A stretch of DNA of 64,000 bases from Fibrobacter sp. UWEL. GTDB lineage: Bacteria > Fibrobacterota > Fibrobacteria > Fibrobacterales > Fibrobacteraceae. Position numbers and translations under genes: made by a program. Numbering within the stretch: the first letter of the stretch is position 1; each line of letters begins with the position of its first letter. Of the stretch, positions 1 through 64,000 are shown piece after piece. The stretch spans positions 1-64,000 of the forward strand of contig NZ_FRBE01000001.1 of the NCBI RefSeq assembly GCF_900142535.1. Direction: 5' to 3'. The notes beneath the pieces were generated by a model, which saw only the letters and a program-made list of their open reading frames with translations, did no database searches and was not told the origin of the DNA.

Positions 1-492
1 AGCGCATGGAACGACTTGCCCGCCAATAAGTCGTTGATGGGACTGCCGGAAAATCAGGGACTTCCTATCGGGAATCTGACATCGCAGTTATTTGGCAATA
101 TTTACTTGAATCCCTTGGACCAGTTCGTAAAACGAATCTTGAAAATTAGATGCTATGGTCGCTATGTGGATGACATGGTGCTGGTGCATCGCGACAAACG
201 TGTGTTGCTGGATGCTGTTGACCAAATCCGGGATTTTGTTGCCTCGCAGCTAGCGCTGAACTTGCATCCGAAAAAGGTGTATCTTCAACCAGTGCAGAAC
301 GGCTTTGCATTTTTGGGGGTGTATATCTTGCCGTGGCGGGTTTATCCTGGGCGGCGTATTGTTAGAAACTTCAGGGAATGTGTTGCAAAGCCTTCTGCAG
401 ATTTGCTTTGCCAGGCTGCACGATTGCAAAGTTACCATGGCTATATGAGTCACTATGATGCCAACCTTTTTATTTGGAGGATTTATGGCTAA
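1..492 (+). CDS. Reverse transcriptase, DGR-type, C-terminal part (cut by window edge)
   Basis: The frame is open at the left edge, so only the last 163 residues are visible. RT motifs are clear: QGLPIGNLTSQ followed by LFGNIYLNPLD, then the catalytic box YVDDMVLV, then LHPKK and FLGVYILPW of the following motifs, and a closing SYHGYMSHYDA. The IGNLTSQ form (Ser-Gln instead of the Ser-Pro usual in retrons and group II introns) is typical of diversity-generating retroelement RTs and close relatives. No maturase or HNH domain follows, which argues against a group II intron. In a DGR this enzyme copies a template repeat with adenine mutagenesis into a target gene. No template or variable repeat is recognisable in the 214 bases downstream, so any such repeat would lie left of the window. 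RT assignment is firm; DGR membership is likely. Confidence 0.8.
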   Translation, partial: SAWNDLPANKSLMGLPENQGLPIGNLTSQLFGNIYLNPLDQFVKRILKIRCYGRYVDDMVLVHRDKRVLLDAVDQIRDFVASQLALNLHPKKVYLQPVQNGFAFLGVYILPWRVYPGRRIVRNFRECVAKPSADLLCQAARLQSYHGYMSHYDANLFIWRIYG

Positions 493-615
493 TGAAAATT
501 CTTGAAGAAGTAGGGGAATGTTTATAAAGACTCCGTTATACTTTGCCAAATCTCTGTTTTTTGATGACTTTTGGCGAGTTTAAATACCGTGCTCAGACTC
601 TCATAGAAAGATTCA

Positions 616-669
616 TTTTATTCAATTTACTTACTGTATTGAATAAAAATCAACCTTTTTTATTCAATA
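616..669. promoter_or_regulatory. Three alternating TTATTCAA half-sites (operator or alternative hairpins)
   Basis: TTTTATTCAAT (616-626) and ATTGAATAAAA (638-648) form a perfect 11-bp inverted repeat with an 11-nt spacer. A third copy at 657-669 pairs with 637-649 over 13 bp with a 6-nt spacer. The middle copy can therefore pair with either neighbour. The block lies 40-90 nt upstream of the ATPase start, so it could be a repressor operator or a pair of competing hairpins in the leader. Confidence 0.6.
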
Positions 670-672
670 TGA

Positions 673-700
673 TTGTTTTGTTGACTAAAAATGCTATTTT
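673..700 (+). promoter_or_regulatory. Putative promoter of the DUF4143 ATPase gene
   Basis: TTGTTT (673-678), 16 nt, TATTTT (695-700). The ATG at 707 begins 6 nt after the -10 box, so the mRNA would have almost no leader. The -35 box is weak. Confidence 0.4.
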
Positions 701-706
701 TAAGGC

Positions 707-1909
707 ATGAAAAGTGCCGTGCTCAATCAGCGAAAAGAACGGGATCGCCTTTTGGCGGAGCCTTACCTTACACGTCAAACGGTGTATGATTTTGAAGCCT
801 TGCTCCAGAGCCCGAACATAAAGTTGCTAACGGGGCCTCGTCGCGTGGGAAAATCCACCCAGGCTATTTTGATGCTGCGCGGGAAGAATTTTGCTTACCT
901 GAATTTCGATGACAATGAATTGCTAAAAGGCTGGAACGAGGAACAGGCGGAAATGCTGCTGAACGAGGTGTACCCGAATTTTCAGTACCTTTTGCTTGAC
1001 GAAGTCCAAAATGTAAGTGGCTGGGATGTTTGGGTCGGCAAGCTTTTTCGTCGTGGGTACAACCTGGTTATAACAGGTAGTAACGCCAACATGCTTTCGG
1101 GAGAAATGGCAACCGTGCTTACGGGGCGATATCTTGAAATCAAGATGCTGCCTTTTAGTTTGTTTGAGACAAGCTCGTTTAATCGGGAATTGACCAAGGA
1201 CGATTATCTTAAAAACGGGGGCTATCCAGAAACGGTGTCGCAACGGGCCATAACGCAAACATACCTGCAGACACTGTTCGATTCCATTGTGTACAAGGAT
1301 GTGGTTCGCAGGCACAAGATCCGAAATGTTACGGACCTGAATAATGTGGCTACATTCCTTCTTGCAAATTTTACGGGAACATTCAGCTACAACGATGTGG
1401 CGGATGACCTTGGCCTTTCCAGTGTTGCCACGACAAAAAAGTTCATGGACTATTTGCATGAGCCATTCCTGTTCTATTATCTGGATAGATACAACAACAA
1501 ATTGAAACTGATGAAAAAGGCTCCGCGCAAGGTCTATGTGGTTGACAATGGCTTTGTTTCGTCGAGGGCGTTTAGCCTTAGCGAAAATCTGGGAAAACTT
1601 CTGGAAAATCAAGTCTTTATTGAATTGCTTCGCCGTGGGTACGATACCGAAAAATCCTTGTTCTACTACCATTCCCGCAATGACAAAGAAACGGATTTTG
1701 TAGTTCGTGAAGGCAACAAGGTAAAGCAGCTAATTCAAGTTTGTTACGAGATGTCGAACGAAAAAACAGAAAAGCGAGAGGTGGGTAGCCTTGTGGAATG
1801 CGCCGGCGAACTGAAGTGCGATAACCTTACCATTGTAACATGGAATGATGAACGGCTCATTGAAAAGAACGGGTATGCTATTAAGGTCGTGCCCGTGGAA
1901 AAATTTTGA
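707..1909 (+). CDS. AAA_14/DUF4143 family ATP-binding protein
   Basis: This 400-residue protein has an N-terminal AAA_14 P-loop domain: Walker A GPRRVGKST at residues 43-51, Walker B YLLLDEV at 94-100 and an ITGSNA segment near 122-127. The C-terminal half matches DUF4143, with a nuclease-like segment where KETDFVV follows the conserved FYYHSRN. The family is common and multi-copy in anaerobes; its biochemical role is not established. The ATG at 707 is supported by a -10-like box 6 nt upstream. A terminator-like hairpin follows at 1983-2011. The next gene encodes a Fic protein, but separate promoters suggest independent transcription. Family assignment is firm, function unknown. Confidence 0.85.
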   Translation: MKSAVLNQRKERDRLLAEPYLTRQTVYDFEALLQSPNIKLLTGPRRVGKSTQAILMLRGKNFAYLNFDDNELLKGWNEEQAEMLLNEVYPNFQYLLLDEVQNVSGWDVWVGKLFRRGYNLVITGSNANMLSGEMATVLTGRYLEIKMLPFSLFETSSFNRELTKDDYLKNGGYPETVSQRAITQTYLQTLFDSIVYKDVVRRHKIRNVTDLNNVATFLLANFTGTFSYNDVADDLGLSSVATTKKFMDYLHEPFLFYYLDRYNNKLKLMKKAPRKVYVVDNGFVSSRAFSLSENLGKLLENQVFIELLRRGYDTEKSLFYYHSRNDKETDFVVREGNKVKQLIQVCYEMSNEKTEKREVGSLVECAGELKCDNLTIVTWNDERLIEKNGYAIKVVPVEKF

Positions 1910-1982
1910 ATGAGATTTTATTGTCTCCAAGACTTCAACTAAACTTTTACCTAAAATACTCCGTTTAGAACGAAAAGTTTGC

Positions 1983-2011
1983 AAAAAGGTGGTTGTTTGA
2001 CTACCTTTTTT
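1983..2011 (+). terminator. Terminator after the ATPase gene
   Basis: An 11-bp stem (1983-1993 with 2000-2010, one G-U pair), 6-nt loop, arm ending in a T run. A-tract and T-tract flanks make it look bidirectional. The TTGACT at 1997-2002 inside it may double as a -35 element for the Fic gene. Confidence 0.65.
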
Positions 2012-2036
2012 ACGAAATTTTGCTACTTTAGATGGC

Positions 2037-3110
2037 GTGAGATACCTAACATTAGAAAAAGCCCTTGATGCGTGGAGAAAACTCCTGCCTATTTCAGATG
2101 AAAATAGGGCTCGTCTTGCTCGTCGTTTTTCCGTTGACTTCAACTATAACAGCAACCATATCGAGGGGAACACCCTTACTTATGGACAGACGGAAATCCT
2201 TTTGCTGTTCGGGAAGGTGATTGGTGAAGCGAATGTGCGGAGCGTTCAGGAGATGGTGGCCAGCGAAGTTTCTCTCAAGATGATGGTGGCTGAAGCTAAA
2301 ATCAAGGAAACTCCACTTACACAAAATTTTATACGGGGCCTGCATCATACTCTATTGCGGGAGGATTATTCCGTTCATCGTGAACTGCCTGGTGGAATGC
2401 AAGTCGGGTATGTGGTTCACGCAGGGCAATACAAGACCCGCCCAAATAGTGTCATTACGCGTTATGGAGATCGGTTCGACTATGCGTCACCAGAAGAAAC
2501 TCCTGCACTGATGACGGATTTGGTGGATTGGTATAATGCTGCAGAAAAAGAGGGGAAGTTGTCTCCTGTGGAATTGGCTGCGCTGTTCCATTATCGGTAT
2601 ATTAGAATCCATCCATTTGAAGATGGAAATGGTCGAATCGCTAGACTGCTTGTCAATTACATTTTGGCGAAACATGATATTCCCATGGTAGTTGTTCGCA
2701 GTCGAAAGAAAGACGAATACCTGGAAGCTTTGCATGCAGCCGATTTGGCTGTAGGTGCTGCGCCGACATTAGGCGCGAATGCCTCGTTGCGAACTATCGC
2801 TCCATTTCTCAAGTATTTTAAGAATATGGTGGCGCAAGAAATTGATGGCGATGTTCGCTTTCTTACAAAGTGTGGTGAAAATATCTGGTGGTATGATGGC
2901 GAGTGCGTTGAATTTCGCACCCCGAATTATGGCCGTATTTTGAACCTTATGCAAAGTGAACCGGTTTTGACGCTAGCCGATATTCAGCGAAAACTTGGTA
3001 TTCGAATTTCAGCGGTTAACAAGCTGGTTCAGCACCTTCTTGATTGTCATTATATTGAACGCGGAAATGATGTTGGCAAATGGCATGTGTTTATCGTGCC
3101 GTCAGTTTAG
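2037..3110 (+). CDS. Fic family protein with C-terminal winged helix
   Basis: The 357-residue protein carries the complete Fic motif HPFEDGNGRIAR (192-203), whose His is the catalytic base for transfer of AMP (or another nucleotide) to a hydroxyl of a target protein. SNHIEGN at 39-45 fits the built-in inhibitory helix of class II Fic proteins, whose Glu blocks ATP gamma-phosphate placement, so it should be autoinhibited. Residues about 290-350 resemble a winged helix (NYGRILNLM, then AVNKLVQHLL). The start is GTG at 2037, with a TACTTT box at 2024-2029 seven nt upstream and no Shine-Dalgarno, so a leaderless start is likely. No antitoxin gene is adjacent. The substrate is unknown. Confidence 0.9.
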   Translation: MRYLTLEKALDAWRKLLPISDENRARLARRFSVDFNYNSNHIEGNTLTYGQTEILLLFGKVIGEANVRSVQEMVASEVSLKMMVAEAKIKETPLTQNFIRGLHHTLLREDYSVHRELPGGMQVGYVVHAGQYKTRPNSVITRYGDRFDYASPEETPALMTDLVDWYNAAEKEGKLSPVELAALFHYRYIRIHPFEDGNGRIARLLVNYILAKHDIPMVVVRSRKKDEYLEALHAADLAVGAAPTLGANASLRTIAPFLKYFKNMVAQEIDGDVRFLTKCGENIWWYDGECVEFRTPNYGRILNLMQSEPVLTLADIQRKLGIRISAVNKLVQHLLDCHYIERGNDVGKWHVFIVPSV

Positions 3111-3140
3111 AGACTTTGCAATATTAGAAATGCGAAAAAA

Positions 3141-3162
3141 GGACCTGAGTTTTCTCAGGTCC
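3141..3162. terminator. Bidirectional terminator between Fic gene and trp operon
   Basis: Perfect 9-bp stem GGACCTGAG/CTCAGGTCC with a TTTT loop, preceded by AAAAAA and followed by TTTCTGTTT. It can end the Fic transcript on the plus strand and the trpE-trpGD transcript on the minus strand. Confidence 0.85.
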
Positions 3163-3173
3163 TTTCTGTTTCT

Positions 3174-3203
3174 AGATCCTTCGCTAACGCTCAGGATGAC
3201 ACC
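3174..3203. repeat. Small palindromic repeat, GATCCTTCG...GGATGACA type
   Basis: Begins AGATCCTTCGCT and ends CTCAGGATGACA, with TCCT/AGGA outer pairing. Related copies lie at 27477, 29057, 32681 and 33271. It sits between the terminator and the end of trpGD. Confidence 0.6.
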
Positions 3204-3233
3204 GTGAGGCGCATGGTCTCCGCGATGTTCTAA

Positions 3234-4829
3234 TTAGGAATTACTAGCAACCTTCACAGCTTCGATGGTCTTCAGTACGGAGCCGTCTTCGATAGCCTTC
3301 ATGGCCATGTCGTAGCCTTCCTTGATGGTGGCGGCCTTCTTGCTGATGTAGAGGGCGGCGCCAGCGTTCAAGGCGCAAGCATACTTGATGCCCGGGCGGC
3401 CCTTGCCGTTGAGCAAGTCCAAGCCCAGCTGGAAGTTTTCTTCGCCAGTGCCACCGGCCAAGTCGTCTTCGTCCACAGCGGGAACGCCGAAGTCCTTGGG
3501 GTCGATGCGGTAAGTCTTGTACACGCCATCTTCCAGGATTTCTGCGATGGTGGTGGGAACGCAGGGAGAAATTTCATCGTAGCCGTCGTCGCTCAATGCC
3601 ACCATCACACGCTTTGCGCCAAGAGCCTTAGCAGCCTTGGTGAAAGGTTCCAGCACAGCTTCGCTGTACACGCCCAGGCAGAGGTACTTGGCTTCTGCGG
3701 GGTTGGTGAGAGGTCCAATCAGGTTCATGATAGTCTTGATGCCAAGGCATGCGCGGACGGGGCCTGCGAAACGCATAGCGCTGTGGTACACGGGAGCCAT
3801 GAGGAATACGAAGCCGGTCTTTTCCAGAACTTCGGCTGCCTTTTCCGGAGTCATGTCCAGCTTGAAGCCTGCAGCGGTGTAGAAGTTTGCTGCACCGGAC
3901 TTACTGGAGACTGCACGGTTGCCGTGCTTTGCAATCTTACAGCCGCAAGTTGCTGCGATAAGGCCAGACATGGAGCTCACATTGAAGCTGCCCTTGCCGT
4001 CGCCACCGGTACCCACGATGTCGGTGAGTTCATCACCAGCCAAGGGGAACTTTCTCTTCTTCTTGCTCAGTACTGCGGCGCAGCCGGCGATTTCGTCGGA
4101 GACGGGGCCCTTGCAGGAAAGTGCAGTAAGGATTGCTGCCATCTGGCGTTCGTCCATGATGCCGTCGGTCAGGTCGTCCATGAACAGTTCTGCAGTTTCG
4201 CGGGAAAGGTCCTTGCCTTCCATGAGGGTGTTCAAGATGCCGCGGACGTTCAGCGGTTCACGACGGTAGTTGAGGAATGCCTTGAAGAATTCAGCTTCCT
4301 TGCCGCTGGCGATGGATTCCGGATGGAACTGGACGCCTTCGATATCCATGGTCTTGTGACGGATGCCCATGATGTCGCCGTCGTCGGCGCGGGCGGTCAC
4401 TTCGAATTCCGGCGGGAGAGTAGCTTCGTCGATGACCAGGCTGTGGTAACGGGTGAAGGGATTCTTCTTGCCGATGGTGCGGAACAGGCCCTTGCCGTCG
4501 GTGTTGATGTCTTCAACAATACCGTGCTTAATGAACTTTGCGCCAACGATCTTTGCGCCGAAAGCGTACCCGATGGCCTGATGGCCGAGGCACACACCCA
4601 GAATGGGGAGCTTGCCTGCGAAGTGCTTGATGGCTTCAACGGAAATGCCTGCGTCTTCGGGACGGCCCGGACCCGGGCTCACAATGATGCGGCTGGGGTT
4701 CAAAGCTTCGATATCGGCAATGGTGCATTCCTTGCTGCGGAGCACGCGAATTTCTTCGGTGGTGATCTTTGCCAGAGCCTGGTAAACGTTATAAGTAAAA
4801 GAGTCGTAGTTGTCGATGAGTACGATCAT
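3234..4829 (-). CDS. trpGD: Anthranilate synthase glutaminase fused to anthranilate phosphoribosyltransferase (TrpG-TrpD)
   Basis: 531 residues with two enzymes in one chain. Residues 1-190 are the glutamine amidotransferase: start MIVLIDNYDSFTYN, nucleophile Cys80 in LGVCLGHQ, catalytic FHPES near 168. It supplies ammonia to TrpE. From about 195 to the end is anthranilate phosphoribosyltransferase, with GTGGDGKGSFNVS near 270 for phosphoribosyl diphosphate binding and KHGNRAVSSKSGAA. It makes phosphoribosyl-anthranilate, the second step of tryptophan synthesis. The start ATG overlaps the trpE stop codon (TAATG), implying translational coupling. No trpC, F, B or A follows; a terminator comes about 70 bp later. 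The same fusion occurs in enterobacteria. Confidence 0.96.
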   Translation of the reverse strand: MIVLIDNYDSFTYNVYQALAKITTEEIRVLRSKECTIADIEALNPSRIIVSPGPGRPEDAGISVEAIKHFAGKLPILGVCLGHQAIGYAFGAKIVGAKFIKHGIVEDINTDGKGLFRTIGKKNPFTRYHSLVIDEATLPPEFEVTARADDGDIMGIRHKTMDIEGVQFHPESIASGKEAEFFKAFLNYRREPLNVRGILNTLMEGKDLSRETAELFMDDLTDGIMDERQMAAILTALSCKGPVSDEIAGCAAVLSKKKRKFPLAGDELTDIVGTGGDGKGSFNVSSMSGLIAATCGCKIAKHGNRAVSSKSGAANFYTAAGFKLDMTPEKAAEVLEKTGFVFLMAPVYHSAMRFAGPVRACLGIKTIMNLIGPLTNPAEAKYLCLGVYSEAVLEPFTKAAKALGAKRVMVALSDDGYDEISPCVPTTIAEILEDGVYKTYRIDPKDFGVPAVDEDDLAGGTGEENFQLGLDLLNGKGRPGIKYACALNAGAALYISKKAATIKEGYDMAMKAIEDGSVLKTIEAVKVASNS

Positions 4830-6241
4830 TATTTGGTTCCCTCCAGGACTGCGCGGACAGCACCCAGCTTTTCGTTAGTTTCTTCGAATTCACGTTCTGC
4901 GTTGGAAGCGGCCACGATACCGCCACCGGCCTGCAGGCTGATCTTCTTGCCCTGCTTCAAACAGCAGCGGATAGAAATGCAGAAGTCCAGGTCGCCATCG
5001 GATTCAATGTAGCCCACAGCACCGGCGTAGAAACGACGCTTGATGCTTTCGAGACCGGAGAGAATTTCGATTGCGCTGATCTTGGGGGCGCCGCTAACGG
5101 TACCAGCAGGGAAGCTGGAGCGGAGTACTTCAATAGACTTCTTGAGGGGGCTGACCTTGCCCTGAACGTCGGAAACCAGGTGGATCACATGGCTGTACTT
5201 TTCGCATTCCATGTACTTCACGGTGTTCACGGTGCCGGCGGAGCAGACGCGGCCCAAGTCGTTACGTGCCAAGTCCACCAGCATCAGGTGTTCTGCGCGT
5301 TCCTTGGGGTCGGCCTTCAGTTCCTTCATCAATTCTTCATCTTCCAGGTCGTTCTTGCCACGGCGGCGAGTACCTGCGATGGGGTGGATGGTTGCGATAC
5401 CTTCGCGAACGCGGACCAGGCTTTCGGGAGATGCGCCAATGAACTGGTGGGTACCGTAATCCAGGTAGAACATGTACGGGGACGGGTTCACAGAACGGAG
5501 GCGACGGTAGATGTCCAGAGCCTCGATGTCGCTTTCGAACTGGATGCGGCGAGAAGGCACTGCCTGAACAATGTTACCGGCCACGATGTGCTTCTGCAGT
5601 TCGTTAACCTTGTGAGTGTATTCTTCCTTGGACTTGGAAAGATCGGTAATGGTAACGCCCTTGGCCACTTCCTGTTCCGGAGCCAGGTAGCTGAAGTCCA
5701 TGTCAGAAAGACGCTTCTTCACGTTCTCAATAGCGGCAGGAAGGTCGATCTGGTGTTCTTCGTAGTTCAGTGCGAACAGGTGAAGCTTTTCGGTGTAGTG
5801 GTCGAACACGATGTAGATGTGACCCACCATGAATTCGGCTTCGGGAATGTTCAGCTCATCAACCTGGGGGGCCAGGTGAATCGTATCGCAGCGTGCGCAG
5901 AATTCGTAGCCCAGGTAGCCTACGCCAGAAGAGGGAATAGGAATCTGGTTAGGGGGAACGGTGTTTTCTGCGGAAATCTTCATGAGGGCGTCGAGAATGT
6001 CGCCTTCGCCTTCCTTGAGAAAGACGCTTTCCTTGCCGTCGATAACGATGGAAACGTCCTTTTCGTTCTGACGGAGACGGAAGCCTTCGTCCACCATCAG
6101 GGTGGAGTAGCGGCTCTTGCCGTGGGCGAAGCTGGCGGATTCAAAGATTGCCTTTGCGCCCAATTTCTTGCCCAGGGAGAACGGGGTATAGCGTTCTGCC
6201 GGGAGGGCGACGTAAATGCTGTCGGTACGAGGTTCAGTCAT
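4829..6241 (-). CDS. trpE: Anthranilate synthase component I
   Basis: The 470-residue TrpE converts chorismate and ammonia (from the TrpG domain) to anthranilate. Visible hallmarks are FESASFAHGKSRYS near the N terminus and NPSPYMFYLDYG, both in regions that bind feedback tryptophan in the family, and the C-terminal chorismate-binding block with PIAGTRRRG, VDLARNDLGR, FPAGTVSGAPK and GGGIVAAS. The ATG at 6241 is preceded by an AAGGA sequence about 10 nt upstream. The promoter, leader peptide and attenuator lie at 6355-6577, so expression should depend on charged tRNA-Trp. Co-transcribed with trpGD, whose start overlaps this stop. Confidence 0.97.
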   Translation of the reverse strand: MTEPRTDSIYVALPAERYTPFSLGKKLGAKAIFESASFAHGKSRYSTLMVDEGFRLRQNEKDVSIVIDGKESVFLKEGEGDILDALMKISAENTVPPNQIPIPSSGVGYLGYEFCARCDTIHLAPQVDELNIPEAEFMVGHIYIVFDHYTEKLHLFALNYEEHQIDLPAAIENVKKRLSDMDFSYLAPEQEVAKGVTITDLSKSKEEYTHKVNELQKHIVAGNIVQAVPSRRIQFESDIEALDIYRRLRSVNPSPYMFYLDYGTHQFIGASPESLVRVREGIATIHPIAGTRRRGKNDLEDEELMKELKADPKERAEHLMLVDLARNDLGRVCSAGTVNTVKYMECEKYSHVIHLVSDVQGKVSPLKKSIEVLRSSFPAGTVSGAPKISAIEILSGLESIKRRFYAGAVGYIESDGDLDFCISIRCCLKQGKKISLQAGGGIVAASNAEREFEETNEKLGAVRAVLEGTK

Positions 6242-6354
6242 TTTTTAGTCCTTGGTTCTTAAAACCATTTTTTTTCAGTTCAAATTTAGTTTTTTAGGCT
6301 TTTTGAATCTGGAGGACTTTGACTTTTGGGGAGCTATAAACCGCAAAAAATAAG

Positions 6355-6376
6355 GGCCTCCAGGAGTCTGGAAGCC
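6355..6376 (-). terminator. trp attenuator terminator (regions 3 and 4)
   Basis: On the minus strand GGCTTCCAG pairs with CTGGAGGCC (9 bp, one G-U), loop ACTC, followed by CTTATTTTTT. It lies 113 bp before trpE and 93 bp after the leader-peptide stop, where an attenuator belongs. Its 5' arm and loop contain CCAGACTC (6364-6371), which can pair instead with the antiterminator segment at 6457-6464. Confidence 0.85.
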
Positions 6377-6456
6377 ATCAGTTTGCTTTTGCATTTGCCT
6401 TTACTTTTGCTTGCGCTTTTTGTTTTACGCTAGGTGTAAGATGTATGCCTTAATGA

Positions 6457-6475
6457 CCAGACTCTATGTTTAGAG
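6457..6475 (-). promoter_or_regulatory. trp antiterminator and protector segments (regions 1 and 2)
   Basis: On the minus strand CTCTA (6471-6475, overlapping the leader stop) pairs with TAGAG (6462-6466) around an AACA loop, extended by CAG/CTG across one mismatch. GAGTCTGG (6457-6464) is perfectly complementary over 8 nt to CCAGACTC in the terminator arm (6364-6371). The two pairings are mutually exclusive, as required for ribosome-mediated attenuation. Confidence 0.8.
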
Positions 6476-6541
6476 GCTGCGCCACCATCGGCCATCGAAG
6501 TTGACCTTCAATGCAACTGTAAGGGCATTATTCATCTTCAT
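6470..6541 (-). CDS. trpL: trp operon leader peptide
   Basis: A 23-codon ORF beginning MKMNN and ending in GRWWRSL, with two adjacent TGG codons four codons before the stop. It is followed by a protector hairpin, antiterminator and terminator, then trpE. Scarce tryptophanyl-tRNA should stall the ribosome on the TGG pair, cover region 1, and let region 2 pair with region 3 so that RNA polymerase reads through. No Shine-Dalgarno is present: the ATG begins 7 nt after the -10 box, so the mRNA probably starts at or beside the ATG. The peptide should have no function beyond being translated. Confidence 0.85.
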   Translation of the reverse strand: MKMNNALTVALKVNFDGRWWRSL

Positions 6542-6548
6542 GTACCAA

Positions 6549-6577
6549 ATAATACGAAACGAAAAAAACATCGGCAA
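6549..6577 (-). promoter_or_regulatory. trp operon promoter
   Basis: On the minus strand TTGCCG (6572-6577), 17-nt spacer, TATTAT (6549-6554). The trpL ATG follows after 7 nt. The spacing matches the leu leader promoter exactly. Confidence 0.8.
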
Positions 6578-6605
6578 GGGATTCTTTCAAAAAAAATGAA
6601 AAAAG

Positions 6606-6625
6606 CCCTCGGGTAACCGAGAGCT
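6606..6625 (-). terminator. Terminator after nuoN
   Basis: Minus-strand stem GCTCTCGG/CCGAGGGC (8 bp, one G-U) with a TTAC loop and a TTTTTTC run. It closes the nuo transcript just before the trp promoter. Confidence 0.8.
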
Positions 6626-6678
6626 TGGATTTTGAAAAAACGTATTGAATGATCCGTCTTCCGTGAACCGTAACGGTC

Positions 6679-8115
6679 TTAGAAAGTAAATCCGGTAAAT
6701 ACGTTGTTGCTCAGGAAGGGTAGCACGCCCAGCAGGAGGGTGGCAATCAGGAGAGCAATGATTGCAATACGCTGGCGCTTTACCATGCGGATAGGAGAGA
6801 GTTCTCCTTCGGCTTCGTCTGCCCAGGCGCTCTTGATGACCTGCAAGTAGTAGAACAGAGCCAGCACGTTGTTCAGCACAGCGAAGGCCACTACGAAATA
6901 GTGTCCGGTAGATGCACCGCTGAAGAACAGGTGGAACTTTCCGAAGAAACCTGCAAGGGGCGGAATACCGGCAAGGCTGAACATCGCAGTAGCAAGTGCT
7001 ACAGCCAGCAAGGTATTCTGCTTGGCAAGACCGCGGAGAGAGTCGAAACTCTCGGGGCGATGATGACCGATGACGCCGAAGACGAAGAATGCCAGGTAGT
7101 TGGCTACTGCGTAAACGAACACGTAGTAGACGATGGCGGTCTTTGTCATAGCGGCAGGACCCAGCAGGGCAATCATGATGTATCCTGCCTGAGCAATGGA
7201 ACTGTATGCCATGAAACGGCGGAGTCTGCTCTGCTTCAGTGCGCCCAGATTACCCACAAACAGGGTGGTGCAAGCCAGGAGGGCGATAAGCGGAGCAATC
7301 TGTTCCTGGATAGGAGCGAGAGGTCCATAAATCAAAACCACCAGGAATGCAATTGCGGTAGCCTTGGAGGTTACGGACAGAACTGCTGTAACCGGGGAGG
7401 GTGCGCCTTCGTAAACATCCGGAGCCCAGGTGTAGAAGGGGAACAGGGTCAGCTTGAAGCCGATACCGCAGAAGACGAACAGAATTGCAATCCACAGCAG
7501 GGGATTGGTGCCGGCACTGACGGCGGCAAGAATCTGGTCGAAGTGGATGGAACCAGCAAAGCCATACAGATAGCTAAAGCCGAACAGTTCAAAGGCGGTT
7601 GCCACAGAACCCATCAAGATGTACTTGGTGGCGGCTTCGGAACCGTACTGGTCCTTCTTATTCCAGGCGGTCAGGGCGTACATGGGGATGGTTGCCATTT
7701 CAAGACCCAAGAAGAGGGTCAGCATGTCACAGGCGGATACAACGATGAAGCCACCGAAGGTTGCAAACATCAATGTCCCTACGAATTCAGCCAGATGGCT
7801 CAAGGCGGGTTTGCCGTCGGCACCATGGTTGAAATAATCCTTGGCAAGCCAAGTGCCTAGAATGGCGCTCAGTACGAACACTTCGCGCATCAGCACGCCG
7901 AAATCATCCACACGCCAGTTGCTGAGATAGAAAGTGCCTGCGCTGTTTGTCAGCGGGATTAGGTTCAGCAAGACGAAGGTTGCCACCAAACCCAGATTAG
8001 CAAGACGCCAGGGGATGGAAGAATTTTTCTTGCATACCAGACGGGCTGTAATCACCAGGAAGGGAAGTGCCAACAGGAGAATGTCGGGAATCAGATAGTT
8101 GGAAAGAGTGTACAT
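6679..8115 (-). CDS. nuoN: NADH-quinone oxidoreductase subunit N
   Basis: 478 residues, almost entirely membrane helices. It is the smallest of the three antiporter-like proton-pumping subunits of complex I. The family core is visible: a conserved Glu in LFLGLEMATIPMYAL, Lys-bearing helices near YEGAPSPVTAVLSVTSKATA, and FSLAGIPPLAGFFGKF. It is the last gene of the nuo cluster, 3 bp after nuoM, and is followed by a terminator. No truncation is seen. Confidence 0.96.
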   Translation of the reverse strand: MYTLSNYLIPDILLLALPFLVITARLVCKKNSSIPWRLANLGLVATFVLLNLIPLTNSAGTFYLSNWRVDDFGVLMREVFVLSAILGTWLAKDYFNHGADGKPALSHLAEFVGTLMFATFGGFIVVSACDMLTLFLGLEMATIPMYALTAWNKKDQYGSEAATKYILMGSVATAFELFGFSYLYGFAGSIHFDQILAAVSAGTNPLLWIAILFVFCGIGFKLTLFPFYTWAPDVYEGAPSPVTAVLSVTSKATAIAFLVVLIYGPLAPIQEQIAPLIALLACTTLFVGNLGALKQSRLRRFMAYSSIAQAGYIMIALLGPAAMTKTAIVYYVFVYAVANYLAFFVFGVIGHHRPESFDSLRGLAKQNTLLAVALATAMFSLAGIPPLAGFFGKFHLFFSGASTGHYFVVAFAVLNNVLALFYYLQVIKSAWADEAEGELSPIRMVKRQRIAIIALLIATLLLGVLPFLSNNVFTGFTF

Positions 8116-8118
8116 GGA

Positions 8119-9648
8119 TTAACCTCCTACCACGGGTGTAGCCGCTTGGGAAATTTTTGCAAAGATAGGTGCAATGCTCTGGTCCAGCAGATCGCAGATC
8201 CAGCCCGGGAAAATACCGATGAGGAGCAGGCAGAGAACCAGAACCACAACCACCAACTTTTCGCGGAAGCAACCGTCGGTAAGTGTTTCATACTTGGCAG
8301 GCATATTGCCGTGAAGCATGCGGTTGGCAGTCTGCAGGATGTAAACTGCGGTAGTGGTGATGGAGAGAATTGCAAGAATAGTCACGATGCGGGTTACGGT
8401 ATCTTCCTGCTGGAAGGCCCCGATAAAGATATTGCTTTCGGCAACGAAACCGCTGAAGCCAGGCAGGCCAAGACCTGCAAAACCTGCAATGACGAAACCA
8501 ACGCCCAGGAAAGGAATCTTTCTCATGATACCGCCCATCTGGGTGATGTCACGGGTGTGGGTACGTTCGTAAATCATACCGATGGTTGCGAAGAACAGAC
8601 CTGTCAGGAAACCGTGGGAAATCATCTGGAGGGATGCGCCGCGAAGACCGATGGGGGTAAGTGCAGCAAGACCCAGGAAGATGAGGCCCAAGTGGCTGAT
8701 AGAGCTGTAAGCGGTAATGTACTTCAGGTCCTTATGACGCAGAGCAATGAAGGGACCGAGAACTACGTTGAAAATCAGGAGCAGAACCACATAGGGGAGC
8801 CAAACCTTTGCGGCTTCCGGCATGAGGAACAAGGCCACGCGAAGGCAGCCGTATGCACCCATCTTCATCATGACGCCTGCTGCCAGCATGGAAACTGCGG
8901 TAGGTGCAGAGGCATGACCGTCCGGGCTCCAGAAGTGGAACGGGAACAGGGATGAGCTGACTGCGAAGCCCATGAACAGCAGGGGGAATGCCCACATCTG
9001 GAAATCCACGGGAAGAGTAATCTTGGAAAGTTCCACAATGCTCCAGCTGTTGACTCCACCTTCGAAGTAAATGCCGAAGAGAGTGGCGAGAATCATGGAG
9101 GATCCGAATGCCAGAGTAAGAGTCAGTTTCTTACCGCCGTAGTCCTTACGACCAGAACCGTAACCGGCGATCATCAGGTACATGCACAGAGCTTCCATTT
9201 CGTAGAATACGAAGAACAGCACCAGGTCCATGCTCATAAATACGCCGTAGACGCTAGTTGCCAGGAGCTGGATCAAGGCGAAGAATACCTTCTGGTTGCC
9301 CTTGATGTTGTAGCTCACCAGGATGCCTGCCCACACGATTACTGCGGTAAGCAGGAGCAGGAACATGTTCAGACCATCGGCACCCACAATGTAGTGGACG
9401 TTGAAGGCGTTGAGCCAGGGAATGTCCGTAAAGAAACGTAACAGCAGGGGCGCTGCAGCTTCATTTGCGGGAGTGCCACTGACGGAATACAGATAGTAGG
9501 TCAGGTAGCCTACCAATGCAAGGACCAATGAACCGGAAGCGGTATGGATGGTCTTGAGAAGGGTTGTCTTTTCCTTGGAAATAGGAATACAGACAAGAAC
9601 CGTCAGGATGGGGATAAGCCAAATCAGGTTAAAAAGTAAAGTTTCCAT
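8119..9648 (-). CDS. nuoM: NADH-quinone oxidoreductase subunit M
   Basis: 509 residues with about 14 membrane helices; the central antiporter-like proton-pumping subunit of complex I. VLFFVFYEMEALCMYLMI carries the conserved Glu of helix 5, and the FPFHFWSPDGHASAPTAVS segment and ISHLGLIFLG are family signatures. It lies between nuoL (15 bp gap) and nuoN (3 bp gap) in the standard gene order. Confidence 0.96.
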   Translation of the reverse strand: METLLFNLIWLIPILTVLVCIPISKEKTTLLKTIHTASGSLVLALVGYLTYYLYSVSGTPANEAAAPLLLRFFTDIPWLNAFNVHYIVGADGLNMFLLLLTAVIVWAGILVSYNIKGNQKVFFALIQLLATSVYGVFMSMDLVLFFVFYEMEALCMYLMIAGYGSGRKDYGGKKLTLTLAFGSSMILATLFGIYFEGGVNSWSIVELSKITLPVDFQMWAFPLLFMGFAVSSSLFPFHFWSPDGHASAPTAVSMLAAGVMMKMGAYGCLRVALFLMPEAAKVWLPYVVLLLIFNVVLGPFIALRHKDLKYITAYSSISHLGLIFLGLAALTPIGLRGASLQMISHGFLTGLFFATIGMIYERTHTRDITQMGGIMRKIPFLGVGFVIAGFAGLGLPGFSGFVAESNIFIGAFQQEDTVTRIVTILAILSITTTAVYILQTANRMLHGNMPAKYETLTDGCFREKLVVVVLVLCLLLIGIFPGWICDLLDQSIAPIFAKISQAATPVVGG

Positions 9649-9663
9649 ATTGTAACCTATAAC

Positions 9664-11616
9664 CTAAAAGGGGAGATGCCCGATGAAACGCCACAGGATG
9701 ACGCCGACGATCAGCGTTCCCAGATAAAATGTCAGGTGACCGCCCTGAGCTTGGCGAACCAAATCACCGAGGCGATGGATGAACCATACCACAAAGGCTA
9801 CGATGCCTTCCACGATGTAGTCCTGAATGAAACGGGCAACACGAGCGATGCCGCCAATGAGGAACTGGCGAACGACGCAGTAGTACATTTCATCGAAGTA
9901 GAACTTGTGATAAATGGTCTTGTAGATGCTACCGCGGTTCACATCGTCCAGTGCGCGGTCGATGTTTGCCTTAGGACTTGCGTAAAGTACCCATGCGATA
10001 AGCAGGGCGAAAACAGCAACACCAATAGCTACGAAAGGAATCCAGTGGGCTTCCGGCAACATCATCAGCTGGGGAACGCGAAGCTTACCCGGCGTAAAGA
10101 AGTGCTCGAAGAGACCCTTTGCAGCAATACCGCTCAACAGGGAAGGTACTGCAAGAATTGCAATCGGCAATGTCATTGCGAAATCTTCGTGGACATGACC
10201 TTCTTCGACGGCGTGGCAACGGGGCTTGCCGTGGAATGCCAGGAAGAACAGACGGAACATGTAGAATGTGGTCAGTCCGCTGGTAAGAAGTGCCAGGCCG
10301 AATACAACGTAGTGCTTACCCTGGAAGGCAGCAAGAATGATTTCATCCTTGGAGAAGAATCCAGAGAAGGGAGGAATGCCGGAGATTGCCAGGATGGAAA
10401 TCAAGGCGCAGATGTAAGTGATGGGCATCTTCTTGCGGAGACCGCCCATGGCGTCAAGATCGTTGGTATGAACCTGATGGATCAAGCTACCTGCAATCAA
10501 GAACAAGCTGCACTTAAAGAAGGCGTGGGTAAAGATGTGGAAGGTAGATGCGGTCCAACCGGTGGTGAATACGGCATCACCAATCTTACAAGTACCCAGG
10601 GCGAACATCATGTAACCCAGCTGGGACAGTGTTGAATAAGCCAGAATACGCTTGATATCCTTCTGGGTGCAAGCGATGACAGCGGCAAATACCATGGTAA
10701 ATGCGCCTACCCACATAATGAGAGTGAGGGAATCACCGCAAACGGCGAAGAAGGGGAACAGACGGGCTACCAGGTAAACACCTGCCACCACCATGGTTGC
10801 ACTATGGATGATGGAGGAAACCGGAGTAGGACCTTCCATTGCATTGGGAAGCCAAATGTGCATGGGGAACATGGCGGACTTACCCCAGCCACCGGTAAAG
10901 ATCAACACGGCGCCGATGGTCAGTGCGGTTGCCTTGCTCACGGACATAATGCCCAAATTAATGGTCTGGTCGGCGAACATGCCAAGTGCGATGCCATTCA
11001 GACTTCCGAAATCAAAGGTCTGGACCACATAGCTGACCAATACGATACCCAGCAGGAAGAAACTGTCAGCGAAGCGGGTCAAGATGAAGGCCTGCTTGGA
11101 AGCGCTTACTGCAGAAGGCTTGTGGTACCAGAAGCCAATGAGAAGGTAGCTGGATACACCCACCAGTTCCCAGAAGATGAACATCTGGAAAAGGTTGGTT
11201 GCGGCTACCAGGCCCAGCATGCTAAAGCTAAAGAGGGAGAGCAGCGCGAAGAATCGTCCTTCGGCGCGGTCTCCGCGCATATAGCCAACGCTGTAGATGT
11301 TTACCATGAACGCGATGAACGTCACTACCACCAGCATCATGATGGAAAGCGGATCCACCAGAAGGCCGATATTTGCAACGAAGCTTTCAGCAAACTTCAG
11401 GAAGGGAACTTCAAATGCAATCACCTTCTGGGGGGCAACGCCCGTAGTGAAGTAACTTACGGCCAGAGTCAGTGCAGAGATGAATGCGATGCCGTTGAGA
11501 GTAATGGCAAGAGCTGCCGCACCCTTGGCGGAACGTTTTCCCAGGAAAAGCCCGTTAATCACGAAGGTGAGAAGGGGCATGAGGAAAATAAGGTAGCTGA
11601 TAGATGTATTAGTCAT
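9664..11616 (-). CDS. nuoL: NADH-quinone oxidoreductase subunit L
   Basis: 650 residues, about 16 membrane helices; the distal antiporter-like subunit of the complex I arm, with the long C-terminal lateral helix expected from its length. Signatures include FIFWELVGVSSYLLIGFW, WLPNAMEGPTPVSSIIHSAT and STLSQLGYMMFALG. Its start overlaps the end of nuoK by 8 nt, indicating coupled translation. Confidence 0.96.
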   Translation of the reverse strand: MTNTSISYLIFLMPLLTFVINGLFLGKRSAKGAAALAITLNGIAFISALTLAVSYFTTGVAPQKVIAFEVPFLKFAESFVANIGLLVDPLSIMMLVVVTFIAFMVNIYSVGYMRGDRAEGRFFALLSLFSFSMLGLVAATNLFQMFIFWELVGVSSYLLIGFWYHKPSAVSASKQAFILTRFADSFFLLGIVLVSYVVQTFDFGSLNGIALGMFADQTINLGIMSVSKATALTIGAVLIFTGGWGKSAMFPMHIWLPNAMEGPTPVSSIIHSATMVVAGVYLVARLFPFFAVCGDSLTLIMWVGAFTMVFAAVIACTQKDIKRILAYSTLSQLGYMMFALGTCKIGDAVFTTGWTASTFHIFTHAFFKCSLFLIAGSLIHQVHTNDLDAMGGLRKKMPITYICALISILAISGIPPFSGFFSKDEIILAAFQGKHYVVFGLALLTSGLTTFYMFRLFFLAFHGKPRCHAVEEGHVHEDFAMTLPIAILAVPSLLSGIAAKGLFEHFFTPGKLRVPQLMMLPEAHWIPFVAIGVAVFALLIAWVLYASPKANIDRALDDVNRGSIYKTIYHKFYFDEMYYCVVRQFLIGGIARVARFIQDYIVEGIVAFVVWFIHRLGDLVRQAQGGHLTFYLGTLIVGVILWRFIGHLPF

Positions 11617-11914
11617 GGAGCTCCCTCAGTTGATCTATGTCGAGGCTCTTGTGACGGCGATACATGCTCACGATAATAGCGAGAGCGATAGCCATTTCAC
11701 AGGCGGTGACGGCAATGACAAATGCACTGAAAATACTGCCGGAAGTGGAATCACCGGGAGTAAAGTAGGCAAATGCAATGAAATTGATATTAGCTGCGTT
11801 GAGCATCAGTTCCATAGAAATCAGCATGCCCACCAGATGGCGACGGTGGATAAGACCCCACACGCCAATGCCAAACAGAAGGAATGCCAGAATCAGGCAA
11901 TTCATTAAAGTCAT
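11609..11914 (-). CDS. nuoK: NADH-quinone oxidoreductase subunit K
   Basis: 101 residues with three membrane helices, the usual NuoK size. Conserved Glu residues important for proton pumping appear in MLISMELMLNAANINF and in VTACEMAIALAI. It overlaps nuoJ by 1 nt and nuoL by 8 nt. Confidence 0.95.
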   Translation of the reverse strand: MTLMNCLILAFLLFGIGVWGLIHRRHLVGMLISMELMLNAANINFIAFAYFTPGDSTSGSIFSAFVIAVTACEMAIALAIIVSMYRRHKSLDIDQLRELHD

Positions 11915-12480
11915 TACTTGTCCTCCTTTTCCTTGTGAGCGATGGTCACTGCTGCAATCAAGGTCATTAGCAGGAGAACGCTTACGATTTCAAAAGGAAT
12001 GATATAGCCATTGGTTCCATAGTCCAGAAGTCTAAGTGCAAAGGACTTCAGGCTTGCGTAACCCTCGGGTGCTGCCATAGGCATGGTGGCCAGTTCCTTA
12101 ATGGGGAACAAGCACTTGACCATCACCACCACAAAGCCTACACTCAGAAGGAATGCTGCAAAAGTGCGGGGGATGTTTACCGAGAAGTGATCTTCGCCGA
12201 GATGGCTGGTCAGCAAGATTGTGAACACCACGAAGATGACCACACCGCCTACGTAGACCATCACTTGGGCAATGGCAATAAATTCTGCCTGCAGGAGCAT
12301 ATAAAGAATGGCTGTTCCTACGAAGGCGAAAATGAGGAATACGGCACTCTTCAAGACGCTCTTGACAGCAACGGTACATACGGCCATCACAAGAATTACA
12401 AGCGCCACCGCATAGAAGGCGATATCTACGCCGCTATGGGGAAATGCCAGAGGAATACTGTTAAGCAGGTTTTCAAGCAT
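11914..12480 (-). CDS. nuoJ: NADH-quinone oxidoreductase subunit J
   Basis: 188 residues with five predicted membrane helices; a NuoJ subunit, which couples quinone chemistry to the proton-pumping arm. The signature LLQAEFIAIAQVMVYVGGVV, containing the pi-bulge helix, is clear. It shares its start and stop bases with nuoI and nuoK (1-nt overlaps). Confidence 0.95.
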   Translation of the reverse strand: MLENLLNSIPLAFPHSGVDIAFYAVALVILVMAVCTVAVKSVLKSAVFLIFAFVGTAILYMLLQAEFIAIAQVMVYVGGVVIFVVFTILLTSHLGEDHFSVNIPRTFAAFLLSVGFVVVMVKCLFPIKELATMPMAAPEGYASLKSFALRLLDYGTNGYIIPFEIVSVLLLMTLIAAVTIAHKEKEDK

Positions 12481-12953
12481 TAGCCTTGTCCCTCCTTCTT
12501 ATTCAAGATCATTTCCAGCGTGGAAGCATCCGTAGTTGCCACTTCGAAAGCGGGGCTCATCTCGATGGCGCCAAAGGGGCATGCTTCTACACAGAGGCCG
12601 CACTGGGTGCAGCTAGCGAAATGATAAACGTAACGGCCCAGAACCTTCTTGCCAGCAATGTTCTTGGTGGGAAGCACCGTAATGCTGGAGTTGGGACAGG
12701 CACGTTCACACATACCACAAGCGGTGCAGTGATTGTTTCCTTCGGCGTCTTCCACCATGGAAAGGCGACCGCGGTAACGTTCATGCATTTTCAGTGTCTT
12801 GCGATTTTCCGGATACTGTTCCGTAACGATGCGCTTGGGGTTAAAGAAGTACTTGAGGGAAACGGACAAACCGCAGAGAAGGCTCCACGGACCCGTTACG
12901 CACTTCTTCAAGTAGCGCTTGATGTATTGAGATGTTGAAATATGTTTTGACAT
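12480..12953 (-). CDS. nuoI: NADH-quinone oxidoreductase subunit I (two 4Fe-4S clusters)
   Basis: 157 residues. Two CxxCxxCxxxCP motifs, CTACGMCERACP and CTQCGLCVEACP, bind clusters N6a and N6b that pass electrons towards NuoB. The N-terminal amphipathic region (YLKKCVTGPWSLLCGL) should contact the membrane arm. Because nuoE, F and G are absent from the cluster, these would be the first visible clusters in the electron chain encoded here. Confidence 0.96.
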   Translation of the reverse strand: MSKHISTSQYIKRYLKKCVTGPWSLLCGLSVSLKYFFNPKRIVTEQYPENRKTLKMHERYRGRLSMVEDAEGNNHCTACGMCERACPNSSITVLPTKNIAGKKVLGRYVYHFASCTQCGLCVEACPFGAIEMSPAFEVATTDASTLEMILNKKEGQG

Positions 12954-12971
12954 TTTTGATCTCTATGGTCC

Positions 12972-14093
12972 TTAACCAGCAAAAACAACCCATGCGGCAC
13001 CAGCAACCAGAAGGAGCAGGTTTACCGGCAACATAAACTTCCATTCAAAACTCATGAGCTGGTCTACGCGGGGGCGGACAAAGGTCCAGCGGACCATCAT
13101 GTAGCACCAGATCAGGAAGTAAATCTTGGCGAACATCCATACGAAACCAGGAACCTGCATCATCAGGTTGTCTACGGCTTCGATGCCGATGCAAGGTACG
13201 TTAAAGCCTCCCAGGAAGCAAGTTGCTGCCAGAGCGGAGTTGGTCACCAGGGCAATGTATTCAGCCAGGTAGAACATGGCAAAAGGAGTGCCTGTATATT
13301 CCGTATGGTAACCACCGGTCAGTTCCTGTTCTGCTTCTGCGATGTCGAAGGGTGCGCGGTTCATTTCTGCAGTAGAAGAAATGAAGAACAGGATGAAGGC
13401 GATAAAGCCGAGAACGGGGACCTTGAAAATCATCCAGTTGGCTACAGTACCGGACTGGCTTGTGGCAATGTCCATCAGGTTGGTAGAACCGGACATCATC
13501 ACCACAAAGAGGAGAATCAAGGCGAAGGAAATTTCGTAGCTGATCATCTGAGCGCCACTACGGAGAGATCCCATCAGGGAGTACTTGTTATTACTGGACC
13601 AACCGCCCAGAAGAATACCAAGAACGCCGAAACCGTTCACCGCAATAATCAGGGGAATGCCCAGGTCTACGTCAGCCACCACCAGGTTGCTGCCGAAAGG
13701 AATGAGGGCTGTTACCATGAAAGGTGCGATCAATGCAATCATGGGTGCCACATAGAAGAGAATCTTGTCGGCACTCTTAGGAGAGTAAACTTCCTTGAAG
13801 AGCATCTTCAGCACGTCGGCGATGGTCTGGATGGTTCCGTGCCAGCCGAGGCGCATGGGGCCCAGACGGCACTGAACGTGGGCGCAGACCTTACGTTCCA
13901 TGTAGATGAGGATGGGGGCGTTGCCGATGTTCACCAGGCAAACTGCCACAATGCAAATCACTGCATTGATGAGGAATGCAACGATGTTATTGAGCAGGTC
14001 GGACTGCAGTGCTTCCGGCAGGTATGCTGCCAACTGCGGAACCCACTCGCGAACGACGTCGCCGATAGGATTTGGAATTGAAGGTACGAACAT
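12972..14093 (-). CDS. nuoH: NADH-quinone oxidoreductase subunit H
   Basis: 373 residues with eight predicted membrane helices; the membrane subunit that forms the quinone entry site with NuoB and NuoD. Signatures: MERKVCAHVQCRLGPMRLGW near the first cytoplasmic loop and STAEMNRAPFDIAEAEQELT with the acidic residues of the E channel. It is separated from nuoD by 12 bp. Confidence 0.96.
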   Translation of the reverse strand: MFVPSIPNPIGDVVREWVPQLAAYLPEALQSDLLNNIVAFLINAVICIVAVCLVNIGNAPILIYMERKVCAHVQCRLGPMRLGWHGTIQTIADVLKMLFKEVYSPKSADKILFYVAPMIALIAPFMVTALIPFGSNLVVADVDLGIPLIIAVNGFGVLGILLGGWSSNNKYSLMGSLRSGAQMISYEISFALILLFVVMMSGSTNLMDIATSQSGTVANWMIFKVPVLGFIAFILFFISSTAEMNRAPFDIAEAEQELTGGYHTEYTGTPFAMFYLAEYIALVTNSALAATCFLGGFNVPCIGIEAVDNLMMQVPGFVWMFAKIYFLIWCYMMVRWTFVRPRVDQLMSFEWKFMLPVNLLLLVAGAAWVVFAG

Positions 14094-14105
14094 ATTACTT
14101 ACCTA

Positions 14106-15245
14106 CTATCTGTCAATTTCAGGAATCACAGGGTCCAGAGTGGCCATGACCACCACCAAGTCGGAAATCTTTCCGCCCTGGCACATCTTGTTGAGGGCGC
14201 CTACGTGAGGGAAGCTGGGACCGCGAGTGTGAATGCGGTAAGGCTTGTCGCCGGCGGCAGCCACCACGTAAGTACCGTAAAGACCCTTGGCGGTTTCAAT
14301 TTCGCTGTAGTAACGACCCGGATTCAGCTTGACCGGCTTTTCCTTACTGCGATAGGGACCTTCCTTGGGGAACTTTTCGATACACTGACGCAGGATCTTC
14401 ATGGATTCGTGAATTTCTGCAATACGGATCTTGTATCGATCGTAGCAGTCGCCGTTATGGAAAACGGGAACGTCGAAATCCATCTGGTCGTAAATGCTAT
14501 AGGGATTAGCCCTACGGACGTCAAAGTCTACGCCACTAGCACGAAGAACAGGACCGGAGCATCCCAGGGAGATTGCGTCTTCCTTAGAGAGGACGCCAAC
14601 GCCGATGCTACGTTCCAGAACGATGATGTTCTTGGAAAGGAATCGCTCGTAGTCCTTCATGGTATCTTCCATGTGGTCCAGGAATGACTTTACGCGTGCA
14701 ATGAAACCTTCCGGAAGGTCGAAACGGCTTCCACCCGGACGGAAAAAGTTGGTGGTCAGGCGGGAACCTGTCACTTCTTCCAGCATGTCGTGGATCATTT
14801 CACGTTCCTTAAAGCCGAACAGCAAGCAAGTCTGGCCGCCCAAGTCACCGCCGAAGCAGCCGAAGAACACCAGGTGGCTTGCAATACGACCCAGCTCAGA
14901 GAGCATGACGCGGATGTATTCAGCCTTTTCGGGAACACCGATGTTCATGCCCTTTTCGTAAGCAAGAACAAGACCCAGGTTATTCTGGATGGCGGTCAGG
15001 TAGTCCTGACGGTCACTCATGGGGATGTACTGCAGGTAAGTCATGGACTCGCCCTGCTTTTCCATACCACGGTGGATATAGCCAAAGTGGGGGACGATTT
15101 CCACGATGTTTTCGCCATCCATGCGGAGAGCTAAGCGAAGTGCACCGTGGGTACTGGGGTGCTGGGGCCCCATGTTAATGAAAAATTCTTCGGAATCCGT
15201 TTCCCGGGTGATTTTGAATCCCGGAGGGAGCTGTGTCATACTCAT
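14106..15245 (-). CDS. nuoD: NADH-quinone oxidoreductase subunit D
   Basis: 379 residues, the quinone-reducing 49-kDa homologue, related to [NiFe]-hydrogenase large subunits but without the nickel cysteines. MGPQHPSTHGALRL near the N terminus carries the quinone-site His, followed by YIHRGMEK. It is a separate gene, unlike the NuoCD fusion of Escherichia coli. The start overlaps the nuoBC stop (ATGA). Confidence 0.97.
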   Translation of the reverse strand: MSMTQLPPGFKITRETDSEEFFINMGPQHPSTHGALRLALRMDGENIVEIVPHFGYIHRGMEKQGESMTYLQYIPMSDRQDYLTAIQNNLGLVLAYEKGMNIGVPEKAEYIRVMLSELGRIASHLVFFGCFGGDLGGQTCLLFGFKEREMIHDMLEEVTGSRLTTNFFRPGGSRFDLPEGFIARVKSFLDHMEDTMKDYERFLSKNIIVLERSIGVGVLSKEDAISLGCSGPVLRASGVDFDVRRANPYSIYDQMDFDVPVFHNGDCYDRYKIRIAEIHESMKILRQCIEKFPKEGPYRSKEKPVKLNPGRYYSEIETAKGLYGTYVVAAAGDKPYRIHTRGPSFPHVGALNKMCQGGKISDLVVVMATLDPVIPEIDR

Positions 15246-16492
15246 ACCGGCCTCTTCATCATGTTGGGGTTAGTGAAATCCTTACGCAGGGGATAGCCTT
15301 CGAATTTCGGATCCAGGAAGATGCGGCGCAAATCCTGGTGACCTTCGAACTTAATGCCGAACATGTCGTAAACTTCACGTTCCTTAAGTTCTGCGGTTGC
15401 GTAAAGATCGCTGATGGAGGGGACGTTTGCCAGAAGGCTGGTTGCCTTCTTTTCTTCGGCCACTTCTGCCTTAGGAAGCGGTGTGCAGAAGAATACCTTG
15501 TGACCCTTTACCAAGCTGCGGAGCATGGTGACCAACTCAAAACGATCCGGGTAGTCAATGGCGGTAACGTCAATGAGGTAATCCATCTTCAGGGCGGGAT
15601 CTGCCTTGGCGAATTCAACTGCAGCCCTGTAGTCTTCCTTGTTCAGGCGGATTTCCAGAGGACTGTCTGCGGGGATGTTTTCCAGTTCGCCTTCGATGGT
15701 TGCGCTGGGGAACTTCTCCTGAATCTTTGCCAGCATATCAGCATGATTCAGTCCCTTGTTGAACTTTTCGGCCAGGGAGAGTTCGTGTTCGCGAGTGACT
15801 TCGGGGAACACTTCCTTAACGACGCGAACAGGCTTAAAGGCGCTCTTGTAGTCCGGATTTTCTTCCTTGAACTTGGCGCGGGCTTCGGCCATTTCCTCAT
15901 CCTTGATCTTTTCAAGTTCGGCCCAGGCCTTGGCGGCTTCGCGGTAGCGGTCGTAGTTGGCGGTATCCTTGATGTCGCCTTCATGCCACGGATCGCGGCA
16001 GGTTTCCTTGAGGATCTTTTCGCGCAGGGTCAAGAGACCATGGAAAAGAGCTTCCGGACGGGGAGGACAACCAGGAACGAAAACATCTACGGGAATTAGG
16101 TTCTCGGCACCACGGACAACAGCGTAGTTGTCATACTTGAAGGGGCCACCACTAATGGTGCAAGCGCCCATAGCGAGAACGTACTTGGGACCCGGCATCT
16201 GTTCGTACAGCATCTGGAGTGCAGGTGCCATACGGCGGGTTACTGTGCCTGCAATGATAAACAGGTCTGCCTGTCTCGGGGAAGCGCGGAACACTTCGGA
16301 ACCGAAACGAGAAATGTCATAACGGGCCATGGAGCTACTCATCATTTCGATAGCGCAGCAGCTGGTGCCGTAGGTGAGGGGCCAAATAGAGTTGGCGCGA
16401 GCCCAGTTGACTACGTAGTCAATGGCGTTCACCACATACTTGCCGCCCGGAATGGGGTCAAGTATCTTGGGTGCAAAGTTGATTATTCCCAT
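15242..16492 (-). CDS. nuoBC: NADH-quinone oxidoreductase subunits B and C fused
   Basis: 416 residues joining two subunits. Residues about 1-170 are NuoB, which binds terminal cluster N2; its ligands are visible as the Cys pair in TSCCAIE, the Cys in MGACTISGG and the Cys in VPGCPPRPE. A charged, Glu/Lys-rich linker of about 70-90 residues (roughly 170-255) leads to NuoC (about 255-416), recognised by DYLIDVTAIDYPDRFE, KEREVYDMFGIKFEGH and YPLRKDF. One continuous frame covers both with no internal stop, so this is a real fusion rather than a sequencing artefact. It overlaps nuoA by 10 nt and nuoD by 4 nt. Confidence 0.95.
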   Translation of the reverse strand: MGIINFAPKILDPIPGGKYVVNAIDYVVNWARANSIWPLTYGTSCCAIEMMSSSMARYDISRFGSEVFRASPRQADLFIIAGTVTRRMAPALQMLYEQMPGPKYVLAMGACTISGGPFKYDNYAVVRGAENLIPVDVFVPGCPPRPEALFHGLLTLREKILKETCRDPWHEGDIKDTANYDRYREAAKAWAELEKIKDEEMAEARAKFKEENPDYKSAFKPVRVVKEVFPEVTREHELSLAEKFNKGLNHADMLAKIQEKFPSATIEGELENIPADSPLEIRLNKEDYRAAVEFAKADPALKMDYLIDVTAIDYPDRFELVTMLRSLVKGHKVFFCTPLPKAEVAEEKKATSLLANVPSISDLYATAELKEREVYDMFGIKFEGHQDLRRIFLDPKFEGYPLRKDFTNPNMMKRPV

Positions 16493-16863
16493 TTGAGGAC
16501 TCCCTTCTTCCAGGCGTAGGCGAGACCTGCCACCAGGATTGCAACGAAGATCACCAGGTCAATCACCACTACCACCGGGGAGAGGAAGGTGTTGCCTGCC
16601 ATAATTTCCTTGAAATTTGCGAATACGGGAAGCAGGAATAATGCTTCCACGTCAAAAACCAAGAAAAGGAGGGCGAAGATATAGTAGCCCACCTTAAACT
16701 GGATACGTGCATTGCCATAGGTCTCCATACCGCATTCGTAGGGAGCCGCCTTATTCTTGGTATTCTTGGTGCGATAACCTAGCAACAGACCTGTAACGGT
16801 AGCTGCAGCTGCGATAAACGCGCCTAGGAATAGAAAGATGGATAGAATGATGTACTCTGACAT
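16483..16863 (-). CDS. nuoA: NADH-quinone oxidoreductase subunit A
   Basis: 126 residues with three membrane helices. The NuoA signature KAAPYECGMETYGNARIQFKV (loop near the quinone chamber) and LFLVFDVEALFLLPV with paired acidic residues are present. The first gene of the nuo block proper, 23 bp after the unknown gene upstream, with GGAAAG and AAGG sequences before the ATG. Confidence 0.96.
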   Translation of the reverse strand: MSEYIILSIFLFLGAFIAAAATVTGLLLGYRTKNTKNKAAPYECGMETYGNARIQFKVGYYIFALLFLVFDVEALFLLPVFANFKEIMAGNTFLSPVVVVIDLVIFVAILVAGLAYAWKKGVLKWE

Positions 16864-16886
16864 GATTAACCTTGTTCTTTCCTTTT

Positions 16887-17480
16887 TTAATAAAAATTCT
16901 GCAATTCCTGGATTGTACCAAAAAGTGTATTACCGATCTGGAATCTTTCCAGAACGTGTCGTAGCAAATCCTTGAATTCGTCGATGGTGGCGACGTTCAT
17001 TTCATTCAACTTCTGCTGAATGGCGTTCACGTAACCAGAACCTACGGGCTTTGTTTTCATATCCTGCATCTCGCCACTCCACTGCTGTAACATCTGGTCC
17101 GTTTCGATACGGGCGATGACATAGCGGGTGGTCGACAAAAGTTCCTGCAAAAAGTGTACCATGAAGATTTCTTCCTGCAGAATACCCCATCTCTTATCCT
17201 TGGAGTAGAGGGAGGCGTTTTCGGCCTTTCCGTAAAAGACTGCTGCCTGGGCATACTCGAGACAGGTCATGAGCAGGCGTTCATAACGTTTGATTTCTCG
17301 ACCTAGATGCTGGAACCATACGGTGTCCGCCACCGGGTTGGTTTCCTTGCGTTCGGCAACGTCGTTAGGGAATAACGCTCTGAAGGCGTAATAAACTTCT
17401 TCATAATAGCGATTGCGCATTCGGCAGTTGAATGCACGGTTCTTTAAAGTGTAGTCGCTATGGTGGAGGGTTGTAATCAT
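16887..17480 (-). CDS. Unknown protein between rel and nuoA
   Basis: I do not recognise this 197-residue protein. It looks soluble and mostly helical, with many Tyr, Gln and Glu (for example RNRYYEEVYYAFRALF and WGILQEEIFMVHFLQELL), no membrane segment and no signal peptide. Its start overlaps the rel stop by 4 nt and it ends 23 bp before nuoA. It is therefore probably translated from the same mRNA as rel and perhaps nuo. Codon choice resembles its neighbours. Confidence 0.8.
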   Translation of the reverse strand: MITTLHHSDYTLKNRAFNCRMRNRYYEEVYYAFRALFPNDVAERKETNPVADTVWFQHLGREIKRYERLLMTCLEYAQAAVFYGKAENASLYSKDKRWGILQEEIFMVHFLQELLSTTRYVIARIETDQMLQQWSGEMQDMKTKPVGSGYVNAIQQKLNEMNVATIDEFKDLLRHVLERFQIGNTLFGTIQELQNFY

Positions 17481-19624
17481 GATTTGACCACCTGGCGTAC
17501 GCCGGGAACTTTCTTGATATTTGCGATAAGACTATCCACCTGTTCCTTGCGGTAGGCCTTAAATACCAGGCGCACTCGACCGGAGTAGCTTTCGCCGACG
17601 GAGGAAATGCGGTCCATAAACAGGTTCTCGTCCTTCAAAACCTTCAGAATGTCGTAGGTGAAATTCTTGCGGTTATCGTTTTCGATAGAGAGATGGACTT
17701 CAAAGGCGTGGGTGGATTGTTCGCTCCACTGCACTGCGATTTGCTGACCGTCCGTAAGCTTTTTCAGTTCTTCGCATTCTGCGTTATGGACTTCGATACC
17801 GATCTGGGGGCGAAGAATACCGATAATCTTGTCTCCAGGAACCGGAGCACAGCACTTGGCGAAATGGATCATCAAACTGGTCTCGCGACCGATCTGCAGA
17901 GGCATGTCATCGCTGTTTTCGGCTTTCTTGTCCTTGTTAAAGGCGGGGAAGAACTTCAGTGCCTTGGTGTCCCGATGGGACGTTTCCGTGTCTCCACCCA
18001 GGAATCTCTGGATGTCCACCAGGGGCAGTTCGCCCTGGCCCAGGCGTTCGAAAAAGTCGTCTAAGCTTGCGGCACCAAAGTACTTCTTGATGGATTCTTC
18101 GCTGGGACGTTTTTCCTTTTCAATCTTTGCAAGACGCAGTTCACGAATCCAGATTTCCTTACCCAGGTCCTTGGACTGCTGGATCATGCTGTTTCGCATC
18201 CAGCGGCGAAGTTCCTGCTTGGCCTTGACGGTTTTGACCATTTCAAGCCATTCTGGACTAGGCTCCTGGTGGGGGCTCTTCAAAATCTGAACTGTGGCGC
18301 CGTGGGTAATCACCGTATCCAGGTTCACCACTTCGTCGTTGATCTTTGCACCGATACAGTGGAGACCCAGCTCCGTATGCACGGCGAATGCGAAGTCCAG
18401 GACGATGGCTCCCTGGGGTAGTTCCACGGAGGTGCCCTTGGGGGTAAATACGGTCATGCCGCTAGGCTTTAAGTCCACTCTCAGGAAGTCCAGGTATTCC
18501 TTGGAGTCGGAAATTTCGGACTGGAGCTTCACCATGTGGTTGAGCCAAGCCAGTTCTTCGCCTTCGTGCTGAGTTTCCAGCTTGTAGGCCCAGTGTGCGG
18601 CGAATCCCTTTTCTGCTGTCAGATCCATGTCCTTGGTGCGGATCTGGACTTCCACCAGCTTGTTTTCGGGACCGATCACTGTGGTATGAATGCTCTGGTA
18701 GAGGTTGGGCTTGGGGGTTGCGATGTAGTCCTTAAAGCGGCTCTGCATGGGAGTCCACAGGTTGTGGACGTACCCTAGTGCCAGGTAGCATTCCGGAATG
18801 GTGTCCACGATAATGCGGATGGCGAAAATGTCGAAAATGTCCTCAAACTGGCAGCCGCGGCTGATCATCTTGTTGTAGATGCTATAGATGTTCTTGGTAC
18901 GGCCCTGGATGGTACAGTCGAAGTCTTCCAATGCCATCTTCATCTGGAGAGGCATGATCACGGACTGGACGTATTTTTCGCGGGATTCCTTATTCTCGAT
19001 AAGGGCGTCCACCAGCTTCTGGTATTCATCGGGATTGACGTACTTGAAGCTCAGGTCTTCCAGTTCGTTTTTAAGCTTGTATAGACCGAACCTATGAGTC
19101 AGCGGGATGTAGATGTCCAGTGTTTCCTGGGCAATGGCCTGACGGCGTTCGGGCTTCATGTAGCGCATGGTACGCATGTTGTGGATTCGGTCCGCGATCT
19201 TGATCATGATGACGCGGGGATCCTTAGCCATGGCGATAATCAGCTTTCGGTAAGTCTCTGCCTTCTGGGCGGTCTTGTTTGCTTCCTGTGCTGCTGTAAT
19301 CTTGGTGACGGCGTCCACCATGAATGCCACATCCTGACCGAACATTTCGGTAAGCTGTTCAAGGGTGTAGTCGGTGTCTTCAACGACGTCGTGGAGGAGT
19401 CCTGCGAGAACTGTTGGCTGGTCCTGCTTCAGGTCAGCGAGAATCTTTGCAACTTCGTAGGGATGCTCGGTGTAGGGCATGCCGCTCTTGCGGTATTGAC
19501 CTTCGTGGGCGGTTGCAATAAAGGCAACAGCCTTGGTAAGAATCTCGCGGTTTAGGTCGGGATTCTTCCTGATGAGCACGTCAATAATGTGCTCCTGATT
19601 AGATGTAAGAACAACTTGATCCAT
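17477..19624 (-). CDS. rel: RelA/SpoT-type (p)ppGpp synthetase/hydrolase
   Basis: 715 residues with the full long-RSH layout: HD hydrolase domain (HPYEVAKIL, then GLLHDVVEDTD near residue 80), synthetase domain (RTKNIYSIYNKM, FDIFAIRII, YIATPKPNLYQSIHTTV), TGS domain (VFTPKGTSVELPQGA) and a C-terminal ACT domain. Both catalytic domains look intact, so it should both make and degrade the stringent-response alarmone. An in-frame TTG 9 nt upstream is possible, but ATG at 19624 is preferred because TATACT lies 8 nt upstream. It appears to lead the transcript that continues into the unknown gene and possibly nuoA-N. Confidence 0.95.
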   Translation of the reverse strand: MDQVVLTSNQEHIIDVLIRKNPDLNREILTKAVAFIATAHEGQYRKSGMPYTEHPYEVAKILADLKQDQPTVLAGLLHDVVEDTDYTLEQLTEMFGQDVAFMVDAVTKITAAQEANKTAQKAETYRKLIIAMAKDPRVIMIKIADRIHNMRTMRYMKPERRQAIAQETLDIYIPLTHRFGLYKLKNELEDLSFKYVNPDEYQKLVDALIENKESREKYVQSVIMPLQMKMALEDFDCTIQGRTKNIYSIYNKMISRGCQFEDIFDIFAIRIIVDTIPECYLALGYVHNLWTPMQSRFKDYIATPKPNLYQSIHTTVIGPENKLVEVQIRTKDMDLTAEKGFAAHWAYKLETQHEGEELAWLNHMVKLQSEISDSKEYLDFLRVDLKPSGMTVFTPKGTSVELPQGAIVLDFAFAVHTELGLHCIGAKINDEVVNLDTVITHGATVQILKSPHQEPSPEWLEMVKTVKAKQELRRWMRNSMIQQSKDLGKEIWIRELRLAKIEKEKRPSEESIKKYFGAASLDDFFERLGQGELPLVDIQRFLGGDTETSHRDTKALKFFPAFNKDKKAENSDDMPLQIGRETSLMIHFAKCCAPVPGDKIIGILRPQIGIEVHNAECEELKKLTDGQQIAVQWSEQSTHAFEVHLSIENDNRKNFTYDILKVLKDENLFMDRISSVGESYSGRVRLVFKAYRKEQVDSLIANIKKVPGVRQVVKS

Positions 19625-19686
19625 CAGTAACAAGTATATGTAATAATTCCACCCTTTGTATATCTAAAATGTGGAAAATAAGCGAA

Positions 19687-19713
19687 AAATAAGGGATTGA
19701 AGGTCCCTTATTT
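19687..19713 (-). terminator. Terminator after the 162-residue lipoprotein gene
   Basis: Perfect 10-bp stem AAATAAGGGA/TCCCTTATTT with a 7-nt loop, followed on the minus strand by TTTTTCGC. Confidence 0.6.
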
Positions 19714-19729
19714 ATTCCAAGTTGGAATA
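19713..19729. promoter_or_regulatory. Perfect 17-bp palindrome TATTCCAA-G-TTGGAATA
   Basis: Eight-bp arms around one base, located between rel and the lipoprotein gene, about 90 bp upstream of the rel start. It may be a repressor site, but no matching second copy was noticed. Confidence 0.3.
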
Positions 19730-19796
19730 TGGATTTTTACAGTTTTTGAATGAAAAATACAGCGAAAGAAAAGATCTGTAAAAGTGAGGAATACAT

Positions 19797-20285
19797 CTAT
19801 TCCTTTTTGTTTGACTGACAGAGTTTTAGGACTTCAATTGCTGTCAAATTGAATTTGTCTCGAAGTTCCTCGACGGTGTAAGTGACTCCGTCATCGCATT
19901 CGCAAGCAGTTTTTTCCACGTACATTACGCCATAATCGGGACAAATGTCCCCTTCGCAGCCGGGGGTGGTATATTCTGTCTTTGTTGTTTTATAACAGGA
20001 ATTAGGTGCTTTACTTGTGGGCTCGGAACTGCTGGAATACACAGGGATGGCACCGTAAAGTATGGGAGGCATGGAACTGCTGCTAATCCATTTGATATAG
20101 CTGGAGCTGGATTCAATAGTTTCCTGACTTTCGCTAGAAACAGGTTCCGGTTGCTCATTGCAAACATCGGCGGGGCATCCGTATAGAGCTACGGGCTCAG
20201 TAGAGGCTTCGTCACTGCAAGATGCCCAAAAACTGGCGAAAACGGCCAGTACGATTTTTTTCCAATGCTTCTTTAGAAAATTCAT
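19797..20285 (-). CDS. Small lipoprotein with Ser-rich linker
   Basis: 162 residues. An n-region with lysines, a hydrophobic stretch and a Cys at about 23 (FASFWASC) look like a lipoprotein signal peptide with a non-classical lipobox. The mature part has a Ser/Glu/Pro-rich linker, the kind Fibrobacter uses between modules, and a Cys-rich C-terminal half (GCEGDICPDYG, then TACECDDG). No catalytic domain is seen. A strong GGAGG sequence precedes the ATG. It probably sits on the outer membrane. Function unknown. Confidence 0.8.
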   Translation of the reverse strand: MNFLKKHWKKIVLAVFASFWASCSDEASTEPVALYGCPADVCNEQPEPVSSESQETIESSSSYIKWISSSSMPPILYGAIPVYSSSSEPTSKAPNSCYKTTKTEYTTPGCEGDICPDYGVMYVEKTACECDDGVTYTVEELRDKFNLTAIEVLKLCQSNKKE

Positions 20286-20377
20286 GCTTAAACCTCCTAC
20301 GTTCTAAGTATAATCAAAAAATAACTACCGATGTGGTGCATTGGGAGAGCCCCTCTTGTAAAAATGCATAAAGAAAA

Positions 20378-20402
20378 GACCTTCTAAACAAATTAGAAGG
20401 TC
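20378..20402 (-). terminator. Terminator after thrH
   Basis: Perfect 10-bp stem GACCTTCTAA/TTAGAAGGTC, 5-nt loop, minus-strand tail TTTTCTTTATG. Confidence 0.8.
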
Positions 20403-20449
20403 TATATAGAACAGGTTGTTTCTTATAGAGGCGCGAACGCCTTAGAAAA

Positions 20450-21067
20450 CTACAGAGTGTCCTGGAACTGGTGGAACTTTTCCAAGAGTTCTGCGTAAGT
20501 CTTGGTTGCTTCCAGCTGCGGGAACTGTGCAACGATGGAATCCGGAGCGCAGAAGAACACGCCCTTGTCGGCCTGCTTCAGCATGCCGGTATCGTTGAAA
20601 GAGTCGCCGCTGGCGAACACCTTGAAGTTCAGGTCTTGAAGGCTCTTGACCACTTTAGTCTTCTGGTCGTTCAAGCGCAGGTGATAGCCCTTGATCATGT
20701 CGTTTTCAACCACCAGGTTGTGGCAGAAAATGCTGGGCATACCCAGATTCTTCATGATGGGGTAGGCAAATTCCTGGAAAGTATCAGAAAGGATAATCAC
20801 CTGGGCTTCGTCGCGGAGCTGGTCCATAAAGGCGCGGGCGCCGTCAAGCAGTCCAAGATTTGCAATGACATCCTGGATGGTAGAAAGCTTGAGACCTTCG
20901 CGTTCCATGATCTTGATTCGACCCTTCATCAAAACATCGTAGTCAGGGATGTCGCGGGTGGTGAGGCGCAGGTCTTCGATGCCGGTCTTTTCGGCAACTG
21001 CAATCCAGATTTCGGGAGCCAGAACGCCTTCCAGGTCCAGAGTCACGACACATTGCTTAGTAAACAT
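20450..21067 (-). CDS. thrH: ThrH-type phosphoserine phosphatase/homoserine phosphotransferase
   Basis: 205 residues, the family length. HAD motif I is degenerate as TLDLEGVLAPEIW (DxE instead of DxD), motif II is VIILSDTF and motif III is FASGDSFND. This matches the ThrH branch characterised in Pseudomonas, which dephosphorylates phosphoserine and can move the phosphate to homoserine. AEKTGIEDLRLTTRDIPDYD is conserved with it. The gene follows hslO by 14 bp, so the two are probably co-transcribed. A role in serine or threonine synthesis is inferred from the family. Confidence 0.9.
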   Translation of the reverse strand: MFTKQCVVTLDLEGVLAPEIWIAVAEKTGIEDLRLTTRDIPDYDVLMKGRIKIMEREGLKLSTIQDVIANLGLLDGARAFMDQLRDEAQVIILSDTFQEFAYPIMKNLGMPSIFCHNLVVENDMIKGYHLRLNDQKTKVVKSLQDLNFKVFASGDSFNDTGMLKQADKGVFFCAPDSIVAQFPQLEATKTYAELLEKFHQFQDTL

Positions 21068-21081
21068 AAAAATCCTTCGGT

Positions 21082-22005
21082 TTATTTTCCCTGACGTTCC
21101 TTGATAATCTCGCGGAGATCGTCCATTGTTACGATGTACTTATTGCGGCAGAAATCGCAGACCATTTCCAGGTCCTTGCCGTCCTTTTCCAAATCCTTCA
21201 AGTCAGCCAAAGGCAGAGCTGCCAAAGAGCTGATGGTGCGTTCCTTGCTGCAGGGGCAGAAGGCCTTGGCGCCAAATTCCTTGATGACTTCAATTTCGTA
21301 GGGTCCTTCGAACTGGTAAAGCAGCTCGTCCACCATGGTCTTGCCGCCCTTTTCCTGCACGTCGTACATTTCGGCGAACTTAGGCAGGTTCAACACCACC
21401 TGTTCCAAGGTGGTGGTGTCCTTTTCTTCCATTTCGGGGAAGGCTTCTACGTAAAAACCGATGGCGTAGTCCAGTTTGCTAGGATCCTGCTTGTTGAACT
21501 GGGCTTCGATGCCCACAGCAGAAAGAATCTGTTCAGACTGGTACAAGTAGGTAGCCAGGTTCTGGCCCATGGAAGGGCTCACCGCCTGCACCACGCTTTC
21601 GTGGACGCGCTTGCCGAATTCGTTCAGCTTCACCACCTGGTAGTTCTGGGGAATCAGGGCCGGCTCGTCAGCCTTGATTGCCTGCAGGTCGTCCTGGGGA
21701 ATCATGGCGCGCACGAAATAGTAGGACTCTTCGTCTTCCTTGCGGCTGATATAAGGGGTAGTGTCTGCCTTGGCGTAAGAAATTTCACCGCCAAAGGTGG
21801 CAGTAACGCTTACCGTGCCCTTCATCTTGAGGCTGCTGCTCAAAAAGATGGACGAAATGGTGGTTTCGGCCAGGAGCTTCAGGGAATAGGACTGGGCCCC
21901 GTGCTTTGCGCCAATTTCGTTCATTGTGTTGGTAATATCCACAAGAACCAGACGGAAAGGAGCCTTTTTGCCGGTAGAACGAATAATACGATCTTTCAAA
22001 TTCAT
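21082..22005 (-). CDS. hslO: Redox-regulated chaperone Hsp33
   Basis: 307 residues. The C-terminal zinc switch is present as CPC near residue 252 and CDFC near 285 (C-x-C plus C-x2-C). In Hsp33, oxidation of these four Cys releases zinc, unfolds the linker and activates holdase activity. The N-terminal domain shows FRLVLVDITNTMNEIGAKHG and the SSSLKMKGTVSVTATFGG core. The ATG lies 6 nt after a TAAATT box, suggesting a leaderless mRNA. Divergent from the OmpA-family gene. Confidence 0.93.
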   Translation of the reverse strand: MNLKDRIIRSTGKKAPFRLVLVDITNTMNEIGAKHGAQSYSLKLLAETTISSIFLSSSLKMKGTVSVTATFGGEISYAKADTTPYISRKEDEESYYFVRAMIPQDDLQAIKADEPALIPQNYQVVKLNEFGKRVHESVVQAVSPSMGQNLATYLYQSEQILSAVGIEAQFNKQDPSKLDYAIGFYVEAFPEMEEKDTTTLEQVVLNLPKFAEMYDVQEKGGKTMVDELLYQFEGPYEIEVIKEFGAKAFCPCSKERTISSLAALPLADLKDLEKDGKDLEMVCDFCRNKYIVTMDDLREIIKERQGK

Positions 22006-22011
22006 GGCCCA

Positions 22012-22040
22012 AATTTAATAAATATTGCAAATAGTCCCAA
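22012..22040 (-). promoter_or_regulatory. hslO promoter
   Basis: Minus strand: TTGGGA (22035-22040), 17 nt, TAAATT (22012-22017), then 6 nt to the ATG. It overlaps the divergent OmpA-family promoter. Confidence 0.6.
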
Positions 22041-22053
22041 CGGTTTATATCTT
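22025..22053 (+). promoter_or_regulatory. Promoter of the OmpA-family gene
   Basis: TTGCAA (22025-22030), 17 nt, TATCTT (22048-22053). The transcript would have a leader of about 35 nt with AAGGA before the GTG start at 22094. Confidence 0.55.
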
Positions 22054-22093
22054 TGTTATGGGGGTGTTCACATTTTTACAAGAAGGAAAAATC

Positions 22094-23902
22094 GTGAAAC
22101 ACAAAAATTTGGCTGTTTTGGTCCTGCTTTTGGCGGGAATATCTTTCGCACAGACTGGCCTGATGGGCGGTTCTGACGGTATCCACCAACAAAATACGAA
22201 GACCTTGGGCCAGTGGCACTTTACTGCTGGTACGGGTGGCAATGTGGCTTTGGACCCTTGGGCCCAGACCCGCGGTGGCGTTTTCTATGAAAATGGGGAA
22301 AGAATCAAGATGCAGGATGTGAAATTGTCTGCTACAGGCAATTTCTTTGCTTCCCTGGGATTTTCTGACCGTGTGGATATGGGTGTCGCTGCAGAGATTA
22401 ACTATGACCGCACGGATGCTCAAGATATTGATGAAGCTGCCGGTAGTATCCGTCCTGGCGACATCGATTTATGGCTAAAGGTTCGGGCCCCCTTCGTAAA
22501 CGAGGAAAGCGTGTTCAGCCTGGCAGGACAGATGGATGTCTATATGCCCACGGGTGAAACGGAAACTGGAACTCGCCCCCGTCACGCTTGGTTCATCAAG
22601 GGACGTCATGAGACGCAACCCTTTACTTCCGACGAGGTGGTTATCGGGGCAACCGCTATTACCACGGTAGACCTGGAAAAGATCGACATTCCCCTTCGTT
22701 TTAACGCTGCAATTGGCTTCATGTATGCAAGTCAGGGCGCTAATACCTTGGTATACAACACTGGTATTAACTGGGATATGTCTTACTGGATTACAGCCTT
22801 TGTGGAATACTCCGGTGAATTCCGTGTAGAAAATAACGGCATGCCCATTGATTTCTTTGAAGATCCCATGCATGTTACTCCTGGACTTCGCCTCCACTTG
22901 CCGCAGAACTTGGAATTGGTTGCGGGCATTGACTTGTCTACCCGTATGATGCGTGTGGGCTACAACCGTGAGGACGAACTTAAGGATGTTGAAAAATACA
23001 CCATTGGCTACACGGATGAAAACGGTAACGTAAAACGTTATGGCTACACTCCCGGCGTGACCTATGCTCTTACTGGCCTTATTAGCTGGACGTTTGGTGG
23101 AGAACCTAGAAACTATAAGTCCGCTGGAGGTGATAAACCAGTGATTGATACGGTTCAGCTGTCAAGAACCGATACCGTTTACTGGGTGGATACCATTGTG
23201 AAGGCTTACACTGTGGTAAAAAATGATACCATCGTGAAATATGAGTCTTATACCGTGCTTGATTCTATGCCTGATGCTGATAATGACGGCGTATCCGACG
23301 ATCTGGACTTGTGCCCCAATTCTCCTCCGGGAATCGTGGTGAACCGTAAGGGCTGTCCTCGTGACTTTGATGGCGACGGCATTCCTGATTATCTGGACCA
23401 GTGCCCCAATACAAATCCGGGAACCAGTGTAGACTCTACAGGTTGTGCAGTCACATTCAATCTGGAAGGTCTTGAAAAGGGAATTACCTTCAAGAGTAAG
23501 TCTACGGCTTTGGCAAAGACTAGCCAGAAGTCTCTAGATGAATTGGCAAACCTGATGATTGCACGTATAACCATGGGCGTGGAAATACAGTGCTATATGG
23601 ATAACTTTGGTAAGGACGGAAAGGCTCAGAGTATCGCTCAAAGCCGTGCCCAGTCCGTTGTTGATTATCTTGTTCGTAAGGGCGTTGAGGCGAACCGTTT
23701 GCGTGTCGCAGGCCATGTGGTAGATGCTCCTGCAAAAGATCCCAAATCCAAGAAAAAGGCTGAACCCAATTGCACTGTCAAACTTGTTACGTTTACGGTA
23801 AGTGACGAGAACGATGGTTCCAAAACTGCTGTGAACGAAAAATCTGCCGCAGCTCCTGAAAAGGCTGTGGAACCCGCTAAGAAGGCGGAGTCCGCTAAGT
23901 AA
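22094..23902 (+). CDS. OmpA-family outer membrane protein with TSP3 repeats
   Basis: 602 residues from GTG 22094, chosen because AAGGA precedes it and a clean signal peptide follows (KHKNLAVLVLLLAGISFAQ). Residues about 25-360 look like a beta-barrel with alternating aromatic strands. Next come two calcium-binding TSP3-type repeats (DADNDGVSDDLDLCP and DFDGDGIPDYLDQCP), then an OmpA-like peptidoglycan-binding domain (from about residue 475) and a Lys/Ala/Pro-rich tail. Such proteins anchor the outer membrane to the cell wall; abundant OmpA proteins of this layout are typical of Fibrobacter. A bidirectional terminator follows at 23930. Confidence 0.9.
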   Translation: MKHKNLAVLVLLLAGISFAQTGLMGGSDGIHQQNTKTLGQWHFTAGTGGNVALDPWAQTRGGVFYENGERIKMQDVKLSATGNFFASLGFSDRVDMGVAAEINYDRTDAQDIDEAAGSIRPGDIDLWLKVRAPFVNEESVFSLAGQMDVYMPTGETETGTRPRHAWFIKGRHETQPFTSDEVVIGATAITTVDLEKIDIPLRFNAAIGFMYASQGANTLVYNTGINWDMSYWITAFVEYSGEFRVENNGMPIDFFEDPMHVTPGLRLHLPQNLELVAGIDLSTRMMRVGYNREDELKDVEKYTIGYTDENGNVKRYGYTPGVTYALTGLISWTFGGEPRNYKSAGGDKPVIDTVQLSRTDTVYWVDTIVKAYTVVKNDTIVKYESYTVLDSMPDADNDGVSDDLDLCPNSPPGIVVNRKGCPRDFDGDGIPDYLDQCPNTNPGTSVDSTGCAVTFNLEGLEKGITFKSKSTALAKTSQKSLDELANLMIARITMGVEIQCYMDNFGKDGKAQSIAQSRAQSVVDYLVRKGVEANRLRVAGHVVDAPAKDPKSKKKAEPNCTVKLVTFTVSDENDGSKTAVNEKSAAAPEKAVEPAKKAESAK

Positions 23903-23929
23903 TACGGCCCAAGTATTTTTGAAAACGTA

Positions 23930-23955
23930 AAAGGTCAGGCAATCGCCTGACCTTT
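23930..23955. terminator. Bidirectional terminator between OmpA-family and DUF1353 genes
   Basis: Perfect 11-bp stem AAAGGTCAGGC/GCCTGACCTTT, AATC loop, between convergent genes. Confidence 0.75.
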
Positions 23956-23977
23956 ATCTATCTCAAACACTCGAAAA

Positions 23978-24526
23978 TTACTGATACTTGAACTTTGCCT
24001 TGAACAGGTGCTTGCAATCCAGGGCGTCGTCACCCCAGTGCTTGCTGGATCCGGCGACAAGGTGGATGCCAACATCTGCAATGCCTGCAATCACTCGGCT
24101 CATATTGGCGCAGCGCCAGATTCCACGGAGAATGTCATCGCACTCTTCGCGGGTAAGGTTGGCTCCATCGATTTCTCCACGGAGAATGTACAGACCGTCG
24201 TGGATGAAGGGGGCTGCATTGTAGGTGTCGTTGCCTTCCTTGATATGAGGTACTACGCAGCCGAAAATATCAGGTGCGGAAGCTCCATCCGTCATGAATC
24301 CTTTCTTGAAGGTGCAGGTCATGAGGAACTTGCGAGTTGTCTTGTCGGACTTGGTATAGCGGGATCCCTTGACGTAGACAATGCAGTCCTTGGTGAACCA
24401 GTAGGTCTTATTACCATCAAATTCTAGGGGGTAATCCTGACTTACTGAATCCACGGTGATGGAATTCTTGTCCGCTTTTTTTGATTTTCCGCCAAAAAGG
24501 CTGGAAAAAAAGCTTGAAATTCCCAT
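23978..24526 (-). CDS. DUF1353 family protein
   Basis: 182 residues. The DUF1353 core is visible: FMTDGASAPDIFG, APFIHDGLY and DDILRGIW. The family is known mainly from phage and prophage genomes, with no proven function. The first 25 residues (MGISSFFSSLFGGKSKKADK) form a short amphipathic leader rather than a signal peptide. No phage genes surround it. Convergent with the OmpA-family gene, with a GGAGAA sequence before the ATG. Confidence 0.85.
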   Translation of the reverse strand: MGISSFFSSLFGGKSKKADKNSITVDSVSQDYPLEFDGNKTYWFTKDCIVYVKGSRYTKSDKTTRKFLMTCTFKKGFMTDGASAPDIFGCVVPHIKEGNDTYNAAPFIHDGLYILRGEIDGANLTREECDDILRGIWRCANMSRVIAGIADVGIHLVAGSSKHWGDDALDCKHLFKAKFKYQ

Positions 24527-24576
24527 GTATGATTCTCCTTTTTTGTGATTATCTAAAAAATTTATATATTACGTTG

Positions 24577-24605
24577 TTGAAAGTATCATTGTAAAAAATT
24601 ATTAC
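24577..24605 (+). promoter_or_regulatory. Putative promoter of the tyrosine autokinase gene
   Basis: TTGAAA (24577-24582), 17 nt, TATTAC (24600-24605), 28 nt before the ATG. The leader has only a weak CAGG near the start. Confidence 0.5.
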
Positions 24606-24633
24606 GGTTTCGGAATAAATTTGTCAGGTATAA

Positions 24634-26781
24634 ATGAAAGACTCGATTACTGCTCCCGTAACTCCCACGACGATTAATCTGACGGGAATTCAAAATATTA
24701 AGCCCAAGGGCAATTTTTCCTTGGTGAAGGCTGTTGACGTCCTTTGGAAACAGCGCTGGCTCTTATTGACTTTTGTCCTTGTAGGTGCTGCTGTAGGCGT
24801 TTTTGTGGGGAACTGGATTCGTCCCCAGTATAGCAGCGATGCCTTGCTGAAACTAGAAGTAAAGAGCTCTAAGAGCAATAAGTCCTCGGATGTGTTGGAC
24901 ATGCTTTTTGCCCAGGGCAGTCCCGCAGATGCTGAAATTGAGATGATCAAGAGCCGTAGGGTTCTTAGCTACGTGGTTGATGCTGAAGGGTTGTGCTACA
25001 AAGCTAATCCCATTGGTCTTGTAGACCGTCTTCGCCATCACGAAGGCCGTATGGATGTTCAAAGCCTAGTCCTGCCGACCCACATCCGCGATGGCTGGAC
25101 CGCCAAGATTGTGAATGATCGTTCCTATGTGGTTTACAGCCCGGATGGTCGCTCTGTAATGAAGGGCGTCGTTGGGAAGGAATCTTCTGCTACTTATAAG
25201 GGTGAGTCCGTTAGCATCCTGGTGTCCAAGATCAGTGGTGTGCCGGGTCAGCGATTCGATCTCGAAATCACAAGCTCTTTAAAGGCTGCCCGTAGTCTTG
25301 CGAACAAGCTGATTATTGAAGAACGTGGTAAGCAGACCGGCATTATCGGTATTACCTACGCACATCGCTATCCGGACAGGGCTGTGTCTATTCTGAATTC
25401 TCTTGCAGATGTGTATCTGAACCAGAATATCGAAATGCGTAGCGCTGAAGCCGCTAAGACTTTGCAGTTCCTGGAAGAACAGCTGCCTGGCGTAAAGGCT
25501 CGCTTGGACTCTGCTGAAAAGAAACTGGCTGACTACCGCCAGAGTGTTGGTGCTGTAGACCTTTCTGTTGAATCCCAGTCCCTTCTTAAGAAGGAACAGG
25601 ACCTGACTCGCCAGATCTCCGCCCTGGAACAGAAACGTCAGGAAACCACGCGTCTATTCAAGGCTGAACATCCTTCTGTACAGGCTATTACCCGTCAGTT
25701 GAGCAAGGCTCGCAGTGAATTGAATAAGTTGAAGAATGATGCTGGCAAGATGCCTGCAACTCAACAGGAAATGTTGGCATTGCAGGAACAGGTCGCTACT
25801 AACAACGCTCAGTATACTTCCATGCTGAATAATATCCAGCAGCTGCGCACGGTTCGTGCTGGTGAAGTGGGTACCGTGACTGTCGTTGACTACGCTGTTG
25901 AAGACAATGAACAGATCAAGCCTCGCAAGGCTCGTATCTTCTTCTGGAGTGTGGGTATTTTCCTGTTTGCTGGTGTCATGCTGGTGTTGCTGATGCGCCT
26001 GTTCCGTAACGGTGTTCGCAATGCTCTTGAAATTGAACGTAAGACCGGCGTCAGCGTTTACGCCAAGGTGCCGGAATCCAGCAACCGCGACCTGAAGAAG
26101 AAGAGTCGCAAGGGTACTCTCCCTCTGGTTTGCTGCTGCCCCGAAGATCCTGCCAGCGAAGCCCTGCGCAGTGTATTTACCTCTGTGGAATTCTCCGCTG
26201 CTGCTGAACGTCCTGTGATTATGGTTGCAGGTCTTGTTGCTGGTGTGGGTAAGTCCTTTGTCTCTCGTAACCTTGCTGCTCTGTACGCAAACTTTGGAAA
26301 GAAGGTCTTGCTTGTGGATGTGGACATGCGTCGCGGTGTTGTGTACAGCAAGCACTCTCAGGGCTTGGCGGATATTCTTTCCGGTAAGATGTCCTTTGAC
26401 GAATGCTTGTCTAAAACAGACGTGGACAATATGTGGGTGATTGGTGCTGGTAAGCCCGAACAGGCTCCTACAGACTTGCTCCATGGCGAAACCTTTGCAG
26501 ACATGCTGAGATATGCTAAGCAGAACTTCGACGTAATCGTGCTGGATACTCCGCCTATCAATCTGGTGGCCGATACAGAACTTGTCCTGCCGTTGGTTGA
26601 CTTCTCCCTGTTTGTGCTGCACTATGGCCGCCACACTATGGACGAAATCGACGAAGCCGTTACTAAGGTTAACCGCTTGAGCGAATCTCCCAAGGCATTC
26701 GTGATGAACCATTGCGATAGATTCATGAGCTCTCATTACTACTACAATGGTTATAGCAGCTACGGCTTCAAGAAAAAGTAA
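24634..26781 (+). CDS. Polysaccharide chain-length regulator / tyrosine autokinase (Wzc-like)
   Basis: 715 residues. N-terminal Wzz domain with a first membrane helix near 44-66 (WLLLTFVLVGAAVGVFVG), a long periplasmic coiled coil (about 280-400), a second helix near 435-455, then a cytoplasmic BY-kinase: Walker A AGLVAGVGKS, Walker A' VLLVDVDMRR and Walker B VIVLDTPP. The C terminus ends in a Tyr cluster (HYYYNGYSSYG), the autophosphorylation tail. It should control polymer length and export of capsule or exopolysaccharide. No export or glycosyltransferase genes are adjacent, so it is separated from any EPS locus. Confidence 0.93.
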   Translation: MKDSITAPVTPTTINLTGIQNIKPKGNFSLVKAVDVLWKQRWLLLTFVLVGAAVGVFVGNWIRPQYSSDALLKLEVKSSKSNKSSDVLDMLFAQGSPADAEIEMIKSRRVLSYVVDAEGLCYKANPIGLVDRLRHHEGRMDVQSLVLPTHIRDGWTAKIVNDRSYVVYSPDGRSVMKGVVGKESSATYKGESVSILVSKISGVPGQRFDLEITSSLKAARSLANKLIIEERGKQTGIIGITYAHRYPDRAVSILNSLADVYLNQNIEMRSAEAAKTLQFLEEQLPGVKARLDSAEKKLADYRQSVGAVDLSVESQSLLKKEQDLTRQISALEQKRQETTRLFKAEHPSVQAITRQLSKARSELNKLKNDAGKMPATQQEMLALQEQVATNNAQYTSMLNNIQQLRTVRAGEVGTVTVVDYAVEDNEQIKPRKARIFFWSVGIFLFAGVMLVLLMRLFRNGVRNALEIERKTGVSVYAKVPESSNRDLKKKSRKGTLPLVCCCPEDPASEALRSVFTSVEFSAAAERPVIMVAGLVAGVGKSFVSRNLAALYANFGKKVLLVDVDMRRGVVYSKHSQGLADILSGKMSFDECLSKTDVDNMWVIGAGKPEQAPTDLLHGETFADMLRYAKQNFDVIVLDTPPINLVADTELVLPLVDFSLFVLHYGRHTMDEIDEAVTKVNRLSESPKAFVMNHCDRFMSSHYYYNGYSSYGFKKK

Positions 26782-26803
26782 ACCTTAGATAGATTATGAG
26801 AAA

Positions 26804-26830
26804 AATCCCGACGTGATGTGCGTCGGGATT
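26804..26830. terminator. Bidirectional terminator between the autokinase and DJ-1 genes
   Basis: Stem AATCCCGACG/CGTCGGGATT (10 bp), 7-nt loop, long T run on the plus strand and a T run on the minus strand. Confidence 0.85.
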
Positions 26831-26874
26831 TTTTTTTGCTACGGTAGAACGAGTGCCGTAGTTTTTATTTGTAA

Positions 26875-27432
26875 TTAACGAGCGACAACCTGGTTGCGAA
26901 TCTTTTCGGATGTTTCGCGATTGGTAGCCTGGGCCAGACATTCAAATGCGAATTCTTCGGCGGTGCCTGCGCCACGGCTGGTGATGACGTTGCCGTCAAC
27001 GACCACACGATCGGTCAGGAACTGCTTGCAGTCCAGCTCCACTTCGCAGCCGGGGAAGCAAGTGCACTTGCGATTCTTGAGAAGGCCTGCCTGGGACAAT
27101 ACCAGCGGTGCAGCGCAGATGGCGAAAATCCACTTGCCAGCTGCGTCAAATGTCTTGAGCACTTCTGCGACTTCTGCGGATGCTTTCAGGTTCTTGACGC
27201 CGGGACCGCCACCGGGGAGGCACACTGCGTCAAACTGGTTCAAGGATCCTTCGGCAATAAGGTCGCTTAACAGAACGTTCGTTTTAATTGCAAGACCATG
27301 AGCCCCGACGACTTCTTCAGATTCGCCGATAGATGCAAGGGCTACGTTTAAACCGCCGCGCTGCCAGTAGTCAAAGGGAGTAACGAATTCGGTTTCTTCG
27401 AAACCATTTGCCATCAGGAAAAGAACGTTCAT
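26875..27432 (-). CDS. DJ-1/PfpI family protein
   Basis: 185 residues with the DJ-1/ThiJ fold. The nucleophile-elbow Cys is in FAICAAPLVL (near residue 104), preceded by PGGGPGVKNL, and a conserved Glu lies in FEETEF near the N terminus. Family members act as protein or nucleotide deglycases, chaperones or redox sensors; which applies cannot be told from sequence. Probably a single gene. Confidence 0.9.
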   Translation of the reverse strand: MNVLFLMANGFEETEFVTPFDYWQRGGLNVALASIGESEEVVGAHGLAIKTNVLLSDLIAEGSLNQFDAVCLPGGGPGVKNLKASAEVAEVLKTFDAAGKWIFAICAAPLVLSQAGLLKNRKCTCFPGCEVELDCKQFLTDRVVVDGNVITSRGAGTAEEFAFECLAQATNRETSEKIRNQVVAR

Positions 27433-27476
27433 GTTTTACCTCAAGAGACTTGTTTTAAAACAAGATAATAAAAGCT

Positions 27477-27513
27477 TGGATCCTTCGTCGCTACGCTCCT
27501 CAGGATGACAGCG
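27477..27513. repeat. Small palindromic repeat, GATCCTTCG...GGATGACA type
   Basis: Starts GGATCCTTCGTCGC and ends CCTCAGGATGACA. It lies between sufB and the DJ-1 gene and could help end sufB transcription, since a T-rich tract follows on the minus strand. Confidence 0.6.
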
Positions 27514-27546
27514 GGGGGAGAACCCTTCAGGATGTCTCTATGAATT

Positions 27547-28962
27547 TTAGCCTACGGAGTGTTCCAGTTTCAATGTGAGGAGCTGACGGGCTTCGGTGGC
27601 GAATTCGCCGGGCAGTTCCTTGAATACGTCCTTACAGAAACCGCCTACCATTGCCTGGATGGCGTCTTCGCGCTTGATGCCGCGGCTCTCGAAATAGAAC
27701 AGCTGGTCTTCGCTGATGCGGCTGGTGGTGGCTTCGTGTTCGGTCTGTGCGGTACCGTTAGCTACAGTGATGTAGGGGAAGGTGTGTGCAGCGGACTTGT
27801 CGCCTACCAGCATACTGTCGCACTGGGTGTAGTTGCGGGCGCCTGCGGCACTCTTGCGGATAGAAACTTCACCGCGGTAAGCGTTGCTGGAATTGTCGGC
27901 GCTGATACCCTTGGAGATGATGGTACTCTTGGTATTCTTGCCGATGTGAATCATCTTGGTGCCGGTGTCTGCCTGCATGTGGCCGTTGGTCAATGCCACG
28001 CTGTAGAATTCACCTACGGAATTGTCGCCCACCAGAACGCAGCTGGGGTACTTCCAGGTGATGGCGGAACCGGTTTCTACCTGGGTCCAGCTGATGCGGC
28101 TGTTCTTGCCGGCGCACTTGCCGCGCTTGGTCACAAAGTTGTAGACGCCACCTGCACCAGTTTCGCGGTCGCCAGCGTACCAGTTCTGCACGGTGCTGTA
28201 CTTGATCTTAGCGTTTTCGTTAGCCACCAGTTCCACGATGGCGGAGTGCAGCTGCTTGCTGGAAAATTCCGGAGCGGTGCAACCTTCCAGGTAGCTTACT
28301 TCGGCGCCGTCGTCTGCGATAATCAGGGTGCGTTCGAACTGGCCTGCTTCCTTGTTGTTGATGCGGAAGTAGGTGGACAAATCCATGGGGCACTTGACGC
28401 CTGCGGGAATGTAGACGAAGCTACCGTCGCCAAAGACGGCGCTGTTCAAGGCGGCAAAGTAATTGTCGCCAGCAGGAACCACGCTGCCCAGGTACTGTTC
28501 AATCAGTTCCGGGTATTCCTTGATGGCGTCGGAAATGCTGCAGAAGATAATGCCCATTTCCATGAGCTTCTTCTTGTGGCTTGTATAAATACTGACGGAA
28601 TCGAAGACTGCGTCCACGGCCACATTGGCCAGACGCTTCTGTTCGTCCAGGGGAATGCCCAACTTTTCAAAAGTGGCCAGCAATTCCGGATCCACGTCTT
28701 CGATCTTTTCGTGCTTAGTCTTGGTCTTGGGGGCGGAGTAGTAGACGATGTCCTGCAGGTCCACAGGCTCAAAGCTCAGTTCGCCCCACTTGGGCTGTTC
28801 CATAGACTGAAGTTTTTCATAGGCCTTCAGGCGGAAGTCCAGCATGAACTGGGGTTCACCGCGGAGCGCACTGGCACGGCGGATAATATCTTCGTTAAGG
28901 CCCTTTTCGAAGGCCTCGTTTTCGATATCCGTTACAAACCCGTACTTGTAGTTTTCGCTCAT
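27547..28962 (-). CDS. sufB: Fe-S cluster assembly scaffold SufB
   Basis: 471 residues, typical SufB length. Diagnostic segments are [48 protein letters not shown], and the C-terminal [20 protein letters not shown] with the Cys/Glu/His cluster ligands. SufB normally works with SufC (ATPase) and SufD as a scaffold for Fe-S clusters. No sufC, D or S gene is next to it, so the partners must be elsewhere. Essential for complex I and radical SAM enzymes such as MqnE, both encoded here. Confidence 0.95.
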
Positions 28963-29056
28963 GGTATTTCCCAGATTTTATTCAGCTGAATGTTTCCGCT
29001 GGTATTTATAAAATAGCGGGACAAATATATAAAAATTGTAGGGATTGTATTGCCTT

Positions 29057-29086
29057 GATCCTATCGCTGCGCTCCAGGATGACTCG
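29057..29086. repeat. Small palindromic repeat, GATCCT...GGATGAC type
   Basis: GATCCTATCGCTGCGCTCC followed by AGGATGAC, in the divergent gap between sufB and the sodium symporter. Same family as 27477 and 3174. Confidence 0.55.
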
Positions 29087-29111
29087 CTGATTGGGAACTT
29101 TATTATCTTTT

Positions 29112-29129
29112 TGTGACAATTTTTTCACA
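29112..29129. promoter_or_regulatory. TGTGA-N8-TCACA inverted repeat before the symporter gene
   Basis: Half-sites TGTGA (29112-29116) and TCACA (29125-29129) resemble CRP-family half-sites, but the spacing is 8 rather than the usual 6. It ends 12 nt before the ATG, so it would act as an operator or hairpin rather than an activator site. Confidence 0.3.
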
Positions 29130-29141
29130 TAGGGTAGGACA

Positions 29142-30551
29142 ATGAAGGAAAGAGAAAACTTCGCATCCCGTTTAGGTTTTATTTTGATCGCTGCCGGCTG
29201 CGCTATCGGTATTGGTAACGTATGGCGATTCCCTTTTATTACAGGACAGTACGGCGGTGCTGCATTCATTCTCATCTACTTGTTCTTCCTGGTGATTCTG
29301 GGCCTGCCTGCTTTGATTGCTGAATTCGCCGTAGGTCGTGGCAGTAAGCGTGGTATCGGTCGTTCCTTTGAAGAATTGGAACCTGCTGGATCCAAGTGGC
29401 ACATTGCCAAGTATCCCATGATTGTGGGCGACTACTTGCTCATGATGTTCTATACTACGGTCAGCGGCTGGATGATGTACTACTTCTATCATATGGCTGT
29501 AGAAGGGGATATTTACGGTTTGACTCCTGCCCAGGTGGGTGAAAAGTTTGGTACCATGCTGGGTAACCCCAGCGTTCAGGTGGGCTGGATGGTCATCGCC
29601 ACCGTTCTTGGATTGGGTATTGTTTCTCTGGGCTTGCAGAAGGGCGTGGAACGCGTGACCAAGAGTATGATGTCCATGCTGTTTGTCATCATGATTATTC
29701 TTGCTATTCGTGCTGTAACCTTGCCGGGTGCGGATGAAGGCCTGAAGTTCTACCTGTTGCCGGACTTTGCCCGCCTGAAACAGCAGGGTGTTACCGAAGT
29801 GATTTTTGCGGCTATGGGACAGGCTTTCTTTACCTTGAGTATCGGTATCGGCTCCATGTCCATTTTCGGTAGCTACATCGGCAAGAAACATTCCCTGGCT
29901 AAGGAAGCTGTGAACATCTGCGCCTTGGATACCGTAGTTGCCTTGCTTGCTGGTCTTATCATTATTCCTAGCTGTTTTGCTTTCAATGTGGAACCGGGTG
30001 CAGGTCCGGGCCTTGTATTCGTCACCTTGCCCAACATCTTTAGCCAGATGCCTGCAGGCCGCTGGTGCGGTGTTGCCTTCTTCCTGTTCATGAGCTTTGC
30101 TGCCCTTTCCACTCTGGTGGCCGTGTTCGAAAACATTGTGGCCTTCTGGATGGACCTGAAGGGATTTGACCGCAAGAAGGTGGTGACCTGGAATATTGTT
30201 GCCATTATCCTCCTGTCCTTGCCTTGTGCATTGGGCTTTAACGTCCTTTCCGGATTCCAGCCTTTTGGTGCCGGTAGCGGTGTCCTTGACTTGGAAGATT
30301 TCATTGTCTCCAACACTTTACTGCCTCTGGGTGCCCTGTTCTTCGTGGTTTTCTGTAATTTCCGCTATGGCTGGGGCCAGGAAAAGTTCTACAACGAAGT
30401 CAATGCGGGCAAGGGCATGAAACTACCGGGAAATGTGCTCGTCCGTTTCTACATCAAGTGGATCCTGCCGTTGATCGTTCTGGTAGTATTCCTGATGGGT
30501 TATGTTCAGAAGTTTGCTCCGGATTTCTACAACCAGATTCTGGGCAAGTAA
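29142..30551 (+). CDS. Sodium-dependent transporter, neurotransmitter:sodium symporter family
   Basis: 469 residues with about 11-12 membrane helices. The NSS helix-1 motif GFILIAAGCAIGIGNVWRFPF (Na+ and substrate site) is followed by LPALIAEFAVGR. NSS proteins of bacteria import amino acids with sodium; the substrate here is unknown. Start ATG 29142 has AGGGTAGGA upstream. A good terminator follows at 30581. Confidence 0.93.
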   Translation: MKERENFASRLGFILIAAGCAIGIGNVWRFPFITGQYGGAAFILIYLFFLVILGLPALIAEFAVGRGSKRGIGRSFEELEPAGSKWHIAKYPMIVGDYLLMMFYTTVSGWMMYYFYHMAVEGDIYGLTPAQVGEKFGTMLGNPSVQVGWMVIATVLGLGIVSLGLQKGVERVTKSMMSMLFVIMIILAIRAVTLPGADEGLKFYLLPDFARLKQQGVTEVIFAAMGQAFFTLSIGIGSMSIFGSYIGKKHSLAKEAVNICALDTVVALLAGLIIIPSCFAFNVEPGAGPGLVFVTLPNIFSQMPAGRWCGVAFFLFMSFAALSTLVAVFENIVAFWMDLKGFDRKKVVTWNIVAIILLSLPCALGFNVLSGFQPFGAGSGVLDLEDFIVSNTLLPLGALFFVVFCNFRYGWGQEKFYNEVNAGKGMKLPGNVLVRFYIKWILPLIVLVVFLMGYVQKFAPDFYNQILGK

Positions 30552-30580
30552 CACCCGTCAAGATTGATCATCTAGCAATG

Positions 30581-30605
30581 AAAAGCCTGCATTATGCAGG
30601 CTTTT
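30581..30605 (+). terminator. Terminator after the symporter gene
   Basis: AAAAGCCTGCA and TGCAGGCTTTT pair around a short loop, followed by TTTTTTG. Confidence 0.85.
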
Positions 30606-30698
30606 TTGCGTTTTGGAATAAAAATAATTTGTGTCAAAAATTGACGTAAGTTGATTCTATATTTAGTGATGTAAAAGAAATAAAGAAAGGAATACATC

Positions 30699-30869
30699 AT
30701 GCACAATATCTTGAATCTTGCTTCTAACAACACTCTCTTCGTCACCCTCCTGGCTCTCACTCCGGCTGTTTTTGCAGGTATGTTTGTTGGTTCCGATAGC
30801 ATTGCCGCCGCTGCGGCCGTCGCTGTAGCCTACGCCAGTGTGATTGTGGGCGAAAAGGTGGGGGACTGA
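30699..30869 (+). CDS. Small two-helix membrane protein, unknown
   Basis: 56 residues, beginning MHNILNLASNN. Two hydrophobic segments, about 13-32 and 35-51 (the latter Ala-rich), suggest a small inner-membrane protein. AAAGGA lies 7 nt before the ATG, which supports real translation. A TTGACG and a TATATT occur upstream but at poor spacing. It lies between a transporter and topB (opposite strand, only 6 bp between stops). No known family recognised. Confidence 0.65.
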   Translation: MHNILNLASNNTLFVTLLALTPAVFAGMFVGSDSIAAAAAVAVAYASVIVGEKVGD

Positions 30870-30875
30870 TTTTCC

Positions 30876-33800
30876 CTACTTCTTGCTGATTACTTCGACG
30901 GTCAATTTGTTGAAGCCTAGCTTGCCACCTTCTCCGATCTCCAGAGCGGCACGGAAGGTGGTTTCGTTTTTCTTGAAGGGCTCAAGAACGGGGGAATACT
31001 TGTTCTTGAGTAGGGCTTCCATTTCGTCGTCGGTAAATTCCCTCTGGTAGAATACCTGGGGGATGCCGTAATTGCAGTGGGGATTCTGGCAGACATAGGC
31101 GGATAGGTTTCGGCCTTGTTCATCGCTTCCCTTGCGGAAACGTAGCTGGTCACCGCAGGCGGGGCAGGGGAAATCCCGGCGGAGGAACTCAAATTCAACG
31201 CGGCCCATGGGACTCATTTTCAGGAAAGCGTCAAAGGTGTCGCCCTTCTTGCTTTTGAATCCGGATATGAGTTCGGTTTTTTCGCTGGTGAGCAGCGCCT
31301 TGATGTCGGCTGCACGAAGTTTCTTACCGGCTACGGTCTTGAATAGGGTGAACTTACAATCGCAGGGGTTGCCTTGTTCATCTCGACTGGTGCCTTTACC
31401 TGTACAGAAAATGGCGTTCTTGTTTTCTTCAAGAGAGTGCTTACAGAGGGGGCACTTGTATTTCGTTTCTGTCCCGTGGAAATGTCCATCGTTCTCGAAA
31501 GCGAAGGTTGCCTTATGGTCGTTATCCCAAACCACCTTGGCGCTGAAGGATTGACCTTTCTTGGTGATGAAATCCGTAATGACGTCTGTGGTTCCGTTAT
31601 TGAACAGCTCCGCGATTTCCTCATCGGACATGATGTGTCCGGCAATGGTCTTATAGAAGGTAAAATCGCAGGTGGGAGTGGCGTCGGCTGCTACGGCGGC
31701 GCCTTCGCACATCAGGCGGTTTCCTGAATCTAGAAGTTGTTTGCCACACTTAGGGCACTTGTAATCCGTAGGCGTTGAGGCGCGAGGCTCATCGCTAAAC
31801 TCAAACCCGATATTTCCATCTTCGGCCATGACCAACGTGGCGCTGAAGGTGGTTCCCTTCTTGCTTTTGAAGCCGCTTAACAGATCCGACTTGCCGGTGG
31901 CGAGAAGCTTGCCCATCTCGGCGTGGCTGAGGGTGCGACCCGCAATGGTGTGGCCTGCCTTGAAACCGCATTCGGCATTCTTGCAGACATATCCCCAGGG
32001 GGCGATTTCCATGGGGGTGCTGCACTTGGGGCAGGGAAGCGCGTCGGTAACGGTTTCTCTCTCGAACTGGCTACCGTATTTTTCATGCAGGTGGACGAAA
32101 AGTTCCCGCACATAGTCCATAATGCCGTCGCGGAATTCGACGGGCGTCAAGTTGCCTTTTTCCACCTGGGAGAGCTTGTATTCCCATTCTCCTGTCATTT
32201 CCGGAGACTTGACTTTTTCGTCCATCAATTCGATGACGTCGCGGCCTCGGGCGGTACTGACCAGATAATTCTTCTGGGCTTCAATGAACCCGCGCTTTTT
32301 GAGAGTCTCAATAATACCTGCTTGGGTTGCCGGAGTACCCAGACCACGGTCCTTCATGGCTTCCGCAAGTTCTTCGTTTTCGATTTGCTTACCTGCGGTT
32401 TTCATGGCGGCAAGGAGGGTTGCCTCGGTGTAATACTTGGGCTTGCTCTTCTTTTTCTTTTGCAGTTCCAGGGCGTCGAAAGGCGCCTTGTCTCCGGTTT
32501 TCCAATCAGGGAAGGCGTCTACGATATTGGTGATATCGTCGTTATTGCCGGCATCATCAGCCTTGGCATCGGCACTATCTGCTGCATCGCCTTTCTTCTT
32601 TGCCTTGGCCTTCTTTTCTTCCTTTACAAGAGCACGGAAACCCAGATCCTCGTTCTGCTTGAGTTTTAGACGGAAAACTTCTAGATCCTTCGACTGCGAA
32701 CCTGACGGTTCTCCGCTCAGGATGACATTGCCTGCTGGCGCAGTCAATGTCACTTCCATTTCATTCCAGATATAGGGCTTCAGCCATGCCTGGATGAAAC
32801 GTTCCTTGGCCAGGTTGTAGATGTTTTCTTCCATCTCGGGAAGACCATTGGGCTGTTCGCCTGTAGGGATAATGGCGAAATGGTCCGTCACCTTGCTGCT
32901 GTTAATGAAAACGAAGTTTTCACTTTCAGGACGCATCAGTCCCTGCTGGGCCGGGGTAGCCAAGCGTGTCGCCAGCTGGTATGCTTCCTGCTTCATGGTG
33001 TCCGGCAGGTAAGCGGAGTCCGTACGGGGGTAGGTGAGGAGCTTCTTTTCGTAAAGGTTTTGGGCGCAGTCCAGCACTTGCTGGGCGCTGTATTTGAAAC
33101 GCTTGTTACCTTCTTTCTGCAGTTCCGTCAAGTCGAAGGGCTTCTGGGGGAACTGCTTTTTCTGCTGGACGTCAATGGCGGTAATGACCGCATCTTCCGG
33201 CGGGGAACATTTGTCGATGACAGCTTGGGCTGGTTCTTCTTTTTCAAAGATCGCAACTTTTAGGGCTGGGCCCTTCGACTCAGCGCTTTGCGCTTCGCTC
33301 AGGGTGACATGAGGAGCGTCGCGATCCGGGCGCAGCAACTGTGCCTGATACCCTTTCCATGTTCCTACCACGCTGTAGTAGAACAGTTCTTTAAACTGCT
33401 CCACGATGGTATCCCGTTCCACAATGAGGTTCAAGGTGGGAGTCTGCACACGACCTACGGAAATCATCTTGCCGCGACCGGCGGTTAGTGTGTAGGCGCG
33501 GGTGGCGTTGAGGCCTACCATCCAGTCCGCACGTTGGCGAAGTCTTGCCGCAAAACTCAGGTTTAGACGCTCGGTGGCATCTTCCAGGTTTTTCCAGGCC
33601 TTGTCCAAATCCTTTGCCACATAGCTATTCACCCACAGACGCTTAATCTGCTTCTGCCTAAAGGCGGGTGTGTAATCCAGTACCAAATCAAAAATCAGGT
33701 TACCTTCACGGCCGGCGTCCGCGCCATTCACGAGGACGTCTGCCTTGGACATCATGTCTCGCACCACGGACAACTGCTTTTTGGTGCTTTCGATTTCCAT

Positions 33801-34037
33801 CAGGCGGAATTTTTCCGGCAGGAGGGGCAGATTGCTTAACTTCCAGCCCCCTTCATAGCCAGGATAGGCATCCAGAGGGGCTAAAGTAATCAAATGACCG
33901 ACGCACCAGGTGATGCAGTGGTTCTGCCCAATAAGGCATCCGTCTCCCTGGGTGAACTTTTCGCCTTCTAATCGTTCCAGCATGGGTCTATAATGCTGGT
34001 TTGCTACGGAAGGTTTTTCGGCCACGAGTAAAATCAT
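30876..34037 (-). CDS. topB: DNA topoisomerase III with four C-terminal zinc/Toprim-Crpt repeats
   Basis: 1053 residues from ATG 34037, where the Toprim domain begins (MILLVAEKPSVA) and a -10-like TATCTT ends 7 nt before. The Toprim acidic triad is in GADAGREGN; the catalytic Tyr is in KLLTYPRTDSAYL. It is a type IA enzyme that relaxes and decatenates single-stranded DNA crossings. After about residue 680 come four repeats, each a CPxC zinc knuckle plus a domain ending in GF(K/I)xKKG, longer than E. coli TopB (653). Two palindromic repeats lie in frame within the gene at about residues 242-256 and 437-453. Divergent from and overlapping the leader of the FISUMP gene. Confidence 0.93.
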   Translation of the reverse strand: MILLVAEKPSVANQHYRPMLERLEGEKFTQGDGCLIGQNHCITWCVGHLITLAPLDAYPGYEGGWKLSNLPLLPEKFRLMEIESTKKQLSVVRDMMSKADVLVNGADAGREGNLIFDLVLDYTPAFRQKQIKRLWVNSYVAKDLDKAWKNLEDATERLNLSFAARLRQRADWMVGLNATRAYTLTAGRGKMISVGRVQTPTLNLIVERDTIVEQFKELFYYSVVGTWKGYQAQLLRPDRDAPHVTLSEAQSAESKGPALKVAIFEKEEPAQAVIDKCSPPEDAVITAIDVQQKKQFPQKPFDLTELQKEGNKRFKYSAQQVLDCAQNLYEKKLLTYPRTDSAYLPDTMKQEAYQLATRLATPAQQGLMRPESENFVFINSSKVTDHFAIIPTGEQPNGLPEMEENIYNLAKERFIQAWLKPYIWNEMEVTLTAPAGNVILSGEPSGSQSKDLEVFRLKLKQNEDLGFRALVKEEKKAKAKKKGDAADSADAKADDAGNNDDITNIVDAFPDWKTGDKAPFDALELQKKKKSKPKYYTEATLLAAMKTAGKQIENEELAEAMKDRGLGTPATQAGIIETLKKRGFIEAQKNYLVSTARGRDVIELMDEKVKSPEMTGEWEYKLSQVEKGNLTPVEFRDGIMDYVRELFVHLHEKYGSQFERETVTDALPCPKCSTPMEIAPWGYVCKNAECGFKAGHTIAGRTLSHAEMGKLLATGKSDLLSGFKSKKGTTFSATLVMAEDGNIGFEFSDEPRASTPTDYKCPKCGKQLLDSGNRLMCEGAAVAADATPTCDFTFYKTIAGHIMSDEEIAELFNNGTTDVITDFITKKGQSFSAKVVWDNDHKATFAFENDGHFHGTETKYKCPLCKHSLEENKNAIFCTGKGTSRDEQGNPCDCKFTLFKTVAGKKLRAADIKALLTSEKTELISGFKSKKGDTFDAFLKMSPMGRVEFEFLRRDFPCPACGDQLRFRKGSDEQGRNLSAYVCQNPHCNYGIPQVFYQREFTDDEMEALLKNKYSPVLEPFKKNETTFRAALEIGEGGKLGFNKLTVEVISKK
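32681..32729. repeat. Palindromic repeat in frame inside topB (second)
   Basis: CTAGATCCTTCGACTGC at one end and CTCAGGATGACA at the other match the intergenic copies at 3174 and 27477. On the topB strand it encodes LSGEPSGSQSKDLE, a polar, unconserved-looking loop, without disturbing the frame. Confidence 0.65.
33271..33313. repeat. Palindromic repeat in frame inside topB (first)
   Basis: CCCTTCGACTCAGCGC and CGCTCAGGGTGACATG resemble the GATCCTTCG...GGATGACA family. On the topB strand it encodes HVTLSEAQSAESKG. Confidence 0.6.
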
Positions 34038-34044
34038 GTTTGCA

Positions 34045-34073
34045 AAGATAATAAATGGTGCGAAAAAATCTAA
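34045..34073 (-). promoter_or_regulatory. topB promoter
   Basis: Minus strand: TTAGAT (34068-34073), 17 nt, TATCTT (34045-34050), then 7 nt to the ATG. It overlaps a plus-strand TAAATT (34071-34076) that sits 7 nt before the divergent GTG start. Confidence 0.5.
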
Positions 34074-34083
34074 ATTTGGACCT

Positions 34084-35721
34084 GTGAAAAACTTTTTATT
34101 CTTGATCCTTGCTTTTGCTGTTGCCGTGATGATTATCGCCTGTGGTGAGGATTCTGCCACATCCGATACAGGCTCAAAAGCGTCTGACAAAGATGAAGCT
34201 CCTGCTGAAACGATAGTGGTTGATCGTTATCATGACATTATTGAATACGATACGATTTTTTCCGATCAAAAATGCTATGCTGATGAATTTGATGGAATTG
34301 TGACTGTTACTTGCGGTGAGAATAATCTTCTTGTGTACAAGGGCTCCTGCGATTCTATTGCCTTTGATCCTAAAAAGAAGTTTTGTTACGAAGGACGTAC
34401 CTTAGATTTCTGTGAAGGATTTGCTTATAATCCCAATAGATTCTTCTGTTACGAAGATTCTCTCTATACATTGTGCGGTGACTCCTCCTATAATCCTTCA
34501 GAAAAATTCTGTCACAAAGAAAAGATTTTCCTTAAGAAAGATGGCAAGGAATACAACGCAGATAGCGTGTTCTGCTATAACGATTCTCTCTATACTTTGT
34601 GCGACGATTCCATCTATGATCCTTCTGAAGAATTCTGCCGCAAAGATAAAATCTATGAATTGTGTGATGGCAAGGAATACAATGTAGATAGCGTGTTCAA
34701 CTATAAGGATTCTCTTTATGTTTTGTGCGGCGACTCTATCTATGATCCTCCTGAAGAATTCTGCTATAAAGGAATTGTTTATCCGAAGAAAGATGGAAAG
34801 GTATACGATGTAGATAGTTTACTCAATTACCAAGACTCTGTTAGTGGTCTATGCAGGGGTGTGCGCTATGATGCAACCACTCAGTTTTGTTCCGATGGCA
34901 GAGTCCTTCCGTTGTGCGATGAGCTTGTGGAATCGAAAGGTCTTTTTTGCTACGAGAATAGCTATTACTCGTTGTGTGACGGTAAACCCTATGATGTAGA
35001 TAAATATTTTTGCAATGGAAAAACTCCCGTCCAAAAGTGCGAAGGGAAGAGATTTAATACGGATAAAAATTTCTGTGATGATGACAAACTTTATGACTTG
35101 TGCAATGGAAAATCTTTTGATCCTTCAGTAGAAACTTGCTTTAACAATACTATTCGTGGGATTTTTAAGGATGAACGTGATGATCAAGAGTATCGTTATA
35201 TCAGAATGCATAGAAAGGACTGGATGGCTGATAACTTGAATTATGACGTAGAAGGAAGTTTTTGCGGTGGCGCAGCCTCTCTGACTAAAGAAGGGGACGC
35301 TTGTGAAGTGTATGGGCGCTTGTATCCTTGGAATACAGCTATTGATGCTGATGGTCGTGATATCTGTCCTAATGGATGGCGTTTGCCTGCCAAAGAGGAT
35401 TTTGAAAAAATGATTGAAGATGTGACGATTAGATTCCCTGATCCGGGTGCGGTTTTAAAATCGAGATCGTCCTTATGGAATGCATCCACAAAGGCTAGTG
35501 CAGGTAAGGATTCATACGCTTTCTCCGCGCTTCCTGCTGGGTATGTAGATAGTGATCGAATCCATTCTGTAGGGGATGCGGCTTATTTCTGGTCTAGTAC
35601 AGAAGATGGCGATGCGAATAGTTGGTATCTTGAATTTACGTTTGATTCAGATACTGTGGAAGTTCCTTCCATATCCAAGCTAAATGCCCTTTCTATCCGT
35701 TGTGTAAGAATTGAAGAGTAA
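34084..35721 (+). CDS. FISUMP-domain lipoprotein with Cys-rich repeats (first copy)
   Basis: 545 residues from GTG 34084, chosen because a lipoprotein signal follows directly (KNFLFLILAFAVAVMIIAC) and TAAATT lies 7 nt upstream. After a short linker, residues about 70-355 hold about a dozen units of about 24 residues with the pattern C-Y-x-D-S-L-Y-x-L-C-x-D-S-x-Y-D-P-x-E-x-F. The C-terminal domain (about 360-545) is a Fibrobacter succinogenes major paralogous domain: DERDDQEYRYI, WMADNLNYD, YGRLYPWNTA, CPNGWRLPAKEDF, YFWSSTED and closing SIRCVRI. Probably outer-membrane anchored. The fold is related to C-type lectins; function unknown. Tandem with a paralogue 10 bp downstream. Confidence 0.92.
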   Translation: MKNFLFLILAFAVAVMIIACGEDSATSDTGSKASDKDEAPAETIVVDRYHDIIEYDTIFSDQKCYADEFDGIVTVTCGENNLLVYKGSCDSIAFDPKKKFCYEGRTLDFCEGFAYNPNRFFCYEDSLYTLCGDSSYNPSEKFCHKEKIFLKKDGKEYNADSVFCYNDSLYTLCDDSIYDPSEEFCRKDKIYELCDGKEYNVDSVFNYKDSLYVLCGDSIYDPPEEFCYKGIVYPKKDGKVYDVDSLLNYQDSVSGLCRGVRYDATTQFCSDGRVLPLCDELVESKGLFCYENSYYSLCDGKPYDVDKYFCNGKTPVQKCEGKRFNTDKNFCDDDKLYDLCNGKSFDPSVETCFNNTIRGIFKDERDDQEYRYIRMHRKDWMADNLNYDVEGSFCGGAASLTKEGDACEVYGRLYPWNTAIDADGRDICPNGWRLPAKEDFEKMIEDVTIRFPDPGAVLKSRSSLWNASTKASAGKDSYAFSALPAGYVDSDRIHSVGDAAYFWSSTEDGDANSWYLEFTFDSDTVEVPSISKLNALSIRCVRIEE

Positions 35722-35731
35722 GGTAGACGTT

Positions 35732-37270
35732 ATGAAAAAGAGTGTTCTCTCTCTCGTTATTGCTTTTGCTGTTTTTTTGTTGTGTGCTTGTGGAGAAGAA
35801 TCCGCAAAGCCTAATGAAGTTCCCGGTCAAACTGTAACGGACACGCTCTACGTAGATGTTTTTGATACGGTTGTTGTGGATAGTATAGATACGGTCTATG
35901 TGGATCGATACCATGATGTGAACGTCCGTGATACGGTTTATGAAGATCCTGACTGCGAGACTAAAGAAGTTGATGGAATGGTCACCATTTCCTGTGGCAA
36001 AAAAAATGTTTTTGTTTACAAGGGGTCTTGTGATTCTGTAAGCTTTGATCCAGCAAAGAACTTTTGCTACGAAGGCAAAATTTTAGACTTCTGCGAAGGC
36101 TTTGCATACAATCCAGAAAGATTTTTCTGTTACGACGACGTCGTCTATCCTCTATGTGGCGGAAAAACATATGATCCTAGAGATTTTAAATGCTTGAGTG
36201 GTAAACTTGAGCAGGTTTGTAACGGGGAGGAGTTTGATGGTTCCACTCATTTCTGCTCTGAACGCAAACTTTATGAATTGTGCAATGGTAAGGATTTTTC
36301 TCCTTCAACAGAATTCTGTTTCGACAAAAGGATTGTTTCCGAAAAATGCGGTGGGGAAGCCTATGATCTTGAAAAGGAATTCTGTCATGAAAATGGCGTA
36401 TACCCTTTCTGCAATGGAGCTGGCTACAATGCGACTGAAATTATCTGCGTCAACGGAATGTTTATGAAACGCTGTGAGGGCGTTTTGCTTGATGAAACGA
36501 AAAATTTCTGCTATGAAAACAAACAATACGAATTGTGTGGCGGAGAACCTTATATTCCGAATGTAACTGCCTGCGTGGATGATAAGGTTGCAATCATTTG
36601 CGATGGAACTTTTATTACTGCAGATGAACAAAAAGACAAGTATTGCCAGAATGGAAAGAAGGTTGCGGAAAGAGGATCTCTTCTGGATGAACGTGATGGC
36701 CAGACCTACGGAACTGTGGTGATTGGAACCCAGACGTGGATGTCCGAAAACTTGAATTATCGTGCTATCATGAGTACGGATGATTACGACTCCTTAAGTT
36801 TCTGTTCGGAGGAATTACCGAATTCTTGTGATGGCTATGGTCGCTTGTATCTGTTTGATGCAGCCATTGCCGGCGTTGAACGTGATGAAATTGCTGACGG
36901 CAATTTCCAGGGGATTTGTCCTGAAGGTTGGCATTTGCCAGATACCAGTGAATTTCGCATTATGGTTGAATTCGTTGGTGGGGAAGAAAATGCTCTGACG
37001 AGTTTGCGCACGACTACGGGTTGGGTAGATGGCTACGATGATGATGGTAGGAACGTTCCTGGCTCTGATCAGTTCGGCTTTTCCGCAATGGGCTCTGGCG
37101 TATGGGAAAAGGGGTACTCGTCAAATGCATATCTCCATACAGGCTTCTGGACCAAGGTGGGGCCGTATTATTTAGATATTCGTACGAAGAGGGATGAACC
37201 TGGGGTTTTCATCAAGCCCTATGGATATGAACATGCTCGTTCAATCCGATGCGTAAAGGATGAATCCTGA
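35732..37270 (+). CDS. FISUMP-domain lipoprotein with Cys-rich repeats (second copy)
   Basis: 512 residues from ATG 35732, where a lipoprotein signal begins (MKKSVLSLVIAFAVFLLCAC) and GTAAGG precedes. Layout as in the upstream gene: Cys-rich units of about 24 residues to about residue 310, then a FISUMP domain (LDERDGQTYGTVVIGTQTWM, LNYR, YGRLYLFDAA, CPEGWHLPDTSEF, closing SIRCVKD). The opening segment, with VYKGSCDS and FCYEGKILDFCEGFAYNP, is nearly identical to its neighbour, pointing to tandem duplication. Co-transcription is likely. Confidence 0.92.
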   Translation: MKKSVLSLVIAFAVFLLCACGEESAKPNEVPGQTVTDTLYVDVFDTVVVDSIDTVYVDRYHDVNVRDTVYEDPDCETKEVDGMVTISCGKKNVFVYKGSCDSVSFDPAKNFCYEGKILDFCEGFAYNPERFFCYDDVVYPLCGGKTYDPRDFKCLSGKLEQVCNGEEFDGSTHFCSERKLYELCNGKDFSPSTEFCFDKRIVSEKCGGEAYDLEKEFCHENGVYPFCNGAGYNATEIICVNGMFMKRCEGVLLDETKNFCYENKQYELCGGEPYIPNVTACVDDKVAIICDGTFITADEQKDKYCQNGKKVAERGSLLDERDGQTYGTVVIGTQTWMSENLNYRAIMSTDDYDSLSFCSEELPNSCDGYGRLYLFDAAIAGVERDEIADGNFQGICPEGWHLPDTSEFRIMVEFVGGEENALTSLRTTTGWVDGYDDDGRNVPGSDQFGFSAMGSGVWEKGYSSNAYLHTGFWTKVGPYYLDIRTKRDEPGVFIKPYGYEHARSIRCVKDES

Positions 37271-37273
37271 TTT

Positions 37274-37765
37274 TTAAATAGCCTGAAGCAATAATTTGGC
37301 GGCGTCGGATTGTAGGTATTCCTGCTCCAGCGCTGCCATTTTTTCGTTACGGTGGTTGGTTCGTTCGGCGTAAATCTTTTTGCCGCTGTTATAGAACCAC
37401 AGGTCGAATTCCTCGTTCACTACTTCGTAATCGGAACCGCCGTTAAAAACGTTGGCAACACCGTAGACTTCGTGATCCTTGCAAAGCAGGACGGAACATC
37501 CTAAAATCATGGAAAGGTTTAGACAGGCCTGTTCCAGCGTGGAGACGTCAATGTCATCATTGTTCATGGAAAACAGGATGATCACTTTCTGCGGGGTCCC
37601 CTTTTCGTCCAGTTCGCAGGGCATGAGCTTTGCATGGAAACCGATATTTTCAAAATCCTGGTGAGCCCAGGTAATTTTCGTGAGAAACTTCTTGATGTTC
37701 TCTACGTCAATGACTTGATCAACTTCGGGGAAAATGCGGCCGCTAATGGTGTATTCGTGTTCCAT
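37274..37765 (-). CDS. Unknown 163-residue protein
   Basis: I do not recognise this protein. It is soluble and acidic, with no signal peptide or membrane helix. The middle (QKVIILFSMNNDDIDV, then LNLSMILGCSVLLC) looks like alternating beta strands and helix, and the C terminus is a Gln/Ala/Leu-rich helix. It lies on the opposite strand between two FISUMP genes, stop-to-stop within 3 bp of the second. The ATG at 37765 has TACATT 6 nt upstream, again without a Shine-Dalgarno. Confidence 0.75.
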   Translation of the reverse strand: MEHEYTISGRIFPEVDQVIDVENIKKFLTKITWAHQDFENIGFHAKLMPCELDEKGTPQKVIILFSMNNDDIDVSTLEQACLNLSMILGCSVLLCKDHEVYGVANVFNGGSDYEVVNEEFDLWFYNSGKKIYAERTNHRNEKMAALEQEYLQSDAAKLLLQAI

Positions 37766-37819
37766 GGCCCTAATGTAGTAAACTATATTTTTATCCAGAT
37801 TTAATTGTTAGGAGTTTTT

Positions 37820-38515
37820 ATGAAAAGATTGTGTTCAGTTGTCCTTTCCGTATTTGCCATGGGTTTGGTGGCTTGCGGAGATAGTTCCCCGTCTTCAAGC
37901 GACGGCAATGGTTCTGCAGGCGGAACAAGCAAGTGCTCCGTTACGGTGAATGCCTGTCCTGAAACCCTGCCGGAAGGTTCCGTCTGTGATGCCCGTGACG
38001 GTCTGGTTTATAAGACTGTCACTATTGGTACTCAAACTTGGACTGCCCAGAATGCAAACTACTGCACGGGTACCAACTGGTGTTACGATAATAAGGCTGC
38101 CAACTGTGAAAAGTATGGCCGCCTCTACACTTGGAAATCTGCCAAGAGTGCCTGTCCTGATGGATTCCATCTTCCCGTCAAAGAGGAATGGAATGCTCTT
38201 GATGATTATGTTACTGCAGAAACGGGAAATCTGAATTACTCTCTTCGAGGAGCGGAAACCTGGACTCATGAAATGAGTACGCCTGGCGGTGATAAGTTCG
38301 GCTTTAATGCGTTGGCCGGTGGTCATTATGAAAAAGCATGGGGCTTTAATGATATTGGATTTAAAGCTTATTTCTGGTCGAACGATATTGACCCGACCAG
38401 TAATTCTCAACATCCTACAGCCTTGATTAGCTTTCTTTCTGGTTTTGGTACTGTCATGGGCGTGGGGAACAGCTTTACGGATTCAGGCCTTTCCGTTCGC
38501 TGTGTAAAGGACTAG
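37820..38515 (+). CDS. FISUMP-domain lipoprotein, short form
   Basis: 231 residues from ATG 37820, with TTAGGAG 6 nt upstream. Lipoprotein signal ending in GLVAC near residue 20, a Ser/Gly-rich linker, and then directly a FISUMP domain: DARDGLVYKTVTIGTQTW, NANYC, YGRLYTWKSA, CPDGFHLPVKEEW, AYFWSNDI, closing SVRCVKD. It lacks the Cys-rich repeat stalk of the two genes upstream, so it is the minimal form of the architecture. Confidence 0.92.
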   Translation: MKRLCSVVLSVFAMGLVACGDSSPSSSDGNGSAGGTSKCSVTVNACPETLPEGSVCDARDGLVYKTVTIGTQTWTAQNANYCTGTNWCYDNKAANCEKYGRLYTWKSAKSACPDGFHLPVKEEWNALDDYVTAETGNLNYSLRGAETWTHEMSTPGGDKFGFNALAGGHYEKAWGFNDIGFKAYFWSNDIDPTSNSQHPTALISFLSGFGTVMGVGNSFTDSGLSVRCVKD

Positions 38516-38527
38516 CTTTGGGTCCCC

Positions 38528-38556
38528 TTGCCAAATTGAATCCCCCTTGCTATATT
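38528..38556 (+). promoter_or_regulatory. leu leader promoter
   Basis: TTGCCA (38528-38533), 17-nt spacer, TATATT (38551-38556), then 7 nt to the leader-peptide ATG. Same geometry as the trp promoter. Confidence 0.8.
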
Positions 38557-38563
38557 CCTGAAC

Positions 38564-38641
38564 ATGAAGATGATTACCCTAGAACTACTAAGCTTGCGAC
38601 TTACGGATTTGTGTCCGGAAGCGGTTGCTTACGTATGTTGA
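38564..38641 (+). CDS. leuL: leu leader peptide
   Basis: A 25-codon ORF (start MKMITLELLSLRLTDLC). Six codons are Leu: CTA, CTA, CTA, TTG, CTT and TTG at positions 6, 8, 9, 11, 13 and 16. The clustered CTA codons resemble classic leu leader peptides. Downstream come a protector hairpin, an antiterminator, a terminator and leuA. A shortage of leucyl-tRNA would stall the ribosome near the CTA run, free region 2 (38617-38624) to pair with region 3 (38702-38709), and allow read-through. The ATG lies 7 nt after the -10 box with no Shine-Dalgarno, so it is probably at the mRNA 5' end. Confidence 0.85.
   Translation: MKMITLELLSLRLTDLCPEAVAYVC
38600..38624 (+). promoter_or_regulatory. leu protector hairpin and antiterminator segment (regions 1 and 2)
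   Basis: CTTACGGA (38600-38607) pairs with TCCGGAAG (38614-38621) with one mismatch around a 6-nt loop. GGAAGCGG (38617-38624) is perfectly complementary over 8 nt to CCGCTTCC (38702-38709), the 5' arm of the terminator. The pairings exclude each other. Confidence 0.75.
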
Positions 38642-38700
38642 ATGGTAAATCAGTGATTCGGTTTTAAAGCTAGAATTCAAGAGATTTAACAATAAACAAG

Positions 38701-38728
38701 CCCGCTTCCCATGGAATGCGGGTTTTTG
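38701..38728 (+). terminator. leu attenuator terminator (regions 3 and 4)
   Basis: CCCGC pairs with GCGGG and TTCC with GGAA across one bulged T, loop CAT, followed by TTTTTG and another T run. It lies 60 nt after the leader-peptide stop and 89 nt before leuA. Confidence 0.8.
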
Positions 38729-38768
38729 TTTTTCTAAAAAAGCTATCTTTATGCCGAAAAACTAAAGA

Positions 38769-38809
38769 CTTTGCGTTCCCGGTGAAAACCTTAGGGAAGC
38801 GGCAAGGAG
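38769..38809 (+). promoter_or_regulatory. Hairpin covering the leuA Shine-Dalgarno
   Basis: CTTTGC (38769-38774) pairs with GCAAGG (38802-38807), TTCCC with GGGAA, and GGT with ACC around a GAAA loop. The AAGGAG ribosome-binding site (38804-38809) is mostly inside the stem. GGGAAGCGG (38794-38802) is also complementary to the terminator arm CCGCTTCCC (38702-38710), so an alternative fold could free the site. Confidence 0.5.
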
Positions 38810-38816
38810 ATAAAAG

Positions 38817-40388
38817 ATGAATTGTATGATGGATTGCGCCGATCAGGCCAGAAAACCGTTTTTCTATGATGTCACGCTGCGTGATGGTAACCAGGCTTTG
38901 CCCAAGCCTTGGAATAATGCTCAGAAGAAGGATGTGTATCTCCAGCTGTTGAAGCTGGGCGTCCAGGGTGCCGAAGTGGGCTTCCCGGCTTCTAGCGAAA
39001 TGGATTTTGAATCTGTAAAGGAATTGGCTCAGCTCACTGCCGAAATGGCTGCCGCAGGTGACGAAGTTGCCCAGAAGGTGGTGGTTGCCGGTCTTGCCCG
39101 TTGCGTCCCCAGTGATATTCAGCGCTGCTGGGAAGCGGTTCAGTATGCTCCCAATCCTCGTATCCATACTTTCTTGGCTACTAGCCCTCTGTCCATGGAA
39201 CATGTGCTGCACATGACTCCGGAACAGGTGAAGGCTCGCGCCGTGGATTGTGTGAAGCTGGCCAAGTCCCTGGTGGGCGACCGCGGTACTGTGGAATTCA
39301 GCTGCGAACATTTTGGTGACTGCCTGGAAAACATGGATTTCGTCATTGACGTTTTGAAGGCTGTAGTGGAAGCTGGTGCAACTACCTTGAATCTGCCCAA
39401 TACCGTGGAACGTTACCGTCCCATGCTGTACATCAGCCAGATTAAGCAGGTTTATGATGCTCTGCCCAAGAATGTGACCATTTCTGTTCACTGTCATAAC
39501 GACCTGGGCATGGCTACTGCAGCCACCGTGGAAAGCTTCTTCGTGGGTGCAACCCAGCTGGAAGTGGCCTTGAATGGTCTGGGTGAACGTTGCGGTAACA
39601 CCAATTTCTACGAAGTTGCTCTGGGCCTGCACAACTCCGGCGTGGACACCGGCCTGCATCTGGATCGCATTTACGAAACCGCCATCCTGATTTCTCAGTG
39701 GTCTGGCATTAGCATTTATAGCCGTGCTCCGTTGATCGGTGCCGAAGCTATCGTACATCGTAGCGGCATCCATCAGGATGGCGCAAGCAAGACCAAGGAT
39801 ATGAAGAAGGGTGCATACCGCCCCATCGACTACTCCATCATTGGCCGTCACCAGAACGACTCCCTCAGCTTTACCAGCCAGAGCGGTCGTACTGCCGTGT
39901 ACGAAATCATCACCAAGTTTGGCTACAAGATGAGTCTCTCCGAAGCTGCTGAACTGCAGCCCATCCTGAAGGCTTACAGCGAAAAGGAAGGGGAACTCAG
40001 CGCCGAACGTGTGCTGGATGTTTTCCGTGAACAGCGCGTTAACGTCAATGGCCGCCTGATCTTCAACAATGTGGAAGTGGTGCCCGACGAAAACCGTTTC
40101 GTGTTCCATTTCAAGAAGGACAAGGAAGCCGTTATCAAGTCCATTACGGCAGAAGGTCCTATCGAAGCAGGCTTGTTGCTCATGCGCGAAATCGGTATGC
40201 CGGTGGAACTGGTGAAGTACCGCCAGGTTGTGGTTCCCGAAAAGGATACCCTGTGGGCCGGTCGTGGTCTGAGCCGCATTGTGCTGAAGGCTAACGGCAA
40301 GGAAGTGGAAGGCCGCGGTGTGTCTAGCGATACCCTCAAGGCAAACATGCGCGCCCTGTTCGGTGGCGTGAACTTGTTGTACAAGTAA
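38817..40388 (+). CDS. leuA: 2-isopropylmalate synthase
   Basis: 523 residues. The catalytic TIM barrel opens with YDVTLRDGNQALPKPW, whose RDGNQ binds the metal and 2-oxoacid, and HCHNDLGMATA carries the other metal ligands. A C-terminal LeuA regulatory domain (from about 400) normally binds leucine for feedback inhibition. It condenses acetyl-CoA with 2-oxoisovalerate, the first committed step of leucine synthesis. The leucine codons in the upstream leader support LeuA over citramalate or homocitrate synthase. AAGGAG lies 7 nt before the ATG. No other leu genes follow. Confidence 0.93.
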   Translation: MNCMMDCADQARKPFFYDVTLRDGNQALPKPWNNAQKKDVYLQLLKLGVQGAEVGFPASSEMDFESVKELAQLTAEMAAAGDEVAQKVVVAGLARCVPSDIQRCWEAVQYAPNPRIHTFLATSPLSMEHVLHMTPEQVKARAVDCVKLAKSLVGDRGTVEFSCEHFGDCLENMDFVIDVLKAVVEAGATTLNLPNTVERYRPMLYISQIKQVYDALPKNVTISVHCHNDLGMATAATVESFFVGATQLEVALNGLGERCGNTNFYEVALGLHNSGVDTGLHLDRIYETAILISQWSGISIYSRAPLIGAEAIVHRSGIHQDGASKTKDMKKGAYRPIDYSIIGRHQNDSLSFTSQSGRTAVYEIITKFGYKMSLSEAAELQPILKAYSEKEGELSAERVLDVFREQRVNVNGRLIFNNVEVVPDENRFVFHFKKDKEAVIKSITAEGPIEAGLLLMREIGMPVELVKYRQVVVPEKDTLWAGRGLSRIVLKANGKEVEGRGVSSDTLKANMRALFGGVNLLYK

Positions 40389-40417
40389 GCGTCGAAGAAT
40401 CCAATCCGTAGGTATTT

Positions 40418-40768
40418 ATGTTTGCACGACTGACGAATCCAATTAAGCGAAAAGTCGATGGAGCCAAGGCGAAAGTCCATGGCTTCGTGGATCCGATTAA
40501 GTCGGCTACCTGTACTTTGCTGGGTAAGATTCCCATGCCGAAGCTGTCCGGTTCTAATCCGCAGGACGGTTCCGCTGGTGATTCTGAAAACGGTGAGGCT
40601 CAAGCGCCTAAAGGTCTTCTTGCTCGCTTAAAAGCGTTCAAGCAGTCTCTGAAGGACATGAGCGACTTGCAGAAGATCATTCTGCTGACTATCGCTGTTT
40701 GTGTTCCTGCGGGAATCTTGATTTCCACCATTTTGGTGGGATTCATCAAGAAACAAAAGAAGAAATAA
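40418..40768 (+). CDS. Small protein with C-terminal membrane anchor, unknown
   Basis: 116 residues. A basic N-terminal half with Lys/Pro-rich segments, a polar linker (SGSNPQDGSAGDSENGE) and one membrane helix near residues 90-110 (IILLTIAVCVPAGILISTILVG) followed by KKQKKK. It should be a tail-anchored inner-membrane protein facing the cytoplasm. It starts 29 bp after leuA and may be co-transcribed. No family recognised. Confidence 0.65.
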   Translation: MFARLTNPIKRKVDGAKAKVHGFVDPIKSATCTLLGKIPMPKLSGSNPQDGSAGDSENGEAQAPKGLLARLKAFKQSLKDMSDLQKIILLTIAVCVPAGILISTILVGFIKKQKKK

Positions 40769-40775
40769 GTTTAAC

Positions 40776-40810
40776 GTCATTGCGAGGAGCGAAGCGACGT
40801 GGCAATCCAG
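40776..40810. repeat. Palindromic repeat that supplies the aminotransferase start
   Basis: Begins GTCATTGCGAGGAGCG and ends CGTGGCAATCCAG. ATTGC and GCAAT pair at the ends. GAGGAG and the GTG at 40799 inside it form the apparent ribosome-binding site and start codon of the next gene. Confidence 0.6.
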
Positions 40811-42208
40811 GGCGTTAAATTATCAGATCGTCTTCCGAAGGACTTGACCCCAAGTCCTTTTTTTGCTGAATTGGAAAAGACGAAGGCTCAGGTGGCTGCA
40901 GAATGTGCCGCTGGTAGTTGCGCCGCGCTCATTGATATGACCGTCAGTTCGCCTGTCCGCGTTGGACTGCCGGTAGAGTTGGACTCCGCGGTTGATGAAG
41001 CTCGCAAACAGTTCGGCCATTGGTCTCCGGACGCCTCCGGATGGCGTGAGGCCCGTGAAGCAGTTGCTCGCTATTACAAGGAACGTGGGGGAGTGTTCAC
41101 TCCCAATCAGGTCATCGTTACCGCCAGTACCAGCGAAGCCTACTCCGTATTATTCAAGACCTTCTGCAATCCCGGTGACGCCATTTTGACGCCCATGCCT
41201 GGCTACCCGCTGTTGGATACGTTGGCTCAGCTGGAACATCTGGAATGTGCGCCATACTTCTTGAAGTTAATTCGCGAGAAACCTCGCCGCACTTTGGCGC
41301 AGTTGAAAGCTGACGTTGAGGGTGTAGGCGGTCGCGAAAATGCCCCACAGTTCCGCTTCGTGCTGGATACGGACAGTCTGCTGGCCGCTCCCGAAAATGC
41401 ACGCATCCTTCTGTTGGTTTCACCCCATAATCCCACGGGGCACATTGTCTCCCTGCAGGAATGGAACGAAGTGGTTCGCTTCTGCGAAGAGAACAATTTG
41501 GTCCTAGTGGTGGATGAAGTCTTCGGCGACTACGGCTTTAGCGATGAAGTCAAACGCAGCTGGCAGTACTTGACCCGCGAAACGTGTCATCCTCGCGAAG
41601 GCGAGGATCTAGATGCTAGATTCCCGGTCAAGCCGGGAATGACAAGTTCATCAGAATCGGAAATGGCGAATGAGGATTATTTCGACTGTGGTGGAAATGA
41701 TTTTGTTTTCGCGCCTGTTGATGGTCCCAAGTGTCCTATCTTCTGGCTCAATGGGTTAAGTAAGGCGGTGGGCGCTCCCCAGCTGAAGTTCGGCTGGATG
41801 GCGTTCTATGCCCCTCGGGAACATTTTGAGGAAATTCGTGCTGCTCTTGAATTTGTGGAAGACGCTTACCTGAGTGCCTCTTCCTGCGCCCAGTCTCTGG
41901 CGGCTCCGCTCCTGGCGAACTCTTCTCATTACGAGACCTTGGTGACCCAACGACTCAAACAAAATTGGGAAACGCTATGCAATGCGTTCCCCAGCAAGTA
42001 TTGTCCCAAGGTTTTGGGTGGTTGGTATGCGGTTCTCCACTTAGGAGATGATGACGAAGAATTGACTCTTCGACTGTTGCGCGAAAAGCATGTGTTGGTT
42101 CAGCCCGGTTTCTTCTTTGATTTTGAAGAGGATGGATGGGTTGTCGTTAGTTTGTTGCAAGAACCCTCATTGTTCTCCCAGGCCGTTCAAAGAATCCAGA
42201 GTTTGTAA
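40799..42208 (+). CDS. Class I/II PLP-dependent aminotransferase with a repeat-derived insert
   Basis: 469 residues. Fold type I signatures: TASTSEAYSVLFKTFCNPGD (cofactor phosphate region), SPHNPTGHIV, VVDEVFGDYG, and the PLP Lys in NGLSKAVGAPQLKFGWM. Substrate is unknown. Two oddities are visible. The predicted start (GTG 40799, with GAGGAG 10 nt upstream) lies in a palindromic repeat, and conserved sequence begins about 7 codons later (KLSDRL). A second repeat of exactly 60 bp (41585-41644) inserts about 20 residues (CHPREGEDLDARF...) between the aspartate strand and the PLP Lys. The frame is kept, so the gene is probably functional. Confidence 0.88.
   Translation: MAIQGVKLSDRLPKDLTPSPFFAELEKTKAQVAAECAAGSCAALIDMTVSSPVRVGLPVELDSAVDEARKQFGHWSPDASGWREAREAVARYYKERGGVFTPNQVIVTASTSEAYSVLFKTFCNPGDAILTPMPGYPLLDTLAQLEHLECAPYFLKLIREKPRRTLAQLKADVEGVGGRENAPQFRFVLDTDSLLAAPENARILLLVSPHNPTGHIVSLQEWNEVVRFCEENNLVLVVDEVFGDYGFSDEVKRSWQYLTRETCHPREGEDLDARFPVKPGMTSSSESEMANEDYFDCGGNDFVFAPVDGPKCPIFWLNGLSKAVGAPQLKFGWMAFYAPREHFEEIRAALEFVEDAYLSASSCAQSLAAPLLANSSHYETLVTQRLKQNWETLCNAFPSKYCPKVLGGWYAVLHLGDDDEELTLRLLREKHVLVQPGFFFDFEEDGWVVVSLLQEPSLFSQAVQRIQSL
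41585..41644. repeat. 60-bp two-hairpin palindromic element in frame inside the aminotransferase gene
   Basis: Ends are TGTCAT and ATGACA. Inside are two 8-bp perfect hairpins, ATCCTCGC/GCGAGGAT and ATTCCCGG/CCGGGAAT, joined by CTAGATGCTAG. The length of 60 bp keeps the frame. The right half recurs at 58951-58984. Confidence 0.75.
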
Positions 42209-42212
42209 TTTA

Positions 42213-43034
42213 CTAGCTCATAAGGAAAATTCTTTTTTCGGGGTTGTCGAAATCTTCGTTTAAAAGATTGCAACGTAGATCGTTTGTTTCGGGTTTGTTG
42301 AATACAATCCAAATTAGGACCGTGCCGCTTCGATTGCCTGCATCCCAGAAAATAGCCATCCAGAAGGGTTGATGCCTCTTGTTTCCTGCAGCGGGGAGTC
42401 GCACTTCGTACCATTGGGAATGACAGCCCATTTCGTTGGAATTCAACTCTGTCAAATGTTTGGCCCATTTTTTCTGTTCTAGATATTCTCCAAAATCCTG
42501 GTAATCCTCCCAGTCAAAATCGGAGGTAAGGAAGATGTCGTACACTAGGTGAGGATTGGGACCGAATAGATATACATTCCAGGGCAGAGGTTTCATCACC
42601 GTGTCTAGAATTTGTTTGGTGGGCTTGCCTTCAATACTGATGTAGACTTCTCCCTGGCGGCCGTCGCCACTTTTGTGGAACATAAAGAAATTCATTTCAG
42701 TTTCCGTGACACCCGATTGTTTCCAGAAAATTTTCGTATTCGGTTCAGCGCCTGCGCGCATGCTGGAACAACAACCATATTCCGAAGGCTTTTCGTTGGG
42801 CTGTCGACTAGTCAGTGTTCCCAGAAGTTCCGTCAATTCCATGTGGGGCATGTTACGGGGAAGCTCGCGCTTACTTGAGTCCACGTTGTCGGAACTGTAG
42901 GAACTCTCTGGAACATGCTCTGTTGAGATAGCGGAGGTTAGAAGATTCACCTTGTACAGACAGAATGCGGTAAGGCCTACCATGACAATTTGCAGCAGAA
43001 CGAAAAATGTCTTGAATAAAAAATGACGATTCAT
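42213..43034 (-). CDS. Membrane-anchored unknown protein
   Basis: 273 residues with one N-terminal membrane helix (about 7-30: FKTFFVLLQIVMVGLTAFCLYKV) and a periplasmic or outer domain of about 240 residues with no family I recognise. The outer part has a CC pair (YGCCSSM) and several aromatic strands. Convergent with the aminotransferase (4 bp between stops), no terminator seen between them. Confidence 0.75.
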   Translation of the reverse strand: MNRHFLFKTFFVLLQIVMVGLTAFCLYKVNLLTSAISTEHVPESSYSSDNVDSSKRELPRNMPHMELTELLGTLTSRQPNEKPSEYGCCSSMRAGAEPNTKIFWKQSGVTETEMNFFMFHKSGDGRQGEVYISIEGKPTKQILDTVMKPLPWNVYLFGPNPHLVYDIFLTSDFDWEDYQDFGEYLEQKKWAKHLTELNSNEMGCHSQWYEVRLPAAGNKRHQPFWMAIFWDAGNRSGTVLIWIVFNKPETNDLRCNLLNEDFDNPEKRIFLMS

Positions 43035-43083
43035 AAATCCCTCGATATTATTATCGTAGGTGATTTGTAAATCGTCAAAAAGT

Positions 43084-43101
43084 CTGCCGATTATTCGACA
43101 G
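43084..43101 (-). terminator. Terminator after mqnE
   Basis: Minus-strand CTGTCGA/TCGGCAG stem (7 bp, one G-U), ATAA loop, then ACTTTTTG. Confidence 0.65.
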
Positions 43102-43106
43102 GACTG

Positions 43107-44147
43107 TTAATTAAAACGCTCGTAGAGGGCGTCGCGTTCCACCGGTTCTAGGCCTTCGTTCAGAATAAGGTTCTTCATTCGTTCCGGACTCATCCCAACG
43201 GGTACCTTGGCGCCGGCGGCATGAGTGATTTTTTCTTCGATGATGGTGCCGTCCAGATCGCTTGCTCCGGAGTGAAGAGCCTTCATGGCGGTTTCAATAC
43301 CCATCTGGATCCAGTATGCCTTGATGTGAGGGAAGTTGTCTAGGAACAAGCGAGCTACGGCAATCGTACGGAGAATGTCTTCCTGGGACGTCATCTCGGG
43401 TACAATATTGTGAAGGGCATTGTGCTCCGGATGATAAACCAGAGGGATGAACGCAAAGAAACCGGGAGCTTCGTCCTGCAGGTCGCGGAGCATCTTCATA
43501 TGGGCGATGCGGTGTTCCGGCTTTTCGATGTGGCCGAACAGCATGGTTGCGTTGGTGGGAATGCCAATCTTGTGGGCTGCGCGATGCACGTCCAGCCATT
43601 CTTCGCCGGTTTCCTTACCCGGGCAAATCTGATCGCGGATGTCCTGTACTAGAATTTCGGCACCGCCACCAGGAAGCGCATCAAGACCGGAGGCTTTTAG
43701 AGTTTCCATAATCTGCAGGGGCGTCTGTCCAGAGATTTTTGCAAAGTGTGCAATTTCTACGGCGGTAAATGCCTTCAGGTTCACCTTGGGGAATTCCTGA
43801 CGGAGCTTGCGGAGCATTTCGATGTAGTAATCGAAGGGATGGTCCGGATGAAGACCGCCGACAATATGGAGCTCGCGGGCTCCACCTTCAATGGCGAACG
43901 CTGCCTTGTCGCGAATAGTGGGGTAGTCCCAGTCATAAGCCGTGGGGCTATCCTTCTTGATCTTGCTGAAGGCGCAGAACTTGCAATGCAGAACACAAAC
44001 GTTGGTGTAGTTGATCTGACGGTTATTCACCCAGTAAACGGACTTCCCGTGACGACGTTCCTTTTCTGCATTGGCGCGAGCACAAAGCTCGTCCAAGGGG
44101 GCGTTCAAAAACAAATCAAGAGCTTCTTCTTCAGACATTCGAGACAT
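43107..44147 (-). CDS. mqnE: Aminofutalosine synthase (radical SAM)
   Basis: 346 residues from ATG 44147; an upstream in-frame start would add 16 residues but lacks support, and TACATT lies 6 nt before this ATG. NYTNVCVLHCKFCAF contains the C-x3-C-x2-C cluster motif of radical SAM enzymes, and LPGGGAEI plus the HRIAHMKMLRDLQDE region match MqnE rather than MqnC. It joins SAM and a chorismate-derived enolpyruvate to form 6-amino-6-deoxyfutalosine in the futalosine route to menaquinone. This fits a menaquinone-based anaerobic chain using the complex I encoded at 6.7-16.9 kb. Confidence 0.9.
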   Translation of the reverse strand: MSRMSEEEALDLFLNAPLDELCARANAEKERRHGKSVYWVNNRQINYTNVCVLHCKFCAFSKIKKDSPTAYDWDYPTIRDKAAFAIEGGARELHIVGGLHPDHPFDYYIEMLRKLRQEFPKVNLKAFTAVEIAHFAKISGQTPLQIMETLKASGLDALPGGGAEILVQDIRDQICPGKETGEEWLDVHRAAHKIGIPTNATMLFGHIEKPEHRIAHMKMLRDLQDEAPGFFAFIPLVYHPEHNALHNIVPEMTSQEDILRTIAVARLFLDNFPHIKAYWIQMGIETAMKALHSGASDLDGTIIEEKITHAAGAKVPVGMSPERMKNLILNEGLEPVERDALYERFN

Positions 44148-44253
44148 ATCCCAAATGTAGAAAATAGGTAAAGGAATGTACGTCCAGCCCTGCACTAAGT
44201 GAGTGGGAGTCTACTGTAAAGGATTGGGGGCCTGCAGTAAAAGGAAGGGGATC

Positions 44254-44283
44254 CAAGGGGAGGGAATATTTTCCCTCCCCTTG
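44254..44283. repeat. Perfect 13-bp inverted repeat
   Basis: Arm CAAGGGGAGGGAA, loop TATT, arm TTCCCTCCCCTTG. No T run follows on either strand. It lies directly beside the tRNA terminator hairpin, before the mqnE start region. Confidence 0.7.
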
Positions 44284-44291
44284 TTCCAAAC

Positions 44292-44321
44292 AAAAAGTCC
44301 AGCTAAAAAGCTGGACTTTTT
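44292..44321. terminator. Bidirectional terminator after tRNA-fMet
   Basis: 13-bp stem AAAAAGTCCAGCT/AGCTGGACTTTTT with an AAAA loop, 6 nt after the tRNA 3' end. Confidence 0.8.
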
Positions 44322-44327
44322 GTGTAG

Positions 44328-44401
<74 letters not shown>

Positions 44402-44460
44402 TCGAAGTGACTCCATATATAGAAAAACCCTCTAGCTATGTCAAGGGTTTTTGTAAAGAA

Positions 44461-45654
44461 TTATACGAACTTCTTCAGAATATGCTTGCTGGATACGAAA
44501 TAATCCACGCCGCTCAGCACCGTAACTGTGGTAATGACGCCCATTACGATGGTGGGGAAATAGCTCCAAATGTCGTTAAATCCAGGAATCAGAGCTCGCA
44601 CCGGATCAATGGCTCCTAAAAGAATTGCCACGATGCCCATTCCCTGGAGTGCGGTCTTCCACTTGCCGCTACGGCGGGCCGGCATAATCAAACCTTCACT
44701 TGCTGCAAGAGTACGTAGGGTTTCCACGCTGGATTCACGGAAGTAAATCACCGCTACCATCCACACGGGGGCATAACCCGTAGCGATAAAGCACATGAAA
44801 ATAGTCATATTGGAAATCTTGTCGCTGAACGGATCAAGATATTTACCCAAGGTACTTACTTCTCCCATTGCGCGGGCCAGTTTGCCGTCCAGAAAATCGG
44901 TAAGCATAAAGCCCAGGACCATCAGCAGGGAAAGAACTTTGAATACCAGGCTGTTGTTGCTGTAATCCAAGTCGTTGTCGTAGAAGAACACCCACAGGAA
45001 GAAGGGAGTCAACACAATGCGGCTCATGGTCAGCTGGCTTGCGATAGAAAGAGGCTTGCGGTGTGCGGGATCGCGATAGTACCAGTAGGCGTATGCTGCG
45101 GTGCTGGCGCCCATAAGCAACATGGAGGTGACCATGCAAATCTGCTGGTAGTCTTCCAGATTCAAAAGATACACCGCCATAGTGACTGTGATGGAAATGT
45201 TGCAGAGTTTGCTCCAGCGTCGCTTGCGGGGGAGTTGCTTGCCTTCGCGGAGAACGCCCAGGGAGAAAAGGGTATGGGCGATTAAACGAGCTAGCAATAA
45301 CACGCAGCCAACGGCCAGCAATTTTTCTGCAGAAGCTTCCTTCATCAAGTCGCGAACGAAAATGCTGGTCATGACCACAAAGGACAGCATTCCGTCAATG
45401 AAGTTCAGCCACAGCCTATAATAAGGCTTTTCCACTTCCTGGGAGTGAAGCTGGTAAAGGTTCACCCAGCCCATAATCATTGCCATTACAACGAAGGCGG
45501 TAGCTGTCTTTGCCATGCCTTGCCAGATAAAGACGATGACGGCAACAAAAACCAGCGCTCTTAGGACGCTCCAGATTCTAGTACGGAGTCTAACTTCTTC
45601 CTTTTGCTTTTCCGGAAGATTGAGAATGTCAGTTTGTTTTACTTCTTCACTCAT
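44461..45654 (-). CDS. CDP-alcohol phosphatidyltransferase (PgsA-like) with long membrane N-terminal extension
   Basis: 397 residues, about twice the usual PgsA length. The C-terminal half (about 200-397) has the CDP-alcohol phosphotransferase motif D-x2-D-G-x2-A-R-x8-G-x3-D-x3-D as DFLDGKLARAM...GKYLDPFSD, with the expected membrane helices. Such enzymes transfer a phosphatidyl group to glycerol-3-phosphate (PgsA) or another alcohol. The N-terminal 200 residues form about five more membrane helices not found in E. coli PgsA. Downstream of recN by 30 bp. Enzyme class is firm; the exact alcohol is inferred. Confidence 0.85.
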   Translation of the reverse strand: MSEEVKQTDILNLPEKQKEEVRLRTRIWSVLRALVFVAVIVFIWQGMAKTATAFVVMAMIMGWVNLYQLHSQEVEKPYYRLWLNFIDGMLSFVVMTSIFVRDLMKEASAEKLLAVGCVLLLARLIAHTLFSLGVLREGKQLPRKRRWSKLCNISITVTMAVYLLNLEDYQQICMVTSMLLMGASTAAYAYWYYRDPAHRKPLSIASQLTMSRIVLTPFFLWVFFYDNDLDYSNNSLVFKVLSLLMVLGFMLTDFLDGKLARAMGEVSTLGKYLDPFSDKISNMTIFMCFIATGYAPVWMVAVIYFRESSVETLRTLAASEGLIMPARRSGKWKTALQGMGIVAILLGAIDPVRALIPGFNDIWSYFPTIVMGVITTVTVLSGVDYFVSSKHILKKFV

Positions 45655-45684
45655 TTTGTAACTTCTTAGAACTTGACCTAAAAT

Positions 45685-47334
45685 CTATAAATTTTCATCA
45701 AGCAGTTGCTTGGCGTGTTCCCGAACCGTCTCGGAATCACCACCCAACATTCGGGATATTTCTGCAATACGGCCTTCTCGGTCCAATTCCACCACGGAAG
45801 TAAATGTACGTCCGTCGATTTCCTTCTTGCTGACCGCCAGCTGGTTGGCTGCACGGCTTGCAACCTGATGCAAGTGGGTGATGGTCAAAACCTGGTGGTG
45901 CTTGCCCAAGTTGCGGAGGGCTACCCCAATACTGTTGCCTACTTCGCCGCTAATACCGGAATCCACTTCGTCAAAAATCAGCAGGGGAACCTTGTCCAGT
46001 TCCGCCATGACACTCTTGATGGCTAGCAACAGACGGGAAAGTTCACCGCCGGAGACTGCCTTCTGCAAACTCTTGCGGCCTTCGCCCGGGTTGGGTGCCA
46101 GCAGGAATTCGACTCGGTCTGCGCCCAGTGATGTCAATGCCTGCTTTTCAATAGAAGTACTGAATTCTGCCTTGGGCATACCCAGTGTATGCAGGATGTC
46201 GCTAACGGCACTGTCGTAACGCTTGGCTGCTTCTGTTCTTGCCGCAGTAAGCTGACCTGCAATTTTTTCCACTTCATTCAGAGTTTTCTTGGACTGACGG
46301 CCCAGTTCTTCCAGGTCGGCATCCAGATTTTCTAGGCTGGAAAGTTCTTCCTGACGCTGTTCTGTCAGGGCAATTAATCCGGAAACATCGGTACGGTACT
46401 TGCGCTTCAGTTTCTGGATTTGTGCAATGCGACTATTTGCCTTGTCAATTTCTGCAGCGCTCATGGCTGCAGACGGACGAAGTCGTTGCAAATCCTTGCA
46501 GATACTTTCGAAGGGGTCGTAAACTTCTTCCAAAGCCTTCAAGTCTTCTTCATAATTCGGGCACTTGATTGCCAGAGAATGCATCTTGGATTGCAGAATC
46601 TGCATCTGGTCCAACAAGCCGTTCTCGCCAGCGAGCATTCCCTGGATTTCATTGAGAAGACGGTGTTCCGCTTCGCTCTTGCTTGCGCTATTGACCTTGT
46701 CTTCCAGGGCTTCTTCTTCACCTTCTTTCAAGGCGGCCTTGGAAAGTTCGTCGTACTGGAATTTCAGGAAGTCTTTTTGTGCAGCGAGATTCTTTGCTCG
46801 TTCTTCTGTCTCGGAAATCTTATTCTGGATTTCGTTCCACTGGAGCCACAGCTTGGTGTATTCTTCAAGTAACGGGCTGTTGCCTGCGTAGTCGTCCAGC
46901 ATCTTAACGTGGGTACGTGTATCGCGGAGCAATAGCTGCTCGCTCTGTCCATGCATCTGGATCAACTCTTCGCCCAGTCGCTGTAAGTCGGACAGGTTCA
47001 CCATAGAGCCGTTGACGCGGGCACGGCCCTTACCGCTTTCCGTTACTTCACGGCGGATTACCAGTTCGTCGTCCGGATCAATTCCCATATCTTCAAGAAT
47101 TTTCTGGACTTGCGGTTCTTCGCTAATATCGAAAGTCGCTTCTACAACAGCTTTCTCTTCGCCAGTGCGGACCATGGAACCTTGGGCCTTGTCGCCGCAA
47201 ACGATTCGCAGGGCACGAAGCAGTACGGACTTACCCGCACCAGTTTCACCAGTGATGGCTGTAAATCCCTTGCGGAAAGGAACTTCCGCCTGGGCAATCA
47301 AAGTAAAACCGTTAATAGAAAGTGACTTCAACAT
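45685..47334 (-). CDS. recN: DNA repair ATPase RecN
   Basis: 549 residues, SMC-like. Walker A GETGAGKSVLL near residue 30, long coiled coil about 160-370, an ABC-type signature (AVSGGELSRLLLAIK), Walker B LLIFDEVDSGISG and the switch His in TITHLHQVA. RecN holds broken DNA ends during recombinational repair. It lies between trmB (51 bp gap) and the pgsA-like gene, probably one transcript. Confidence 0.96.
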   Translation of the reverse strand: MLKSLSINGFTLIAQAEVPFRKGFTAITGETGAGKSVLLRALRIVCGDKAQGSMVRTGEEKAVVEATFDISEEPQVQKILEDMGIDPDDELVIRREVTESGKGRARVNGSMVNLSDLQRLGEELIQMHGQSEQLLLRDTRTHVKMLDDYAGNSPLLEEYTKLWLQWNEIQNKISETEERAKNLAAQKDFLKFQYDELSKAALKEGEEEALEDKVNSASKSEAEHRLLNEIQGMLAGENGLLDQMQILQSKMHSLAIKCPNYEEDLKALEEVYDPFESICKDLQRLRPSAAMSAAEIDKANSRIAQIQKLKRKYRTDVSGLIALTEQRQEELSSLENLDADLEELGRQSKKTLNEVEKIAGQLTAARTEAAKRYDSAVSDILHTLGMPKAEFSTSIEKQALTSLGADRVEFLLAPNPGEGRKSLQKAVSGGELSRLLLAIKSVMAELDKVPLLIFDEVDSGISGEVGNSIGVALRNLGKHHQVLTITHLHQVASRAANQLAVSKKEIDGRTFTSVVELDREGRIAEISRMLGGDSETVREHAKQLLDENL

Positions 47335-47385
47335 AGTGCAAATAAACTAGAAAAAATCAAGTGTCAGGAAATGACAATTAGAATT

Positions 47386-48132
47386 TTATTTCTCGAACTC
47401 CACGATGCTGCGATAAATGGGGCGGCCTTCCTTGCGGTACTTCTTTTCGAAACCGGTCATGATGCCTTCTGTAGGTTCAGCTTCATTACGAACCAGAACC
47501 TTACAGCCGGGGAAATTGTCAAACACTTCTAGGGCTACTTCGTTGTATTCCTTGTGGTCGGTACCCCAGTAGAAAATTCTCTTGCCGGGCTTCAGCACGC
47601 GAGCCACCTGTTCCAAAAAGTCGGGGCGGAGCAAGCGGTTCTTGTGGTGGCGTTCCTTGGGCCACGGATCCGGGAAATACATGTGGAATGCGTCCACGGT
47701 GTTGTCCTTTACGGCATCACGGAGGAAGTAGAACACGTCACCGCGAAGCATGCTTGCGTTTTCCAGAACGCCAGCCTTGTTCATCTTGCGCTGGGCGAAT
47801 GCTGCCCAGGTGTAGTCCCATTCGCTACCCATGATGTAATAGTCCGGGTGCTTTGCTGCATAGTCAGAAATGAAGCTGCCCTTGCCGGAACCGATTTCCA
47901 CTTCGATGTGGTCGTTATGGCCGGGGAACATGTCCTTCCAGTCAAAGTCCAACTTGTGGGGGAGTCCATCGGGTGTGGCGATGGGCTTGCGGTCTCCGTT
48001 GGTACGGAACACGTAGTGCCAGAGGCTCTTTGCGTTTTCGTCTTCCTTCAGGTCACGGAAAAATTCCGGAATGACCACTTCCTTTTCAACGGCTTCTTCG
48101 CCTTCAACGATTTCGATTTTTTCTTCACTCAT
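47386..48132 (-). CDS. trmB: tRNA (guanine-N7)-methyltransferase
   Basis: 248 residues from ATG 48132 (MSEEKIEIVEG). The SAM site VEIGSGKGSFISDYA and the TrmB signature FPDPWPKERHHKNR are clear. It forms m7G46 in tRNA variable loops. An acidic N-terminal extension of about 45 residues precedes the catalytic domain. 34 bp after the RNase Z-like gene, so probably in one operon with it. Confidence 0.95.
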   Translation of the reverse strand: MSEEKIEIVEGEEAVEKEVVIPEFFRDLKEDENAKSLWHYVFRTNGDRKPIATPDGLPHKLDFDWKDMFPGHNDHIEVEIGSGKGSFISDYAAKHPDYYIMGSEWDYTWAAFAQRKMNKAGVLENASMLRGDVFYFLRDAVKDNTVDAFHMYFPDPWPKERHHKNRLLRPDFLEQVARVLKPGKRIFYWGTDHKEYNEVALEVFDNFPGCKVLVRNEAEPTEGIMTGFEKKYRKEGRPIYRSIVEFEK

Positions 48133-48166
48133 ATTATTTACCATTCTTCATCTTTCACAATTCATT

Positions 48167-49057
48167 TTAAAGCAGGACGACAATGCGGTCCATAAACTTT
48201 TCCGGAATGCTCTTCGCGATCACGTCACGAATGTAGCGGTCCGAATACTTCATGGAAAAATGACTTAGGATAATCTTTTCGCACTTCACGCTATCGCCCA
48301 TTTCATTCAGGGCCTTCACGATGTCGTTAATGTGGCTGTGTCCCTTCTTTACGCTCATGGATTCATCTTCCGGCGAAAGGAAAGTACATTCTGTAATCAG
48401 GACCTTGGACTGGAAAACTCGATAGTTGTCCAGCAGGCTTTCTCCCATACAGTCTCCCATGAAACTGACCAGAGGGTCGTAAACTTCACGGGTGATTTCC
48501 ACCTTGTTTTTGCGATGTTCAATCAGCTCCGCCGGAGTACAATTCAGGAATTCATCCTTCAGTTTTCTTTTGTAATGGTAAAGGGTTCCGCCCATAGCGG
48601 GGATGGAATGCTTTACCTCAAAAACTTCCAGGGCAAGGTCCTTGCGGTAATCCAGGAAACGCATTTCGTTGGGACTTACCGGGACGATGTTGGGATACCT
48701 GAACTTGTTTTCGGGAACCCCTTCAAACATGGCTTCTGCGCGGATCCATTCCTTGGCGCCTTCGCAGATAAAATCCGGCATGTAGTAGATGCTGTCTCGT
48801 TCCACGCCCATCATCTTGCGAAGGCTGTGGTGACGCATGAGGCAACGGCCGTGATCCCCGTGGGCGTGCGTTAGGAATACGTGATTGATGGATGTTGCGG
48901 ATAGGGGACATTCTCCCATATCGATGCAAAAATCCAACTCGGGCATCTGTAAGTAGGTGGCAAGACCCGAAATGGAAAAGCCGGCAACGGATGTGCAGGA
49001 TGTGTCTACATGGACCTGCCTGAGGGCGTTGTGGATATGTTTATTTTCGGTTGCCAT
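48167..49057 (-). CDS. Metallo-beta-lactamase fold hydrolase, RNase Z-like
   Basis: 296 residues. The metal-binding motif is LTHAHGDHG (HxHxDH), with later His and Asp ligands in MGDCM and ILSHFSMKYSDR. The C-terminal LSHFSxRY pattern resembles the tRNase Z family, which trims tRNA 3' ends. That fits the position ahead of trmB and a tRNA lacking an encoded CCA. A related hydrolase with another substrate cannot be excluded. Confidence 0.85.
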   Translation of the reverse strand: MATENKHIHNALRQVHVDTSCTSVAGFSISGLATYLQMPELDFCIDMGECPLSATSINHVFLTHAHGDHGRCLMRHHSLRKMMGVERDSIYYMPDFICEGAKEWIRAEAMFEGVPENKFRYPNIVPVSPNEMRFLDYRKDLALEVFEVKHSIPAMGGTLYHYKRKLKDEFLNCTPAELIEHRKNKVEITREVYDPLVSFMGDCMGESLLDNYRVFQSKVLITECTFLSPEDESMSVKKGHSHINDIVKALNEMGDSVKCEKIILSHFSMKYSDRYIRDVIAKSIPEKFMDRIVVLL

Positions 49058-49101
49058 AAATGCCTTAAATTCTCGTTTTACGGGGCAAATTTAGCAAAAA
49101 A

Positions 49102-49124
49102 AAGGCCCCCTTATGGGGGACCTT
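49102..49124 (-). terminator. Terminator after the 196-residue lipoprotein gene
   Basis: AAGG-x-CCCCC pairs with GGGGG-x-CCTT around TTAT, with a long T run on the minus strand. Confidence 0.8.
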
Positions 49125-49147
49125 TTCTAAACTGAGGCAAGAAGTGC

Positions 49148-49738
49148 TTACTTTGCTCTTCTCTTCTGTTCGTCAGCGACCAACTTGTCGTAATCAGCGC
49201 AACTCATGGTTTCAATGTGGTTACCCATAGCGCGGTTACGAGTTCTTTCCTTACCCTTCTTTTCGGGGATACGGAAGCAGAAATTATAGTTGGTACCCAT
49301 ATCGGTGGGAATGCCCATCTTGAAAATACGGATTCGATCAGACTTGCTGGTGTAAATTTCGTGGTAGTCGTAGGTATTCTTGATCTTTTCCAGTCGCTTA
49401 TCCTGGTTGAACAGAATTTCGTTAGTGATAGGACCGTCCAGATAAATCGGCAGAGAGTTCTGGAAACGGAGTTCCATCTTGTCGCCACTCTTCACGATGG
49501 AAGTTTCCTGAGGCTTGATCAGGTAGCGCTGTTGAGGAACGTTTTTATAGGCCAGGGTACGAACCGTGCGGACGCCGCACATTTCGCGCATATCAGGCTG
49601 CTCCACAAAGTCGATGTCGCGGCAAATCGGGGGAAGGTTGGTAGGAACTTCCAAGTTTTCGCCATTATTAGAGCCAGCGCAGCCGGCCATGAGAGAGAGC
49701 ATTACAATGCTAGAGAGCAGCAAAATTTTAGATTTCAT
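49148..49738 (-). CDS. Lipoprotein of unknown function
   Basis: 196 residues. A signal peptide with lipobox LMAGC (Cys20) is followed by a mature domain without a family I recognise. The mature part has four Cys residues (positions near 39, 54, 151 and 183) that could form disulphides, and a basic C terminus (DEQKRRAK). No Ser-rich linker. Single gene with its own terminator. Confidence 0.82.
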   Translation of the reverse strand: MKSKILLLSSIVMLSLMAGCAGSNNGENLEVPTNLPPICRDIDFVEQPDMREMCGVRTVRTLAYKNVPQQRYLIKPQETSIVKSGDKMELRFQNSLPIYLDGPITNEILFNQDKRLEKIKNTYDYHEIYTSKSDRIRIFKMGIPTDMGTNYNFCFRIPEKKGKERTRNRAMGNHIETMSCADYDKLVADEQKRRAK

Positions 49739-49865
49739 GGTTTTAAATATACATTATAATTTGCTTATGTAAATTTTTTTTGTGCAATAATGTTTAAAAG
49801 TTTGTGGAAAAATTTGGGAAAAAACGAACTTTTGTAAACTTTACGTTACCTTCTCTTTTGTGTCC

Positions 49866-49893
49866 TTGCGCTGACAAATTAAATAGCTATAAT
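49866..49893 (+). promoter_or_regulatory. exoA promoter
   Basis: TTGCGC (49866-49871), 16 nt, TATAAT (49888-49893), 29 nt before the ATG. Confidence 0.65.
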
Positions 49894-49922
49894 TGTGCCC
49901 CGGAATTAAGATTGGGTAACAA

Positions 49923-50729
49923 ATGAATATTTACAGCTGGAATGTCAACGGCATTCGCTCTGCATTAAAGAAGGATTTTGAGGGCTGGTTTAACTCTGTT
50001 AAGCCCGATATCCTGTGCTTGCAGGAAGTTCGTGCCGAAAAGGACCAGATTCCCGAGAGCATTACCAAGGCGGAGGGATATACATCCTACTGGAATCCCT
50101 GTGCTCGCAAGAAGGGCTATAGCGGCGTTGGTGTATTGACTCAGATTGAGCCGGACCAGGTGAACTATGGCTTTGATATTGAAGAATTCGATTGTGAAGG
50201 TCGTGTACTCCAGCTGGTTTTCCCGGATTGGGTCCTGAACTGCATTTATTTCCCTAATGGGGGCTCCGGCAATGACCGACTGGATTACAAGTTGCGTTTT
50301 TACGACGCCTTCTTGGAAAATTGCAAGCGCTGGATCAGTAACGGCAAGCATGTGGTTACCGTAGGCGACTACAATACCTGCCACAAGGAAATCGATATTG
50401 CCCGTCCCAAGGAAAACGAAAACGTCAGTGGCTTCCTGCCCATTGAACGTGCCTGGATGGACAAGTATGTAGAAAACGGTTTTGTGGACAGCTTCCGCCA
50501 GCTGCATCCGGACCAGCGGGACATTTACTCCTGGTGGAGCAATCGCTTTGGCGCTCGTGCCCGCAACGTGGGGTGGCGCCTGGATTATGCATTTGTGGAT
50601 GCAGGTCTTGCTCCCAATATCGTTGCCTCCAGTATCCATACGGATGTAAAAGGCTCGGATCACTGTCCCATTAGCATCGAACTGGAACCTCCCTTCGCTC
50701 CGCTCCCGATCAAGAGAGCCGAGGCATAA
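49923..50729 (+). CDS. exoA: Exodeoxyribonuclease III (AP endonuclease)
   Basis: 268 residues of the exonuclease-endonuclease-phosphatase fold. WNVNGIRSAL and CLQEVRAEKDQIP carry the metal-binding Asn and Glu, VGDYNTCHKEID carries the Asp/Asn pair, and KGSDHCPISIEL holds the catalytic Asp-His. It cleaves DNA at abasic sites in base-excision repair. Single gene with a good promoter and a terminator at 50773. Confidence 0.95.
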   Translation: MNIYSWNVNGIRSALKKDFEGWFNSVKPDILCLQEVRAEKDQIPESITKAEGYTSYWNPCARKKGYSGVGVLTQIEPDQVNYGFDIEEFDCEGRVLQLVFPDWVLNCIYFPNGGSGNDRLDYKLRFYDAFLENCKRWISNGKHVVTVGDYNTCHKEIDIARPKENENVSGFLPIERAWMDKYVENGFVDSFRQLHPDQRDIYSWWSNRFGARARNVGWRLDYAFVDAGLAPNIVASSIHTDVKGSDHCPISIELEPPFAPLPIKRAEA

Positions 50730-50772
50730 CGGAACCCGGCGGCTAAATAAGCTAGTATTAAAGGAATATGAA

Positions 50773-50800
50773 GAAAGCCCCGCTTTAAAGCGGGACTTTC
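50773..50800 (+). terminator. Terminator-like hairpin after exoA
   Basis: GAAAG-x-CCCGCTTT pairs with AAAGCGGG-x-CTTTC; the inner 16 bp is a perfect palindrome. The T run is short. Confidence 0.65.
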
Positions 50801-50807
50801 TCCGTTA

Positions 50808-50884
50808 CCCGAAATATCTATCAAGTACGCAATCCTGAACCATCTTTCAAGTACGCGCTATCCCGAAATATCTATCAAGTACGC
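50808..50884. repeat. Three tandem 23-bp repeats
   Basis: CCCGAAATATCTATCAAGTACGC occurs at 50808-50830 and 50862-50884. A degenerate copy (CCTGAACCATCTTTCAAG...) lies at 50834-50856. The period is 26-28 bp. There is no unique spacer, so it is not CRISPR. Confidence 0.7.
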
Positions 50885-50899
50885 GTTGTGCTCCTGCGG

Positions 50900-50948
50900 G
50901 ACTCGTTAGCGACCGGAGGTTCGTATTTCGACGACGGGCTAACGAGTC
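50900..50948. repeat. 11-bp inverted repeat at the potD stop codon
   Basis: GACTCGTTAGC (50900-50910) and GCTAACGAGTC (50938-50948), 27-bp spacer. The right arm contains the potD stop codon. It may end the pot transcript, but no T run follows. Confidence 0.5.
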
Positions 50949-52000
50949 TTTACGATTGTCCAGGCTTCGTCGAAGAGTCTTGCTGCGTCTCCCGGATCCT
51001 TTAGGAATACCATACGGTCGATTTCTTCCTTGGAGGGGTTGATCACGCGGTTGTTCTTGAAGTCTTCGTCAATGACTTCCAGAGATGCCTTGTTGGGGGT
51101 AGCGTAATTGATGAACTTTGCTAGCTGGGCGCCTGTTTTCGCTTCCAGAATGTAGTTCATGAATGCGTAGGCGCCTTCCGGATTGGGAGCCTTGGCGCTT
51201 AACAGCATGGCATCAACCCACATGAAGGAGCCTTCGGTGGGAATTGCAAATTGAAGATGGGGATTTTCTTCGATGGCGGCCATTGCTTCGCCGTTAAATA
51301 CGATTGCAGCCCTGTCCATCTTGGAAAGAACCTTGTCCTTGCCACCTACGGAACCATCGAAACCCAGGAAGTGGGGATCCTTCTTTGCCTGGAGAATATA
51401 ATCCACAGCTTCGTTGATTTGCTTGGGGTCTACAGAGTTTGCGTCATAGCCTTTGGCCTGCAAAGCCATGGAAAGCATGGAACGGCTTTCTTCCAGCAGG
51501 CTGAAGTTACCCTTGGTCTGCTTGGGGTCAAACAGCATGGAGTAGCTGACCTTCATGGGATCAATGGTGCTATCATTATAGAGAATGCCGGTGGTTCCCC
51601 ACAGGTAGGGAATGGAGTAGCTGTTGGTGGGGTCGTAGCTAGGATTCCTGAACTGGTCTGCGATATTAATGCGATTGGGGACCTTGTTGGTGTCGATTGC
51701 CTGGAGAAGTCCCAGGTGGATCATCTGCTGAATCACCACGTCACTTGCAATGATCACATCGTACTGGCTGGTGCCGGATGCCTGAAGCTTACCAATCATT
51801 TCTTCCTGGGCTTCGTAAAGTTCCAGCTGGAGCTTGTAGCCTGTTTTCAACTGGAATTCTGTTAGCATTTCCGGATCAATGTACTCACTGTAAATCATTA
51901 CAGTGACCTTGGTCGGCTTTTCGGTGTTTTTTTCTTCGTTACAGCCTACGAAAAGTGCGGCTGCCAGAAGGAGGGACATTACAAGAAAAATCTTTTTCAT
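50939..52000 (-). CDS. potD: Spermidine/putrescine-binding lipoprotein
   Basis: 353 residues. A signal peptide ends in LFVGC, so this binding protein is membrane-tethered rather than free. The PotD-like fold shows VMIYSEYIDPEMLTEF, YDVIIASDVVIQQM, IPYLWGTTGILYN and INYATPNKASLE. It captures polyamines for the PotBC permease and PotA ATPase. A TATAAT (minus strand, 52025-52030) suggests an extra promoter in the 106-bp gap after potC. Confidence 0.92.
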   Translation of the reverse strand: MKKIFLVMSLLLAAALFVGCNEEKNTEKPTKVTVMIYSEYIDPEMLTEFQLKTGYKLQLELYEAQEEMIGKLQASGTSQYDVIIASDVVIQQMIHLGLLQAIDTNKVPNRINIADQFRNPSYDPTNSYSIPYLWGTTGILYNDSTIDPMKVSYSMLFDPKQTKGNFSLLEESRSMLSMALQAKGYDANSVDPKQINEAVDYILQAKKDPHFLGFDGSVGGKDKVLSKMDRAAIVFNGEAMAAIEENPHLQFAIPTEGSFMWVDAMLLSAKAPNPEGAYAFMNYILEAKTGAQLAKFINYATPNKASLEVIDEDFKNNRVINPSKEEIDRMVFLKDPGDAARLFDEAWTIVKTR

Positions 52001-52106
52001 TTATTGGCCTTTAAATGAAGGAGGATTATACTTATCAAAAAAAATACATAGAAAACCGCCTTTTTCAAAGTGAGCGGCGTCAAATAAAGCAAGTTTGTAA
52101 GATGTG

Positions 52107-52928
52107 TTAGGCTTTTCTCGAAAGCTTGCGTTCCTTACGGATGCCCTTGAGCACCATCAAGATCATGACGAAAAGGGTTAGGCCAAAGATGATGGAGGAC
52201 AGTGCATGAATCTGGGGAGAAATACCGCGTTTCAGGGAACCGTAGATGTATAGGGGCAAAGTCTGGGATTCTGGCCCACTAGTGAAGAAACTGAGGATGA
52301 AATCGTCCAGAGATAGTGTGAACGCCAGAAGTGCTCCGGAAACAATTGCAGTAGAAAGTTGCGGGATGATAACGCGGAACCATGCTCCGGCCGTGCTTGC
52401 GTAAAGGTCGCGGGCAGCCTCGATTTGGTCCTTGCCGATGCTTACCAGACGGCTTTGTACCACGAGAACCACAAAGCTGATTTCCAGAGTGACGTGGGCG
52501 ATGACCATAGTCAACATACCAGGATCAAAAATAGACGTCCAGCTGCGGAAAAGCGCGAATACGGAAACAAGAGCAATAGCCATCAGGATATCCGGCGTGA
52601 CCACGGGAACGTTGATGCTCATATCGTAAAAATATTGCATCTTCTTACCCCAGGGTGTGCGGTAAATACCGATGGCGAGAATGGTTCCTAGAACGGTTGC
52701 GATTAAGGTGCTGACCACCGCAAGAATTAAAGTGTTGACGGTGGTGGTTTGCACCATGGCGTTGTCAACAAGTCCTGTGTACCAACTCAGGGTGAATCCG
52801 CCCCAGCTTTGCCCGTGCTTACTAGCGTTAAAACTCTGTTCTACCACCAGGAACATAGGGAGGTAAAGCAGGATAAAACCGATGATGGAAAGAATTACGG
52901 TAATAAAGGGAAGTTTCTTCTTAGACAA
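52107..52928 (-). CDS. potC: Polyamine ABC transporter permease PotC
   Basis: 273 residues with six membrane helices and the permease EAA loop (EAARDLYASTAGAWFRVIIPQL) that docks with PotA. It overlaps potB by 8 nt, so the two are translationally coupled. Confidence 0.94.
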   Translation of the reverse strand: MSKKKLPFITVILSIIGFILLYLPMFLVVEQSFNASKHGQSWGGFTLSWYTGLVDNAMVQTTTVNTLILAVVSTLIATVLGTILAIGIYRTPWGKKMQYFYDMSINVPVVTPDILMAIALVSVFALFRSWTSIFDPGMLTMVIAHVTLEISFVVLVVQSRLVSIGKDQIEAARDLYASTAGAWFRVIIPQLSTAIVSGALLAFTLSLDDFILSFFTSGPESQTLPLYIYGSLKRGISPQIHALSSIIFGLTLFVMILMVLKGIRKERKLSRKA

Positions 52929-53820
52929 AATTCTTCCCTCCCACTCTCTGGAAAATCACAAGACTAATCACACTGCAGATAATCAATACAGAACCCAGCA
53001 TGGCGCCGAAGGGCCAGTCCATGGCTGCACCGAACTGCTGCTGGATCAGGTTTCCGATCAGCATGTATTTGCCTCCGCCCAGTAGGTCGCTGATGACGTA
53101 CATACCGAGACTAGGGACCAAAGTCAAGATGACGCTTGCCACAATGCCTGGCATCATCTGGGATAAAATGCCGTGATAGAAAGTACGGAAGGGACCTGCG
53201 TACAAGTCACGGCTAGCTTCCACCACGCCCCAATCCAAACGTTCAACGCTGGTGTAGAGGGGGAGGACCGCGAAAGGCAACATGGAACTGACCATGCCGA
53301 TATAGACTGCAAAACTGCCCGGGTAAAGGGATTCTCCTTCGCCGATAACGCCGAAGAATCGAGCGATATCCGCAGGGAACATGTCGGGACCCAGTAAAGT
53401 CATCCAGGCGGAAGTGCGAATCACCAGGTTGGTACAGCTGGGGACCATAATGAGTGCAAAAAGAAATGCTCGCATGGATTTGCCGTGATTGGCAATCCAG
53501 AATGCCATAGGGAGACCAAAGGCGATGCAGAGAATCGTGGTGACCACTGCAATTTTCAGACTACGCCAGAGAATCAGCAGATTGTCGGGAGACCAACCGA
53601 AGGAGCTGAAGCCCACAAGGCGTCTAAGGTTCTCGATGGAAAAATCCCAGTTGATGCTGCCATAGCTTCCGCGTTGGGCAAACGCAAGAACCATCAGGAA
53701 AAGGGTAGGTAACAGCAAAAAAACTGTAAGCCACAAAATTCCGGGACCTGTTAGGAGTGCTCCGAATTTTCGCATGCGGCTGCGGGTAGTGAGTTTGCCT
53801 TCGAAAACTTCTGTCTGCAT
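52921..53820 (-). CDS. potB: Polyamine ABC transporter permease PotB
   Basis: 299 residues with six membrane helices, EAA loop VEASRDLYAGPFRTFYHGIL. The ATG at 53820 starts 6 nt after the TATCTT of a promoter with a 17-nt spacer and has no Shine-Dalgarno, so the mRNA is probably leaderless. It therefore has its own promoter, separated from potA by an SPFH gene and a tRNA. Confidence 0.94.
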   Translation of the reverse strand: MQTEVFEGKLTTRSRMRKFGALLTGPGILWLTVFLLLPTLFLMVLAFAQRGSYGSINWDFSIENLRRLVGFSSFGWSPDNLLILWRSLKIAVVTTILCIAFGLPMAFWIANHGKSMRAFLFALIMVPSCTNLVIRTSAWMTLLGPDMFPADIARFFGVIGEGESLYPGSFAVYIGMVSSMLPFAVLPLYTSVERLDWGVVEASRDLYAGPFRTFYHGILSQMMPGIVASVILTLVPSLGMYVISDLLGGGKYMLIGNLIQQQFGAAMDWPFGAMLGSVLIICSVISLVIFQRVGGKNFV

Positions 53821-53826
53821 ATAAAA

Positions 53827-53855
53827 AAGATAGTCAAATGCAGATTAAGTCGCAA
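53827..53855 (-). promoter_or_regulatory. potB promoter
   Basis: Minus strand TTGCGA (53850-53855), 17 nt, TATCTT (53827-53832), then 6 nt to the ATG. Confidence 0.65.
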
Positions 53856-53907
53856 CTTATAAAGATGTCACAAAGGTTCCGATTTAAAAAGTTCCCCTAA
53901 AAAAGAA

Positions 53908-53930
53908 ATCCGCCAGCACTGCTGACGGAT
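53908..53930 (-). terminator. Terminator after tRNA-Thr
   Basis: Minus-strand ATCCGTCAGC/GCTGGCGGAT (10 bp with one G-U), 3-nt loop, then TTCTTTTTT. Confidence 0.75.
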
Positions 53931-53940
53931 TGTCTTGTAG

Positions 53941-54012
<72 letters not shown>

Positions 54013-54062
54013 TTTTCTTAGGTGCGCCCAAATATAGTAAGAACTTCCCAGGCTGTCAATGG

Positions 54063-55367
54063 CTATTTAGACAGCTTTTCGTTAATATCCATCAGGTACT
54101 TAAGACCTACGGCGTCCATAGCGGTGCTACCGCCCTTACCGTCTGCACCACCCATCATGATGGAGGGTACCAGAGGATGGCTGGACTTGGCCAGAGCTTC
54201 TGCCACGCCTACCTTAGTCTTGTATGCCCATTCGGCGGCTTCCTGCGGAGTAAGACCTGCCTGGACCTTGGCGCGGTTGGCTGCAGCTTCTGCTTCACCT
54301 TCGGCGCGGATACGCTTTGCATCTTCAATAGCCTTTTCTGCAGCGAGACGTGCCACTTCCTTTTCCTTCTGGGCATTCAGGATGGCCACATCACGTTCCT
54401 TTTCGGCCTGAGTCACTTCGCGGATCTTCACCACTTCCTGTTCGGCCTTTTCCTTAGCCACCTTTGCCTTACCTTCTGCTTCGGCGGTAATGGCCTGCTG
54501 CTTTGCGGTTTCGGAGGCGGTACGTTCGGCTACGCGCTTCATTTCACGTTCCTTCACGATGTCCAGCTGCTGCTGGGCCTTGGCATCCAGCTTAACGTTC
54601 TGGATTTCGAACTGAAGAATGCGGATGTTGTACTGCTTGAGAGCGGATTCCTTGATAAGCACTCGCTGACCCTGGGCATCCAAAGCTAGCTTGGTAACAG
54701 TATATTGCTGGCTTTCTGCCTTCTTGGTGACTCTTCCGGTGGAATCCACTTCGTCTTCGCCCACTTTTTCTTCGCGAATTTCAGTGGTGGTCAGGTATTC
54801 GCCGTAGATGAGCTGGTCTTCTGCCAGACGGCGGAATTCTGCAATCTTTGTGACCTTGGCTTCTTCTGCGGTAAACAGCGGAGCGGTCTTACGTACTGCG
54901 GAAAGAACTGCATTACGGACGAGTCCGTGTTTCAATTGACGGTCGCCGCGTTGGTCCATATGGATCTTGATCAGTTCTTCGCAAACGGTGGGAAGCTGAT
55001 ACTTGAGGTAGCCGGAGATGTCTGCGTTTGCGTTACGAGAGAGGGTAACGGAAATGTCATCTTCGTCGGTGTCATCTCCTTCCCAAGACTGTCCCTTCAC
55101 CTTTTCGTTAGAAGAATTGAAGTAGAAATCCTTGGTGCGGTCGTATTCGTAAATGGTTCCAAAACCCTTGAAGTAAAAGCCTGCATGGTCAATACAGGAC
55201 ATCTCGCCAAACGGGCTCTGCTTCACCAGAATCTGGGTGGCGGAGTTGTATCCGAAAATGGAGCTCCAGAGAACCGCGATTACGATAACGATGAAAATCG
55301 TCAGTGCAATGGTAAGCTTGTGTTTTGTAGAAATTTTGTTGGACATCTCGTAGATTTTTCCAGCCAC
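54063..55367 (-). CDS. SPFH/band-7 domain membrane protein
   Basis: 434 residues from a GTG start with AGGAGG 7 nt upstream. One membrane helix near 20-40, an SPFH domain (about 45-260), and then a long Ala/Glu/Lys-rich coiled coil (about 260-385), as in flotillin- and prohibitin-like proteins. A Gly-rich stretch (MMGGADGKGGS) precedes the C-terminal helix. Such proteins form ring-like membrane scaffolds. It lies 18 bp after potA, probably in the same transcript, but any link to polyamine uptake is inference. Confidence 0.85.
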   Translation of the reverse strand: MAGKIYEMSNKISTKHKLTIALTIFIVIVIAVLWSSIFGYNSATQILVKQSPFGEMSCIDHAGFYFKGFGTIYEYDRTKDFYFNSSNEKVKGQSWEGDDTDEDDISVTLSRNANADISGYLKYQLPTVCEELIKIHMDQRGDRQLKHGLVRNAVLSAVRKTAPLFTAEEAKVTKIAEFRRLAEDQLIYGEYLTTTEIREEKVGEDEVDSTGRVTKKAESQQYTVTKLALDAQGQRVLIKESALKQYNIRILQFEIQNVKLDAKAQQQLDIVKEREMKRVAERTASETAKQQAITAEAEGKAKVAKEKAEQEVVKIREVTQAEKERDVAILNAQKEKEVARLAAEKAIEDAKRIRAEGEAEAAANRAKVQAGLTPQEAAEWAYKTKVGVAEALAKSSHPLVPSIMMGGADGKGGSTAMDAVGLKYLMDINEKLSK

Positions 55368-55385
55368 TTTGTTTCCTCCTATTCT

Positions 55386-56450
55386 TTAGTCTGCGAGAAC
55401 CTGCAGGTATTGCGGTTCCATGTACAGCTTGACCTGGTCGCCGGGATTGTAGATTTCATCGGGGTCGGTCATGACGCGAAGCTTGAGACTTTCTGCGTTA
55501 CCAACTCCGGGGAGTTCTGCAATCAGTTCCCAGTAGTCGCCGCGGAAAATGCGTTCCAAGATTCGGGCGTCAAAAACGTTGTTGTCGAAGTTTTCGCCTG
55601 CAGTGCAAACATGGATGTCTTCCATACGGATGGCGATGCCACCTGCAGCCCACTGCGGGTCCTTTTCAAGCACCAGTTCGCCAAAAGCGACTTTTGTTAG
55701 TTTGTCTGCAATTCGTTCGCTTTCAAGGATGTTGCATTCACCCATGAAGGTTGCCACAAAACGATTCACCGGATGCTCGTAGACGTCCTCGGGAGTGCCG
55801 TCTTGCACGATGGCGCCTTTGTACATCACCAGCACGCGGTCGCTTACTGCAATCGCTTCGTCCTGGTCGTGGGTCACCATAATGAAAGTAGTGTCGGTCT
55901 TCTTCTGGACTTCCTTCAGTTCCACCTGGAGTTTTTTACGCAGGTTTGCGTCAAGAGCGCTGAGGGGCTCGTCCAGCAAAAGGATGTCGGGCTCGTTCAC
56001 CAAGGCGCGGGCCAAGGCAACACGCTGCTTCTGACCGCCGCTCAAGGTTGCGGGCATTTCGTTCTTCAAGTCGGTGATGTTCACCATTTCCATCATGGCG
56101 TTCACGCGTTTCTCGATTTCGTCCTTAGGTACCTTGTGGCTCTTGAGGCCGAATGCGATGTTGTTGAACACATTCAGATGGGGGAATAGTGCGTAACTTT
56201 GGAACACCGTATTGATGGGGCGGTGCGCGGGCGACCTGTTAGAAATAACTTCGCCACTAAGAATCACTTCGCCTGCGTCGGCCTTTTCAAAACCGGCGAT
56301 AATACGGAGGAGCGTGGTCTTTCCGCAACCGGAAGGACCAAGCAATGTGACAAACTGACCGTCTTTGATGAATACGTCAATTCCCTTGAGCACGGCCTTT
56401 TCGCCGAAGCTCTTGGAAACATTCTTGACTTGAAGATCGAAAGATTTCAT
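55386..56450 (-). CDS. potA: Polyamine ABC transporter ATPase
   Basis: 354 residues. Walker A GPSGCGKTT near residue 38, signature LSGGQKQRVALARAL, Walker B ILLLDEPLSALD and switch His in VTHDQDEA, then a C-terminal TOBE domain (about 240-354) for regulation and substrate sensing. It powers PotBC. 18 bp after the aminotransferase gene. Confidence 0.95.
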   Translation of the reverse strand: MKSFDLQVKNVSKSFGEKAVLKGIDVFIKDGQFVTLLGPSGCGKTTLLRIIAGFEKADAGEVILSGEVISNRSPAHRPINTVFQSYALFPHLNVFNNIAFGLKSHKVPKDEIEKRVNAMMEMVNITDLKNEMPATLSGGQKQRVALARALVNEPDILLLDEPLSALDANLRKKLQVELKEVQKKTDTTFIMVTHDQDEAIAVSDRVLVMYKGAIVQDGTPEDVYEHPVNRFVATFMGECNILESERIADKLTKVAFGELVLEKDPQWAAGGIAIRMEDIHVCTAGENFDNNVFDARILERIFRGDYWELIAELPGVGNAESLKLRVMTDPDEIYNPGDQVKLYMEPQYLQVLAD

Positions 56451-56468
56451 CTTAATACTGCCGCGGAA

Positions 56469-57773
56469 TTAGCTGTGCAAGTATTCGATGATGGCGTCGT
56501 GGATGGTGGTGAACACGCTGCGCAGTTCCTTTTCATCTTCTTCAAGGAGCGTCACGCGGAAGCCCTTGAGGTCGGTGCAGAAACTGGTGCTAGGCACAAC
56601 GCAAATTCCCTTTGCGCCCAACAGGTAGTACACGAAGCGGTAGTCCAGGTTATCAGTCTTGGAACACCATTCTTCCACCTTGGCCTTGATGCGAGGATTG
56701 TCAATCTTCATGGTCTGGTGCTTGTTCAGAACGCCTTCACGGAAGATGATGGTGTTGTAGAATGCACCGTAGGTGGGGTTGAAATACAGTTCCGGAATGT
56801 CGGAAAGGATTTCGTTAATGATGGCGGAGCGACGGCCAATCTTTTCGTTAAGAGCCTGGCGGTGTTCCATAAAGCGAGGATCGCCCAGTACGCGAGGAAT
56901 GGTCATCTGGGGGAGGGTGGTGGAGCAGACTTCAACCATCTTGGCGTTGTCAAGAGCGCGGCAGAAGGCGTCGAACTGTTCGTCCTTGTCGCGGTTGTAG
57001 TATTCTGCCCAGCCGCAACGTGCGCCCGGCCACGGATATTCCTTGGAGATGCCCTTGAGAGCGATAGCCGGAACGTCGCCGATGTATTCGGCCAGAGCGT
57101 AGGCGTGAGCTCCATTGTAGGTAATCTTGTTATAGATTTCGTCGCAGATAATGAAGAGGTTATAACGCTTGGCGATATCAACGATCTTCTGCAAAATTTC
57201 CAGCGGGTAAACCATGCCGGTGGGATTATCCGGATTCAGAATCAGGATGCCAGCCACGTTGGGGTTGTACTTCACCTTGTTTTCAAGTTCTTCCAGGTCC
57301 GGATACCAGTGGTTTTCGGGCTTGAGGCTATAGGTAATAGCGGGAGCATGAGCGTGGGCAGCTTCTGCAGAACTGTGGGTGCTGTATGCCGGGGAAGGTC
57401 CGATAATGCGGGTGGTCATGGACAGAAGGCTGTACATGGTAGCGATTGCATCGCCAAGGCCGTTGAAGAACAGAATGTCGTCGACGGTAATCTGAGCGCC
57501 GCCCAGCTTGTTGGTTTCCTTCACCAGGAATTCGCGGGTTTCCAGCATACCCTTGGACGGGCAGTAACCGTAGCTACGGTTGGTCTTGGAAAGGTCCACA
57601 ACGATGTCCTTGATCCATTCGGGCACTTCGCACTTCTTTTCAATGGGGTCACCAATGTTTTCCCAGTGGATGTTCGGCATGCCCAGCGTTTTCAGAAGGT
57701 TCGCCTTCTTCACGATCTCACGGATTTCGTAAGACAGTTCCTTGGCGCCATCAGTAAGCAAACGCTTTCTCAT
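56469..57773 (-). CDS. Class I/II PLP-dependent aminotransferase
   Basis: 434 residues. Fold type I features: NGLGDAIATMYSLL, ILNPDNPTGMV, IICDEIYNKITY, and the PLP Lys in LKGISKEYPWPGARCGW. CAGGAG precedes the ATG. It leads the potA-SPFH transcript. A role in polyamine-linked or alanine-type transamination is possible, but the substrate is not determined. Confidence 0.88.
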   Translation of the reverse strand: MRKRLLTDGAKELSYEIREIVKKANLLKTLGMPNIHWENIGDPIEKKCEVPEWIKDIVVDLSKTNRSYGYCPSKGMLETREFLVKETNKLGGAQITVDDILFFNGLGDAIATMYSLLSMTTRIIGPSPAYSTHSSAEAAHAHAPAITYSLKPENHWYPDLEELENKVKYNPNVAGILILNPDNPTGMVYPLEILQKIVDIAKRYNLFIICDEIYNKITYNGAHAYALAEYIGDVPAIALKGISKEYPWPGARCGWAEYYNRDKDEQFDAFCRALDNAKMVEVCSTTLPQMTIPRVLGDPRFMEHRQALNEKIGRRSAIINEILSDIPELYFNPTYGAFYNTIIFREGVLNKHQTMKIDNPRIKAKVEEWCSKTDNLDYRFVYYLLGAKGICVVPSTSFCTDLKGFRVTLLEEDEKELRSVFTTIHDAIIEYLHS

Positions 57774-57888
57774 TTTATACTCCTGTATCGTATTGAAAAT
57801 TCAAATAATTTACCGTTTAATAATAGATAAAATTTGATTTTGAATTTCCTTTGGTTTCGGGTTTTGGTTTAAATTCGGGTAAAACAAA

Positions 57889-57915
57889 AAGGGCTGTCCT
57901 TGCGGGACTGCCCTT
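57889..57915 (-). terminator. Terminator of the 34-residue peptide gene
   Basis: GGGC-x-GTCC pairs with GGAC-x-GCCC around a short loop, followed on the minus strand by CTTTTTGTTTT. It lies 45 bp after the stop codon. Confidence 0.75.
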
Positions 57916-57959
57916 TGAATTCCTTTTTGTCTGCTTCGTTGTTTTTGTTCCACAGACCT

Positions 57960-58064
57960 TTACAATTCCTGAACAGTCGCGCATGATTTAACACAGGCTC
58001 GTGCTTCCGCCGCGCCTGCCGCAATCGCTGCTGCGATGATGATCTGTTCAAAGATTTGCTTCAT
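57960..58064 (-). CDS. 34-residue peptide gene with consensus promoter
   Basis: Encodes MKQIFEQIIIAAAIAAG, then AAEARACVKSCATVQEL. An Ala/Ile-rich hydrophobic segment (about 8-20) is followed by two Cys residues spaced CVKSC. The ATG starts 7 nt after the -10 box of a near-perfect promoter, with no Shine-Dalgarno, and a terminator follows. This forms a self-contained transcription unit of about 175 nt. It could encode a small membrane peptide or be a small RNA with an incidental ORF. No homologue is known to me. Confidence 0.6.
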   Translation of the reverse strand: MKQIFEQIIIAAAIAAGAAEARACVKSCATVQEL

Positions 58065-58071
58065 GGCTCAA

Positions 58072-58100
58072 AATATACTTTGGGTATGGGGGGATGTCAA
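58072..58100 (-). promoter_or_regulatory. Consensus promoter of the 34-residue peptide gene
   Basis: Minus strand TTGACA (58095-58100), 17 nt, TATATT (58072-58077), then 7 nt to the ATG. The strongest promoter match in the window. Confidence 0.8.
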
Positions 58101-58133
58101 GACATGGTGCCGAACTTTTTTATTTTTCCGCTC

Positions 58134-58550
58134 ATGGCTAATGAAACCTTATTTGATCCCATCCGCAAGAAGGATGTTCCTGCGACGCCCGAAGAACACG
58201 TCCGTCAGGCTACCATTCGATACTTGTTGGAGCAGGTTAAGGTTCCGGAGCATTTGATCGCGGTGGAGTTCCCGCTAAATGCGGTGGACCCAAAGACTGA
58301 TGACCGCGTGGACATTATGGTCCATAACTTTCGCGATGGGGCTACCGTCGAGAAGCCATGGCTGCTGGTGGAATGTAAAGCTCCTGGGGAATACAACTGG
58401 CCCTCTCTCCAGCAACAGCTGAACAAGTACCTACAAATCCTGACACCTGTCTACGTTATGCTTTCCCTAGGTGATGCCGTCCGCTATTTTAAGCTGGATG
58501 CCACTACCAAACGTTTTGTAAAAATCGAAACACTGCCCGTGTTTCAGTAA
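58134..58550 (+). CDS. Stand-alone type I restriction HsdR N-terminal-like domain protein
   Basis: 138 residues from ATG 58134. The HSDR_N fold is recognisable by RQATIRYLLEQVKVPE, VDIMVHN and the PWLLVECKAPGE core with the Asp/Glu-x-Lys nuclease motif (ECK). No helicase, methylase or specificity gene is adjacent, so this is a lone nuclease-like domain, a common type in Bacteroidetes and Fibrobacter. Whether it cuts DNA is unknown. A palindromic repeat follows immediately. Confidence 0.8.
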   Translation: MANETLFDPIRKKDVPATPEEHVRQATIRYLLEQVKVPEHLIAVEFPLNAVDPKTDDRVDIMVHNFRDGATVEKPWLLVECKAPGEYNWPSLQQQLNKYLQILTPVYVMLSLGDAVRYFKLDATTKRFVKIETLPVFQ

Positions 58551-58556
58551 CAGCTT

Positions 58557-58613
58557 GTCATCTCCCGCTCGTTTCGTTCGTCATCCCCCGCTTGACGGGG
58601 GAGCTAGCTGTCA
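58557..58613. repeat. Palindromic repeat, TGTCAT...ggggGA type
   Basis: Starts TGTCATCTCCCGCTCG, contains a CCCCCGCTTGACGGGGG hairpin and ends near AGCTGTCA. TGTCA at both ends and internal hairpins relate it to the 60-bp element at 41585. Confidence 0.6.
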
Positions 58614-58647
58614 CATTATGACGTTTGAACTTTTATATGTTTTGCGT

Positions 58648-58950
58648 ATGAAAGAAAACAGCATAACTCCTTATGTCACATATATAATGGCGAATTCTAC
58701 AAATGCGGTTCTATATGTTGGTGTTACGAATGATTTGAAGCGTCGTGTTGTAGAGCACAAGTCGGAAATAAACGTCAAGGGCTTTACAGCAAAGTATCAT
58801 GTAGATAAGTTGGTATACTTTGAAGAATTTCAATCGATTACGGATGCTATCGCTCGGGAAAAACAATTAAAGCATTGGAATCGTCAATGGAAAAATGCTT
58901 TAATATGCAAAATGAATCCTGAATGGAATGATTTGTTTGTTGGTGAGTAA
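58648..58950 (+). CDS. GIY-YIG domain endonuclease-like protein
   Basis: 100 residues from ATG 58648, 8 nt after a TATATG box; an upstream in-frame extension runs through the repeat and is rejected. The GIY-YIG core: TYIMANSTNAVLYVGVTNDLKRR, the conserved Glu and Lys region (YFEEF, AIAREKQLKHWNRQWK) and NPEWNDL. The family (UPF0213-like) has single-domain members of unknown role. It sits between two palindromic repeats. Confidence 0.85.
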   Translation: MKENSITPYVTYIMANSTNAVLYVGVTNDLKRRVVEHKSEINVKGFTAKYHVDKLVYFEEFQSITDAIAREKQLKHWNRQWKNALICKMNPEWNDLFVGE

Positions 58951-58984
58951 TGCTAGATGCCCGGTCAAGCCGGGCATGACAAAA
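58951..58984. repeat. Palindromic repeat, CCCGGTCAAGCCGGG type
   Basis: GCTAGATGCCCGGTCAAGCC followed by GGGCATGACA: a perfect 8-bp hairpin ending in ATGACA. It matches the right half of the 60-bp element inside the aminotransferase gene. Confidence 0.7.
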
Positions 58985-59033
58985 TGCTAGCCTAGCATGG
59001 CCAAATGCAAACTAGGCGCTTTTGTAAGTTGTT

Positions 59034-60332
59034 TTACTGCACCACGGAGGTGACTTCGCCGTCGTGGAATCTTGAGGTTAGCTTATCGCCGGTTTTTAAC
59101 TGGCTTGCGCTACGGATGAATTTTCCGGAGGCGTCTAGAGTGAGGGAATATCCTTTGGCAAGAATGTTTTCGGGATTGGCTGCATTGACCTTTGTTTCTA
59201 ACAAACTAAATTTTGCCTTTTCTAGATCAAGAATCTTGCGGGTGCCTTGCCTTAAACCTTCACAGTTTCGGTCTAGGCGATCTGTTTCGCTGCGAATGAT
59301 GTACTGTAGATCACGCTTCAGATTGTTTCCGCAAATTACAAGCGTTGTTTTCTCGCCTTGTATCTTTCCCATGACTTTCTGTTGAAGGCTATTTGCTACG
59401 GAAGTCAAGTTCTGCTTGTGTTCAGCGATCATGTCCTTGGAATTGTTGGCAATGTCCTGTGCGGTACGGACCAACGCGCTATAGCTTTCCAATACGCGGT
59501 CAATTAAACGTTTTGCTGTATCCGTCGGGGTAATGCAATACTGGTAGGAAACTTCGTCTAGAAGGCTCCTGTCAATTTCGTGGCCGATGCCTGTAAATAC
59601 GGGAATGTGATAGTTGGCAACTGCACGGCACAAGGCTTCACTGTCAAAGAAATTCAAGTCTGTCTTGGAACCGCCCCCGCGGACAATGCAAACCACGTCC
59701 AGAGATTCATCTTCTGCCAGCTTTGCTAAAGCCGCAAGAATGGAAGGTTCCGTTTCGGGACCTTGCATCTTGGCGTAGACGGTCACAACTGTGAAACGGA
59801 AGGGGGATTCCTCCAACTTGGTGGTGAAATCCTTATATGCCGCAGTACCTTCGCCGGTAATGAGCCCCACGCGCAAGGGAACTTCAGCCAGTTCCAATTC
59901 CTTGTTCTTTTCCAGCAGTCCTTCCAGAGCAAGACGCTTCAGGATGGCCTGTTTGGTGAGGGCCAGTTCGCCTACGGTGTAAACCGGATCAATATCGAGA
60001 ATTTGGGCTTGCAGCTTTCCGTAGGGAACATACAGTTCTGCCTTAATCAGAAAACTGACTTTCAACTGGTCCTTCAGTTCAAAGGGCTGTCCGCATCCCG
60101 CAATCTTTGCCTGGATGGCCGCAAATCGGCCTGCGAAACAGGAAAGATTCACTACAGCAATGGGCTTGACATTCCCTTCTTCAAAGTCCGCAATAGTCAA
60201 ATACAGAATGTTGGGCTTACGGGTAATTTGGGTAATTACGCCACGAACCCAGACGGCGGGGGTTTCCTCCACCCTCCTTTTCAGGGATGTCATGTATTGA
60301 GAGACTGTATAGGACTTGATTTCAGGTTCCAT
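59034..60332 (-). CDS. xseA: Exodeoxyribonuclease VII large subunit
   Basis: 432 residues from ATG 60332 (MEPEIKSYTVSQYM), preceded by TATATT 6 nt upstream. N-terminal OB fold, then the catalytic domain with VCIVRGGGSKTDLNFFDSEALC and HEIDRSLLDEVS, a coiled coil (about 280-370) and the C-terminal GYSLTLDASGKFI. With XseB it degrades single-stranded DNA. xseB is not adjacent. Divergent from the Phd-type antitoxin gene. Confidence 0.94.
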   Translation of the reverse strand: MEPEIKSYTVSQYMTSLKRRVEETPAVWVRGVITQITRKPNILYLTIADFEEGNVKPIAVVNLSCFAGRFAAIQAKIAGCGQPFELKDQLKVSFLIKAELYVPYGKLQAQILDIDPVYTVGELALTKQAILKRLALEGLLEKNKELELAEVPLRVGLITGEGTAAYKDFTTKLEESPFRFTVVTVYAKMQGPETEPSILAALAKLAEDESLDVVCIVRGGGSKTDLNFFDSEALCRAVANYHIPVFTGIGHEIDRSLLDEVSYQYCITPTDTAKRLIDRVLESYSALVRTAQDIANNSKDMIAEHKQNLTSVANSLQQKVMGKIQGEKTTLVICGNNLKRDLQYIIRSETDRLDRNCEGLRQGTRKILDLEKAKFSLLETKVNAANPENILAKGYSLTLDASGKFIRSASQLKTGDKLTSRFHDGEVTSVVQ

Positions 60333-60384
60333 GAGCGGAATATAACTTTTTTGGATTCTCAAAAAAGCTATCATTATTTTTGTT

Positions 60385-60585
60385 ATGGCAAAAGTTGTAT
60401 CCGCAATGGAAGTTCGTCAAAATTTTGGCAACCTGTTGAATCAGGTTGCCTTGAAAGATGAAGAACTTGTGATTGAAAGAGCTGGCAAGCCTTTAGCTCG
60501 CCTGGTTAGCGTTCATGCTGCTACTTCAGGCAAGCTGGACTTTCGCGATATTACGAAACTTCCCAATCAGATTTGGGAAGAATAA
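60385..60585 (+). CDS. Phd/YefM-type antitoxin without an adjacent toxin
   Basis: 66 residues, VVSAMEVRQNFGNLLNQVA followed by ELVIERAGKPLARLVS, the standard Phd_YefM dimerisation and DNA-binding fold. Its C terminus is short. No toxin ORF follows; the next gene ends convergently at the adjacent base. It may be an orphan antitoxin or a stand-alone regulator. Confidence 0.85.
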   Translation: MAKVVSAMEVRQNFGNLLNQVALKDEELVIERAGKPLARLVSVHAATSGKLDFRDITKLPNQIWEE

Positions 60586-62307
60586 TTACTTCGCCCTAAT
60601 CTTTACGTTCAGAGTCACTCGCTTAGTGGGGTCCGCCATACTCTGGGCGATGAGCTCTGCTGTGTTACCTGCAGCATCGGGCTGAACAATCAGATATTCA
60701 GAGGACAGTTCCTGTTCTCCGCTATCATTTGATTTACAGCTGTTGACGGAATACTTGTTGTTGATGTAGTTCAAGGATTCGCAGGGGACGAACCAGGAAA
60801 TATCCTGGCCATTGTAATCGCCCCAGCTGGAGCCAGCCTTGAAGTTCATGATAAACTGGAATTCGTCTAGACGCAGGGTGTCGCCAACGGTTGCTCGAAT
60901 GTTATTACTAATGGAATCGTCTTCGGCATTATAGAAGTCCATAGTTTCCAAAATGCCAGGCTGTTGAACTAGGGTGTACAGCTGCAATACATAACGCAAG
61001 CTGTCGTCCACCTGAGCCAGAGGCTTGGAGTTGGTTCGGGTATAATGCAGGTAGAACGGTCCTTCGGGCATATCGCTGGCTACTACAAAAGAACCACCGT
61101 AGACGCTGTTGATGTCTTTCTGGGACTTCTTATTCTTATCGAGAATTTCAAGCTTTACTGGACTTGTGACGTTGTTTTCGTCATAGTTCTTGATCCAGTG
61201 TTTCACCAGAATGGAATCGCCCTTCTTGTAGTCGCCAATCCAGATGAACTGTTCCTGGTAAATATCGTACTTGGCTGCAAGATTTTTCGGGCGAGTTCTT
61301 TCGTATGTTTCGCCAGGATAGTGAATGGAATCCGGATGGGAGAAGTATTCTCCCTTTTCCAGTTCGCGAGCAGAAGTCCTAGCTTCAAAGAATGCGTAGG
61401 GACCAGTCCAAATGCTAGCGAAGTTCGTGGGCTGAATGTTCAAGTTCCAGGTGATGGAATCGTTAGGAATCAGCAAGGTATCCAGGCTGCTTTCAGATGC
61501 GCCAATGACTTCATCTCCATTAGTAAGTTCATAGCTTTTAACGTTGGTTCCCTGTGTGGTGACATTCACGCTATAGCCTTCGGTGGAAGAGAACTGAAGG
61601 GCAATTTTATCAGGGGCTTCGTCAATGAGGACGATGCCGCGGAGAGAATCGTTCATCTTCATCTGGAAGGGTTCTTTGGATCCTGTATACTCGTAGTAGG
61701 TTGTATCTATCAGAACCTTTACGCGAAGGCTAGTGGAATCCGTAAATTCGCCTCCGATTTCCAGATAGTAGTGCTGGTCCTTAAAGGCGACAAATTGGTT
61801 GGAATCCTTGAATACGCCATCTTCGCCAATGCCGAGACTGGGAATCATGAAGTTCACGAAAGCGGAGTCCTTTCGACCGTCTCCCTTGGAAACTGCGGTA
61901 AGGGCGCGGAGGTAATCACCGAATTCATTTTTGACACGGATGGTGTCATTTTTCATGTTGTAGGTGGATGCGTAAACGCGAATGCGGGTTCCCTTAGGAA
62001 ATTCTCCCAGGTACATGGGGAAGTTTCTGTCTAGACTATCTACGTAGAGAACGCTGCTGTCCATCTTGGAACTGTCCCCATGGAAGAGTTCCACGTAGAT
62101 TTTCATGGTGTCCCCGATGCTTACGGTATCCTTGTAGTTGATGTCAGCACGATCGCTTAAGGAGGTGCTGGACTTGAAGGATGCTACAGAGGAACTGCTA
62201 TCGGCTTCTTCGTCATTGCTGCTGGAAGAGCCGCTATCGCTACAGGCAGCAAGCAAGGTAAATGCTGCCAAACTAAAAGTGCCAAGAACGAGTTTCTTGA
62301 AGTTCAT
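60586..62307 (-). CDS. Large Fibrobacter-type lipoprotein
   Basis: 573 residues. A signal peptide with lipobox LLAAC (Cys22) is followed by a Ser/Asp-rich linker of about 25 residues. The rest is beta-rich, secreted, with no catalytic motif I recognise. Its start lies 10 bp after the stop of the large surface-protein gene, so the two are probably co-transcribed and may work together on the cell surface. Confidence 0.8.
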   Translation of the reverse strand: MNFKKLVLGTFSLAAFTLLAACSDSGSSSSNDEEADSSSSVASFKSSTSLSDRADINYKDTVSIGDTMKIYVELFHGDSSKMDSSVLYVDSLDRNFPMYLGEFPKGTRIRVYASTYNMKNDTIRVKNEFGDYLRALTAVSKGDGRKDSAFVNFMIPSLGIGEDGVFKDSNQFVAFKDQHYYLEIGGEFTDSTSLRVKVLIDTTYYEYTGSKEPFQMKMNDSLRGIVLIDEAPDKIALQFSSTEGYSVNVTTQGTNVKSYELTNGDEVIGASESSLDTLLIPNDSITWNLNIQPTNFASIWTGPYAFFEARTSARELEKGEYFSHPDSIHYPGETYERTRPKNLAAKYDIYQEQFIWIGDYKKGDSILVKHWIKNYDENNVTSPVKLEILDKNKKSQKDINSVYGGSFVVASDMPEGPFYLHYTRTNSKPLAQVDDSLRYVLQLYTLVQQPGILETMDFYNAEDDSISNNIRATVGDTLRLDEFQFIMNFKAGSSWGDYNGQDISWFVPCESLNYINNKYSVNSCKSNDSGEQELSSEYLIVQPDAAGNTAELIAQSMADPTKRVTLNVKIRAK

Positions 62308-62317
62308 GGATAATCTC

Positions 62318-64000
62318 CTAGTTCAGGATGTAGAATTTCTGTTCTGCGTTAAAGGCTTCGCCATTCACTTTCAAAATGTACTTTCCGGTGGGGAAGGCTT
62401 TTGCCTTGAACTTAAAGTTGATTTTCTTTTCGCCGTCCATTTCACGTGCGGCAACCGTAAGCATTCTCTTGCCGAATTCGTTGACGATTTCAATCTGGAC
62501 GAACTGGGGGTAACCAACGGTTAAGTCAAAGTTGCAGTCCAGGGAGAACTTGTCGATGTTTACCTTGGAAAGGGTGTAGCCGCCATCCATGGATTCACCA
62601 CCTACGGAACGGCTGTTGTCGTAATAGCCCACGAAAAGGCTGGGGGCCAACTGCTTGCCCGTGTTGCCAGACATGATGAAAGATTCCGTAGTGTCTGTTG
62701 CGGTGAGAATCAAGGTGTACAGCTTGGAATCATGCTTGCGCTTGAAGAATTCCGTAAAGGTGGGGGTGCGGAGGAATGCTCCCAGGGGTGCCTTGGGATT
62801 CAAGGTGATAATACCCAGGTAGTCTGCGAACTTTGTATCCACGCCACCACCGGAGTTTTTACGGATGTTGAACTGTCCGCCAGGCTGGGGAAGATTTGCG
62901 GGCGCATTTTCCCAAGTCAGTTCGTAGTCAGGCCAATCCACGCTTAACTTCTGATCACCGTAGTTCATGTTCTTGGAAGTTTCCTTCAGACCGAAAATAT
63001 TCAGCTGGATGGGCTTCTTGACGGAATCCGGATCGAATTCCAGTTTGAGAGCTACGTCAAACAAAGGACCAGGCAGTGCGGACAAGTCAAATTTCAAGTA
63101 GATCTTTCCTGCTGCGCCGCTTCTGTTGGAAAGCTGCAACGTGGGATCCGTATTGTGGGGTGTGTAGTTGTCAAATTCAGAAATCCAGGTTGCTGCACCT
63201 CTACCGCTGGGAATGTTGTCGCCCGTATGGTCCATGGTGGTATAGCGCTTGTCAAATACGTAAATGCGGCTGGTATCGGAACCGGTGGAATAACCGTCAT
63301 CGCCAGTGAAAATCACGTTATAGCGTCCACTTGCGGTAAAGGTCATGTCGGTTTCGTATTCCGTAGAGTCGGAAATAATCACCTTACCAGGACCGGAGCC
63401 CTTCTTCCATTTGACGGGAACTTCGCAGAGACCGTCCCCGCGGCCATCGTCCTGGATGGAACCGAAAATGTGGAGCTTGTTGGGCTGGACCAGCAACATT
63501 TCTTCGTGAATGGTGGCGATGGGCTTTTCGTTAGGACCTTGCTTGGGGGCGTATCCCACGAAGAGCGGCAGGAAGGAACCGCCTTCTTCACGCTGGGTCA
63601 GGTCCTTGCCGAACAGGGACTTGATCTTGGATGCGGGGCGGGATTCTTCTACAATCTTGTAGAAAGGATTTCCGCGGGTAAGAGTCTCGCGCAGACCTGA
63701 AACGGAAAGTCCGGAATTGTCGTTGATGAACAGCGGGCGATCCTTGGCCTTGTCGCTGGCGATGACTTCTACGCCCACCAGCTCTGCGGATGCCTTGTTG
63801 AAGTTATGGAGAAGGGTGTTTCCGTCCTTGGCGGTTAGACCGAGAATCCAGACGGTGCCTCCGTTATTGGAAATCTTCGGACCCTTGGTATCGCCGGTCA
63901 TGGACACCTGACGACCCCACAACTTCTGGTAGTTCAGCTGAATCGTTCCGATGGAAACGTCTTCCATAAAGACATCGCCTGTACCCACTTCGTCAGTTTC
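62318..64000 (-). CDS. Large surface protein with CBM96/DNRLRE-like module and C-terminal sorting-type tail (cut by window edge)
   Basis: 560 residues visible; the frame stays open to the right edge. About residues 150-240 look like a beta-sandwich. About 255-420 resemble a CBM96/DNRLRE carbohydrate-binding module (YLKFDLSALPGPLFDVALKL, then LTWENAPANLP). The last about 80 residues (VQIEIVNEFGKRML ... FPTGKYILKVNGE ... FYILN) resemble a type IX secretion C-terminal domain. The protein is probably displayed on the cell surface and binds polysaccharide. Domain assignments are by pattern only. Confidence 0.75.
   Translation of the reverse strand, partial: ETDEVGTGDVFMEDVSIGTIQLNYQKLWGRQVSMTGDTKGPKISNNGGTVWILGLTAKDGNTLLHNFNKASAELVGVEVIASDKAKDRPLFINDNSGLSVSGLRETLTRGNPFYKIVEESRPASKIKSLFGKDLTQREEGGSFLPLFVGYAPKQGPNEKPIATIHEEMLLVQPNKLHIFGSIQDDGRGDGLCEVPVKWKKGSGPGKVIISDSTEYETDMTFTASGRYNVIFTGDDGYSTGSDTSRIYVFDKRYTTMDHTGDNIPSGRGAATWISEFDNYTPHNTDPTLQLSNRSGAAGKIYLKFDLSALPGPLFDVALKLEFDPDSVKKPIQLNIFGLKETSKNMNYGDQKLSVDWPDYELTWENAPANLPQPGGQFNIRKNSGGGVDTKFADYLGIITLNPKAPLGAFLRTPTFTEFFKRKHDSKLYTLILTATDTTESFIMSGNTGKQLAPSLFVGYYDNSRSVGGESMDGGYTLSKVNIDKFSLDCNFDLTVGYPQFVQIEIVNEFGKRMLTVAAREMDGEKKINFKFKAKAFPTGKYILKVNGEAFNAEQKFYILN

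Follow-up and report, generated by a model that had tools for sequence, protein, structure and literature searches.

Leader-peptide attenuation of leu operons is a classical form of control. In the enterobacterial leu attenuator, a Leu-rich leader ORF, a protector and an antiterminator that shares a strand with a U-tailed terminator are placed before leuA. In Streptomyces lividans, the leader peptides LeuL1/LeuL2, TrpL and IlvL are leaderless; Leu-rich leader peptides precede leuA or leuS, LeuL1 is without a typical terminator, and an Ala-rich leader before alaS (AlaL) was reported as new (PMC8079986). The trpL RNA of Sinorhizobium meliloti starts at the leader ATG and is a ribosome-dependent attenuator with a terminator (PMC7298713). 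LeuL of Campylobacter jejuni, a small ORF with five rare Leu codons (CUA, CUC, CUG) before leuABCD, is a proposed attenuator whose homologues were predicted partly from a ribosome binding site (PMC3847290). In the actinobacterial LEU element, a run of Leu codons before leuA pairs downstream, with a pseudoknot and pairing to the leuA Shine-Dalgarno and with no terminator (PMC1262725). The ilv-leu operon of Staphylococcus aureus has a genetically supported Leu-rich attenuator peptide with a terminator; its leader has a ribosome binding site, contains Ile as well as Leu codons and controls ilvD-leu (PMC5794164).

The Fibrobacter locus described here lies upstream of leuA in the window (the whole stretch of 64,000 nucleotides that was analysed). 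We consider it highly probable that it is a ribosome-mediated transcription attenuator, sensing charged tRNA-Leu and controlling leuA; the leucine leader peptide and attenuator named in the preliminary description are the best explanation of the locus, and one that comparison with relatives supports. The plan of ORF, protector, antiterminator, terminator and leuA is that of the enterobacterial leu attenuator (Rfam RF00512, Leu_leader), but the Fibrobacter leader ORF has no Shine-Dalgarno and begins at the predicted transcript start. LeuL1 and LeuL2 of S. lividans are Leu-rich and leaderless upstream of leuA or leuS, as the Fibrobacter leader is predicted to be before leuA, whereas the Fibrobacter loci, in a different phylum, have a terminator with a matching antiterminator that sets them apart from LeuL1. 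S. meliloti trpL has the start at the ATG that is predicted here, and a terminator, but senses Trp rather than Leu and is alphaproteobacterial. Rare Leu codons are held in common with C. jejuni LeuL, from which the ribosome binding site criterion and the phylum differ, and a Leu-rich leader with a terminator is held in common with S. aureus ilv-leu, from which the ribosome binding site, the Ile codons and the ilvD-leu target differ. With the actinobacterial LEU element the locus has in common a run of Leu codons before leuA for which a downstream pairing partner is predicted; the pseudoknot and the pairing to the leuA Shine-Dalgarno are features of that element, and the Fibrobacter loci read have a predicted terminator, which it lacks. 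The RF00512 covariance model gave the window leader 14.3 bits (E 2.1), below the gathering score of 50, so the locus would be the same kind of device yet undetectable as a member of that family; at both gathering and relaxed thresholds, the Rfam search returned no leader family at its gathering score. Our literature search, outside which most subscription journals fell, found no report of an attenuator or of leader-peptide attenuation in Fibrobacter.

The elements, their positions, their conservation, the rare codons and the covariation were obtained from the sequence and by comparison. The features of the window copy are:

38528..38533, + strand: -35 hexamer TTGCCA, read directly, 17 nt from the -10
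38551..38556, + strand: -10 hexamer TATATT, read directly, then 7 nt to the leader ATG
38564..38641, + strand: ORF of the leucine leader peptide (25 codons, 6 of them Leu), predicted to be leaderless
38579..38590, + strand: control codons CTA GAA CTA CTA (CTA is a rare Leu codon)
38583..38593, + strand: segment 1, AACUACUAAGC, lying over the CTA codons and forming the 5' side of the protector helix (leader MFE and centroid folds, z -2.4)
38617..38630, + strand: segment 2, 5' strand of the antiterminator, GGAAGCGG plus GCTT (duplex energy; covariation in the genus)
38626..38640, + strand: UGCUUACGUAUGUUG, 3' side of the protector helix, which encloses segment 2 and reaches the stop codon (predicted fold)
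38698..38709, + strand: segment 3, AAGCCCGCTTCC, 3' strand of the antiterminator and 5' strand of the terminator
38713..38733, + strand: segment 4, 3' strand of the terminator, GGAATGCGGG, with the T-rich tail TTTTTGTTTTT
38769..38809, + strand: hairpin CTTTGCGTTCCC ... GGGAAGCGGCAAGG, which overlaps the Shine-Dalgarno of leuA, AAGGAG (per-species folds)
38817..40388, + strand: leuA, 2-isopropylmalate synthase (LeuA2 type), the putative regulated gene

The promoter TTGCCA-17-TATATT and the 25-codon ORF with six Leu codons, three of them CTA, can be read directly where the preliminary description had put them. With a score of 10/12 the promoter is the joint best promoter-like site in the surrounding 10 kb, and the ORF (ATG 38564, TGA 38641) encodes the peptide MKMITLELLSLRLTDLCPEAVAYVC, its Leu codons being, in order, CTA CTA CTA TTG CTT TTG. 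Among the Leu codons of 21 window genes CTA accounts for 4.7%, against three of six in the window leader; its share in the other leaders of the genus is 37.5%, an 8-fold enrichment over genes. By itself, a Leu-rich ORF is unimpressive against shuffles of the window region, 447 of 5000 of which contain an ATG-initiated ORF, 12-30 codons long, with six Leu or more; a promoter with an ATG 6-7 nt past the -10 and a short ORF with at least four Leu occurred in 18 of 5000. This spacing, overlooked in the preliminary description, recurs in nearly every homologue, where the ATG lies 6-8 nt past the end of the -10 (in L022 apparently about 10 nt) and a -35 TTGCCA (or TTGNNN) stands 17 nt ahead of it in nearly all. 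Promoter spacing alone predicts that transcription starts at 38563/38564, that is, at the leader ATG or one base earlier; because the transcript would begin there, a Shine-Dalgarno would be impossible for the leader ORF, and the mRNA that encodes the peptide is predicted to be leaderless.

The octamer GGAAGCGG (38617-38624) had been described as pairing perfectly with 38702-38709, and it is the exact complement of CCGCTTCC at that position, the duplex being lengthened by GCTT at 38627-38630 with AAGC at 38698-38701. Together, GGAAGCGG and GCTT form with AAGCCCGCTTCC a duplex of -17.8 kcal/mol, equalled by 1 of 200 shuffles. The assignment of 38702-38709 to the 5' arm of a terminator with a T run is also borne out: AAGCCCGCTTCC-CAT-GGAATGCGGGTTT, followed by TTGTTTTT, folds at -15.5 kcal/mol (z -3.8; 0 of 200 shuffles). 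Folding of the region 38617-38709 gives z -3.1, and that of the whole leader z -3.2. For the protector the outcome is mixed. A helix is predicted in the leader, but the pair CTTACGGA (38600-38607) with TCCGGAAG (38614-38621), as drawn previously, is interrupted by an A.G mismatch, and folding favours another arrangement, in which CGGAU/GUCCG lies within a longer helix that uses Leu codons. In this predicted fold the stretch CTA-CTA-AGC (38583-38593) pairs with 38626-38640 around segment 2, the partner strand being GCUUACGUAUG. Because of the mismatch in the other pair, the putative protector of the window is better drawn as this Leu-codon helix.

The identity of the downstream enzyme, previously read as LeuA, is independently supported: the product scores 522 bits against NCBIfam NF042434 LeuA2 (cut-off 500) and contains the LeuA allosteric domain, and the start at 38817 is preceded by AAGGAG. 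This confirms a leucine-pathway LeuA, a useful result because HMGL-like synthases are prone to mis-assignment; the amino acid predicted to be sensed matches the pathway of the gene. Most Fibrobacter leuA leaders also carry the hairpin over the leuA Shine-Dalgarno, of the form CUU(U)GC...GCAAGG with variable inner pairs and modest z-scores in the genus (-2.7 to +0.5), which might add a further layer of control at translation. The window version of this hairpin contains GGGAAGCGG, which is complementary to the 5' strand of the terminator.

A LeuA match was found in 60 of 60 relatives searched, and upstream DNA was read at 36 genus loci (named Fibrobacter records included) and at 13 more, which belong to three other families within the class. 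The preliminary description was to be abandoned if the leader ORF proved not to be conserved or its Leu codons had been replaced in close relatives. Neither is the case: a Leu-rich leader ORF is present at 36 of 36 readable Fibrobacter leuA loci and at the 13 loci of the other families, and Leu is retained through synonymous codons, the first Leu of the core being CTA in 6, TTG in 16, CTG in 5 and CTT in 7. At the genus and other-family loci alike the ORF ends near a segment complementary to the 5' arm of the terminator, which is itself predicted at the loci read. Typical genus leaders are MRKNLNLRLLLCIAHGARF or MNKILNLRLINLLGCASGARAGF, and those of the other families are shorter, for example MSKAHAQLLLLGLSG or MTFTAPANTLGLLLSLLG. 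A promoter with a leaderless short ORF and at least four Leu occurs in 44 of the 49 regions ahead of leuA, where 0.02 would be expected, and TTGnnn-16/18-TAnnnT-6/7-ATG ahead of a short ORF in 45 of 49 against 0.24 expected, related genomes among the 49 not being independent, though the families are distant. A genome of family f4 with a non-orthologous leuA has the leader MTQTIQQSLFLLLQLHKG in an equivalent setting. Family f4, of the same class, excepted, the pattern search gave no such leader at LeuA homologues in other classes of the phylum, nor was a leaderless leader found at the LeuA homologues of Gastranaerophilales and Dependentiae (49-52% identity). Possible leaderless Leu-rich ORFs precede leuA in Burkholderia territorii, Pseudaestuariivita rosea and a Burkholderiaceae MAG (L227, L202 and L226).

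Covariation, assessed by pair counting, is clearest for the antiterminator. Across 18 distinct genus sequences, segment 2:3 pairs are formed in 95% of cells (33-53% in slid controls), with 11 double-changed cells (0 of 500 shuffles) and one position showing five pair types. For the Leu-codon protector the paired share of genus cells is 85.6%, a value reached by 26 of 500 shuffles, with moderate covariation; the conservation of this helix is weaker than that of the antiterminator. The terminator gives no covariation because its pairs hardly vary in the genus. Each sequence of family f3 can fold a protector (Leu codons with stop codon), an antiterminator and a terminator, 98-100% of cells being paired with a few compensatory changes, segment 2:3 among the pairings that show them; taken by itself, the 2:3 duplex does not exceed shuffles in strength at most of these loci. 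Spacing is telling as well, since segment 2 keeps a constant position with respect to the leader stop and the Leu codons. Most Leu codons lie 14-42 nt ahead of segment 2, so that a ribosome stalled there would leave segment 2 free, and the genus stop codons lie -10 to +12 nt from the end of segment 2, where a ribosome at the stop would cover or abut it.

We infer the start site, stalling, termination and the leucine response to be as follows. Transcription would begin at the leader ATG or one base earlier, and a ribosome would bind the leaderless 5' end and trail RNA polymerase. When leucine is sufficient, the ribosome would pass the rare CTA codons and reach the stop; its presence there, together with the re-formed Leu-codon helix, would make segment 2 (GGAAGCGG) unavailable, segments 3 and 4 would form the terminator, and an RNA of roughly 170 nt would be released. 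When leucine is scarce, the ribosome would stall at the CTA codons, opening the protector helix and leaving segment 2 uncovered, which would pair with segment 3 before segment 4 is synthesised, so blocking the terminator and allowing transcription of leuA. If this is true, disruption of GGAAGCGG would lock termination, a compensatory change in CCGCTTCC/GGAATGCGG would restore switching, and replacement of CTA by a non-Leu codon would abolish the leucine response.

Could the hairpin instead be the terminator of the upstream FISUMP gene, with the small ORF and the complementarity arising by chance? That gene ends at 38515, just 12 nt before the -35, is oriented towards leuA and has a terminator-like hairpin downstream. 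Yet the hairpin lies past the promoter, segment 2:3 covaries, and the feature recurs in the 44 of 49 regions counted above. Moreover, the gene 5' of the cassette varies among Fibrobacter lineages in kind and direction, sometimes lying on the opposite strand, whereas leuA keeps its promoter, leader and terminator. We reject an upstream-gene terminator on this last ground, and regard it as extremely improbable. That the leader acts mainly on translation or in trans, whether because the RNA (or the peptide) that is released serves as a small RNA or because regulation is exerted at the Shine-Dalgarno hairpin, seems very unlikely. The recurrence of that hairpin in the genus speaks for such action, as does the precedent of S. 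meliloti, where both the RNA and the peptide of trpL have trans activity (PMC7298713), but the hairpin is not recognised in family f3, although the leader persists there, and the Leu-rich ORF and the strand common to terminator and antiterminator indicate the level of transcription. The two modes of action may both hold.

The window copy itself is diverged, and it is conceivable, if very unlikely, that an attenuator general to the class has here been partly lost, leaving a weak or absent leuA response. Compared with relatives whose LeuA is 95-96% identical, the window leader has lost the core LRLLL and its Leu codons are spread; its peptide fails to align with the DLRLLLC core of the closest relatives, a different helix takes the place of the protector conserved in the genus, and the stop lies about 15 nt past GGAAGCGG (L010 is similar). 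Against such a loss, the window keeps the promoter, six Leu codons and three rare CTA, possesses a predicted Leu-codon helix of its own, and has a 2:3 duplex of -17.8 kcal/mol, stronger than the roughly -13 kcal/mol of its nearest relatives. Two observations concern the neighbouring DNA: FISUMP-domain genes, two of them confirmed, occupy 34036-38515 immediately 5' of leuA, and the DNA 5' of the window attenuator has no match in any relative. An insertion or rearrangement adjoining the leader is suggested, and may explain the divergence of the window leader.

Other leaders in leaderless settings were seen in the same genome. Before trpE, the leader MKMNNALTVALKVNFDGRWWRSL (window 6541-6241, - strand) has a WW pair conserved in 14 relatives, and CCAGACTC, from the stem and loop of the terminator, is a possible pairing partner for GAGTCTGG. 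The leuA locus had been said to match the trp attenuator part for part; the plan and the leaderless start do agree, but the trp antiterminator is unconfirmed by the arm-only duplex test, which gave nothing significant on trpE leaders, probably because the pairing extends into the terminator loop. A second Trp leader, MKTSNAIRFNNWWWRSSK, leaderless and directly 5' of trpB (L104 / L245; contig 25 of the same genome, 37.2 kb), has a GAGTCCG/CGGACTC pairing into a terminator. An Ala-rich leader, MKQIFEQIIIAAAIAAGAAEARACVKSCATVQEL (10 Ala, 5 Ile; window 58064-57773, - strand), precedes a PLP aminotransferase (PRK06855) and has a terminator and a complementary segment downstream. Of 16 other genus loci with the aminotransferase orthologue, 10 have an Ala-rich leader before it, nine of these with a matching antiterminator, which covaries from GACUGUUC/GGGCAGUC to GGGCUGUCC/GGGCAGCCC; this leader is likely an alanine attenuator. 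Upstream of ilvB in family f4 (L121), the leaderless leader ORF MNNLRLVTLVVSVVVVVDHSLPLG is a probable Val/Leu attenuator, and at Fibrobacter ilvB and hisG the pattern search found no leaderless leader. Ordinary genes of the genome also fit the promoter-spacing pattern, so attenuators are probably not the only cases of leaderless initiation here. A speculative proposal, which we hold to be rather doubtful, is that the amino-acid attenuators of Fibrobacterota (leuA, trpE, trpB and the Ala-rich leader here; leuA and ilvB in other families) form a leaderless regulon, all translated from the first RNA base, and that the switch thereby receives a second input from leaderless initiation itself (30S versus 70S entry, IF2/IF3 balance, stress).

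Backed by comparison, the leuA leader would add to the range of ribosome-mediated attenuation a phylum from which the literature searched contains no report, and would provide a simple, deeply conserved case of a sensing peptide predicted to lack a ribosome binding site. In E. coli trp and leu, ribosome and RNA polymerase are synchronised via the leader and a pause; the Fibrobacter leaders may let one ask how a leaderless start synchronises the ribosome with RNA polymerase.
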